Assembly: GCA_944358455.1 (NCBI GenBank)
Contig: CALVRE010000014.1
Coordinates: 1-38,626, forward strand
DNA length: 38,626 nucleotides
Origin: an uncultured Bacilli bacterium
Lineage (GTDB): Bacteria > Bacillota_I > Bacilli_A > RF39 > UBA660
Direction: 5' to 3'
In this document: one piece after another, positions 1 to 38,626 of the stretch
Position numbering within the stretch: the first letter of the stretch is position 1
Layout: every line of letters starts with the position of its first letter
Made by a program: the position numbers and the translations under genes
Notes under the pieces: generated by a model
The model's database searches: none
What the model was told of the DNA's origin: nothing
The model's input: the letters and a program-made list of their open reading frames with translations, nothing else

Positions 1-51
1 TATTAAATTTTCCTTTTTTAAGCAAAAAGTTAACAAAAAAGCAAAAACAAA

Positions 52-80
52 TTGTCTTTTTTGTTTTTTTGTGCTATACT
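52..80 (+). promoter_or_regulatory. Promoter of a short peptide/RNA unit
   Basis: A -35 box TTGTCT (52-57) and a -10 box TATACT (75-80) are separated by exactly 17 bases. Transcription would begin near 86-88. The unit runs to the hairpin at 237-265, giving an RNA of roughly 180 nt. It is separate from the CPBP gene downstream, which has its own promoter. Confidence 0.7.
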
Positions 81-131
81 CTAGGCGTAGTAGTGCAATT
101 GTGTGTGTTGTAAGAAGGGAGGGTTTCAAAA

Positions 132-164
132 ATGTTTTGGTCATGGTTAAGAAGATTTTTATAA
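132..164 (+). CDS. Ten-residue peptide ORF MFWSWLRRFL
   Basis: ATG TTT TGG TCA TGG TTA AGA AGA TTT TTA TAA reads as a 10-residue, Trp-rich, cationic and hydrophobic peptide. A strong Shine-Dalgarno GGGAGGG (117-123) lies 8 bases upstream of the ATG, and a good promoter lies 50 bases further up. Strong translation signals on so short an ORF argue for real translation. It could be a leader peptide, a small membrane-active peptide, or the coding part of a dual-function small RNA. Two Trp codons recall trp attenuation, but no Trp gene follows and the next gene has an independent promoter. No homologue is recognised. Confidence 0.45.
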   Translation: MFWSWLRRFL

Positions 165-236
165 TTTATAGTTGATTGATCTGTTTTGTGTGTAGTGTTT
201 TCAGATAAATACTATATTTTATAAAATGTGTGTTAT

Positions 237-265
237 AAGTCCAGCGCTTTTGTAGCGCTGGACTT
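237..265 (+). terminator. Perfect 12-bp hairpin ending the first transcript
   Basis: AAGTCCAGCGCT (237-248) pairs perfectly with AGCGCTGGACTT (254-265) across a 5-base loop. It is unusually GC-rich for this window. The U tract after it is short (TTTAATT), so termination is likely but not certain. The hairpin may also stabilise the 3' end of a small RNA. Confidence 0.6.
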
Positions 266-325
266 TAATTATATAACAATTTGAAAAAAGTTGTCAACTG
301 ATTCATTCAAATTTTAAAAAAATGA

Positions 326-354
326 TTGCGAAATGTATTGTTTGTTGTTATAAT
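326..354 (+). promoter_or_regulatory. Promoter of the CPBP gene
   Basis: TTGCGA (326-331), a 17-base spacer and TATAAT (349-354) lie just upstream of the ribosome site AGGAG (372-376) and the ATG at 383. This makes the CPBP gene transcriptionally independent of the short unit at 52-265. Confidence 0.7.
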
Positions 355-382
355 TTTTATAGATAGAAAGTAGGAGATTAAA

Positions 383-1186
383 ATGTTAAAGGAAAATAAT
401 AAAAGCAAATTATTGTTACGAGCGATTTTAATTTTTGTGGTGTATTTATTTTATACTCCTGTTATCACTTCATTGTTAGAAATAATTGGTATTCATGATG
501 ATGCAGTTAATATATTTGTTAGTGATTTATTATTCTTTTTTGGAATTGTTTATGTATATCGCAATAATATTAAAGATGGATATTTAAATTTTTTTGGAGG
601 GGATAGACAAGAAAAAGAAGGGGATCTTTTGGAAATGGTCTATGTCCGTCGCAATAATCAGGAAGAGGAACGTTTAAAAATTTCTAAAGAGCATGTAAAA
701 AGAAAACGAAAATCCCCTTTTTTACACAAATTGTGGCTTGTTATAAAGTGGGTATTGATTTTATTTGTTGTCAATATGATTGGCAGTATTGTTACTGAAC
801 TATTATTTCCTACATTGGCAGGGGATGATGGTAATACTATTTCCATTTATAATTTAGCAAGTATATCAATGTTATACACATTGTTTAAAACTTTAGTGTT
901 TGCTATTGTAGCAGAGGAATTAGTATTTAAAAAAACAATTCGTGATGTGATTGATAATAAATGGTTGTTTATTGTTATTAGTTCATTGGTATATGCGATT
1001 GTGAATGTCATGTATACGGAGATTTCTATATCTACTTTAGCACCGTTTGTTTCATACTTTATTTCTTCATCAGTTTTGGGTTTTGCTTATGTTCAAAACG
1101 ATGATAATATTTTTATAGTTATGTTAATTAAGTTCACATATAATTTGATTCCATTATCTTTATTACTTTTGGAAATGGGTGTATAA
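383..1186 (+). CDS. CPBP/Abi-like membrane protein, motif-degenerate
   Basis: A 267-residue polytopic membrane protein with hydrophobic segments near residues 10-32, 42-59, 116-138, 160-178, 194-212, 218-238 and 243-264. The stretch AEELVFKK (177-184) looks like the EExxxR motif of CPBP (CAAX protease and bacteriocin-processing) intramembrane proteases, but the Arg is Lys. The usual His motifs also appear replaced: YxxxN at 204-208 and Lys-x3-Asn at 250-254. Only the Glu pair survives, so protease activity is doubtful. A charged cytoplasmic loop (about 66-112) carries a second copy of VYVxRNN (56-62 and 86-92). The 55-residue ORF begins one base after its stop, so the two are probably co-expressed. 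The family call is moderate; the function is unknown. Confidence 0.6.
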   Translation: MLKENNKSKLLLRAILIFVVYLFYTPVITSLLEIIGIHDDAVNIFVSDLLFFFGIVYVYRNNIKDGYLNFFGGDRQEKEGDLLEMVYVRRNNQEEERLKISKEHVKRKRKSPFLHKLWLVIKWVLILFVVNMIGSIVTELLFPTLAGDDGNTISIYNLASISMLYTLFKTLVFAIVAEELVFKKTIRDVIDNKWLFIVISSLVYAIVNVMYTEISISTLAPFVSYFISSSVLGFAYVQNDDNIFIVMLIKFTYNLIPLSLLLLEMGV

Positions 1187-1187
1187 C

Positions 1188-1355
1188 ATGGATTTAGAAA
1201 GAATACAAAAGATGAATGGAAGTGTCTATAACAATATTTTAGCAGTAGTACAAAAACCATCGAATAGTTCATCAAATATGAACATTATTATTATTGCATT
1301 CGTTATTATCATTATTGTTTTGATTGCAGCTACGATTATTAATAATAAAAAATAA
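1188..1355 (+). CDS. Small single-pass membrane protein, 55 aa
   Basis: ATG at 1188 follows the CPBP stop by one base. The reading frame has a polar N-terminal 33 residues with QKMNGSVYNN and a Ser/Asn-rich stretch. An Ile/Val-rich transmembrane helix (about 35-51) and a short INNKK tail follow, giving a likely C-terminal anchor. The hairpin of the following terminator includes its stop codon. Tight coupling suggests a partner or regulator of the CPBP-like protein. No family is recognised. Confidence 0.55.
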   Translation: MDLERIQKMNGSVYNNILAVVQKPSNSSSNMNIIIIAFVIIIIVLIAATIINNKK

Positions 1356-1385
1356 CAGTTCAAAAAATGAACTGTTATTTTTTAT
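1351..1385 (+). terminator. Intrinsic terminator of the CPBP unit
   Basis: A 12-bp stem (1351-1362 with 1368-1379), an AAAAA loop and a following T tract to 1385. It overlaps the stop codon of the 55-residue ORF and isolates the CPBP unit from the cassette downstream. Confidence 0.8.
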
Positions 1386-1389
1386 TGTC

Positions 1390-1571
1390 GAAACAACATT
1401 TTTTAAGACAATAATATTAAAGAACTTTTTTGATTTTAAACAGATGGTAATTAGTATTTATATAAATTATTTTAATTATTCATAAATAGAAATTATTGCA
1501 ATGATACCTTCTTTACTAACTTATTGCTCTTTTCAGCAAAATAAATGTATTATGAAACAACATTATTTAAG
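1390..1571. repeat. 18-bp direct repeat pair in the cassette's upstream gap
   Basis: The gap between the CPBP terminator and the first kinase gene carries GAAACAACATTTTTTAAG (1390-1407) and GAAACAACATTATTTAAG (1554-1571). They match at 17 of 18 positions and are 164 bases apart. The DNA between them is AT-rich with no convincing gene. A possible promoter for the kinase operon sits beside the second copy (TTGCTC near 1524, TATTAT near 1548). The copies could be regulator sites or insertion scars. Confidence 0.4.
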
Positions 1572-1659
1572 TTTATTTATTAACTGATTTTATATTATGT
1601 ATAAAATTATGATATTAGACGGAAGATCAAAAAAATGTTATTTTGGAAATGTAATGGTT

Positions 1660-1701
1660 AGGAGGTGTGATTTCAAAATAATTATTGAAATCAGTAATAT
1701 G
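1660..1701 (+). promoter_or_regulatory. Ribosome site separated from ATG by a 9-bp hairpin
   Basis: The perfect Shine-Dalgarno AGGAGG (1660-1665) is 33 bases from the ATG at 1699, too far for direct use. Between them, TGATTTCAA (1668-1676) pairs perfectly with TTGAAATCA (1685-1693) across an 8-base loop. With this hairpin folded, only 2 + 5 = 7 unpaired bases separate the Shine-Dalgarno from the ATG, the ideal spacing. The same dyad could instead be a DNA operator. Phage T4 genes with hairpin-closed spacers are a known precedent. Confidence 0.5.
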
Positions 1702-2919
1702 ATTGTATCAAAGAGAAAATATTTAGTAGTGAATTTAGGTAGTACATCTTTGAAGTGCGTTTTGCTCGAAATGCCATCAGAAAAAATAATTGCCAACATT
1801 AAAATCGAACAGATAAAAACTCAAAATAGTTATCTTACTATTAAATGGGATGGAAAAGCAAAGCAGAGATATCAATATTCTAATTTGAATTATGAAAATG
1901 GAATGGATTTGGTTTTACAAATCTTGAAAAGAGAAAAATTTATTGCTTCTTATAATGAGATAGATAATGTTATTTATCGAATTGTTCAAGGTGGTGAAAA
2001 ATATTATGAACCAGCAATTATAGATGATGAAGTAAAAAAAGATATTATGGCTTACAAAGATCTTTTACCTATACATCATAAGAATGTAATAAAAGTGATT
2101 AATGTAACTGAAAGAATGATAGATCAGAATAAAAACATTGCAGTATTTGATTCTGCTTTTTTTCAAACTTTATCAATGGAACATTTTTTATATCCAATTC
2201 CTTATGATTTGTATGAAAAGTATAAAATTAGAAAATATGGATTTCATGGAAATTCGTATAGATATGTTTTAGAACGAGCTAGTAAACTTTGGAATCAAGA
2301 TATTAATACAATGAATTTAGTGATTTGCCATTTAGGTGGTGGAAGTAGTCTTTGTGCAATAAGAAATGGAAAAGCATATGATACTAGTATGGGTTATACC
2401 CCCTTAGATGGAATGATGATGTCTACACGTTCTGGCAGTATTGACGCATCAATCGTTTGTGAAATCGCAGTACGATGTGGTTTATCTTATGATGAAGTGT
2501 TAGAATTATTGAATTATAATTCTGGTTATTTTGGTATTTGTGGAGAATCGGATATAAAAACTGTTTGTAATCTTGCGGAAGCCGGCAATGAAAGGGCACA
2601 TTTAGCAATTGAAATGGCAAATATTAGTTTTAAAAAACAATTGGGAAGTATGCTTTCTCTAGTTCCCAATAATCAAGCACTTGTTATAACGGGCGGAATG
2701 GGTAGTCGTAATTATCGTCAACGTGAAAAATTGTTAAGTAATTTAGAACATTTTGGAATTTTTTTAGATATGAAGGCGAATAAAGGAATTTTTGATTCAG
2801 AAGGAATTATTTCATATGAGAATTCTGGAATACCGATATGGGTTATTCCTTCTCATGAAGAATTACAAATGGCTAGGGAAGTGGAAAAGACAATGAGGTT
2901 GAGATATGAAAAAAGTTAG
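1699..2919 (+). CDS. Acetate-kinase-family protein (divergent)
   Basis: A 406-residue member of the acetate/butyrate kinase (ASKHA) family, which moves phosphate between ATP and short carboxylates. Motifs in order: VVNLGSTSLK phosphate loop near the N-terminus, YRIVQGGEKYYEP (HRVVHGG in acetate kinase), IAVFDSAFF, KYGFHGNSY, CHLGGGSS, TSMGYTPLDGMMMSTRSG with the conserved Arg, and VIPSHEEL near the C-terminus. The GIGEN motif, whose Glu binds metal in acetate kinase, reads GMGSRN here (Ser at about residue 336). Substrate and activity are therefore uncertain. The start at 1699 is chosen because the family N-terminus begins there; upstream in-frame codons overlap the ribosome site. It overlaps the next gene by 14 bases. 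A related broken paralogue lies at 8804-9982. Confidence 0.8.
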   Translation: MIVSKRKYLVVNLGSTSLKCVLLEMPSEKIIANIKIEQIKTQNSYLTIKWDGKAKQRYQYSNLNYENGMDLVLQILKREKFIASYNEIDNVIYRIVQGGEKYYEPAIIDDEVKKDIMAYKDLLPIHHKNVIKVINVTERMIDQNKNIAVFDSAFFQTLSMEHFLYPIPYDLYEKYKIRKYGFHGNSYRYVLERASKLWNQDINTMNLVICHLGGGSSLCAIRNGKAYDTSMGYTPLDGMMMSTRSGSIDASIVCEIAVRCGLSYDEVLELLNYNSGYFGICGESDIKTVCNLAEAGNERAHLAIEMANISFKKQLGSMLSLVPNNQALVITGGMGSRNYRQREKLLSNLEHFGIFLDMKANKGIFDSEGIISYENSGIPIWVIPSHEELQMAREVEKTMRLRYEKS

Positions 2920-4306
2920 AGTTGCACTAGTTGGACTTGGTCCGCATGCAAAGAGAATTCATGTAAAGTACTTACATAAAAATGATATTTCATTTCCATT
3001 GTTGATCGAATTAGCAAGTATGAAAACTAAGAGTGCTCAGTATTTAAAACAGATAGGATTCGAAGATACCAATATATGGACTCTACCAGATGAGTATAAA
3101 GATAATGAAAATTTACCACAATTGTATGAAACGGAATTGTTGTTAAAAATTAAAAAATTAAAAATTACACATTTGATTATATCTACGGAGCCTAAAGCGC
3201 ATTATATGTATCTTTGTTTCGCTTTAAAACATCATATTTCAGTATTAACAGATAAACCAATTACAGTGTTAAAAAATATGAATTTGGAAGCGAATATCAA
3301 TAAAATAAAAAGACAATATTATGAATTATTAGATTTATATAAAACAAGTAATAGTATTTGTATGGTTTTATGTCAAAGACAATATCACCGTGGCTATCAA
3401 TATATTGAAAATTTAATTACAGATATGATTAAAAAGTATCATATTCCTATTACATATATACACATTTATCATTGTGACGGAAAATGGATGATGCCTCATG
3501 ATTTGGATTGCGAAAATCATCCTTATAAGTATGGTTATGGTAAATTATTTCATAGTGGATATCATTTCCTTGATCTTCTCTGTCGTTTTGTAGCTTTAAA
3601 TAGATTTTCTCCTACGGAAAAACAATATAAATCGATTGAAATGTATAATACATTTTTGACTCCGGATGATGAATTAGACATTATTAGCAAAAAAGATTAT
3701 TATAATTTATTTAAAGGACAAACTATTCCTGATTTTTATAATCGTGTAGAAAAGAAGGATTTTATTGGCTATGGAGAAAAGAATTTTTATAGTACAATTA
3801 CATTTAAAAATAAGAATAATAAAACGATTACAACTGCTAAAGTAGATCTTTTGCAAAATGGTTTTTCTAGAAGAGGATGGATTCAAACTAAGGAAGATCA
3901 GTATAAAGGCAATGGTCGTGTTCGACATGAAATGATAAATATTCAATTGGGACCACTTATGAATATTCAGGTTCATAGTTATCAATCTAAAGAAATAAAA
4001 GACCGTACTAATTCAGAAATCGAACGTTTAGTAGGGGGCTTGGAACATTTTGATATTGACATTTATCGGAATATTGATTTGATTGGTGGGGAACCCTACG
4101 AACGAATTCATTTATGTGATTTGTACAATATTGATGAAAAAATGGATTTTATAGGATATAATGAATATGCACGAGGAGAAATGATTGACGCTTTTTTAAA
4201 AGGAGATAATAAGAGGGGTGATTTAAAAGAGCAGAAATTAGCTATTGAATTGTTATATCAGGCGTGTTTGTCTTTACAAAAATTAAATAAAAGAAAGAAG
4301 GAATGA
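2906..4306 (+). CDS. Gfo/Idh/MocA-type oxidoreductase
   Basis: A 466-residue protein with a Rossmann nucleotide-binding start, RVALVGLGPHAKRIH (residues 4-18). STEPKAHYMYLCFALKH followed by VLTDKPIT matches the EKP signature region of Gfo/Idh/MocA enzymes, with Asp-Lys-Pro in place of Glu-Lys-Pro. These enzymes oxidise or reduce hydroxyl or imine groups of sugars and related compounds with NAD(P). The C-terminal half is longer than the usual 330-380 residue family size, and I see no recognised extra domain there. It starts inside the kinase gene and is followed after 4 bases by the Nudix gene, so the three form one operon. The substrate is unknown. Confidence 0.75.
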   Translation: MKKVRVALVGLGPHAKRIHVKYLHKNDISFPLLIELASMKTKSAQYLKQIGFEDTNIWTLPDEYKDNENLPQLYETELLLKIKKLKITHLIISTEPKAHYMYLCFALKHHISVLTDKPITVLKNMNLEANINKIKRQYYELLDLYKTSNSICMVLCQRQYHRGYQYIENLITDMIKKYHIPITYIHIYHCDGKWMMPHDLDCENHPYKYGYGKLFHSGYHFLDLLCRFVALNRFSPTEKQYKSIEMYNTFLTPDDELDIISKKDYYNLFKGQTIPDFYNRVEKKDFIGYGEKNFYSTITFKNKNNKTITTAKVDLLQNGFSRRGWIQTKEDQYKGNGRVRHEMINIQLGPLMNIQVHSYQSKEIKDRTNSEIERLVGGLEHFDIDIYRNIDLIGGEPYERIHLCDLYNIDEKMDFIGYNEYARGEMIDAFLKGDNKRGDLKEQKLAIELLYQACLSLQKLNKRKKE

Positions 4307-4310
4307 AAAA

Positions 4311-4748
4311 ATGAAAGAATATCCAAATTATCGTGTTTCTGTCGAAATATTATTAAAAAAAGAAAATTGTATTTTTTTAGCGAAGCGTGCGGACAATTGT
4401 CAAGTTGCTCCTGGCAAATGGAATGTCCCTGCTGGTAAGGTGAAATATACAGAGATTCCGACTGATGCAGTAGTGAGAGAAGCGAAAGAAGAAACAAAAT
4501 TAGATGTTGAAATTATAGAAGAAGTAGGGGTTAGAGCATATTCCTTTGAATTAGATGGTAAGAAAGCTTATCGTTTGGTATATACGTATTTAGTAAAAAA
4601 TTTAAATGATGAAAAAGAACCAGTATTAGATGAAGAACATTCTTGTGGTGAATGGGTTTCATTAGATGAATTAGATAATGAAAAATACCAGAATATGGAC
4701 TTGATATTAAAAAAATACATTAAGAAAGTGTTAGGCTCAAATTATTAG
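4311..4748 (+). CDS. Nudix hydrolase
   Basis: A 145-residue Nudix protein. The Nudix box G-x5-E-x7-REAKEE is complete in GKVKYTE...VVREAKEETKLD (about residues 42-65). It is preceded by the characteristic GKWNVPAG strand-turn. The family cleaves nucleoside diphosphates linked to another group (NDP-X) using Mg2+. This small single-domain form could act on a nucleotide sugar, ADP-ribose, an oxidised nucleotide or a pathway intermediate. The sequence does not say which. It is the last gene of unit A, 4 bases after the oxidoreductase. A gap with a promoter for unit B follows. Confidence 0.85.
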   Translation: MKEYPNYRVSVEILLKKENCIFLAKRADNCQVAPGKWNVPAGKVKYTEIPTDAVVREAKEETKLDVEIIEEVGVRAYSFELDGKKAYRLVYTYLVKNLNDEKEPVLDEEHSCGEWVSLDELDNEKYQNMDLILKKYIKKVLGSNY

Positions 4749-4787
4749 ATATAAGATATTTTTATGTTGGCTATAAAAAAACAATGC

Positions 4788-4816
4788 TTGTTTTATATTG
4801 AAGAACATGGTATTAT
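4788..4816 (+). promoter_or_regulatory. Promoter of the LysR/radical SAM unit
   Basis: TTGTTT (4788-4793), a 17-base spacer and TATTAT (4811-4816) predict a start near 4823. The transcript would first carry the 16-codon leader ORF and its terminator, then lysR. The promoter lies 40 bases after the Nudix stop, so unit B can be expressed separately from unit A. Confidence 0.6.
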
Positions 4817-4852
4817 ATACAATATAATTAAACTTTATTTTTAGGTGATGCC

Positions 4853-4903
4853 ATGTTTTTACGATTTCTTGTATTAAAATTATATTTAAATAATATTTAT
4901 TAA
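4853..4903 (+). CDS. Leader peptide MFLRFLVLKLYLNNIY
   Basis: A 16-codon ORF with ribosome site AGGTG (4843-4847) 5 bases before its ATG. It is rich in Leu (5 of 16) and basic/hydrophobic. Its TAA (4901-4903) overlaps the first bases of the terminator stem that begins at 4902. A ribosome waiting at that stop would cover the upstream arm and block terminator folding. This is the geometry of translation-controlled attenuation by a stalling leader, with the TnaC and antibiotic-resistance leaders as general precedents. The inducer cannot be read from the sequence. It is too short for a homology test. Confidence 0.55.
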   Translation: MFLRFLVLKLYLNNIY

Positions 4904-4933
4904 GACAAAACATATGGGTGTTTTGTCTTTTTT
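4902..4933 (+). terminator. Attenuator-like terminator before lysR
   Basis: AAGACAAAACA (4902-4912) pairs perfectly over 11 bp with TGTTTTGTCTT (4919-4929), with a 6-base loop and a T run 4928-4933. It sits after the leader ORF and immediately before the lysR ribosome site AGAGGTG (about 4938-4944). All of unit B therefore depends on read-through or antitermination. It cannot be the normal end of the upstream Nudix gene, because the unit B promoter and leader ORF lie between. Confidence 0.8.
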
Positions 4934-4949
4934 AGAAAAGAGGTGAACT

Positions 4950-5846
4950 ATGTATAATATTGATTTGAATTTATATAAAGTTTTCTTGATTGTATATGAA
5001 ACTAAAAAGTTGTCAAAGGCTGCTGAGAAATTATATGTATCACAGCCGGCTATTAGTTATAATATTAAAGAGCTAGAAAAACAATTAGATGTCCAATTAT
5101 TTTATCGTACAACTAGAGGTGTGGAGCCTACTATTGAAGGACAAGAATTGTATTTTTATATTTCTAATGCTTTTAATATTATTCGAAATGGTGAAAATGC
5201 ATTAGGTGAGATACATAATTTAAAACATGGAATTATACGTTTGGGGACTCCCTCACACATCGGCATTTTTTATTTAACAAAATATATTCAAGCATTTAGA
5301 AAAATGCATCCTGGAATTAAGTTTGAAATTGTTAGTATGTCTACGAAAGATATGGTGTCTATGTTAGAAACTCGAAATTTAGATTTGATTGTTGATAGTC
5401 TTCCAATCATTTCTAATCGATTTGAAATTGACATTTTAAACTTGACACAATTAAATAATTGCTTTGCTTGTACAAAAAAAGTGCAAGAAGAATATCATAT
5501 TAGTAAAATTAAAGATTTGGAATATGCTCCGCTTATTATACCTAGTGAAACTTCATCTATTCGCCAAAAGTTAGAAAAGTTTATAGCTAACGAACATACA
5601 AAATTGCAACCGATTATTGAGGCTTGGACAACAGAAATGATGTTAGAAATGGTTCGTAAGGACATGGGCATAGGTTATTTTATAGAAGATGTGATTACTA
5701 GTCAAAAAGATAGTGATGATTTTGTTATATTAGACTTAAAGGTATCTCTACCTAAAGTAGATATCTCTGTTGCTTATGTAAGAGATTTCTTGACCACTGC
5801 AGCTAAAAGTTTTATCGAGTTTTTGAGTAAGAATACAAGGGAGTGA
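4950..5846 (+). CDS. LysR-family transcription regulator
   Basis: A 298-residue protein with the standard LysR layout. The N-terminal winged helix-turn-helix is about residues 4-63, with LSKAAEKLYVSQPAISYNIKELEKQL. A periplasmic-binding-like effector domain follows (about 90-295). LysR proteins usually sense a small metabolite of the pathway they control. It is the first gene after the leader/terminator, and the radical SAM gene begins with GTG 4 bases after its stop, sharing the AAGGGAG ribosome site at its 3' end. It is thus co-transcribed with its likely targets rather than divergent from them, which is less common for LysR regulators. Autoregulation and regulation of unit A are plausible inferences. 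Confidence 0.9.
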   Translation: MYNIDLNLYKVFLIVYETKKLSKAAEKLYVSQPAISYNIKELEKQLDVQLFYRTTRGVEPTIEGQELYFYISNAFNIIRNGENALGEIHNLKHGIIRLGTPSHIGIFYLTKYIQAFRKMHPGIKFEIVSMSTKDMVSMLETRNLDLIVDSLPIISNRFEIDILNLTQLNNCFACTKKVQEEYHISKIKDLEYAPLIIPSETSSIRQKLEKFIANEHTKLQPIIEAWTTEMMLEMVRKDMGIGYFIEDVITSQKDSDDFVILDLKVSLPKVDISVAYVRDFLTTAAKSFIEFLSKNTRE

Positions 5847-5850
5847 TAAA

Positions 5851-7503
5851 GTGGAATTATACTTATTATCAGATGAAGTTCAAATTACTGACGAAGATTA
5901 TCAAATAAGAAAAGATTTAACTGATGAATTTTTGAAATTACCTATAGATTTTCTTTCTAAAATGAGGCATTTTCAACCACAAATTGGGTGTCCAAATATG
6001 TGTAGTTTTTGTAGTAAGTTTTCGCACAAAAGAATTGAATATTGGAATGATAAAACGCTTAGAAACGTTATTGCTTCTCTAAAATATACAGCTTTTCATT
6101 ATCGAAGAGAAAAACCATTATTGGTATGGGATCGTAATGAGCATAGAACTGGGGTTGTATTCCCTTATTTAGATAATGATATAGGGAATTATTATTATTT
6201 GGATGAATATATTTATTTAATGTATAAAGAGTTAGGAGTCAAAACAAGGATTTCAACAGTTAGTTATAGTCATTTTAATAGGAGTTTAAATTTGATGCAT
6301 GAAAGAATTAATCATGAACCTTTGATCGATTATTTGGCTGGTGTACGTTTGTCTTTAGCTCCATACGGAAGAGTTTGGGAATGTTGTTCTCCCGAACAAT
6401 ATTCGATGGATGAATATTGTCGTGATATTTCTAATTTCTTAAAAATATATAGACCATATTACGAAAAATACGGAGCTGGTAATCGAAGAATGTGTGTAGA
6501 AATTCGATATGAACCATTGGTCGAAAATTGTCCTGTATACAAATTTAACTGTCAAAATCATTTTGTTCTTGTTTGTAATAATTATATGTTTTATTCGGTA
6601 GATGAAAATATTTGTTTTTCGGTTGCAAATATTAAAGATGAGGAAATTCATTCTATTGAATTGACAGAAGAACCTGTTAAGTTTTATCAAATTGATATTT
6701 CTTCATCATGTACTAGTATGAAAGTAGCTAAACAACTAGCAGAAGATTTATGTTTTGATGATTTGATTTATAAAAATATAGTAGATGTGTATCTGTTTGA
6801 AAATAGCGATGGCATTTATTATGCAATTAATCCAAAACTTACCCCAATTGGTAATTACGGTTTGAATATTTATCCTCATACAAATAGAAGGAATATTTCT
6901 GGCTATATTGTTACAGAACGTTTTTTACTGAATGCTATGGCAGAGCAAAAACAAAAGTATGGATTATCCTTGCGTGATAAATTTTCAACTGCCAGTTGGG
7001 ATGATGTAAAGGAAACGATTTGCATTTGTAAAATGAATGCCCAAAAATATTTAGTGAAAGGAAAGTTAGAAAAAGCCACTTATATTATGAAGAATGTGAT
7101 TCCTATTATAGAGATTTACAGCAAAGCGTTAAAAGATGCCAATTATGAACCTTCTTGTTTTTTTGATCGTGAATTTACGATTGATACAGGCATTATTTGT
7201 AATCTTGGTCGTGCCCTTTCTAAATTTAAAGGAATTACGAAGAATTTTAATGAACCATTAACACCCAATCACGAACGGAATTATGGAAAGTATCGCAGTA
7301 TGATGAAAAAAGAAAATTATGCATGGCGACTTAGCTGTGGATTTGATGATACTCTTTTGGTCGAAAAACTCGATTTGTTTAATACTGCTTCTATTAATGG
7401 ACAGGCTTCGTTTCGTCAAGTTATAGAAGGATTTTCTTTGAATCAAAAAATAAATTATGAAGAAAAAACAAAAAACTATTTAGTACCAGGAGAAAGGAGA
7501 TAA
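5851..7503 (+). CDS. Radical SAM protein of unknown reaction
   Basis: A 550-residue protein with GCPNMCSFCSK, giving the CxxxCxxC iron-sulfur motif at Cys47, Cys51 and Cys54. Such clusters cleave S-adenosylmethionine to start radical reactions. Beta/alpha barrel-like sequence follows to about residue 250 (GVKTRISTVS, LAGVRLSLAPYG). The next roughly 300 residues match nothing I recognise. Several later Cys (about 178-179 and 227-243) could bind a further cluster, but the spacing fits no standard SPASM pattern I can name. The GTG start has a good ribosome site. It lies between lysR and the NADAR fusion with gaps of 4 and 2 bases, so it is firmly operonic. The product is unknown. Confidence 0.75.
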   Translation: MELYLLSDEVQITDEDYQIRKDLTDEFLKLPIDFLSKMRHFQPQIGCPNMCSFCSKFSHKRIEYWNDKTLRNVIASLKYTAFHYRREKPLLVWDRNEHRTGVVFPYLDNDIGNYYYLDEYIYLMYKELGVKTRISTVSYSHFNRSLNLMHERINHEPLIDYLAGVRLSLAPYGRVWECCSPEQYSMDEYCRDISNFLKIYRPYYEKYGAGNRRMCVEIRYEPLVENCPVYKFNCQNHFVLVCNNYMFYSVDENICFSVANIKDEEIHSIELTEEPVKFYQIDISSSCTSMKVAKQLAEDLCFDDLIYKNIVDVYLFENSDGIYYAINPKLTPIGNYGLNIYPHTNRRNISGYIVTERFLLNAMAEQKQKYGLSLRDKFSTASWDDVKETICICKMNAQKYLVKGKLEKATYIMKNVIPIIEIYSKALKDANYEPSCFFDREFTIDTGIICNLGRALSKFKGITKNFNEPLTPNHERNYGKYRSMMKKENYAWRLSCGFDDTLLVEKLDLFNTASINGQASFRQVIEGFSLNQKINYEEKTKNYLVPGERR

Positions 7504-7505
7504 TA

Positions 7506-8813
7506 ATGGCAATTTATTTTTATAAAGAATTTGGAGAACTAGGCTATTTGGCTAATTATTCGAATCATGGATTTGAAAAAAATGGTGTATATTATAAAAC
7601 AGTGGAACACTATTATCAAAGTCAGAAATTTTTGGATTTAGAACTAAGAAAAAAAGTCATTGAGGCGGAAACGCCTAAAGAAGCATCTAATATTGGTAGA
7701 GATCGCAATCATCCGCTACGAAAAAATTGGAAAGAAATGAAACAACAAGTTATGTTGGAAGGTGTACTTGCTAAATTTCGATCACATCCAACTATTTTAC
7801 AAAAATTAATTGAAACAAGAAACGAGGAAATTATTGAAAATACCATTGATGAATATTATTGGGGATGTGGTAAGGATAAAACAGGAGAAAATAATTTTGG
7901 AAAAATTTTATGTCATGCGCGTGAAATTTTAAAGCAAGAATTATTTCATCGTATTTTTGATTGGGAAGCGTTAAAAAAACTGTCTCATGTTTATGTGATT
8001 GGTCATATGCATCCTGACGCAGATTCTATTTTTTCTAGTTATTTGTTATCCAACATTTTTTGTTATTTTGGTGTAAAAGCGAGTTTTTCTATATTAGCGA
8101 ATGATACTTATGCGAATGATGATAAAAAGTTAATCGATGATTTTTTGCCAGAAAGTCCAATTATTATTACGGAATCAGATGATAAAGTTTTTTTTCTTGT
8201 AGATCATAATGATTATGATCAATCAGTAGGAAATAAGTGTATTATTGGTAGTATCGATCATCATGTATATTCTGGAAAGGTTTCGAATACTTTTGAGATC
8301 GAGTATGCAAGTACAGGTTTGTTAATTTTTGATCTATTTAAAGATATTTATCCTTTTTCGGATTTAGAAAAACAGTTAGTTGCTTATACAGTGTTGGCCG
8401 ATACTGAATACTTAGTTAGTACGCGTTATCGAGAGAGTGATGCATCTCTTTATCAAAGTTTGAATGTTATGATCGATTTGAAAAATTTTCAAAAAAAGTA
8501 TTTTATGACAACTGATTTTAATAGGTCAGTAGAAGAAAATTTTTTCCAAAATTATAAAAAGTACGTACGTGATATCGAAATTAATAAAGTGTCTTTCAAA
8601 GTATATCGGGAAGATGAGCGTTATTTACATGATTATCTTATCCATTTAAAAACATTATCAGGTACGTGGCTGTTTATTTGGGCATATTATGATTATCCAT
8701 ATAGTGAAGTATACCTATGGCAAGATGGAAAATTAACACAAATCATTTATGATTATACTGTGACAAGCGCAGTATTAACAATTAAAGATCTAGAGAAGAG
8801 GAGATTGATATAG
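7506..8813 (+). CDS. NADAR / family II pyrophosphatase-like fusion
   Basis: A 435-residue two-domain protein. Residues 2-143 are a NADAR (YbiA-like) domain: FKEFGELGYLANYSN-type start, TVEHYYQSQKF (Glu34), KNWKEMKQQVM, LAKFRSHP and YWGCGKDKTGENNFGKIL. NADAR proteins cleave N-glycosidic bonds in riboflavin-pathway intermediates or ADP-ribosylated guanine. Residues 160-430 resemble the Mn-dependent family II pyrophosphatase (DHH): GHMHPDADS (His167, Asp171, Asp173), LVDHNDYDQS (Asp233), IDHH (251-253) and VLADT (Asp299), so metal ligands are kept. The C-terminal lobe is short and lacks the SRKK substrate motif of true pyrophosphatases, ending EKRRLI, so the substrate probably differs. ATG follows the radical SAM stop by 2 bases. 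Confidence 0.8.
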   Translation: MAIYFYKEFGELGYLANYSNHGFEKNGVYYKTVEHYYQSQKFLDLELRKKVIEAETPKEASNIGRDRNHPLRKNWKEMKQQVMLEGVLAKFRSHPTILQKLIETRNEEIIENTIDEYYWGCGKDKTGENNFGKILCHAREILKQELFHRIFDWEALKKLSHVYVIGHMHPDADSIFSSYLLSNIFCYFGVKASFSILANDTYANDDKKLIDDFLPESPIIITESDDKVFFLVDHNDYDQSVGNKCIIGSIDHHVYSGKVSNTFEIEYASTGLLIFDLFKDIYPFSDLEKQLVAYTVLADTEYLVSTRYRESDASLYQSLNVMIDLKNFQKKYFMTTDFNRSVEENFFQNYKKYVRDIEINKVSFKVYREDERYLHDYLIHLKTLSGTWLFIWAYYDYPYSEVYLWQDGKLTQIIYDYTVTSAVLTIKDLEKRRLI

Positions 8814-9982
8814 AAGCATTTGTTATTAATTGTGGTAGCTCTACGATTAAATTTTCTGGTTTTGATGTTAAAACAGATAGATTGTTATATCGCGGGACTC
8901 TTCTTAAATCTGATTATAATACGATTACGCTTAAGCTTAAATATTCAGATGGTACTCAACAAATGGTGTCAGAAATTAATCAAAATGATTTTGAACAATT
9001 GTTCAAAAAACTTTTCTATTCAAAGGAAATAATTATTATTCATCGTATTGTGAACGGTTTAAATAAGTTTATTAATCCCGTTTTTTTAAATAAACAAGTT
9101 GTACAGGAATTAGATCGACTTGGCGAATATGCACCATGCCATAATCCGTTTGCATTACAAATAATACATTATTTGCAAAGTGAATTTCCCGATATACCAA
9201 ATTTTGCTGTTTTTGATACAAGTTTTCATAATACTATTCCAGAAGAAAGTTATAAATATGATATTCCTAAAGAATTAGTATAAAAATATCATATTAGAAA
9301 ATATGGATTTCACGGAATTTCTTATCAGTATGTTTTAAATCGATTAGCGATAATACAAAATAAAAGGATTGATCAAATAAATACAGTATTATGTCATTTT
9401 GGTGGTGGAAGTAGTATGTGTTTGATTAAAAATGGAAAGTCGATTGATACAACAATGGGTTTTATGCCAATCGGTGGTTTTATGATGCCTTCACGAATAT
9501 CTGATTTGGATCCTTTTATAATTCCTTTTCTGATGTCTAAAAGCAATTTAACTTATTTACAAGTTTTAGAATATTTTAACCAAAATAGTGGATATTATGC
9601 TTGGACTGGAGTTCAAGATGAAAAGGAAATCTGTCGTCTAGCAGAGCAAGGAAATAGAGAGGCTATACTCGCCCGAAAAAAGGCGGATTCTATCTTTAAA
9701 CAAACTTTAGGTGGTTATTTTTTTCGTAATCCTAATGTTGATTCAATTGTATTTACGGGGGGAATGGGAAGTAAAAATCATCGTCAAAGAGAAATGTTTT
9801 TGAATGAGCTTGAAAATTATCATATTTTATTAGACAAAAATAAAAATGCTCAAATATATGACTGTGAGGCAACCATACATCAAAAGGAATCTAATATTAA
9901 AATTTATGTAATTCCAACAAATGAAGAATTACAAATGTTAAAAGAAGTGAAAAAATTTTTCTTTGTTAAAAAAGTAAATTAA
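8804..9982 (+). pseudogene. Second acetate-kinase-family gene, broken
   Basis: The same frame encodes a full-length kinase homologue. It has FVINCGSSTIKF at the start, IHRIVNGL, APCHNP, FAVFDTSFH, KYHIRKYGFHGISY, CHFGGGSS, TMGFMPIGGFMMPSR, FTGGMGSKN and VIPTNEEL. Two defects are visible. First, TAA at 9281-9283 interrupts ELV*KYHIRKYGFHG where the paralogue at 1699 has LYEKYKIRKYGFHG, so GAA to TAA is the simplest event. Second, no ATG, GTG or TTG lies in frame between the upstream stop (8783) and the phosphate-loop motif. Only ATT (8804) or ATA (8810) follow the ribosome site AGAGGAG (8796-8802). GMGSKN replaces GIGEN as in the intact copy. Otherwise it is well preserved, so decay is recent, unless this is read-through or a sequencing error. 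It overlaps the fusion gene's stop. Confidence 0.8.
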
Positions 9983-9998
9983 AAATGTAACTAGAATG

Positions 9999-10027
9999 TT
10001 GACTTTAAGAATGCAACATGTTATCAT
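9999..10027 (+). promoter_or_regulatory. Promoter of the RSH unit
   Basis: TTGACT (9999-10004), a 17-base spacer and TATCAT (10022-10027). The -10 lies inside the dyad AACATG-TTAT-CATGTT (about 10015-10030), which could be an operator. It is the first strong promoter after the cassette. The predicted start near 10034 gives a leader of about 190 nt before the RSH gene. Confidence 0.65.
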
Positions 10028-10060
10028 GTTAACCAACATTTGATTTAAGGAGTGCAGATT

Positions 10061-10162
10061 ATGTATCAATGGAATTCCTTTTCTATTTTAAATAAAATAT
10101 TTTTTGTTCGTTTTTGTACAATGCTTTTATGCATAGATTTGATAATGGTTCAAAACGGTTAA
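10061..10162 (+). CDS. 33-residue leader ORF before the RSH gene
   Basis: ATG at 10061 follows AAGGAG (10047-10052) by 8 bases. The ORF of 33 codons begins MYQWNSFSILNK and continues with a hydrophobic stretch FFVRFCTMLLCIDLIMV. It may be a regulatory leader peptide or a small membrane peptide. It lies wholly within the 5' leader predicted from the promoter at 9999. The weak terminator-like hairpin at 10174-10201 follows its stop by 11 bases. No homologue is recognised. Confidence 0.45.
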   Translation: MYQWNSFSILNKIFFVRFCTMLLCIDLIMVQNG

Positions 10163-10170
10163 TATTTTGT

Positions 10171-10201
10171 CCTAGTCAGGATATGATATGGCTGTTTTTT
10201 T
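10171..10201 (+). terminator. Weak attenuator-like hairpin before the RSH gene
   Basis: AGTCA (10174-10178) pairs with TGGCT (10189-10193, one G-U pair), followed by G and seven Ts (10195-10201). An alternative small hairpin TCCT/AGGA (around 10170-10181) uses overlapping bases, so the two cannot coexist. The stem is short for a terminator, so this is only a candidate. Confidence 0.3.
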
Positions 10202-10225
10202 ATACAAAAGTAGTGGAGGTGTAAA

Positions 10226-11659
10226 ATGATGAGTATCGATATTTTGTTAGCTAAAGTAAAAGAATATAATGAAAAGGAAATAGAGAAAGTTAAGAAAGCC
10301 TATGAGTTTGCTGAACGTCTTCATAAAGGACAAACAAGACAGAGTGGAGAACCTTATATTGTTCATCCTTTAAATGTTGCCTATATTTTGGCTGAAATGC
10401 ATGCTGATGCTGATACTTTATGTGCAGGACTTTTACATGATACTTTAGAGGATACGGATACAACGAAAGAAGAAATTGCTAATTTATTTAATCCAGAAGT
10501 TGCGAAATTGGTAGACGGGGCAACCAAGATAAGAAGAATGAATTTTTCAAGTAAATCGGCACAGAATTATGCAAACACAAGAAAAATTATTACGAGTTTA
10601 ACAGAAGATGTACGAATTATCATTATTAAATTGGCTGATCGTTTGCACAATATGAGAACATTACAATTCAAAAGTGAGTTCAAACAAAAGGAAAATGCAT
10701 TAGAAACGATGGAGATATTTGTTCCTTTAGCATATCAAATTGGAGCTTATCGAATTAAGCAAGAATTAGAAGACTTATCTTTTCGCTATTTAAAACCTGA
10801 TATTTATGATCACATTTCAGCGAAAAGGACGATTATTGAACGAGAAAGTGAACAATGCGTAAAAGATATGTTAGAAAAGATCCATGCTGTGTTATGTGAT
10901 AAACAAATTCCAAATGAAATAAAAGTTCGTACGAAGAACATCTATGGTATTTATAAAAAAATTAGTAGAGGTGATAAAATAAGCGAGATTCATGATTTAT
11001 TATCATTGAAGATATTAGTGGATGAAATTGATGATTGTTATTTGGCGTTACGTCCCATTCATGCAATGTATCATCCGGTTAATCGTAAATTTAAAGATTA
11101 TATTGCGAATCCAAAGACGAATATGTATCAATCGCTTCATACGACGGTTTTTGGATTGGATGATCGTTTGGTTCAATTACAATTACGTACACATGATATG
11201 GATAAAGTTGCTTCTTTTGGCTTGGCGACCTATTGGGATATCAACAAGGGTAGAGCACGTGAAGTCATGCAAGAAGAATTGAAAAGTAAATTTCAATTTT
11301 ATCAGTCATTATTGGAAATCAATGAGGTTTTTAGAGATAATCAAGCTTTTATTTATCAAGCCAAGAACGAAATATTTGCAGATAAAGTATATGTTTATAC
11401 TCCCAAAGGTGATGTGATGGAACTACCGAAAGGAGCGACAGCCATTGATTTTGCTTATAAAATTCATACGGATGTTGGAAATACTATGGTAGGAGCAATT
11501 GTCAATGATCGATATGTCCCGGTTAATTACGTTCTTCAAAATAACGATCGCGTTAAAATAGTTACCGACGAATTGTCGTATGGTGCACGTGATAGTTGGG
11601 AAGATATGGCCAAAACGACATATGCAAAAAGAAAAATTAGAGAGTTTAAGACGAAGTAA
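10226..11659 (+). CDS. Short RSH (ppGpp) protein, hydrolase intact, synthetase altered
   Basis: A 477-residue RelA/SpoT homologue that controls (p)ppGpp. Hydrolase (HD) domain 20-170: RQSGEPYIVHP with His47, LLHDTLED (His71, Asp72, Glu75, Asp76) and KLADRLHNM (Asp138) are all present. Synthetase domain 230-345: RTKNIYGIYKK, IHDLLSLK (Asp257), KFKDYIANPK and YQSLHTT are present. The catalytic Glu of EIQIRT is Gln317 in VQLQLRT, and AAHW is ATYW. A TGS domain (about 388-455) follows. The ACT and zinc-finger regions of roughly 700-residue long RSH enzymes are absent. Predicted net role is ppGpp hydrolysis. GGAGGTG precedes ATG ATG, so the start could be 10229. A 190-nt leader with a small ORF precedes it. 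Confidence 0.85.
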   Translation: MMSIDILLAKVKEYNEKEIEKVKKAYEFAERLHKGQTRQSGEPYIVHPLNVAYILAEMHADADTLCAGLLHDTLEDTDTTKEEIANLFNPEVAKLVDGATKIRRMNFSSKSAQNYANTRKIITSLTEDVRIIIIKLADRLHNMRTLQFKSEFKQKENALETMEIFVPLAYQIGAYRIKQELEDLSFRYLKPDIYDHISAKRTIIERESEQCVKDMLEKIHAVLCDKQIPNEIKVRTKNIYGIYKKISRGDKISEIHDLLSLKILVDEIDDCYLALRPIHAMYHPVNRKFKDYIANPKTNMYQSLHTTVFGLDDRLVQLQLRTHDMDKVASFGLATYWDINKGRAREVMQEELKSKFQFYQSLLEINEVFRDNQAFIYQAKNEIFADKVYVYTPKGDVMELPKGATAIDFAYKIHTDVGNTMVGAIVNDRYVPVNYVLQNNDRVKIVTDELSYGARDSWEDMAKTTYAKRKIREFKTK

Positions 11660-11718
11660 CTTACTGTAACAATTATCGAAAGAAGTTTTTTTATGACTAT
11701 ATTTTTATTGCTTTTTCC

Positions 11719-11726
11719 TGTATAAT
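11719..11726 (+). promoter_or_regulatory. -10 element upstream of obg
   Basis: TATAAT at 11721-11726 preceded by TG. No clear -35 is seen. Its position places the in-frame ATG at 11727 inside the promoter, before any transcript start. This supports the obg start at 11748. Confidence 0.5.
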
Positions 11727-11747
11727 ATGGATGAAAGGCGGGATCTT

Positions 11748-13019
11748 ATGTTTATAGATGAAGTAATTGTTGAATTACAGGCTGGTGATGGTGGAAATGG
11801 TTGTATGGCATTTCGCCGAGAAAAATATGTTGAGATGGGTGGTCCTGCTGGAGGAAATGGTGGACGAGGAAGTAATATCGTCTTCAAGGTAGATGAAGGA
11901 CTCAATACGTTAATTGATTTGCGATATCAAAGAATTATCAAAGGGAAAAAAGGAGAAAATGGACAAGGTAAAGGGATGCATGGCAAAAGCAGTGAAGATG
12001 TGATTGTGAAGGTTCCTATGGGGACGGTTGTCACGGATATGGAAACTGGTTTAATCATTGCTGATTTGACAGAACCGGGAGAGCAAGCGATTGTTGCAGA
12101 AGGTGGTCGCGGTGGTCGTGGAAATATTGCTTTTGCGACACGTTCAAATCCAGCACCTAGTTATTGCGAAAATGGGGAACCAGGAGAAGTTCGTAAAGTA
12201 AAAGTGGAGTTAAAATTACTCGCTGATGTCGGATTAGTTGGTATGCCAAGTGTTGGAAAAAGTACTTTTATCTCTAAAATTTCGGCATCAAAGCCCAAGA
12301 TTGCTGCCTACCATTTTACGACATTAAAACCAAACCTAGGAGTTGTGGCAACGAAGGATCATCGCTCTTTTGTCGTTGCTGATTTACCAGGCCTTATTAA
12401 AGGTGCATCCCTTGGTGAGGGTTTAGGAGATCGTTTCTTAAAACATATCGAGAGAACTCGTGTGATTGCACATATTATCGATATGAGTGGATTTGAAGGA
12501 AGAGATCCATATGAAGATTATGTGACGATCAATGAGGAATTACGTGCTTTTAATCCTAAAATTATGGAAAAACCACAAGTTATTATTGCAAATAAAATGG
12601 ATTTGGAAGGTTCTACGGAGAATTTAAAAAGGTTTAAAGAGAAAGTCACAGATCCTGTCTATCCGATTTCGGCTATGAATAATGAAGGGATAGATCAAGT
12701 GTTAATCAAGCTTGCCGATTTATTGGATACCATCAAAAAAGAACCTCTCTATGAGGATGAGAAGTTTGAAAGTCATGTTTTATATAAATTTAAAGAAGAA
12801 CAACCTTTTAAGATTCATCGTGAAGGAGATACTTGGGTCATTGTAGGTGATCAAGTTGAAAAAATACTAAAAATGACAAAATTTTCGACGGATGAATCGG
12901 TGTTACGATTTGCCAATAAATTACGAAAACTTGGAATTGATGATAAATTAAGAGAACTTGGGGCCCAAGATGGAGATCCTGTCCGTATTTTGGATTTTGA
13001 ATTCGAATACAGAAGTTAG
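11748..13019 (+). CDS. obg: GTPase Obg (ribosome assembly)
   Basis: A 423-residue Obg/CgtA GTPase that acts in 50S subunit assembly and stress control and can bind ppGpp. The Gly-rich Obg fold covers residues 1-157: [32 protein letters not shown] and GGRGGRGN. The G domain has G1 [10 protein letters not shown]3 [10 protein letters not shown]4 NKMD and G5 SAM. A C-terminal OCT domain (about 345-423) completes the family architecture. The start at 11748 gives the family's MFxDxV N-terminus and has GGCGGG 6-10 bases upstream. The neighbouring RSH gene is functionally linked through ppGpp. Confidence 0.97.
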
Positions 13020-13035
13020 TAAGTAGGGGGTAAAT

Positions 13036-13596
13036 ATGGAAGCACTCGTCCGTTTTTTAGAGCAATATCCAGAACTTCGAACAAAGCGCTTGCTTTTAAG
13101 ACATTATCGATACCAAGATTTAGAAGATTTATTTGAAATCTTTTCTTCTAAAAAAACAACCAGATACATTTATACTTATCATGAAAGTAAAAAAGTAACC
13201 AAACGTTTTTTGAAATACAAAATCGAACATGCTTATGAAGGAACGATGCGTGATTGGGTTCTCGAAAACGAAGAACATAAAGCGATTGGAATTCTTCGTA
13301 TTCGTTTTCATCTTCGCAAAAAAGAAGCTGAGATAGCTTATGTGTTAAACGAAAAATATTGGCGCAAAGGATATGCTTACGAAGCTTGCTTGAAATTTCT
13401 TTACTATGGTTTTAATCAGTTAAAATTAAATAGTATTTGTGCACAAGTAAGTACGAACAATATTCTATCTTTAAATTTGTTAGGAAGACTTCGTTTTTCT
13501 CATGAATATACGGATCGTAATTTCTTCTTATTTCATACGACAGAACATTATCGTATTACGAAGTCTCAGTTTAAAAGAGAAGTTGAGGTAAAATAA
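13036..13596 (+). CDS. GNAT acetyltransferase, RimJ-type
   Basis: A 186-residue GNAT-fold acetyltransferase of the RimJ/RimL (Acetyltransf_3) type. It has LRTKRLLLRHYRYQDLEDLFE at the N-terminus, IGILRIRF strands, and the acetyl-CoA loop in NEKYWRKGYAYEA (about 110-122), followed by CAQVSTNNILSLNLLGRLRF. Typical substrates are ribosomal protein N-termini or small amines; the target here is unknown. It starts 16 bases after obg with GTAGGGGG as ribosome site, so it is probably co-transcribed. The C-terminus is slightly extended and basic. Confidence 0.85.
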   Translation: MEALVRFLEQYPELRTKRLLLRHYRYQDLEDLFEIFSSKKTTRYIYTYHESKKVTKRFLKYKIEHAYEGTMRDWVLENEEHKAIGILRIRFHLRKKEAEIAYVLNEKYWRKGYAYEACLKFLYYGFNQLKLNSICAQVSTNNILSLNLLGRLRFSHEYTDRNFFLFHTTEHYRITKSQFKREVEVK

Positions 13597-13625
13597 AAGA
13601 TCTTTATATCAATAAAGATCTTTTT
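13595..13625. terminator. Bidirectional terminator between GNAT and DUF192 genes
   Basis: A 13-bp perfect stem (13595-13607 with 13612-13624) and a 4-base loop, flanked by A and T runs. It spans the stop codons of both converging genes and can serve either strand. Confidence 0.85.
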
Positions 13626-13953
13626 AATTATCTCGTTTGACGCGAAAAATATCACCGACGCCATAGTAATCCATACTATTAGCGGCAAATTCATAGGTAT
13701 AGTAAACACCCTTTTTAGGCCATATAATTTGCCATGGTTTAAAATCTTGATATAGATAAAGAATGCGGTTATTTTTATCCGTCATGACGACATCGATATT
13801 TTGATACATAAAGAATGTATGTAAAGAATTACATCTTGGAAAGCAAAGTCCTGTTGTAATTGGTTCAATTTTAAACATGAACCCGATCAATCTCGAAAAG
13901 AAGAATTTGCATTCTTTTATTTTAATTGTTTTATTATTTACATTTATATGCAT
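13624..13953 (-). CDS. DUF192-like protein
   Basis: About 109 residues, resembling the DUF192 family: FFSRLIGFMFK near the start, SLHTFFMYQNIDVVMTDKNNRILYLY in the middle (compare hTFwMxNtxiplDvifld) and a C-terminal GVGDIFRV. DUF192 proteins are small, mostly beta-sheet and of unclear role. The context beside Flp pilin is suggestive only. I chose ATG at 13953; a GTG at 13962 is possible. There is no obvious signal peptide. It is transcribed away from the pilus genes. Confidence 0.6.
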   Translation of the reverse strand: MHINVNNKTIKIKECKFFFSRLIGFMFKIEPITTGLCFPRCNSLHTFFMYQNIDVVMTDKNNRILYLYQDFKPWQIIWPKKGVYYTYEFAANSMDYYGVGDIFRVKRDN

Positions 13954-13992
13954 TTTTTTCACCAGGTAATACTATATCATAAATGAAAACAT

Positions 13993-14021
13993 TTGACAAA
14001 TCGTTCAAAATTAGTTACACT
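13993..14021 (+). promoter_or_regulatory. Strong promoter of the Flp pilin gene
   Basis: A consensus TTGACA (13993-13998), a 17-base spacer and TACACT (14016-14021). It is one of the two best -35 boxes in the window, as expected for an abundant pilin. Confidence 0.8.
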
Positions 14022-14055
14022 GGTAATAGAATAGTACATAGTGGAGGGTATCTGT

Positions 14056-14259
14056 ATGAAGGTAAACAATAAGGGTCAAGCATTAGTAGAATATTTGCTG
14101 ATTATTGCGGTTATTAGTGTAGTAGTAATTAGTGTGGTAAAACTACTAGGTGGATATTTGCAAGATATGATGACAAAATCATCATGTAATATGATGGGAT
14201 ATGATTATCAAGAAGGTAGTAAACCTGGAGAAGGTACTTGTGTACCTCGTATAGAATAG
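14056..14259 (+). CDS. flp: Flp-type pilin precursor
   Basis: A 67-residue type IVb prepilin, the structural subunit of Tad/Flp pili. A short basic leader MKVNNKG is followed by QALVEYLLIIAVISVVVISVV. The Glu5-Tyr6 pair after the predicted cleavage (KG|QALVEY) is the Flp hallmark. The C-terminal tail, longer than in minimal Flp, has two Cys (SSC and GTC) that could form a disulfide loop. GTGGAGGG (14041-14048) lies 7 bases before ATG 14056, so the earlier in-frame GTG at 14041 is the ribosome site, not the start. It has its own promoter and terminator. No prepilin peptidase gene is seen here. Confidence 0.92.
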   Translation: MKVNNKGQALVEYLLIIAVISVVVISVVKLLGGYLQDMMTKSSCNMMGYDYQEGSKPGEGTCVPRIE

Positions 14260-14300
14260 AATTAATGAAATAATAAAACGAGTATGTATAATGCATATAG

Positions 14301-14325
14301 AGAGGGATATTTACCCCTCTTTTTT
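14301..14325 (+). terminator. Terminator after flp
   Basis: AGAGGG (14301-14306) pairs with CCCTCT (14315-14320) across 8 bases, then Ts to 14325. The short 6-bp stem could let some transcription continue into the downstream remnant, while most messages stop after the pilin. Confidence 0.7.
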
Positions 14326-14330
14326 ATTGG

Positions 14331-14679
14331 AAGAAGTTCAGAAAAATTATAAGATTGACCATTATTTTGGTATTGATTACGAGTACGATAGGAAATATCA
14401 CTGAGATTTATGATATGTCCGGTGGATCTAATGAATATATGGCGTTTTATATAGAGAATAACTATGGAAGTAGTGGATTCAATTCTACATATGTTCCAAA
14501 TTACGGTCGTAATATTTCAATATTTATTTAACGAGTTAGGAGATGGAACCTCTAGAAATCACAACAAATGGTATTCTGGTCGTGACGATTTTGTGAAGGA
14601 ATCTGGTTCATGGGTTGGTCGCGGTAACGTGGAGTACTTACGGGGCAGTACTTTTTTACTAGAGGTCCAGGTATTTTGA
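14331..14679 (+). pseudogene. Decayed YDMSGG-type surface protein gene
   Basis: Most of the 567-base gap between flp and the tadE-like gene is a gene remnant. One frame (14331-14531) reads KKFRKIIRLTIILVLI then STIGNITEIYDMSGGSNEYM and NYGSSGFNSTYVPNYG, ending at TAA 14529. The next frame (from 14533) continues ELGDGTSRNHNKWYSGRDDF and SGSWVGRGN, ending TGA 14677. GNIYxIYDMSGG, WYSD and SWxxRGG are features of formylglycine-generating-enzyme-like or lectin-like surface domains seen in gut Firmicutes. Here they are split by a frameshift near 14500-14530, with no start codon and a scrambled C-terminus. A hydrophobic N-terminal helix remains. It was probably a secreted or pilus-associated protein. 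The broken state is well supported, the family less so. Confidence 0.6.
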
Positions 14680-14746
14680 CAAATTCTTGTTTCTTTCACC
14701 TCGTTCTTGCATTATAGTTTGATGTTTAAAGCATTTTGGATAGTGA

Positions 14747-14770
14747 AATGATACGAAAGTATCATTTTTT
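14747..14770 (+). terminator. GAAA-loop terminator before tadE-like gene
   Basis: AATGATAC (14747-14754), GAAA tetraloop and GTATCATT (14759-14766), followed by Ts to 14770. It is probably the original terminator of the decayed gene. It insulates the tad assembly operon from the pilin transcript. Confidence 0.85.
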
Positions 14771-14771
14771 A

Positions 14772-14800
14772 TTGTTTCATTTTTTATTATTTGGTATAAT
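14772..14800 (+). promoter_or_regulatory. Promoter of the tad assembly operon
   Basis: TTGTTT (14772-14777), a 17-base spacer and TATAAT (14795-14800) with an extended TG (TGGTATAAT). It begins two bases after the preceding terminator and would drive the genes from 14827 to 19899. Confidence 0.75.
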
Positions 14801-14826
14801 TTATTATAGTACAGGGATGTGATAAA

Positions 14827-15168
14827 GTGAAAAATAGGCGTGGACAAGCATTAGTAGAATTTATCATAGTATTACCTGTTTTGATGTTCTCAATTATGGG
14901 GGTAGTTGATTTTGGTAACATCATTTATGAAAAGTATCGATTGGAAAATGAAATAGATTATATAGCTGATTTATATTTACAAGGGAAAGAAAATGATATT
15001 TTGAGCTATGCGGCTAGAAAAAAGATGACGGTTCATTATCATCAAACAGAAGAGATGGTAACGATTGATTTAGAAAAACGTGTTTCGATCGTGACGCCAG
15101 GGTTGAGTCAAATTTTAGAAAATCCTTATTTTGTGAAGGTGAGTCGAGTGATCTATGATGAGGAATAA
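14827..15168 (+). CDS. TadE-like pseudopilin
   Basis: A 113-residue protein with GTG start. It has the TadE-type prepilin signature RRGQALVEFIIVLPVLMFSIMGVVDFG: basic leader, Gly, then Glu5-Phe6 and a hydrophobic helix. The remaining 80 residues form a small extracytoplasmic domain. TadE-like minor pilins help prime Flp pilus assembly after processing by the prepilin peptidase. It is the first gene of the assembly operon and its 3' end overlaps the next gene by 14 bases. Confidence 0.85.
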   Translation: MKNRRGQALVEFIIVLPVLMFSIMGVVDFGNIIYEKYRLENEIDYIADLYLQGKENDILSYAARKKMTVHYHQTEEMVTIDLEKRVSIVTPGLSQILENPYFVKVSRVIYDEE

Positions 15169-15547
15169 TAAAGGTCAAACGCTTGTTACCTTTCTTTTGA
15201 TTTTGCCTTTTCTTTTGATTCTGTTTGGGTTTACCGTTGATTATGGAATGCTCAGTATTGAAAAGAGAAAAATAGATAACGTCGTGAAAGACAATATCGA
15301 ATATGGGTTACAACATATCGAAGAAGATAAGACGATATGGGAACAGAATATTAGAATTGCAATTCGACAAAATATTGAGGATATTGAAGTGTTAGAAATT
15401 GTTTATGGTGAGAATTATGTCGATATTTTATTATCCAAGCATTATTCTAGTCTATATAGTATTATGATGGGACAAAGTATTTATAAAATTGAGAGTCATT
15501 ATCGTGGGTATATCGATGATGGTAAAATTACATTAGTAAAAGAATAG
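15155..15547 (+). CDS. TadF/TadG-like minor pilin
   Basis: A 130-residue protein starting MMRNNKGQTLVTFLLILPFLLILFGFTVDYG, the N-terminal pattern of TadE/TadF/TadG proteins. Val4-Thr5 replaces the usual Glu5, so peptidase processing may differ. It has a single N-terminal helix and a small exposed domain. It is translationally coupled to the preceding gene by overlap. It is far shorter than Gram-negative TadG, which carries a von Willebrand domain. The naming is by position and N-terminus only. Confidence 0.75.
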   Translation: MMRNNKGQTLVTFLLILPFLLILFGFTVDYGMLSIEKRKIDNVVKDNIEYGLQHIEEDKTIWEQNIRIAIRQNIEDIEVLEIVYGENYVDILLSKHYSSLYSIMMGQSIYKIESHYRGYIDDGKITLVKE

Positions 15548-15556
15548 AGGTGTCTT

Positions 15557-16330
15557 ATGGCAGTGAAACAAGGAAAGATTTTTACCGTTACTTCTATGAA
15601 AGGTGGAACCGGTAAGACGACAACCGTTCTTAATTTAGCGGGAATCTTCAAACAGATGGGAAAGAAAGTACTGATTGTCGATATGGATTTTTATGGTTCG
15701 GCTGTTGCGGCCAGTTTAAATTTAGATGGTGATCGTAGTATTTATAATGTTGTCGATGATTTGACCAATAATCGCTTTGATTATATCGACAATTATGTTC
15801 TTTCTTACGATGCTGATATCGATGTTTTAGCAGCACCAAAAGATCCTAGAATTGCAACGAAGATTGGAAGTAAGTACTTGGGTATTATTTTGACAAAAGC
15901 ATCTATGAAATACGATGTTCTTTTGGTGGATACCAATTATGTGATCGATGAAAATAAATTGATTATATTAGATCACAGTGATGAAATTGTCTATTTGATG
16001 ACAAATGATCCGATTGATATCAAAAATATGAAATCGATGATATCGATCTATAAAGATATGGATAAGAAAAATTATAAGATTGTTTTAAATGAAGCAATTG
16101 ATCACAATCGTTCTTATTTTAATAAGTACGATATCAAAAATATTATGAAGGATAATGTTGATTATACGATTCCATCTTCTTTCCATATTAAATCGATTGA
16201 CAAATTTGTCTTAGATGGAAAAATTATGACTTTAGATAAAACGGTTCAGCTTAAAAATAAGAAAGCAATGAAGAATTTTGATCTTATTGCAAAGGCTTTA
16301 CTTCGTGAAAAGAAAGAAAAGAAAAAATAA
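15557..16330 (+). CDS. TadZ/CpaE-like ParA-family ATPase
   Basis: A 257-residue MinD/ParA-type ATPase: deviant Walker A KGGTGKTT (about 16-23), VLIVDMDFYGSAVA switch region and VLLVDTNYV Walker B. In Tad loci this class (TadZ or CpaE) positions the pilus machine at the pole or membrane. The atypical receiver domain found at the N-terminus of many CpaE proteins is absent, so it is the minimal form. The tail is very Lys-rich. It lies 9 bases after the minor pilin and 11 before the ATPase gene. Confidence 0.85.
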   Translation: MAVKQGKIFTVTSMKGGTGKTTTVLNLAGIFKQMGKKVLIVDMDFYGSAVAASLNLDGDRSIYNVVDDLTNNRFDYIDNYVLSYDADIDVLAAPKDPRIATKIGSKYLGIILTKASMKYDVLLVDTNYVIDENKLIILDHSDEIVYLMTNDPIDIKNMKSMISIYKDMDKKNYKIVLNEAIDHNRSYFNKYDIKNIMKDNVDYTIPSSFHIKSIDKFVLDGKIMTLDKTVQLKNKKAMKNFDLIAKALLREKKEKKK

Positions 16331-16341
16331 GAAGGTGTCTT

Positions 16342-17670
16342 ATGGCTAAGAAATTTGTAGAAGAGTTTAATGTACAGGTTACCGAACCTACGATTCGTCA
16401 AGTGGCAGATTATGAAGCGTTTCCCAATAAAGTATTATTGGATGAATTGCGAAGTAAAATTATCGAAAATTTGATTGATAATAATGTGGCAAGTAAAGGA
16501 ACGATCAATGATTTTGTCAAACGAGAGATCGATAAGACGATCGAAGGATACAATTTATCCAATGTCGAAAGAAGTTATATTTACAATTTGATCGATAATG
16601 AAATTAATGGTTATGGACCTTTATCAGAATTATTGGAAGATAAGGAAATTTCGGAAATTATGGTGAATGGAACAGATGAGATTTATATCGAAATCGATGG
16701 TAAGTTGCTTCGCGATGAAAGTGTTTCATTTATCAATGAGGATCATATTGTAAGAACGATTCAAAGAATGATTCAACCTTTAGGAAGAACGATCGATACT
16801 GCTAATCCAATGGTTGATGCGAGACTTTCGGATGGATCTCGTTTAAATGCTGTTTTGCCACCTTTGTCTTTGAATGGACCTATTTTGACGATTCGTAAAT
16901 TTAAAGAAGATCTAGCGAATATTGACGACTTTTTAAGAGGTGGGACACTTACCCCTTATATGGCACGTTTTCTTGAAGCTTGCGTTCAAGCTAAACTCAA
17001 TATTATTATTTGTGGGGGAACGGGTAGTGGTAAGACGACACTTCTGAATGTATTATCTTCTTTTATTGGGGATGATGAACGTATTATTACGATTGAGGAT
17101 GCAGCGGAATTAAAACTTCATCAACGTCATGTCGTTAGTTTGGAAACACGTTTGGTAAATTATGAAGGCCAAGGGGAAGTAACAATTCGTGATCTTGTCA
17201 TTAATTCTCTTCGTATGCGACCTGATCGTATTATCGTTGGTGAAGTACGTGGCAAAGAGGCTTTCGATATGTTGCAGGCTATGAATACTGGTCATACCGG
17301 ATCTCTTACGACGATGCATGCCAATGGACCACATGATGCTTTAAATCGTTTGGAGACGATGGTATTGATGGCAGGAATGGAAATCCCTGTACGTGCGATT
17401 CGTGAATATATTGAGAATGCGATTAATATTGTCGTTCAAATCAGTCGTTTATCTGATGGAAAACGTAAAATTACAAGTATTAGTGAAGTGACTGGTTTTC
17501 ATGGTGATATGATTGAATTAAAAGAAATCTTTGCTTTTCATCAAACGGGTCTTACGGATACAGGAGAAGTCGATGGAGAATTTATTCTCTATGATTATGT
17601 GCCAAAAGTATATGAGATTATAAAAGCTCATGGTATTGATACTTTAAAAGATATTTTCGAAAAACATTAG
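16342..17670 (+). CDS. tadA: TadA/CpaF pilus assembly ATPase
   Basis: A 442-residue secretion ATPase of the CpaF/TadA group that powers pilus extension. An N-terminal alpha-helical domain precedes Walker [11 protein letters not shown] (224-233). The Asp box TIEDAAEL, Walker B IIVGEVRG with Glu301 and His box [13 protein letters not shown] (317-329) all follow. Length and motifs are normal and the gene looks intact. The ribosome site AAGGTG precedes ATG 16342. The tadB-like gene begins 11 bases after the stop. Confidence 0.95.
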
Positions 17671-17681
17671 AGAGGTGAATT

Positions 17682-19190
17682 ATGGAAGAAAGGAATGGAT
17701 TTAGTATTTATGAAAATACAACACCGACAAATCAAGATATTGCGGTTACTTATACCCCAGATTCTTCCATAACGAGGTATCAGTATCGTGTTGTCAAAGA
17801 TGGGGTAGAAGAGGATTATGTCGAAATAGAAAATGCGGATCCAACGACGATCTATTTAACTTCAACTGGTAATTATCAAATTATTGTTCAAGTTTATCAG
17901 CAAAATGGTCGTATGGAGACGGTACGTAGTGGTGTTTTCAAAATCGATAAAGAAAAACCGATTATCGACGTTGGGGAACGCAACATCGAAATGCAACTAG
18001 GGTCTACTTTAGAGCCTTTAGCAGGTATTACGGTGTATGATAGACAAGATGGAGATTTAATTAGTCAAGTCACGACGAATTATGACGAACTAGATTTTTC
18101 GACCAAAGGAATTAAAACGTTGACTTATACGGTAAGTGATCAAGCTGGTAATACGACGAGTGAAAGTATTTATATTCATGTGGTTGGTTCTACCGAAAGT
18201 GAACTTTTAATCGTTCAATTAGGAATCATTTTCATTTTAGGAATCGTCATTATCCTTACACTGTTTTATCAAAAGAGTATGCGTCGTGAAAAAAGAATTG
18301 GTAAGTTCGGAATTGAACCTTTAGAGGATAACACACCATCTTTGATCGATCAAGCGAATGGACATTATAATAAATTCATTCAGCGTTTAAAAAAGGGACT
18401 TGTCAAATCGGTCTTTTTGCAAAAGTATGCCAAACGATATGAAAAATATGTGGGAGTGATCGATAATGGGTATGAGTCAGGACTCGATTTTGTGATCAAC
18501 AAGTTCATCGTATCCCTTATCTTTGTACTGATTGCCGTATTTTCGAAGACGATACAATATCAATTACTCAGCCTTTACGAAGTTTGTATTCCTATGTTAT
18601 TTGGGTTCTTTATGCCGGATTTTATTTATATCTATCGCTATCGAAGATATCGTGAACAATTGGAAAATGACTTGTTACAAGCGATTATCGTCATGAATAA
18701 TGCTTTTAAGTCTGGACGTAGTATTACGCAAGCAATCGATCTTGTTACGAAAGAATTGGATGGTCCGATTGCCAGTGAGTTTAAAAAGATGTCAGTCGAG
18801 TTATCATTCGGCTTATCGTTAGATGATGTATTTAAGCGTTTTAGTGATCGTATTCAGTTAGAAGAGGTTGCTTATATGACTGCTTCCTTATCGATTTTAA
18901 ATAAAACAGGTGGTAATATTATTCAAGTTTTTTCTTCGATCGAAAAGTCACTTTTCAATAAGAAAAAGTTGAAATTAGAACTTTTAGCTTTAACAGGAAG
19001 CTCTAAAATTATCATGTATGTACTCTTTTGTGTACCAATTTTGTTTATTGTTTTCATCAGTATTTTAAATCCATCTTATTTTGATCCGTTCTTTACGACA
19101 CAAATTGGTTGGATTATGATGATTTTAATTTTAATTATGTATATTAGTTATATCATGATTGTAAGAAGAGTTATGAGAGTAAGGATGTGA
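17682..19190 (+). CDS. tadB: TadB-like platform protein with N-terminal Ig-like region
   Basis: A 502-residue protein. The C-terminal part (about 200-502) is a TadB-type T2SF membrane platform: hydrophobic pair at 270-315, LLQAIIVMNNAFKSGRSITQAID, MSVELSFGLSLDDVFKRF, and a membrane pair at 440-497. In place of the usual short N-terminus there are about 172 residues of extracellular character. A beta-rich stretch (15-92) is followed by an Ig-like domain of the DUF5011 type (95-168) with DVGERNIEMQLGSTL and VSDQAGNTT. A transmembrane helix follows (174-197). No signal peptide precedes it. The ribosome site GAGAGGTG fixes the start, with 11 bases to tadA, so there is no room for a longer N-terminus. 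Confidence 0.85.
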   Translation: MEERNGFSIYENTTPTNQDIAVTYTPDSSITRYQYRVVKDGVEEDYVEIENADPTTIYLTSTGNYQIIVQVYQQNGRMETVRSGVFKIDKEKPIIDVGERNIEMQLGSTLEPLAGITVYDRQDGDLISQVTTNYDELDFSTKGIKTLTYTVSDQAGNTTSESIYIHVVGSTESELLIVQLGIIFILGIVIILTLFYQKSMRREKRIGKFGIEPLEDNTPSLIDQANGHYNKFIQRLKKGLVKSVFLQKYAKRYEKYVGVIDNGYESGLDFVINKFIVSLIFVLIAVFSKTIQYQLLSLYEVCIPMLFGFFMPDFIYIYRYRRYREQLENDLLQAIIVMNNAFKSGRSITQAIDLVTKELDGPIASEFKKMSVELSFGLSLDDVFKRFSDRIQLEEVAYMTASLSILNKTGGNIIQVFSSIEKSLFNKKKLKLELLALTGSSKIIMYVLFCVPILFIVFISILNPSYFDPFFTTQIGWIMMILILIMYISYIMIVRRVMRVRM

Positions 19191-19194
19191 GAAA

Positions 19195-19899
19195 ATGGCT
19201 CGAAAAAAGCACCAAATGGTAAGAAAAATTTACCGTGAATGTGATATTGTCAAATATGATGCAGAAATTGAAATGCTTGGGAATGAAGCTAGATTTGATG
19301 CGATTGCGTTCTTAAATGCGCGTCTTCTTACGACGATGATTGTCTTTTTGCTCGTATTATACAATACGAAAGTAGGGTATATTTATGCACCGTTTGTCTC
19401 GATCTTATATTATTATCTCTTTCATTATTTCCTACTTTCAAGGCCTCTGAAAAAACGCGCTAAGCGGTTAGATCATCAAGCTTTATATTTTTTTGAAATT
19501 TTAACGCTTACTTTAGAGTCGGGAAGAAACCTAGAAAATTCTTTAGAAGTTACTTGTTTCAATGTCGATAGTGAGATTTCGAATGAGTTTCGAAGAGCTC
19601 TTTTTGACATGAAGTTTGGTAAAACATTAATCGAAGCATTAGAGGATATGAAGCGAAGAATTCCATCTGAGACGATTAACAATATCATTCTCAATATTAC
19701 ACAGACGGACGTGTTTGGCAGTAGTATATTGGATACGATGTATAATCAAATCGACTTTTTAAGAGATAAACAAGTGTTAGAAATCAAGGGAGAAATCAAT
19801 AAAATTCCTAATAAAATAAGTGTTATTTCCGTTTTATTTATCGTTCCGTTGATTCTCTTGTTAATATTAGGACCATTTTTTATCAGTTTTCTAGGGTAA
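19195..19899 (+). CDS. tadC: TadC-like platform protein
   Basis: A 234-residue T2SF-family membrane protein that pairs with TadB as the platform on which the TadA ATPase acts. Two helices near residues 42-85 are followed by a cytoplasmic core with LTLTLESGRNLENSLEVTCFNVDSE and ALFDMKFGKTLIEALEDM. A C-terminal helix ends at residue 234. It is slightly short but complete in motifs. The gap to tadB is 4 bases. It is the last gene of the tad operon; a new promoter for murC follows. Confidence 0.9.
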   Translation: MARKKHQMVRKIYRECDIVKYDAEIEMLGNEARFDAIAFLNARLLTTMIVFLLVLYNTKVGYIYAPFVSILYYYLFHYFLLSRPLKKRAKRLDHQALYFFEILTLTLESGRNLENSLEVTCFNVDSEISNEFRRALFDMKFGKTLIEALEDMKRRIPSETINNIILNITQTDVFGSSILDTMYNQIDFLRDKQVLEIKGEINKIPNKISVISVLFIVPLILLLILGPFFISFLG

Positions 19900-19913
19900 C
19901 AGAACGAAAAAAC

Positions 19914-19922
19914 TGGTATAAT
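19914..19922 (+). promoter_or_regulatory. Extended -10 promoter of murC
   Basis: TGGTATAAT (19914-19922) is a full extended -10. No good -35 is seen. AGGAGAGTG precedes ATG 19944. It lies after the tadC stop, so murC can be expressed independently of the pilus genes. Confidence 0.65.
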
Positions 19923-19943
19923 ATATGTTAGGAGAGTGAAGTT

Positions 19944-21263
19944 ATGTATCATTTTATCGGAATAAAAGGGACAGGTATGAGTGCACTCGCACAAATTATG
20001 GATTCATTAGGTTACGAAGTACAAGGAAGCGATAAAGAGAACCATTTCTTTACCGAAGATGCATTAATAGAAAAAGGAATCAAAATTTTACCGTTTGATC
20101 CTGATAACATTAAAAAAGATATGGTGATTGTACAGGGCAATGCTTTTCCTGATACGCATCCAGAAGTGGTACGTGCTCATGAATTGGGACTGAAAATCTA
20201 TACTTATCAAGAGATGATTGGAAAACTGACGAGAATGTTTGATACGATTGGAATATCTGGATGTCACGGAAAGACGACGACGACAGCGATGTTATCTCAT
20301 GTTTTAAAAAACATCTGTGGTTGTAATTATTTAATTGGTGATGGTACTGGATATGCCAACAAAGAAAATAAGTATTTTGTGTTGGAAGCATGTGAATATA
20401 AGCGTCATTTTTTAGCTTACGATCCCACTTATGCTATTATTACCAATATTGAACTAGATCATATCGATTATTATAAAGATATCGATGATGTTATTTTGGC
20501 TTATCAAGAATATGCGAATAAAGCTTCTAAGATGGTGCTAGCTTGTGGGGATGATTCTTATACTCATTCCTTGGAAGTAAATCCACCAATTTTCTTCTAT
20601 GGATTAGATGATGACAATGATGTTCAAGCTCGTGATGTGGAATATCATGAAGATGGAACTAGTTTTGATGTATTCGTCGAAGATAATTATTATGGTCATT
20701 TTGATCTTCCACTTTATGGAAAACATATGCTTTTAAATTCACTAGCAGTTATTGGAGTTTGTTACTATGAACGATTGGATGCGAAAGAAGTAGCAAAACA
20801 CTTAAAAACATTTCCAGGAGCTAAGAGAAGATTCAAAGAAAAGGTAGTAGGAGATATTGTGATGATCGATGATTATGCACATCATCCAACCGAAGTACGT
20901 GTGACAATTAAGGGAGCTAGACAAAAGTATCCTGATCGAACCATTGTCGCTATTTTAAAGACACATACATTGTCTCGTACCAAAGAGTTTGCTGAAGATT
21001 TTGCGGAAGCTCTCAATCTAGCCGATTATTCTTATATTATGGATGTTGGTGTCGATCGACCAGAAGAGGGATATGATGATGTAACGTATCAAGTGATATT
21101 AGATAAACTCGATCATGGAGAACATATTAGCGTCGAAGAAGCAGATAAATTATTACAATATAAAAATGCTGTATTAATTTTTATGAGTAGTAAAGATATT
21201 TATGTCTTAGAAGATGCTTATGAAAAATTATTGAATGAACAAATGGAACGTGGCGAACGTTAA
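19944..21263 (+). CDS. murC: UDP-N-acetylmuramate--L-alanine ligase
   Basis: A 439-residue Mur ligase that adds L-Ala to UDP-MurNAc, the first peptide step of peptidoglycan synthesis. It has FIGIKGTGMSALAQIM (UDP-binding start), ATP loop GCHGKTTTTAM with Cys where Thr or Ser is usual, EACEYKRHFLAY, TNIELDHIDYY, and IDDYAHHPTEV in the C-terminal domain. Length is normal. Its presence shows a walled cell. It stands between the tad operon and convergent rnhC, with a bidirectional terminator behind it. Confidence 0.95.
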   Translation: MYHFIGIKGTGMSALAQIMDSLGYEVQGSDKENHFFTEDALIEKGIKILPFDPDNIKKDMVIVQGNAFPDTHPEVVRAHELGLKIYTYQEMIGKLTRMFDTIGISGCHGKTTTTAMLSHVLKNICGCNYLIGDGTGYANKENKYFVLEACEYKRHFLAYDPTYAIITNIELDHIDYYKDIDDVILAYQEYANKASKMVLACGDDSYTHSLEVNPPIFFYGLDDDNDVQARDVEYHEDGTSFDVFVEDNYYGHFDLPLYGKHMLLNSLAVIGVCYYERLDAKEVAKHLKTFPGAKRRFKEKVVGDIVMIDDYAHHPTEVRVTIKGARQKYPDRTIVAILKTHTLSRTKEFAEDFAEALNLADYSYIMDVGVDRPEEGYDDVTYQVILDKLDHGEHISVEEADKLLQYKNAVLIFMSSKDIYVLEDAYEKLLNEQMERGER

Positions 21264-21280
21264 TCTTTCCATTCGTAATA

Positions 21281-21309
21281 AAAACAAGGATTTAATCTCC
21301 TTGTTTTTT
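21281..21309. terminator. Bidirectional terminator between murC and rnhC
   Basis: AAAACAAGGA (21281-21290) pairs with TCCTTGTTTT (21298-21307), with a 7-base loop and T run to 21309 on the plus strand. The loop contains the rnhC stop codon. Confidence 0.8.
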
Positions 21310-22251
21310 GTAATTCTTGATTTTTTCCGTATTTTTAAAGTTTAGCTTGGCCATTTCTTTTAATTTGTCGAACCCATATTGTTGAACGATTTTATAACCA
21401 GCGTCATCGACGGCGTTCCCAGCTCCTTTGGGAAGAAACATACCCACACTTTGTCCCAATTTATCAAATTCTTTAATAAAGATATAGCGACTGATAAGGG
21501 AAGCACAAGCAACACTTAGACATTTATCTTCTGCTTTTGTTAGAAAAGTAATGTTGCGACACACGTTGGGAGTTTCTTTTAAATAATGATAATAGATAAA
21601 TGGTTTGGCAAACTGATCGACGACAATATAATCGATCGGTTCCACTTTGCTTTTTAAATTGGTTAAAACACGATTATGAAGAATTGCTTTAATTTTATTC
21701 ATGTTGATATCTTCACTATACTTTTCATTATATTCTTTATTGGTCAAAATAAGAGAATAGTAGGGGATACGTTTGATAATTTGTGGAACGATTTCCATAA
21801 TCTTAGTATCGTTTAATTTTTTGGAATCTTTGACTCCTAATTCTTCCAGAAACGCGATATTGTCTCTACTTACATAGGCACTTGTGACGACGATTGGACC
21901 AAAATAATCGCCAGTACCTACTTCATCAGAACCGATTGTATTTGCATAATAGATATTAGGGTCGATCGTTTGCTTTTCCTTTTTTTCTTGCTTCTCTTTA
22001 TTTTCACTATTGGTCATTTCTATTTTTTTATTAGGGTTTAAATGACGTTCCATTTCTTTCCACATCATGGCATCGATATCGGCACTGACCCCCTGAAAAA
22101 CCGCTTTTCCAGATTCGTATAGCGTTACGACGGTATCTTCTTCATCTGCTTGAAATATGGCATATGGTGGGGTTTTAGGACGTCTTTTATCTTGGAAGTA
22201 CTCGATCATTTTCTCTTTGGTATTGTCACTCACTTTTAGAGTAATTGTCAT
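21292..22251 (-). CDS. rnhC: Ribonuclease HIII
   Basis: A 319-residue RNase HIII that removes RNA from RNA-DNA hybrids. An N-terminal TBP-like substrate domain (1-75: ITLKVSDNTKEKMIEYF, PPYAIFQA) and a Lys/Glu-rich linker precede the catalytic domain. Catalytic motifs include GSDEVGTGDYFGPIVV, KDSKKL, VDQFAKP and LTKAEDKCLSVACASLISR. The start at 22251 is chosen because GAGGTG lies 6 bases upstream; the longer in-frame start at 22290 falls at a -10-like TAAAAT. It diverges from the cvpA-like gene, a common pairing in Bacillota. Confidence 0.95.
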   Translation of the reverse strand: MTITLKVSDNTKEKMIEYFQDKRRPKTPPYAIFQADEEDTVVTLYESGKAVFQGVSADIDAMMWKEMERHLNPNKKIEMTNSENKEKQEKKEKQTIDPNIYYANTIGSDEVGTGDYFGPIVVTSAYVSRDNIAFLEELGVKDSKKLNDTKIMEIVPQIIKRIPYYSLILTNKEYNEKYSEDINMNKIKAILHNRVLTNLKSKVEPIDYIVVDQFAKPFIYYHYLKETPNVCRNITFLTKAEDKCLSVACASLISRYIFIKEFDKLGQSVGMFLPKGAGNAVDDAGYKIVQQYGFDKLKEMAKLNFKNTEKIKNYKKQGD

Positions 22252-22352
22252 ATTTTTCACCTCAACTACATCCATTTTACCATAATCCAAGAGAAATATC
22301 TTTCTTTTTTCTTCAATTTATAATATAATTTAAATAGAAGGGAATGATAAAA

Positions 22353-23069
22353 ATGAATGTAATCGATATTGCAATCTTGATTTTATTAGCGTTTGGAGCT
22401 CTTGTTGGATTTAAACGAGGATTTACGAAGGAACTGGTATCTTTTGTTGGCTTTATTTTAGTAGTGATACTTTCATTTGCTTTAAAAGATACGGTATCGG
22501 TATGGTTATATCAAGTGATGCCATTCTTTAATTTTGGTGGAATTTTTAAAGGTGTAACGGCTCTTAATATCATTGTTTATGAAGTGATTGCATTCTTAGT
22601 CGTCTTTGCTATATTGATGATTATTTTCAAATTGGTTTTGTTTGCAACAGGAATTATTGAAAAAATATTTGATCTGACGATCGTACTGGGAATATTCTCT
22701 AAATTTTTAGGAGCGATCGTTGGTGTGGTTGAATATTTCGTCATTATCTTTATCGTTCTTTATGTCGCTTCATTACCTTTCTTCAATTTTGATATTTTAA
22801 ATGAATCAAAATTGCGTGGTCCTATTCTAAACAATACGCCAATCTTATCTGGTATGGTCGATAAGAGTATTCAAGTATTGAATGAATTTGCAGAACTAAA
22901 AGATAAATATGAAACGAGTGGAAGCGCGAACGAGTTTAACCGTGAGGCATTGGATTTATTCTTGGAGTACAAGATTATCAGTGTTGAAAATGTCGAACTT
23001 TTAGTAGAGAAAGATAAATTATCGATCGATCGTATCGATGAATTATTAGATAAATATAGAGAGGAATGA
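22353..23069 (+). CDS. CvpA-family membrane protein
   Basis: About 238 residues with an N-terminal signature VIDIAILILLAFGALVGFKRGFTKELVSFVGF. Four hydrophobic segments follow within the first 150 residues, typical of CvpA/colicin V production family proteins. The soluble acidic C-terminal 90 residues are longer than in the minimal family and of unknown role. The ribosome site AGAAGGGA ends at 22343, so ATG 22353 is preferred over ATG 22344. Overlapping TATAAT boxes lie at 22319-22329. It is followed 4 bases later by trxA. The family is linked to the envelope, but its biochemical role is unsettled. Confidence 0.85.
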   Translation: MNVIDIAILILLAFGALVGFKRGFTKELVSFVGFILVVILSFALKDTVSVWLYQVMPFFNFGGIFKGVTALNIIVYEVIAFLVVFAILMIIFKLVLFATGIIEKIFDLTIVLGIFSKFLGAIVGVVEYFVIIFIVLYVASLPFFNFDILNESKLRGPILNNTPILSGMVDKSIQVLNEFAELKDKYETSGSANEFNREALDLFLEYKIISVENVELLVEKDKLSIDRIDELLDKYREE

Positions 23070-23073
23070 GAAA

Positions 23074-23385
23074 ATGGCTTTAGTTCATGGAAATGAAAGT
23101 AACTTTAGTGATTTAACGAATCATGGATTAGTATTGGTAGATTTTTTTGCTACATGGTGTGGTCCTTGTAAAATGTTAGGCCCTGTATTGGAGGATTTAG
23201 CAAGTGATCGTTCTGAAGTAGAGATTGTCAAAGTTGATATTGACGAAAATGAAAATTTAGCAAAATCCTATGGAATTATGAGTGTTCCAACGTTAATGTT
23301 ATTTAAAGATGGACAATTAATCGATCAAAAAGTCGGATTTTTACCGAAGGAATTATTAACCAAATGGATTGAGGAACACAAATAA
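23074..23385 (+). CDS. trxA: Thioredoxin
   Basis: A 103-residue thioredoxin with the redox motif WCGPCK (about residues 27-32), VDFFATWC before it, and the cis-Pro loop SVPTLMLF. It reduces cytoplasmic disulfides. Length is standard and there is no signal peptide, so it is cytoplasmic. It follows the cvpA-like gene by 4 bases and is followed by a terminator. Confidence 0.97.
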   Translation: MALVHGNESNFSDLTNHGLVLVDFFATWCGPCKMLGPVLEDLASDRSEVEIVKVDIDENENLAKSYGIMSVPTLMLFKDGQLIDQKVGFLPKELLTKWIEEHK

Positions 23386-23403
23386 AGGATAATCTGTTTT
23401 TTT

Positions 23404-23430
23404 AGAAGAATGTTCTTTCATTCTTCTTTT
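23404..23430 (+). terminator. Terminator after trxA
   Basis: AGAAGAATG (23404-23412) pairs with CATTCTTCT (23419-23427) across a 6-base loop, then Ts. Confidence 0.75.
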
Positions 23431-23435
23431 CTTTT

Positions 23436-23444
23436 TGTTATAAT
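23436..23444 (+). promoter_or_regulatory. Extended -10 promoter of rsmE
   Basis: TGTTATAAT (23436-23444) directly follows the trxA terminator. No clear -35. It would drive rsmE and the acidic membrane protein gene. Confidence 0.6.
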
Positions 23445-23459
23445 GAAAACGGTGATAAT

Positions 23460-24170
23460 ATGCAACGATATTTTAGTAAAGAAAAGAATGGTCAAGAATT
23501 TCAATTATCTGGGGATGATCTTTATCACATTACTAGAGTAATGAGAATGAAAGATCATGAAGAAATAGAAGTTGTATATGAGGAGCAAGTCTTTTTATGT
23601 GAAATACGATTAGGGGAAGATGTTAAAGTAGTGATCAAAACAATACTTCCTAAAGTTGAGAAACGTGAACAGGAAATCGTTCTCGTTATTCCTTTATTGA
23701 AAGAGCAAAAAATGGATTACATTTTACAAAAAGCAACCGAGTTAGGAGTCACAAAAATTATTCCGGTGGTTATGGAAAGAAGTATTATTCGCTTAGAACC
23801 ATCAAAAGAAAATAAAAAAATGGAACGATGGACAAAAATATGCAAAGAAGCAAGTGAGCAATCAAAACGTGTAAAGATTCCAATCATAACGGAAGTAAAG
23901 CACTTTTCCGATCTAGCATGTATGGAAGGTGTAAAGTTTGTTTGTAGTACCCGCGAAAAAGAGAATAATTTGAAAAAATTTGTAGAGAAACATCAAAATT
24001 ATGGTACAATAATTATAGTAGTTGGTCCTGAAGGTGGACTATCGGAAAAAGAAGAGAAAGAACTAATTAAAATGGGGTTTGAATGTGTTTCATTGGGAGA
24101 ACGTATTATGCGTGTAGAGACCGTTCCTCTTTTTGTCTTGAGTATTTTGAATTTTCTTAATATGGAGTGA
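23460..24170 (+). CDS. rsmE: 16S rRNA m3U1498 methyltransferase
   Basis: A 236-residue SPOUT methyltransferase of the RsmE family, which methylates U1498 of 16S rRNA. It has an N-terminal PUA-like domain with YHITRVMRMK, then LLKEQKMDYILQKATELGV, and the knotted SAM site VGPEGGLSEKEE with LGERIMRVETVPL. The last motif is usually LGxRILRxETA, so Val-Pro replaces Ala; this is probably tolerated. Start at ATG 23460 with GGTG upstream. The next gene begins 4 bases after the stop. Confidence 0.93.
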   Translation: MQRYFSKEKNGQEFQLSGDDLYHITRVMRMKDHEEIEVVYEEQVFLCEIRLGEDVKVVIKTILPKVEKREQEIVLVIPLLKEQKMDYILQKATELGVTKIIPVVMERSIIRLEPSKENKKMERWTKICKEASEQSKRVKIPIITEVKHFSDLACMEGVKFVCSTREKENNLKKFVEKHQNYGTIIIVVGPEGGLSEKEEKELIKMGFECVSLGERIMRVETVPLFVLSILNFLNME

Positions 24171-24174
24171 TAGT

Positions 24175-24954
24175 ATGGAAGAAGTAATGAATTATATCGT
24201 CGAAAATCAAATGTTATTCTATGTAGTAGGGATCAGTATAGCAGTGTCGGCGATTCTTGTGATTGCGATTCATTTACTATCGAAAAAAAAGCCAAAAGAC
24301 GATTATTTTGAAGAGGTCGAAACACGAGATGAAGAAAAGAAAGAAGATCACGATCAGATCAAGGTGAAGCCGATCGAAGTTCATGATGAAGTGTTGACAC
24401 CAAAATCAGAACTTGATTTATTGTTAGAACAAATGCAAAAAGATTTGGAAAATGAAAAAGTGGATCCTACTTTGTCGTTTGAGGCTGAACAAGAAGAAAA
24501 TGCGATCATTAGTTATGAAGAATTGTTAAGAGCGAATCGTCAGCCTGTACTATCAGCAGAGGAAGAAGAAAAACAACCCCTTATTATGAGTGTCAAACAG
24601 TATGAGAAAATGCAAGAAAAGCCAGTTTTTACTGAGCTAGATATCAATGAACCTGTAAAAAGTAATAAAAAATTCAAAAATTCGGAGTTTATTTCGCCAA
24701 TTTATGGTAGAATAAATAGCAATCTTGATTATCCAAAAATTCCAAGTTTCCGTTCGAACGAAACGAAAGCATCAGAGCCAGTCAAAGAGGAAGTAGAAGA
24801 AGCAACATTACCTCCTATTACGGATACGATTTCAAAAAAGACGGTCAATACGGTAGAGTTAGAAAAAACATTGGATTTGGAAAAAATCATGGAAGAAATG
24901 AAGCGAAACGAAGAATTTTTACAGGCACTCAAAGAATTTAGAAAAAATTTATAA
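24175..24954 (+). CDS. Acidic single-pass membrane protein
   Basis: 259 residues. One transmembrane helix (about 14-36, FYVVGISIAVSAILVIAIHLL) is followed by basic SKKKPK, so the long tail is cytoplasmic. The tail is acidic and low-complexity, rich in Glu and Lys. It contains a segment EFISPIYGRINSNLDYPKIP (about 171-190) that stands out as compact and hydrophobic, perhaps a docking motif. It ends in an amphipathic helix (about 224-259: VELEKTLDLEKIMEEMK). An adaptor or divisome-type membrane anchor would fit, but no family is recognised. It is co-transcribed with rsmE and ends at a terminator. Confidence 0.6.
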   Translation: MEEVMNYIVENQMLFYVVGISIAVSAILVIAIHLLSKKKPKDDYFEEVETRDEEKKEDHDQIKVKPIEVHDEVLTPKSELDLLLEQMQKDLENEKVDPTLSFEAEQEENAIISYEELLRANRQPVLSAEEEEKQPLIMSVKQYEKMQEKPVFTELDINEPVKSNKKFKNSEFISPIYGRINSNLDYPKIPSFRSNETKASEPVKEEVEEATLPPITDTISKKTVNTVELEKTLDLEKIMEEMKRNEEFLQALKEFRKNL

Positions 24955-24976
24955 TAGGCCGATGGCCTATTTTTTT
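24954..24976 (+). terminator. Terminator before mtaB
   Basis: ATAGGCC (24954-24960), loop GAT, GGCCTAT (24964-24970) and six Ts. It lies immediately before the mtaB ribosome site GGAGG, so mtaB is either read through from rsmE or attenuated. I see no separate promoter in the 11-base gap. Confidence 0.8.
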
Positions 24977-24986
24977 GGAGGTTTAT

Positions 24987-26291
24987 ATGAAATTTAGAAT
25001 CGAAACATTAGGCTGTAAAGTAAACACTTACGAAAGTAATGTTATGAGTGATTTACTAAAAAATGCTGGATATATAGAAGCAAATAAAGAGGAACAGAGT
25101 GACATTGTCATTATCAATACATGTACGGTTACGAATACTGCTGATCAAAAATCGGGAAAAGTAATTCGTCATGCCGTCAAACATAATCCAGAAGCAATCA
25201 TCGTGGTATGTGGTTGTTATTCGCAAGTGAGTTTAGATAAAGTAAAAAAAATAGATGGTCTTGCCATCATTATTGGAAATCGTCATAAGAGTGAAATTGT
25301 TTCTCTTATCGAAGAATATAAAAGAACGAAAAAGCCGATCATCAAGATAGAAGATATTCGTCATAGTACATTTGAAACGATGCGTTTGAATAATTTTAAT
25401 CGAACTCGTGCTTTTGTTAAAATTGAAGATGGTTGTGATAATTTTTGTAGCTATTGTATTATTCCCTACAGTCGTGGAAATGTATGTAGTAAACATCCTA
25501 GCGAAGTTTTACTGGAAATTGAAACATTGATTGCGGAAGGTCATTCTGAAATTGTTTTAACAGGTATTCATACTGGACATTATGGGGCTGATTTGGATCA
25601 TTATCGTTTTTATGATTTATTGAAAGCAATTTTAGAGATAGAGGGATTAGAACGTCTGCGGATATCTAGTATTGAATTAAATGAAATTACGGATGATATT
25701 CTAGAACTTATGAAAGAACATGCTATTTTAGTGGATCATATGCATATTCCTTTGCAAGCGGGAAGTGATAAAATATTAAAACGAATGAATCGTAAATACG
25801 ATCTTGCTTACTTTAAAGAGCGAATTACCAAGATTCGTCAAATTCGTCCTCATATTTCTATCACAACGGATGTGATTGTTGGATTTCCTGGCGAAACAGA
25901 AGAGGATTTTCAAACGACCATTCAGACCGTGAAAGAGTTGAAATTTGCTAAAATCCACGTATTTCCTTATAGTGAAAGACGTGGAACAAAATCAGAATTG
26001 ATGACGGATAAATTATCAGAGGAAGTAAAAAAAGATCGTTCTAGAAGGTTAGTGGCAATTTCCAAAGAATTAGAAATGGCTTATATGAATGGGTTTTTAG
26101 GTACAGAAACATACTTTATTCCGGAAGTTGAAAAAAATGGTTGTTTAATTGGCCATACTGGCAATTATTTGTTGGTCAAAGCGAAAGGAGAAAAAAATCT
26201 ACTGCATCGTAATGTTCCGATCCGCATTACCGATATTCAATATCCATATGTAGAAGCGGAACTCTGTCAAAAGGGTGTACTTGAAAGTTGA
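24987..26291 (+). CDS. mtaB: tRNA ms2t6A methylthiotransferase MtaB
   Basis: A 434-residue radical SAM methylthiotransferase that converts t6A37 to ms2t6A in tRNAs reading ANN codons. UPF0004 domain: ETLGCKVNTYES, INTCTVTN and VCGCYSQV supply the three Cys of the auxiliary cluster. Radical SAM: GCDNFCSYCIIPYSRG gives CxxxCxxC. A TRAM-like C-terminal part (about 370-434) completes it. It starts at ATG 24987 after GGAGG; the in-frame TTG at 24975 lies in the terminator tail. The -35 of the next promoter overlaps its stop. Confidence 0.93.
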   Translation: MKFRIETLGCKVNTYESNVMSDLLKNAGYIEANKEEQSDIVIINTCTVTNTADQKSGKVIRHAVKHNPEAIIVVCGCYSQVSLDKVKKIDGLAIIIGNRHKSEIVSLIEEYKRTKKPIIKIEDIRHSTFETMRLNNFNRTRAFVKIEDGCDNFCSYCIIPYSRGNVCSKHPSEVLLEIETLIAEGHSEIVLTGIHTGHYGADLDHYRFYDLLKAILEIEGLERLRISSIELNEITDDILELMKEHAILVDHMHIPLQAGSDKILKRMNRKYDLAYFKERITKIRQIRPHISITTDVIVGFPGETEEDFQTTIQTVKELKFAKIHVFPYSERRGTKSELMTDKLSEEVKKDRSRRLVAISKELEMAYMNGFLGTETYFIPEVEKNGCLIGHTGNYLLVKAKGEKNLLHRNVPIRITDIQYPYVEAELCQKGVLES

Positions 26292-26316
26292 CATTTATGT
26301 AAAATGATAGTATAGT
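26288..26316 (+). promoter_or_regulatory. Strong promoter overlapping the mtaB stop
   Basis: TTGACA (26288-26293) contains the mtaB TGA, followed by a 17-base spacer and TATAGT (26311-26316). It drives the gene at 26341. Confidence 0.8.
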
Positions 26317-26340
26317 AATGCTAGAAATGGGAGTGATATT

Positions 26341-26886
26341 GTGGACGATCAATTAAAAGTTGGGTTTGGAAATAATAATAAAGCAGATTATCGTAAAACG
26401 GAACATTCATCAATCAAGATGACTTCTATATCGCCAAGAGTTATGAAACCAAAACGTAAATTGAAATTAATTCGATTAGCAGCTGTAGTTGCTGCAGTAG
26501 GACTTGGTTCTTATGGTGCGGTGAAATTGTACGATTACAATTACAATTATCGAGAAGTTTGTCACGATTTAAGTGGTGATTACATAATTAACGGAGAGGT
26601 TAATCATGTACATGATTTGACAGAGGAATATTTTATTTGTGATTATAAATATTATAATCCAAATGCAACGCAACAAGACATTGTGAAAGTCTTATCCGAT
26701 GGATCTTATACTTTTTATGCTAAGCACAATGGAAAGGTAAGATGGGATCATTCTGTTTCGGAAGATCAATTGAACGCAGAGCGATATCAAACTGAATGCA
26801 GAGAGTTTACTGATGATTTTATTGAAAATCATCCTGAGCTAGGTATTACTAGAACTATAGGTCATGATGGTGGTTTAACACATTGA
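26341..26886 (+). CDS. Cys-containing single-pass membrane protein
   Basis: 181 residues, GTG start with GGGAGTG 7 bases upstream. A basic N-terminal 45 residues is followed by one hydrophobic helix (about 43-65, LIRLAAVVAAVGLGSYGAV). A mostly polar exposed domain follows with Tyr-rich YDYNYNYREVC and three Cys (about 74, 100, 151), enough for one disulfide. It also has repeated His/Asp pairs. No family is recognised. A strong private promoter and terminator show a single-gene unit expressed at a good level. It may be an extracytoplasmic sensor or envelope protein. Confidence 0.6.
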   Translation: MDDQLKVGFGNNNKADYRKTEHSSIKMTSISPRVMKPKRKLKLIRLAAVVAAVGLGSYGAVKLYDYNYNYREVCHDLSGDYIINGEVNHVHDLTEEYFICDYKYYNPNATQQDIVKVLSDGSYTFYAKHNGKVRWDHSVSEDQLNAERYQTECREFTDDFIENHPELGITRTIGHDGGLTH

Positions 26887-26892
26887 CCATTC

Positions 26893-26916
26893 AAAGAGAA
26901 ATTATTTTCTCTTTTT
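26893..26916 (+). terminator. Terminator after the Cys-containing membrane protein gene
   Basis: AAAGAGAAA (26893-26901) pairs with TTTCTCTTT (26906-26914) across a 4-base loop, then Ts. The stem is AT-rich but perfect. Confidence 0.7.
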
Positions 26917-26967
26917 CTTTGCCTTGTTTTATGAACATTTGTTTGATATAATGAATATGGTGATAAT

Positions 26968-29187
26968 ATGAAGACATATATCAAAGGAAATTATCGAAGA
27001 AGTATTTTTACTTCTGATAAAGGATATGTAATTGGATTATTCAAGGTTCGTGATACGAATGATGAATCGATGATGGATTATGTTAATAAAACGATTACAT
27101 TTACTGGATATTTTCATGAATTAAACGAAGATGATACTTATCTTTTTTATGGTGAAGGAGTCAATCATCCACGATATGGTTTTCAATATCAAGTTGAGGA
27201 ATATGAACGTGTAAAACCCAAGGATAAAGATGGAATTATCGAGTTTTTAGCAAGTGATTTATTTCCTGGAGTTGGTGAAAAATTGGCGACAACGATCGTT
27301 GAAACATTAGGAGAAGGTACTCTCGATATTATTTTACAAAATCCGGAGCAACTTTCTTTAGTTCCCAAATTGACGAGTAAAAAGGCTAAAAAAATTGTAG
27401 AAATATTAAATAAATATGAGGAGAGTCATAAGACGATTGTCTATCTTACGGAGTTGGGATTCAATATGAAAGATGCGCTTAATATTTATAATACTTATAA
27501 GCAAGATACGATTCGCAAGGTAGAACATAATTTATATGAATTAATCGATGAAGTAGATGAAATTACGTTTCCCAAAATTGATCCCATCTCCATCAAACTT
27601 GATATTCAACCCAATGATGAGCGAAGGGTAAAAGCTTGTATTCTTTATGTCATGAATGATTTATGTTTTCAAAATGGTGATACTTATCTATCAAAGGAAG
27701 AAATTTATTATAAAACAAATACTTATTTAAAATTTGAATTAGAAGAAGATTCATATGCTGGTTATTTGCAAGAATTAGAAGAGGACTCTAAAATTGTCAT
27801 CGAGGAAAATCGTTATTATTTGATGAATTTTTATGAAGCAGAATGTAATATTGCCGCAAAAATACATAAACTATCAATGATGGAACCAATTTCTTATAAA
27901 AAATTAGCTTATCGTCTAGAAGAGATGGAGCGTGCCAGCGGTATTACTTATAATGAAAAACAAAAAGAGGCAATTACAAAAGCTTTAGAACAAAACGTTT
28001 TAATTATTACAGGCGGTCCTGGAACTGGAAAGACAACCATCATTCGTGCGATTGTCGAATTATATCAAATGTTAAATGACTTGAATGACGATGAGTTAGT
28101 GAAAGAACTTTGCCTTTTGGCTCCGACGGGAAGAGCCAGTAAACGTATGAGTGAATCGACTTTACTGCCAGCTAGTACGATTCATCGTTTTTTAAAGTGG
28201 AACAAAGAAAATAATGAATTTCGAGTCAATGAAGAGAACAAAGACAAGAGTAAATTAATTATTATTGATGAAGTGAGTATGATCGATACATTGCTTATGG
28301 ATAGTTTACTTAAGGGACTTATGGATAACATTAAATTGATTATGGTTGGTGATTTTAATCAACTACCTAGTGTTGGTCCTGGACAAGTCTTAAAGGATAT
28401 GATTGAAAGTGGTGTGATCGATACTGTTCATCTCGATCTTTTATATCGTCAGGATGAAAATTCTTACATTCCAACTTTAGCGTTAGAAATAAAAGAGAAC
28501 AATTTAAGTGATCATTATTTAGAGACGAAAAGTGATTATACTTTTTTACAATGTTCGAGTGCGTCGATTCGTGAAAATTTAAAAGAATTATGTAGAACGG
28601 TAATCCATAAAGGCTATGATTATAAACGAGTACAAGTGATGGCGCCGATGTATCGTGGTGAAAATGGGATTGATAATTTAAATCGTGAGTTACAAGATGT
28701 TTTTAATCCACCTAGTGATGAAAAAAGAGAAATTACTTATGGAGAAGTTATTTTTCGTGAACACGATAAAATTTTACAACTTGTCAATCAACCAGAAGAA
28801 AACGTCTATAATGGAGATATAGGTGAAATTCGTATGATCATTCCAAGTAGTCGTAGCGATAGTGGTAAAAATGAAATTTATGTTGATTATGATGGGAATT
28901 TAGTGAAATATCTTCCCAAAGATTTTGCTTCTATCAAACATGGTTTTGTCATTACCATTCATAAATCACAAGGAAGTGAGTTTGAAGTTGTTATCATGCC
29001 GATCAGTCGTTCTTATTATCGCATGCTTTATCGAAAGTTAATTTATACTGGTGTTACACGTGCTAAGAAAAAGCTAATTTTGATCGGAGAACCACAAGCG
29101 TTCCTTTATAGTGTGGAGAATAATAATGAATATATACGAAAGACAAGTCTTTTAGAAAAACTTCGACAATTTGTGAATAAATCATAA
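26968..29187 (+). CDS. recD2: ATP-dependent DNA helicase RecD2
   Basis: A 739-residue SF1B 5'-3' helicase of the RecD2/YrrC type, which acts in replication restart and repair without RecBC. An N-terminal OB-like region and helix-hairpin-helix repeats come first (FPGVGEKLATTIVETLG, about 90-110). Walker A GGPGTGKTT is near 348-356, with APTGRASKRM, Walker B IIIDEVSM, GDFNQLPSVGPG, VQVMAPMYRG and HKSQGSEFEVVI with TGVTRAKKKL at the end. Length is close to the family's 740-800. An extended -10 TGATATAAT (26944-26952) lies upstream. Confidence 0.95.
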   Translation: MKTYIKGNYRRSIFTSDKGYVIGLFKVRDTNDESMMDYVNKTITFTGYFHELNEDDTYLFYGEGVNHPRYGFQYQVEEYERVKPKDKDGIIEFLASDLFPGVGEKLATTIVETLGEGTLDIILQNPEQLSLVPKLTSKKAKKIVEILNKYEESHKTIVYLTELGFNMKDALNIYNTYKQDTIRKVEHNLYELIDEVDEITFPKIDPISIKLDIQPNDERRVKACILYVMNDLCFQNGDTYLSKEEIYYKTNTYLKFELEEDSYAGYLQELEEDSKIVIEENRYYLMNFYEAECNIAAKIHKLSMMEPISYKKLAYRLEEMERASGITYNEKQKEAITKALEQNVLIITGGPGTGKTTIIRAIVELYQMLNDLNDDELVKELCLLAPTGRASKRMSESTLLPASTIHRFLKWNKENNEFRVNEENKDKSKLIIIDEVSMIDTLLMDSLLKGLMDNIKLIMVGDFNQLPSVGPGQVLKDMIESGVIDTVHLDLLYRQDENSYIPTLALEIKENNLSDHYLETKSDYTFLQCSSASIRENLKELCRTVIHKGYDYKRVQVMAPMYRGENGIDNLNRELQDVFNPPSDEKREITYGEVIFREHDKILQLVNQPEENVYNGDIGEIRMIIPSSRSDSGKNEIYVDYDGNLVKYLPKDFASIKHGFVITIHKSQGSEFEVVIMPISRSYYRMLYRKLIYTGVTRAKKKLILIGEPQAFLYSVENNNEYIRKTSLLEKLRQFVNKS

Positions 29188-29206
29188 AAAATTTCTCAAA
29201 CTAGTA

Positions 29207-29231
29207 ATGTATGTAAGTGGTTTACATACAT
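29207..29231. promoter_or_regulatory. Perfect 10-bp inverted repeat, operator-like
   Basis: ATGTATGTAA (29207-29216) and TTACATACAT (29222-29231) flank GTGGT. There is no T run after it, so it is not an intrinsic terminator. It lies 31 bases before the start of the 57-residue ORF. The ATGT...ACAT arms resemble repressor sites of several small regulator families, but none can be assigned. Confidence 0.5.
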
Positions 29232-29262
29232 GTCATACGTTCTAGCGAAAAGGGTGATAAGT

Positions 29263-29436
29263 ATGAAAATGGCAAAAGACATGGCGTTTATGGCGCTTGG
29301 TGCTGGTGCAGTTTTAGCATATCAAAAGTATAAAGAGCCTGTAAAAAAACAGGTTAATAAGGTTGCAAAAGATATGGAAAAATCCATGAAGCAAGTAACG
29401 AAAAAAGCTAATGATAAGCTAGAAGATATGATGTAG
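29263..29436 (+). CDS. Small YtxH-like membrane protein, 57 aa
   Basis: 57 residues: a short N-terminal hydrophobic helix (MAFMALGAGAVLAYQKY, about 7-23) followed by a Lys-rich amphipathic helix (KKQVNKVAKDMEKSMKQVTK). This resembles small YtxH-type stress or envelope proteins by layout only. AAAAGGGTG precedes ATG 29263. The in-frame ATG at 29230 lies inside the inverted repeat and has no ribosome site. It forms a single-gene unit with its own terminator. Confidence 0.6.
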   Translation: MKMAKDMAFMALGAGAVLAYQKYKEPVKKQVNKVAKDMEKSMKQVTKKANDKLEDMM

Positions 29437-29439
29437 TAG

Positions 29440-29464
29440 AAATCCTCCATTTGGAGGATTTTTT
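29440..29464 (+). terminator. Terminator after the 57-residue ORF
   Basis: AAATCCTCCA (29440-29449) pairs with TGGAGGATTT (29452-29461), then Ts to 29464. The CTCC/GGAG stem is strong. Confidence 0.85.
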
Positions 29465-29516
29465 GTTGCCTTTTTTGATGATGTGTTGTACGATTAATAT
29501 AGAATGGAGGGACCAT

Positions 29517-30050
29517 ATGAAGTATTTTTTGATCTTACCATTTATTTTGATCTTATGGTTATTTTATCTTTATTATCGATGGAAAACACTAAAACAATTA
29601 TTGGAAAAGGTACAACAAAAGTTTCGAGAATTGAATTTATTATTCTTGGAACGTTGGAATCGTATTCCTGGTTTTGTTCGTATATTAAGAACGGTAATGC
29701 CTGAAGAACGTGTCAAAATAGAAGAGTTATTATTATTACATAATCATATTTATGATCGATTACAAGATGATGAAAAAATAAAAGTGAACGAAAGAATCAC
29801 GATAGTATTGCATGGAATACTTAGTAAGATCAATTTACAAGAGATCAATCTTACAAGTAATGCTTATCAGGATGGGAAAGAAAATATCATGGAAATAGAA
29901 ACAAAAATCGCCAGTGTAAGCAGGGAATATAATTCATTTGTCTTACAATATCAAAAGAAAAAACAAACTTTTGGGGGACGCTTTTTATCTCGCATTGCTA
30001 ATTTAGAGGATCCTTGTCTTTTTTTAGTAGAAATAGAAGATAATGGATAG
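29517..30050 (+). CDS. LemA-family-like membrane protein
   Basis: A 177-residue protein: N-terminal membrane helix (residues 2-20), then a helical domain resembling LemA. It has a coiled first helix (LKQLLEKVQQKFRELNLLFLERWNRIPGFVRIL) and a final helix with MEIETKIASVSREYNSFVLQYQ (LemA: ...R..YN..V..YN). LemA proteins are membrane-anchored four-helix bundles of unclear function. The N-terminal RR.dLIPNLV-type motif is degenerate (ERWNRIPGFV). GGAGGG is 5 bases before ATG 29517. Confidence 0.65.
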   Translation: MKYFLILPFILILWLFYLYYRWKTLKQLLEKVQQKFRELNLLFLERWNRIPGFVRILRTVMPEERVKIEELLLLHNHIYDRLQDDEKIKVNERITIVLHGILSKINLQEINLTSNAYQDGKENIMEIETKIASVSREYNSFVLQYQKKKQTFGGRFLSRIANLEDPCLFLVEIEDNG

Positions 30051-30122
30051 TGGCCGAGTCTTGAGGGGATCATTTTCTTCTACTTGAAAATGTGTTATAA
30101 TAAAAAAGAAAGTAGGATGTGT

Positions 30123-30686
30123 ATGAACAGAGAAACGTTTTATAATGTAATTTTTCCGGTATGGTTATTGTTATTATTTCCACCCCTTATTTTTGCTACG
30201 ATAATTGGTAATTTCATCGTCGATAGTCTTGTTATTTTGTTTTGCATTTGGCTTTTAAAAATTAGCGATAAAAGTGTTTATAGAAAAGTGATTTGGAAAG
30301 TATGGATATTTGGATTTTTAGCAGATATATTGGGATCTCTTTTATTATTAGGTGGTGCTTATTTATTTGATTTTAATAGTTTTCTATATGAACATTTGGT
30401 CAATCCTCTTTATTTAAATCCGAGTGATAGTTTTTTATCTTTAGCTTTTTGTTTATTTACGATTGTTGTGAGTGGTTTATGTATTTATTTCTTCAACAAG
30501 AAGTACAGTTTTGAAAAGACAAATTTAAAAGAGTATGAGAAGAAGAAAATTGCTTTTTTACTGGCGATCATTACAGCACCTTACATGTTTTTAATTCCTC
30601 TTGAACCTTTTCTTGATCAGAATCCACCTTTGGAAATCGCGAGTCCTGTTAGTGAGTGTGTGAATGGTGAAAGTTCTAACTGTTAG
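30123..30686 (+). CDS. Polytopic membrane protein, unknown
   Basis: 187 residues with four or five hydrophobic segments (about 10-30, 31-47, 60-82, 105-128, 142-160). It ends in a polar exposed tail with two Cys (SECVNGESSNC). An extended -10 TGTTATAAT (30093-30101) means the in-frame ATG at 30084 is not transcribed; ATG 30123 follows AGTAGGATG. Its 3' end overlaps the ASCH gene by 23 bases, so the two are coupled. No family is recognised. Confidence 0.6.
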   Translation: MNRETFYNVIFPVWLLLLFPPLIFATIIGNFIVDSLVILFCIWLLKISDKSVYRKVIWKVWIFGFLADILGSLLLLGGAYLFDFNSFLYEHLVNPLYLNPSDSFLSLAFCLFTIVVSGLCIYFFNKKYSFEKTNLKEYEKKKIAFLLAIITAPYMFLIPLEPFLDQNPPLEIASPVSECVNGESSNC

Positions 30687-31053
30687 AGAACCTTGGGCAA
30701 GTTTAATTGCTTATGGGTATAAAGAATATGAATTTCGCAACTGGAAGACGAATTATCGTGGAGAACTTTATATTCATGCGGGAAAAGGTTTCGAAAAAGA
30801 ATATGCATCTTTAGTGAAAACCTTTCATTTACCAATTTCCCGTGGTATGATTATTGCCAAAGCAAAATTGGTGGATTGTATACCTGTTACAAGTGAATTT
30901 GAGGACGCTTTAATAAAGAAAGATGAAATGATTTATGGTAAAAGTAGGGGTCGTGGTGGATACGCTTGGAAACTTACGGAAATAGAATTGTTGGAGCATC
31001 CGATTCCTTGTAATGGAAAATTGAGTATTTGGAATTATCAGGAAGAGGACTAA
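30664..31053 (+). CDS. ASCH-domain protein
   Basis: A 129-residue ASCH (PUA-like) protein: VLTVREPWASLIAYGYKEYEFRNW at the start, YRGELYIHAGKG, GMIIAKAKLVDC and GGYAWKLTEIELLE. The family binds RNA or modified nucleosides; some members hydrolyse N4-acetylcytidine. The N-terminal QPWAsxIaxGxKxxExRxw pattern is clear. Which nucleic acid or nucleoside it uses cannot be told. It overlaps the upstream membrane protein gene. A GTG at 30667 is an alternative start. Confidence 0.85.
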   Translation: MVKVLTVREPWASLIAYGYKEYEFRNWKTNYRGELYIHAGKGFEKEYASLVKTFHLPISRGMIIAKAKLVDCIPVTSEFEDALIKKDEMIYGKSRGRGGYAWKLTEIELLEHPIPCNGKLSIWNYQEED

Positions 31054-31081
31054 ATGGAGGATTCTTTATTTTAAAAAGATG

Positions 31082-31115
31082 AAAAAGAAATAGAACAATG
31101 TCTATTTCTTTTTTT
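31082..31115. terminator. Bidirectional terminator between ASCH and pgsA-like genes
   Basis: A 13-bp stem (31082-31094 with 31101-31113) with a 6-base loop, flanked by A and T runs. It covers the last codons (EKKK-stop) of the minus-strand phosphatidyltransferase gene. Confidence 0.8.
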
Positions 31116-31695
31116 CTTGTGTATATAAGTAATAATTTTTTCCATATAGATAAATACAAGCTGCTTGTAGTCCAAGGGTTGCTCCAATTAAATAGGGAAG
31201 TAGAAACGATAAGTCAGGGATGATATGAATTAGAATGGCACCAATAAATGTCGCACATAAAATGTTGTTTTTAAATCTTCCTGTATCGATACTTTTCGAA
31301 TAATGGGTCTTAGAGTGAATGTATAAGTTTTCAATGGCAATGATGAGTTCCATAAGATAGATAGGTAATAGAGTAGGGTATTTCAATACTAACGGAATCA
31401 AACAAAACGTCAAAAATTTATCGGAAATGGTATCCATCATCGACCCAAATTGGGATGTGATTTCGTAGTGACGGGCAAGTTTACCGTCAAATAGATCGGT
31501 GAGCATTAAAATAACGGAAATGATAATGGTAACGAAGGTTGGAAAATAAAAGATCGATAGTGTGATCAAGGGAGCTAGAATTAAACGACTGGTCGTTAAA
31601 ATGGTTGGTAATTTCTTTATAAAACTCCCTTTCGTACGCTTTTGCCAATCGTGATATTCATACCAAAAATTTTCCAAAATAGATAATTGTTTCAT
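31102..31695 (-). CDS. CDP-alcohol phosphatidyltransferase
   Basis: A 197-residue membrane enzyme with the complete family motif D-x2-DG-x2-AR-x8-G-x3-D-x3-D in DLFDGKLARHYEITSQFGSM then MDTISD (about 67-92). It transfers a phosphatidyl group from CDP-diacylglycerol to an alcohol. By size it is most like PgsA (glycerol phosphate acceptor), but the acceptor is not certain. There are about six hydrophobic segments and a Lys-rich C-terminus. An N-terminal 30-residue polar extension (YEYHDWQKRTKGSF) precedes the membrane core. GAGGTG precedes the ATG, and a TTGACA/TAAAAT promoter lies upstream. Confidence 0.88.
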   Translation of the reverse strand: MKQLSILENFWYEYHDWQKRTKGSFIKKLPTILTTSRLILAPLITLSIFYFPTFVTIIISVILMLTDLFDGKLARHYEITSQFGSMMDTISDKFLTFCLIPLVLKYPTLLPIYLMELIIAIENLYIHSKTHYSKSIDTGRFKNNILCATFIGAILIHIIPDLSFLLPYLIGATLGLQAACIYLYGKNYYLYTQEKKK

Positions 31696-31724
31696 GATTA
31701 CACCTCTTGTACATATCTGTTTTT

Positions 31725-31752
31725 ATTTTATCATCTTTTGGATGATTGTCAA
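31725..31752 (-). promoter_or_regulatory. Promoter of the phosphatidyltransferase gene
   Basis: On the minus strand, TTGACA (31752-31747), a 16-base spacer and TAAAAT (31730-31725) lie just upstream of the gene. Confidence 0.7.
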
Positions 31753-31811
31753 TTGCCTTGGAATATTATAACAAATCTGTCATATATTGATAATGTATTT
31801 GAGTATTCAAG

Positions 31812-31849
31812 TACGACGGGAAACTCGTAGCGTTACGGTTTCCTTTTTT
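31812..31849 (+). terminator. Orphan plus-strand terminator with an alternative fold
   Basis: In the 249-base gap, GGAAAC-T-CGTA (31819-31829) pairs with TACG-GTTTCC (31834-31843), followed by six Ts. TACGA (31812-31816) can instead pair with TCGTA (31825-31829), which would break the terminator. No plus-strand gene precedes it, since the neighbour on the left reads away. It may end a small RNA or act as a riboswitch-like leader element of the downstream glucosaminidase gene. No known riboswitch class is recognised. Confidence 0.5.
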
Positions 31850-31902
31850 GACTGTAAAATGATGTGAAATAGCAGGAAAGAATAGACTATTTTGTCGAAT
31901 TT

Positions 31903-31911
31903 TGTTATAAT
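31903..31911 (+). promoter_or_regulatory. Extended -10 promoter of the glucosaminidase gene
   Basis: TGTTATAAT (31903-31911), followed by GGAGGGG and ATG 31945. No good -35 is visible. It lies downstream of the hairpin at 31812-31849. Confidence 0.6.
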
Positions 31912-31944
31912 AATTATGATAGAAAAGAATACGGAGGGGATCGT

Positions 31945-34900
31945 ATGAAAAAACTAATCAATATTTGTTTAGTAGTAGCAATATTACTTAGTTATTTTGT
32001 GCCATTTACTTCTGTTTTTGCAGCAAGTGAATATCAAGTGACGGTATTAAAGGTGGATGGAACATCAGAGTCATTAGGTACTTATTATGATTACAATGAA
32101 GCAAAAAACAAAATGAATGCATACAATTCCAATGCTAGTCAGGTAGCGGTTATTTATCAAAATGGTACAATTATCAATGCTAGATATGCGATTGCAAAAT
32201 TTTATTCAGTCGATACGACAGTCAATTTATATTTGAATAGTGGAGACAGTACCGCTTATACTTATACAAATCCAGCATATGGAATCGATGCTGCTTTTAT
32301 CGATTATGATCCATCGACTAGAAGAGCAAAAATAAAAATAAGTGGTTTTACTGGTTGGGTATCGATCGATACATTAAGGATCGTACCAATTACCGATTTA
32401 TCGGCTAACAATATTAAATTAACCTTAGATATTCCTCTTAGAGTTCGCAACGAACCTACGACATCAGGAAGTCAACAAATTGGAACGGTTAATAATGGTG
32501 AAGTTTTTCGCTATTATGATAAAGTGAACAGTGAGGGATATACTTGGTATAAGATTTTATATGACGGTAAATATGGATGGATCGCAACGAAAGATGGTTG
32601 GGTAACAGAAGCAGTCGATAATGGATTACAAACTTTTTATGAACCATATGCACCAACCGGAAATATTATTCATTATTTCGAATATTATGGTGGTCAAACA
32701 TTTACCAATTTAGGACCTAAGCCTAGTTATCTAGATGCAGGAACTAGTTATTATAGTTTTGATGGTAATTATTTCTATGAGGACTTAGTTACGATGTTGG
32801 AAGATTATCGTAAGTCTACTTATGATCATGCTTTAAATAAAGATAATCCTTTTTATGCTTATTATATGTATTTAACAGTTCATTCTAAAACTAGTTATAC
32901 AGCCGATGATCTTAACAACGTGATGAAAAATAATTATGGATATACACGTGCACCAGAAGCAGGAGTTACTTATGTCGATGCAAGTGGTAATTGGATTAGT
33001 GGATTAGATCGTAGTGGCATGTCTGCTATGTACAATCAAGGACAAACGTTTATCGATGTTCAAAATGAATATGGAGTAAATGCTTTACTTAGTTTCTCAA
33101 CGGCATTAAATGAAAGTGCGAAGGGAACAAGTGCACTAGCTTTTGCCAAAAATAATTTATTTGGACATGGTGCTTATGATAGTTGTTGGTTCACTTGTGC
33201 AACTTCTTATAATAGCATCAAAGATAGTATCATTGGACATGCTGAAATGACTTCATTAGGATATAGTAATATTGAAGATTATCGTTATTTTGGAGCTCAT
33301 TATGGAAATAAGGGTAGCGGTTTAAATGTGAAATATGCGAGTGATCCATATTGGGGAGAAAAGATGGCGGCTAATTACTATTCATTCGATAATACCTATG
33401 GAAGACAAGATTATTTGTCGAATACATTAGGTATTAAGCAGAGTAGTGAAGATGTAGCGATTTATAAAGAGCCTAATACTAGTTCAAGTGTGCTATATAC
33501 TTTGAAAAATAAATATTATGGTTTTAGTGTTACGAATATGCCGGTTATCGTATTTGATAAAGTATATGAAAATGGTACTTGGTGGTATATGGTCTATACC
33601 GATGTCGCACTCGATGAAAATCGTAATGTCAATACTAGTCTTGCATATGATTTTAGCCGTAGTTATGGATATATAGAAGCTAGTAAAATATATGTATCGA
33701 ACAATCAACCAACGATATCGGCTACTGATCTTACAGTCGAACAGTTCGCTAATGTCGATCTCTATCAGAATGTAACAGCCAAGGATACGGAAGATGGTAC
33801 TTTGACAAGTGCGATTGAGATTGTGAAAAATAATCTGAATACAAGTATTCCTGGCACTTATCAAGTAACTTATCAAGTGGAAGATAGTGGTAAATTCCGA
33901 GTTCAAAAGACGATCAATGTTACGGTGAAAGGATCCAATATTCCTACGATCACTGCAAATGATCGCGAAGTTAGTCAATATACGAAGTTCAATGCGAAAG
34001 AAGGCGTAGTTGCAACGGATTATGACGGTACTGATATTACGGATCGAATTCAAGTTTCTGGTACTGTTAATACCGATGTAAAAGATACTTATCAAATTAC
34101 TTATACTGTTACAAATAGCTTAGGAAAAACAGCTACGAAAGTGGTTACGATTACGGTAGTCGATAATGAGAAACCAGTGATTCATGTTTCCAACAAAACG
34201 GTCAAGATCAATTCTACTTTTGATCCAAAAGCAGGAGTGACGGTAAGTGATAAAGAAGATGGTGATTTAACGACTTCCTTGAATGTAACCAAAAATGATG
34301 TGGATACGTCAGAAGCAGGTACTTATCAAGTAAGTTATGAGGTAGTAGATACTGTCGGAAATAAAACGACAAAAACAATTACGGTTACCGTTAGTGATCG
34401 TGAAGAACGTAATAGTACTTTCTATTTTGATTATTTAAAAGAAGTGGATGGTAAACTACAATTAAAGGGGTATAGTACGATTCAAGGAATCGATCATAAA
34501 ATCGATACAAATTTGAAGTATTATATCGTGTTTGAAAATGTTGATGATCCTTCTATTACTTATACACAAGATGCAACGAGAATTACGGATCAATCAGAAA
34601 TGACGAGACCTGTATATGGAGTAGATGGTAAAGATTATACTTATTCATGGTTTAAAGTTAATCTTGATTTTTCCAATATGGCACAAGGAGATTACAAGTT
34701 ATATATTGTGGTTGAGAGTGATGCATACTTCTCAAAGACTTTGATTAGTAATAAACTTTATAAAACACAAGTAACTGGTTTCGAGGGTGAAAAATCGATT
34801 ATTACTAAAAACGATTTTAATGATTCGGAAGGCCCTGTTATTTTCTATGTTCGTGATCATACTTTAGCAATGAAGAATGCTTCTCAGATATACAATCAAT

Positions 34901-35334
34901 ACGATACATATCGTACCTTTGAATTTAATGGTGATGTTTTGCATTTAAAAGGATTAACTTATTCTTATGGAATGAATTTAGCGGCTAATCAGAATGTAAA
35001 AAGAACAATTATTTTCGAAAATAAGGAAACATATGAAACTTATTCTTATGATTTAGGAAGTATTACGGATGGTCTTTATCCGGCTATATTACCAGATGAT
35101 GATGGTTTTGATAAGACGAGAGCTTGGTATGATGCTAATATCGATATTCGTAATATTCCAGTAGGAGAGTATGTTATTTATATTACAACGACTTCTAATA
35201 TTACGGATATTTCAGAGTTTACGGAAAAATTGAATCGTTCTTTAGATCAGGTTAAAAAGACGTTAAACGGTAAATCTTATACGTTCTCAATCAATAAGGA
35301 TAAGGGAAATCGTATTGAATTAACGGTTAAATAA
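31945..35334 (+). CDS. Secreted glucosaminidase with SH3 and Ig-like repeats
   Basis: A 1,129-residue exported cell-wall hydrolase. The signal peptide is 1-26 or so (cleavage near SVFA-ASEYQ). An SH3b-like domain (about 156-220: LRVRNEPTTSGSQQIG, WYKILYDGKYGWI) is followed by a GH73-type glucosaminidase (about 355-500) with STALNESAKGTS (Glu390 likely catalytic), KNNLFG and a close Cys pair (414, 418). A second SH3-like segment follows (500-583). Three DUF5011-type Ig-like repeats (about 588-662, 664-740, 743-818) have the pattern DxEDGxLT...GTYQVxYxVxD. Two related beta domains end it (about 826-930 and 968-1110, each with LxLKGxSY/TY). No LPxTG or membrane anchor is seen, so it is retained by domains or released. 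Confidence 0.9.
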   Translation: MKKLINICLVVAILLSYFVPFTSVFAASEYQVTVLKVDGTSESLGTYYDYNEAKNKMNAYNSNASQVAVIYQNGTIINARYAIAKFYSVDTTVNLYLNSGDSTAYTYTNPAYGIDAAFIDYDPSTRRAKIKISGFTGWVSIDTLRIVPITDLSANNIKLTLDIPLRVRNEPTTSGSQQIGTVNNGEVFRYYDKVNSEGYTWYKILYDGKYGWIATKDGWVTEAVDNGLQTFYEPYAPTGNIIHYFEYYGGQTFTNLGPKPSYLDAGTSYYSFDGNYFYEDLVTMLEDYRKSTYDHALNKDNPFYAYYMYLTVHSKTSYTADDLNNVMKNNYGYTRAPEAGVTYVDASGNWISGLDRSGMSAMYNQGQTFIDVQNEYGVNALLSFSTALNESAKGTSALAFAKNNLFGHGAYDSCWFTCATSYNSIKDSIIGHAEMTSLGYSNIEDYRYFGAHYGNKGSGLNVKYASDPYWGEKMAANYYSFDNTYGRQDYLSNTLGIKQSSEDVAIYKEPNTSSSVLYTLKNKYYGFSVTNMPVIVFDKVYENGTWWYMVYTDVALDENRNVNTSLAYDFSRSYGYIEASKIYVSNNQPTISATDLTVEQFANVDLYQNVTAKDTEDGTLTSAIEIVKNNLNTSIPGTYQVTYQVEDSGKFRVQKTINVTVKGSNIPTITANDREVSQYTKFNAKEGVVATDYDGTDITDRIQVSGTVNTDVKDTYQITYTVTNSLGKTATKVVTITVVDNEKPVIHVSNKTVKINSTFDPKAGVTVSDKEDGDLTTSLNVTKNDVDTSEAGTYQVSYEVVDTVGNKTTKTITVTVSDREERNSTFYFDYLKEVDGKLQLKGYSTIQGIDHKIDTNLKYYIVFENVDDPSITYTQDATRITDQSEMTRPVYGVDGKDYTYSWFKVNLDFSNMAQGDYKLYIVVESDAYFSKTLISNKLYKTQVTGFEGEKSIITKNDFNDSEGPVIFYVRDHTLAMKNASQIYNQYDTYRTFEFNGDVLHLKGLTYSYGMNLAANQNVKRTIIFENKETYETYSYDLGSITDGLYPAILPDDDGFDKTRAWYDANIDIRNIPVGEYVIYITTTSNITDISEFTEKLNRSLDQVKKTLNGKSYTFSINKDKGNRIELTVK

Positions 35335-35363
35335 AAAAGAGATAACTCATGTTATCTTTTTTT
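35333..35363 (+). terminator. Terminator of the glucosaminidase gene
   Basis: GATAAC (35341-35346), loop TCAT and GTTATC (35351-35356). The stem is extended by flanking A and T runs and ends in seven Ts. Confidence 0.75.
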
Positions 35364-35400
35364 GTGGTTTCTATTTTGGAGTATGTGATATGGTCATAAT

Positions 35401-35423
35401 AAAAGGACTGTTTGAGTCCTTTT
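35401..35423 (-). terminator. Terminator of the PASTA protein gene
   Basis: AAAAGGACT (35401-35409) pairs with AGTCCTTTT (35415-35423) across 5 bases. On the minus strand a T-rich tail follows, immediately after the stop codon. Confidence 0.75.
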
Positions 35424-37533
35424 ATTTGACGATTGTAACGGTATAAGTATCGCAATAATTTAAGTATTGTTCATCAATTGCGGAAGCATTACATACGGTT
35501 CCACTTACGATTGATCCATTACTACATGAATCGACTAAATTGAAGTTCCATTTGATATTTGGATAAGCGGATTGAATCATAGATTGTGTTTGACTACCAG
35601 TGTTTCCTGGTTGTAAGAATACTTGAATGGTTTTAGAAGTATCACAAGTTGGAGTAGTAGGGGTGGTTGGATCATTACTTTGACCACTGTTTCCATTACT
35701 TAAACCAACGCTAACATATGTTCCGCTTGATACTTGTGATCCAGCACGTTTATTTTGACTAATTACAATGTCTTTTGTTTTAGAAGAATTGGCATAATAG
35801 AAAGTACAAGTAAGTCCAGCATTTCGACAAGCTGTTTGTGCTTCTGCTTTGGTTTTTCCAATCAGATTTGGAACGGAAACTGCTTTTCCATTAGAAATGG
35901 TAACGACGATGATATCGTTGATATTGATGACATCGTTAAAGTTGACACTATAACGAATTACTTCTCCTTTGGCAACATCGTCATTGAATTCATATTCTTC
36001 TTGATAATTGATGCCATATTGACTGGCCCATGTTCGAAATTCATTTAAATTTGCAACTTCCTTCATACGAAGTTGACCTTTTGAAGTTACGATTTTAATA
36101 ACTGTTCCTTCTTCTACAACATCGCCTTGCTTATGACTTGCTTCGATGATTTTACCTGCTTCGATAGTAGAATCGTAGCGATCTATAAAATCTACTTTTA
36201 AATTATTTGATGTGATCCATTTGATGACTTCATCGACATTCATATTCATAATGTCAGGAACGATAATTTTTTTTCCTTTCGAAATGATAAGCGTAACTTG
36301 TCCTGTTTTAGGATCGATCATCGTACCAACTTGTTCATTTTGAGAGATGACCGTATTTCTTGGTACTTCTTCTGAAAATTCATATTGTAATTGATATTGG
36401 ATACCATTTCTTTTTAACCATAGAGTTGCTTCAAATAAAGTTTGCCCTTTTAAATCGATCATGGCAACTGGCACTAAAGCTGCTTCACTACCAAGTGACA
36501 CTTCGAGAATTAAGGCATCGCTTCGTTTCATTTGTCCATTGATATTTTGATTGATAATGATATCTCTTTCAATTTCTTCATTGATTGTATAGTTTACTTC
36601 AACATTATTTAAAAAGTTTTCTTCGATGGTTTTTAAAGCATCGTCGATATTCCATCCAACCATGTTAGGAAGAATAATTTCTTTGTCATAATTTGGTCCA
36701 TTTGAAATGGTAAGTTGTAGCTCATCGACATCTTTTAATAACGTTTTAGGAGCAATATTTTGACTTATGATGTGATATTCTTCGATATTATCACTATATT
36801 CGTATACTTGTTCGACGGTAATATTGTTTTTCGTCGTATAGTCTAGTACTTCACTTAAATTTTTACCAGTAAAATCAGGTAGACTTTCTGGTTCTGGTAG
36901 TTTCCAAAGATCTGCTTTGGTTCCTAAATAGAAAGTCGTTGTTCCAATCAAAAGTAGAGTAGTAAGTAGTCGAAAGATATTTTTTCCTTTTTTACATAAG
37001 ATGCTGATGAGAAAGACAAGCATGGTTAGTAAAAGAAGAATGGTTACAATAACCGTTTCTAAGAAAAACTCTTTTTTTACGAACGTGAGGTAACCAAGAC
37101 CACATCCACCGGCAATGATTCCTAATATCGTGAGTACGATGATCAAAACGCGAAGATAATTCTTTTTCTGAACTTTCGGTTCTTCTGATGGAAACTCTTT
37201 TTTTTGTTCTCGTATTGATGTTGGCTCTTGAAGATCAAGCTTCATTGTTTTGAATTTGACATCTTCTTCTGAATATTTTTGCTTTTCTTTTTTCTTTTCT
37301 TGCTTTTTCTTCTCTTTGAACGCTTTTTTATATTCTTCGTTTTCATTTAAAATTTCTTTCATTTTTTCAAGTTTTTGTTTTTGCAAATCTTGCTCTTCTT
37401 TTAGTTCTTCTTTTTTTAAACGTTCATGTTTTTTACGTTCACTTCTTGACATAAGATCAGTAAAAGAACTTGTTTTTTCTAATTTTTTTTCTCGTAATGA
37501 TTCGAGTAGTTCTTGACGTTCTTTTTCGTTCAT
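35422..37533 (-). CDS. Multi-PASTA membrane protein without a kinase domain
   Basis: About 703 residues. Residues 1-125 are a highly charged Lys/Glu coiled region in the cytoplasm. Three hydrophobic segments follow (about 126-152, 156-180, 186-207). Then come six PASTA-like repeats (about 212 to 625), each ending in xSxG (TISNG, VSLGS, ISKG, TSKG, TISNG, GLSNG) and containing VISQN or similar. A Thr-Pro linker leads to a C-terminal domain with four Cys. PASTA domains bind peptidoglycan fragments, usually on Ser/Thr kinases or penicillin-binding proteins; neither is present here. The start at 37533 has AGGTGATAAT just upstream. The longer in-frame start at 37617 precedes the -10 box, so it is rejected. 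Confidence 0.85.
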   Translation of the reverse strand: MNEKERQELLESLREKKLEKTSSFTDLMSRSERKKHERLKKEELKEEQDLQKQKLEKMKEILNENEEYKKAFKEKKKQEKKKEKQKYSEEDVKFKTMKLDLQEPTSIREQKKEFPSEEPKVQKKNYLRVLIIVLTILGIIAGGCGLGYLTFVKKEFFLETVIVTILLLLTMLVFLISILCKKGKNIFRLLTTLLLIGTTTFYLGTKADLWKLPEPESLPDFTGKNLSEVLDYTTKNNITVEQVYEYSDNIEEYHIISQNIAPKTLLKDVDELQLTISNGPNYDKEIILPNMVGWNIDDALKTIEENFLNNVEVNYTINEEIERDIIINQNINGQMKRSDALILEVSLGSEAALVPVAMIDLKGQTLFEATLWLKRNGIQYQLQYEFSEEVPRNTVISQNEQVGTMIDPKTGQVTLIISKGKKIIVPDIMNMNVDEVIKWITSNNLKVDFIDRYDSTIEAGKIIEASHKQGDVVEEGTVIKIVTSKGQLRMKEVANLNEFRTWASQYGINYQEEYEFNDDVAKGEVIRYSVNFNDVININDIIVVTISNGKAVSVPNLIGKTKAEAQTACRNAGLTCTFYYANSSKTKDIVISQNKRAGSQVSSGTYVSVGLSNGNSGQSNDPTTPTTPTCDTSKTIQVFLQPGNTGSQTQSMIQSAYPNIKWNFNLVDSCSNGSIVSGTVCNASAIDEQYLNYCDTYTVTIVK

Positions 37534-37549
37534 ATTATCACCTATTATC

Positions 37550-37555
37550 ATTATA
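37550..37555 (-). promoter_or_regulatory. -10 element of the PASTA gene
   Basis: TATAAT on the minus strand (37555-37550), 17 bases upstream of the ATG. No clear -35. The glycosyltransferase gene diverges from this region with a TATGATAAAAT element near 37658-37668. Confidence 0.5.
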
Positions 37556-37692
37556 CCGAAAAATTTGTCGAATGAATAGAGGAATGTTATGGAAAAAGTA
37601 AAATGAGACACTATCATTTACAGAAATTAGATGGGAACGCTTTCAAAGCGAGAATGATTATGATAAAATAAAAAGGTAGAAAGAGTGATAGT

Positions 37693-38626
37693 ATGAAGCT
37701 CAGTATCATCATTCCCGTTTATAATAATGCGGATAGTTTAGTACGTATGTTGGAATCTTTAATTCACCAAGTAAAAGAAAATTGTGAAATCATATTGGTG
37801 GACGATGATTCAAGCGATGGTTCAAAGTCTCTCATTTCCAATTATATTAAATTATATCCTGTTATTATCGCGTATGGAAAGAAGCATAGGGGAAGAGGTA
37901 GTGCGCTTAATGTCGGATTAGAAAAGGCTAGAGGGGAATATGTTGTCTTTTTAAACCCTGAAAACTATGTGTCTTCTGAATTTATAAGTGTTATTTTAAA
38001 TAGATTGAAAGATTCTTCTGTCGATTTATTAAAGTATCAAAGACAATATGTTTATCGTGATCGTGTTCGTTATGTCGATGATCATGTAGAGTTTAAGCAT
38101 GATGGTGGAGAAGCGTTTATCAATTTGAAGGCACTTGGTATTTCTTTCGAATTATTAGGGCTTTATGTTTATCGTCGTGCTTATTTGAAGTCCCTTCAGG
38201 TTCCTTTTTTGGATGATACACATTGTGAGAATTTTGGAATTGTGGGATATTATTTAGTGCAAGCGAAACAAGTTGATTCACTTCGTGAAGGGCTTTATTT
38301 TTATGTTGTCGATAAAAAGTCTAAAAAAGAAGATTATGCTCGCAAAAAAAGGGAATTGCAGGATATGATTGCTCATTTTGATTATTTATATCCAATTGCT
38401 AGCAAGAATATCGAGAATCATTTGGCTTTAGAAGCTTATTTGAGCTATCTAACTGGTGGTATTTTAAAAAATTTATCTTTTTTAAAGAAGAATGACAAAA
38501 AAGAGATCATTGAAGAGCTTAAAAAAAGAAAAATCTTGAAGATTTTCCGCAAAAACAGCTCATTCAAAGAGTATCGGAAGATGGTCTTCCATATCTACTT
38601 TGATATTTATTTGAAGTTGGTGAGAT
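37693..38626 (+). CDS. Family 2 glycosyltransferase, cut by the window end
   Basis: An open frame from ATG 37693 (AAAGAGTG upstream) continues past the right edge: 311 codons plus one base, no stop. The start MKLSIIIPVYNNADSLVRML, then EIILVDDDSSDGSKSL, is the GT-A fold of family 2 glycosyltransferases, with the nucleotide-binding Asp cluster. GRGSALNVGLEKARGEYVVFLNPEN follows, with Asn-Pro-Glu where the DxD motif usually lies. It probably adds a sugar to a cell-surface polymer or lipid. There is no membrane helix in the visible part. It diverges from the PASTA gene. Confidence 0.85.
   Translation, partial: MKLSIIIPVYNNADSLVRMLESLIHQVKENCEIILVDDDSSDGSKSLISNYIKLYPVIIAYGKKHRGRGSALNVGLEKARGEYVVFLNPENYVSSEFISVILNRLKDSSVDLLKYQRQYVYRDRVRYVDDHVEFKHDGGEAFINLKALGISFELLGLYVYRRAYLKSLQVPFLDDTHCENFGIVGYYLVQAKQVDSLREGLYFYVVDKKSKKEDYARKKRELQDMIAHFDYLYPIASKNIENHLALEAYLSYLTGGILKNLSFLKKNDKKEIIEELKKRKILKIFRKNSSFKEYRKMVFHIYFDIYLKLVR

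Follow-up and report, generated by a model that had tools for sequence, protein, structure and literature searches.

The window analysed here is a 38,626-nucleotide stretch of DNA (contig CALVRE010000014.1) from an uncultured Bacilli bacterium with a small genome, referred to below as G000. It contains an operon headed by a regulator gene and including a gene in which a NADAR domain is joined to a DHH domain. The features of interest are:

4950 to 5846, + strand: LysR-type regulator, first gene of the operon (Pfam; conserved gene order)
5851 to 7503, + strand: probable radical SAM (rSAM) protein, 550 aa, GTG start, with a CxxxCxxC motif (GCPNMCSFC)
7506 to 8813, + strand: NADAR-DHH fusion protein, 435 aa, ATG start; the same fusion occurs in G006, G902, G991 and G1100
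7512 to 7940, + strand: NADAR domain of the fusion, residues about 3-145 (Pfam, TIGR02464, PDB match, alignment to E. coli YbiA)
7983 to 8810, + strand: PpaC-like DHH phosphoesterase domain of the fusion, residues 160-435 (Pfam, alignment, fold comparison)

The genes of the operon are separated by gaps of 4 and 2 nt, and a Shine-Dalgarno-like sequence, AGAAAGGAG, lies immediately 5' of the fusion ATG. Acetate-kinase genes flank the operon on both sides, an arrangement that was not seen beside the operon elsewhere in a comparison of ORF starts only, and they were discounted. The acetate-kinase-like gene right 3' of the fusion (8802-9982) has no standard start codon at the expected N-terminus and contains an in-frame TAA at 9281-9283, so that it is probably decayed, or else reflects an assembly error; the second (1597-2919) is intact. 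Elsewhere in the window, a RelA/SpoT protein of 477 aa (10226-11659) matches positions 1-449 of the 687 in TIGR00691 and ends after the TGS domain, without the usual C-terminal part. A Tad/Flp-type pilus cluster lies at 14827-19899, and one T2SSF protein within it (17682-19190) also has a bacterial Ig-like domain.

The first-pass annotation, made from the window sequence alone, had described the gene at 7506-8813 as a complete NADAR domain joined to a DHH domain, that is, two hydrolase domains in one protein. Profile searches agree: Pfam PF08719 matches residues 4-142 (E 2.4e-30, 106.4 bits, gathering cut-off 35.1), PF01368 matches residues 161-282 (E 4.4e-10, 40.4 bits, cut-off 28.1), and the catalytic residues of both domains are intact. 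The predicted structure also recovers both folds, although at a mean pLDDT of 60.7; confidence is highest in the DHH core (mostly 65-94), lower in the NADAR domain (55-75 beyond residue 20) and below 50 in the last 100 residues. When this model was used as a Foldseek query, pyrophosphatases ranked first and YbiA was found at rank 50 (E 3.9e-6).

Because four further genomes of the same family encode it, the fusion is neither a chance event nor an assembly artefact; it is real and conserved, and it is a new architecture. We found no description of a NADAR-DHH fusion, or of a NADAR-radical SAM pair, in the CC-licensed PMC literature. Where PMC7824862 deals with NADAR and DHH in jumbo phages, in the sections drawn on here, the two are treated separately.

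To survey the architecture, a profile built from six DHH sequences was run against 386 genomes of the window's family. Some match was found in 294 of the 386, many of them in frames of 540-570 aa, the size that ordinary pyrophosphatases should have, and a strong match (>250 bits) in 19. Among the 30 loci looked at (six seed loci and 24 others), the fusion was found in five of the 386 genomes, and stand-alone DHH relatives occur without NADAR. Pfam NADAR was detected in 18 of 395 class genomes, where only one other frame exceeds 400 aa; that 477-aa frame (L048) has other sequence in front of its NADAR domain and no DHH, and was rejected as a fusion. A Clostridial match to residues 1-281 (L031) was likewise rejected, its NADAR ending in TAG and being followed by an in-frame GreA-like gene. 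The search of viral_contigs returned no relatives of the fusion protein. For the DHH half, the phage search gave no relatives and the plasmid search gave one, a stand-alone DHH protein (L067, 8007-8975) on the Alkaliphilus plasmid pB6464; this plasmid is rich in small hypothetical genes, and the DHH gene lies about 3.6 kb from one encoding a nucleoside 2-deoxyribosyltransferase domain.

NADAR enzymes are widespread, and a physiological substrate is known for few of them. In addition to its Pfam match, the window NADAR scores 115.6 bits against TIGR02464, the riboflavin-intermediate N-glycosidase model (cut-off 73.7), and matches PDB 2b3w (E. coli YbiA) with E 1.3e-27. We aligned the window protein to E. 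coli YbiA and took the roles of residues in ADP-ribose binding or catalysis from the portion of PMC11543638 that defines them for NADARs. This places the active-site set at E34, K41, R65, W75, K79, E111, E116 and W119. The same residues are intact in the G1100, G991 and G902 fusions, except that W75 is Phe in all three. E111, at the position of YbiA E125, is the state characteristic of the YbiA subfamily. Judged from these residues, the NADAR half most likely works as a ribosyl N-glycosidase. The exception is the fusion of G006, in which K41, W75 and the YWG..G.N segment have been lost and the Pfam score (33.9 bits) is below the cut-off of 35.1.

All four intact fusions pass the TIGR02464 cut-off, and this, together with the YbiA-type Glu, would fit a role in riboflavin damage control, in which the NADAR half would hydrolyse reactive phosphorylated riboflavin intermediates in the manner of YbiA and the DHH half would dephosphorylate or depyrophosphorylate the same intermediates. 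We consider this unlikely, as none of the 26 ORFs of the window scanned with Pfam is a riboflavin gene and, in six genomes, NADARs of this type follow an rSAM gene rather than riboflavin genes.

A role in biological conflict was also considered. In vitro, guanosine-ADPr served as a substrate for each of the four NADAR types, from E. coli and phage, that were assayed in PMC11125620. The NADAR half might strip guanine, whether in nucleic acid or in small signals, of its ADP-ribose, which the DHH half would then split, as a form of immunity or as an antitoxin. The PADLOC candidate model PDC-M42C does match the NADAR half (E 1.3e-15; no named anti-phage system was matched), as does the NCBIfam anti-phage NADAR model DS32_2, far below its cut-off (57.8 of 240), and a NUDIX gene lies at 4311-4748. 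However, there is no ADP-ribosyltransferase among the 26 Pfam-scanned ORFs, the domain has neither the DarT1-linked N-terminal extension nor Asp at E111, a LysR gene heads all four rSAM-bearing fusion loci, and none of six rSAM family members matches a PADLOC model. A conflict function thus seems improbable to us.

The DHH half contains the metal-ligand motifs listed in the first-pass annotation (GHMHPDADS at residue 166, VDHND at 232, IDHH at 250 and LADT at 297), and the equivalent of Lys205 lies in NYKKY (349). The DHH site numbers follow those of B. subtilis PpaC. The profile of six DHH relatives matches the family II pyrophosphatase 1k23 (E 2.2e-19), and the predicted model aligns with 4rpa over the N-terminal core (Z 19.8, 176 aligned, rmsd 2.8). 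An alignment of four PpaCs with 29 relatives shows that each of the 33 rows has kept the Lys205 equivalent and all seven metal-site/DHH positions.

The C-terminal region is different. In PpaC, Arg295 and Lys296 of the C-terminal SRKKQ signature bind substrate (PMC11210485, in the section concerned with this signature). When the window DHH half was aligned with PpaC, SRKK was absent, the tail reading TVTSAVLTIKDLEKRRLI; across the alignment, SRKK is confined to the four PpaCs and missing from all 29 other rows. The C-terminal lobe is also shortened: the window domain (residues 160-435) has 276 aa, and the canonical L031 PpaC has 307. Pfam finds no DHHA2 domain in the fusion protein, and NCBIfam PRK05427 falls short of its cut-off (47 of 283 bits). 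A tail Arg is kept in all 22 relatives outside the fusion clade described below, 21 times as SR and once as PR, and is absent in all seven fusion-clade rows. Since aligners disagree on how the sisters' SR is placed against PpaC SRKK, we limit the claim to the absence of SRKK and the loss of the tail Arg in the fusion clade. Eight positions past the last metal Asp of the window protein lies a basic residue, R307 (in STRY); as read from the alignment, every one of the 29 relatives has R or K in this column and the four PpaCs do not, and the residue may replace the lost tail contacts.

Because family II pyrophosphatases are the closest relatives in both fold and sequence and the metal site is intact, the DHH half could be a surplus or housekeeping pyrophosphatase with an incidental fusion partner. 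We consider this very improbable. Besides the missing SRKK and the low PRK05427 score, each of the five fusion genomes encodes a separate DHHA2-type protein of 543-566 aa. Such a protein was present in five of the seven genomes searched and was not found in G025 and G016. Our data argue against an ordinary pyrophosphatase; the DHH half is probably a metal-dependent phosphoesterase that cleaves a phosphoester or phosphoanhydride bond in a nucleotide-like compound, and not pyrophosphate. The altered DHH domain proposed in the first-pass annotation is borne out to this extent. SRKK was already absent before the fusion, as the motif is missing from the 22 relatives outside the fusion clade as well, and what is particular to the fusion clade is the loss of the tail Arg. 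A pyrophosphatase fold that keeps its metal site and loses its phosphate-binding tail in two steps represents a clean case of functional drift.

In the tree of the 33 DHH rows, the five fusions and the proteins of G025 and G953 form a single clade (support 100/97), with G025 and G953 nested inside it and the stand-alone protein of G016 as its sister (98/96). One fusion event therefore gave rise to a clade of seven. Every member has kept the catalytic residues of the DHH domain. The NADAR domain is degenerate in G006 and reduced to a short N-terminal stub in G025 and G953. The score of the G025 stub against the G006 NADAR exceeded 2000 of 2000 shuffles, and that of the G953 stub 1997 of 2000. 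Eight further comparisons of a stub with a NADAR gave modest scores in two cases, both for G025 (equalled by 6 and by 41 of 2000 shuffles), and no significance in the other six. It should be noted that the G953 DHH domain is joined to a GNAT acetyltransferase domain (L080, 1405-2853), and that the G025 gene sits among consecutive genes for HD, HAD and ASCH domains (L035, 6389-9293).

The rSAM-like gene, on which the first-pass annotation is silent, carries most of the functional signal at the locus. The co-directional, closely spaced order LysR, rSAM-like gene, NADAR-DHH is found in four of the five fusion genomes (G000, G991, G902 and G1100). In G006 the fusion directly follows LysR, and the rSAM gene was not found in that genome. 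In two Clostridial loci, L031 and L032, a stand-alone NADAR follows the rSAM gene, so that the rSAM gene is directly upstream of NADAR in all six rSAM genomes. The Clostridial cassettes (L031, 2867-6004; L032, 5764-9448) consist of thymidylate-kinase-like, rSAM, NADAR and GreA-like genes, the two outer ones being assigned with Pfam in L032 and by resemblance in L031; the L032 cassette also has a gene with a sub-threshold HEPN match.

The cluster motif CxxxCxxC is invariant in all six rSAM members, and the product of 5851-7503 is probably a radical SAM enzyme on the strength of this motif. Pfam Radical_SAM (PF04055) matches one of the six, with E 0.0038, and no NCBIfam or PADLOC model matched the family. 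Structure comparison gave a best Z of 4.9, among unrelated rows of similar Z; NifB, TYW1, viperin and DesII appear at Z <5 with a low-confidence rSAM model (mean pLDDT 60.8). With the same model, Foldseek gave no match at E <= 0.001, and the rSAM profile had four matches among solved structures, the best at E 0.18, none of them to a radical SAM protein. Phages and viral_contigs held no rSAM relatives; in mobile DNA, a partial match on a Streptomyces plasmid covers rSAM residues 411-495 and adjoins a NUDIX gene.

Searches for the rSAM gene in 147 relatives, 392 genomes of the phylum and 250 genomes of the family of G590, which holds a second NADAR besides, returned only already-known genomes and, from the phylum search, one 62-residue match with two stops. 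The rSAM genes of G902, G991 and G1100 had not been listed by those searches and surfaced through the DHH profile run on the 386 genomes; recent gain of rSAM by the window genome alone was dropped as an explanation on account of these three. Across the 26 genomes searched with both profiles, rSAM is present in six, and the same six have an intact NADAR of the rSAM-linked type. NADAR of any kind occurs in eight, namely these six, G006 (degenerate) and G037 (another NADAR type); G025 and G953 have neither gene. The rSAM-linked NADARs group together (88/93) in a NADAR tree of 20 rows, from which several NADAR loci without an ORF call were left out.

All three fusion-clade members with a degenerate or stub NADAR also lack rSAM. 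The association between intact rSAM-type NADAR and rSAM gives Fisher values of 9e-5 across 24 genomes of the family and 0.029 for the clade by itself, which are not strict probabilities because the genomes are related and the losses amount to about two independent events. This co-loss suggests that the NADAR half is tied to rSAM, and that the job of the DHH half is separable. NADAR thus looks to need rSAM to stay useful, and the DHH half does not. Since DHH was retained after NADAR was lost, the DHH half works without NADAR, and the first-pass proposal that both halves act on the same small molecule is not supported in that form.

Estimates of dN/dS between G991 and G902 were 0.17 for rSAM, 0.05 for LysR, 0.085 for NADAR and 0.35 for DHH, and the DHH domains of G025 and G953, both without NADAR, gave 0.29; all are rough values, dS being 0.7-1.1. 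For the G991-G902 pair, purifying selection is seen on NADAR, rSAM and DHH alike. The DHH half might be less critical, as it evolves faster than NADAR. It could be argued that two adjacent genes of unrelated function were simply joined by loss of a stop codon, with no common chemistry: NADAR and rSAM are paired in Clostridia without a DHH of the fusion type, DHH stands alone in relatives, and in three fusion-clade genomes NADAR later decayed and DHH stayed. Such a neutral fusion strikes us as quite improbable, given that the fusion is kept in five genomes of four genera and that its functional parts are under purifying selection where measured.

We favour a three-gene metabolic operon in which an rSAM-linked NADAR glycosidase is fused to a repurposed DHH phosphoesterase, the two having separable activities on a nucleotide-like substrate; as a complete account, we rate this an even bet. 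The LysR regulator would control the operon. The NADAR half would cut a glycosidic bond in the substrate, product or a damaged by-product of the rSAM enzyme, the favoured target being a nucleotide-like small molecule that rSAM handles. The DHH half, derived from the family II pyrophosphatase fold with its phosphate-binding tail replaced, would remove phosphate, in an order of steps on which we would put little weight, and the fusion would probably serve channelling or co-expression. The thymidylate-kinase-like gene of the Clostridial cassettes fits a nucleotide theme. So does a distant cousin of the DHH half that carries a C-terminal LOG-family (PF03641) domain (L095, 1462-2943, in G1107), LOG proteins being another group of nucleotide N-glycosidases. 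Of 195 genomes, one encodes this DHH-LOG fusion, and its assembly is 68% complete; the fusion was set aside as a recurrent theme and kept as a lead.

A more specific and speculative version of the metabolic operon is that the rSAM-NADAR pair forms the core of an undescribed modified-nucleotide pathway. Here rSAM would remodel a nucleotide and NADAR would cut its base-sugar bond, the compound being a signal, a toxic analogue or a cofactor precursor. In the window lineage, the repurposed pyrophosphatase would add a step that removes phosphate from the same compound. The nucleotide kinase and GreA-like transcript-cleavage factor that the Clostridial cassettes add would be expected if the compound stalls RNA polymerase. 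Because NADAR decays where rSAM is missing, a likely pathway partner has been named and the NADAR substrate should be findable. The rSAM link points strongly to the partner of a family of enzymes that is poorly understood.

Compared with known systems, the locus has parts in common with several. It shares the NADAR domain with the DarT1-NADAR toxin-antitoxin system, but the window domain starts at residue 3, with no N-terminal extension, has Glu111 and not Asp, and has no DarT or ART partner among the 26 scanned ORFs. NrnA, GdpP and DhhP, whose substrates are pApA, cyclic dinucleotides or short RNA and most of which have a DHHA1 domain, share the DHH core (structural Z about 17-18), although the fusion DHH is closer in sequence to PpaC. 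With the DHH-DHHA2 protein PpaC, the DHH half has in common the N-terminal core fold, all metal ligands and Lys205; it differs in lacking SRKKQ and a DHHA2 match, in being about 30 residues shorter and in having the extra R307. The NADAR half is most like E. coli YbiA (TIGR02464), sharing the whole domain, the active-site residues, the 2b3w match and a score above the model cut-off, with Phe in place of W75 in three of the four intact fusions. Whereas ybiA has dinG and rhlE as neighbours, the window NADAR is fused to DHH and shares an operon with an rSAM-like gene and a LysR regulator.
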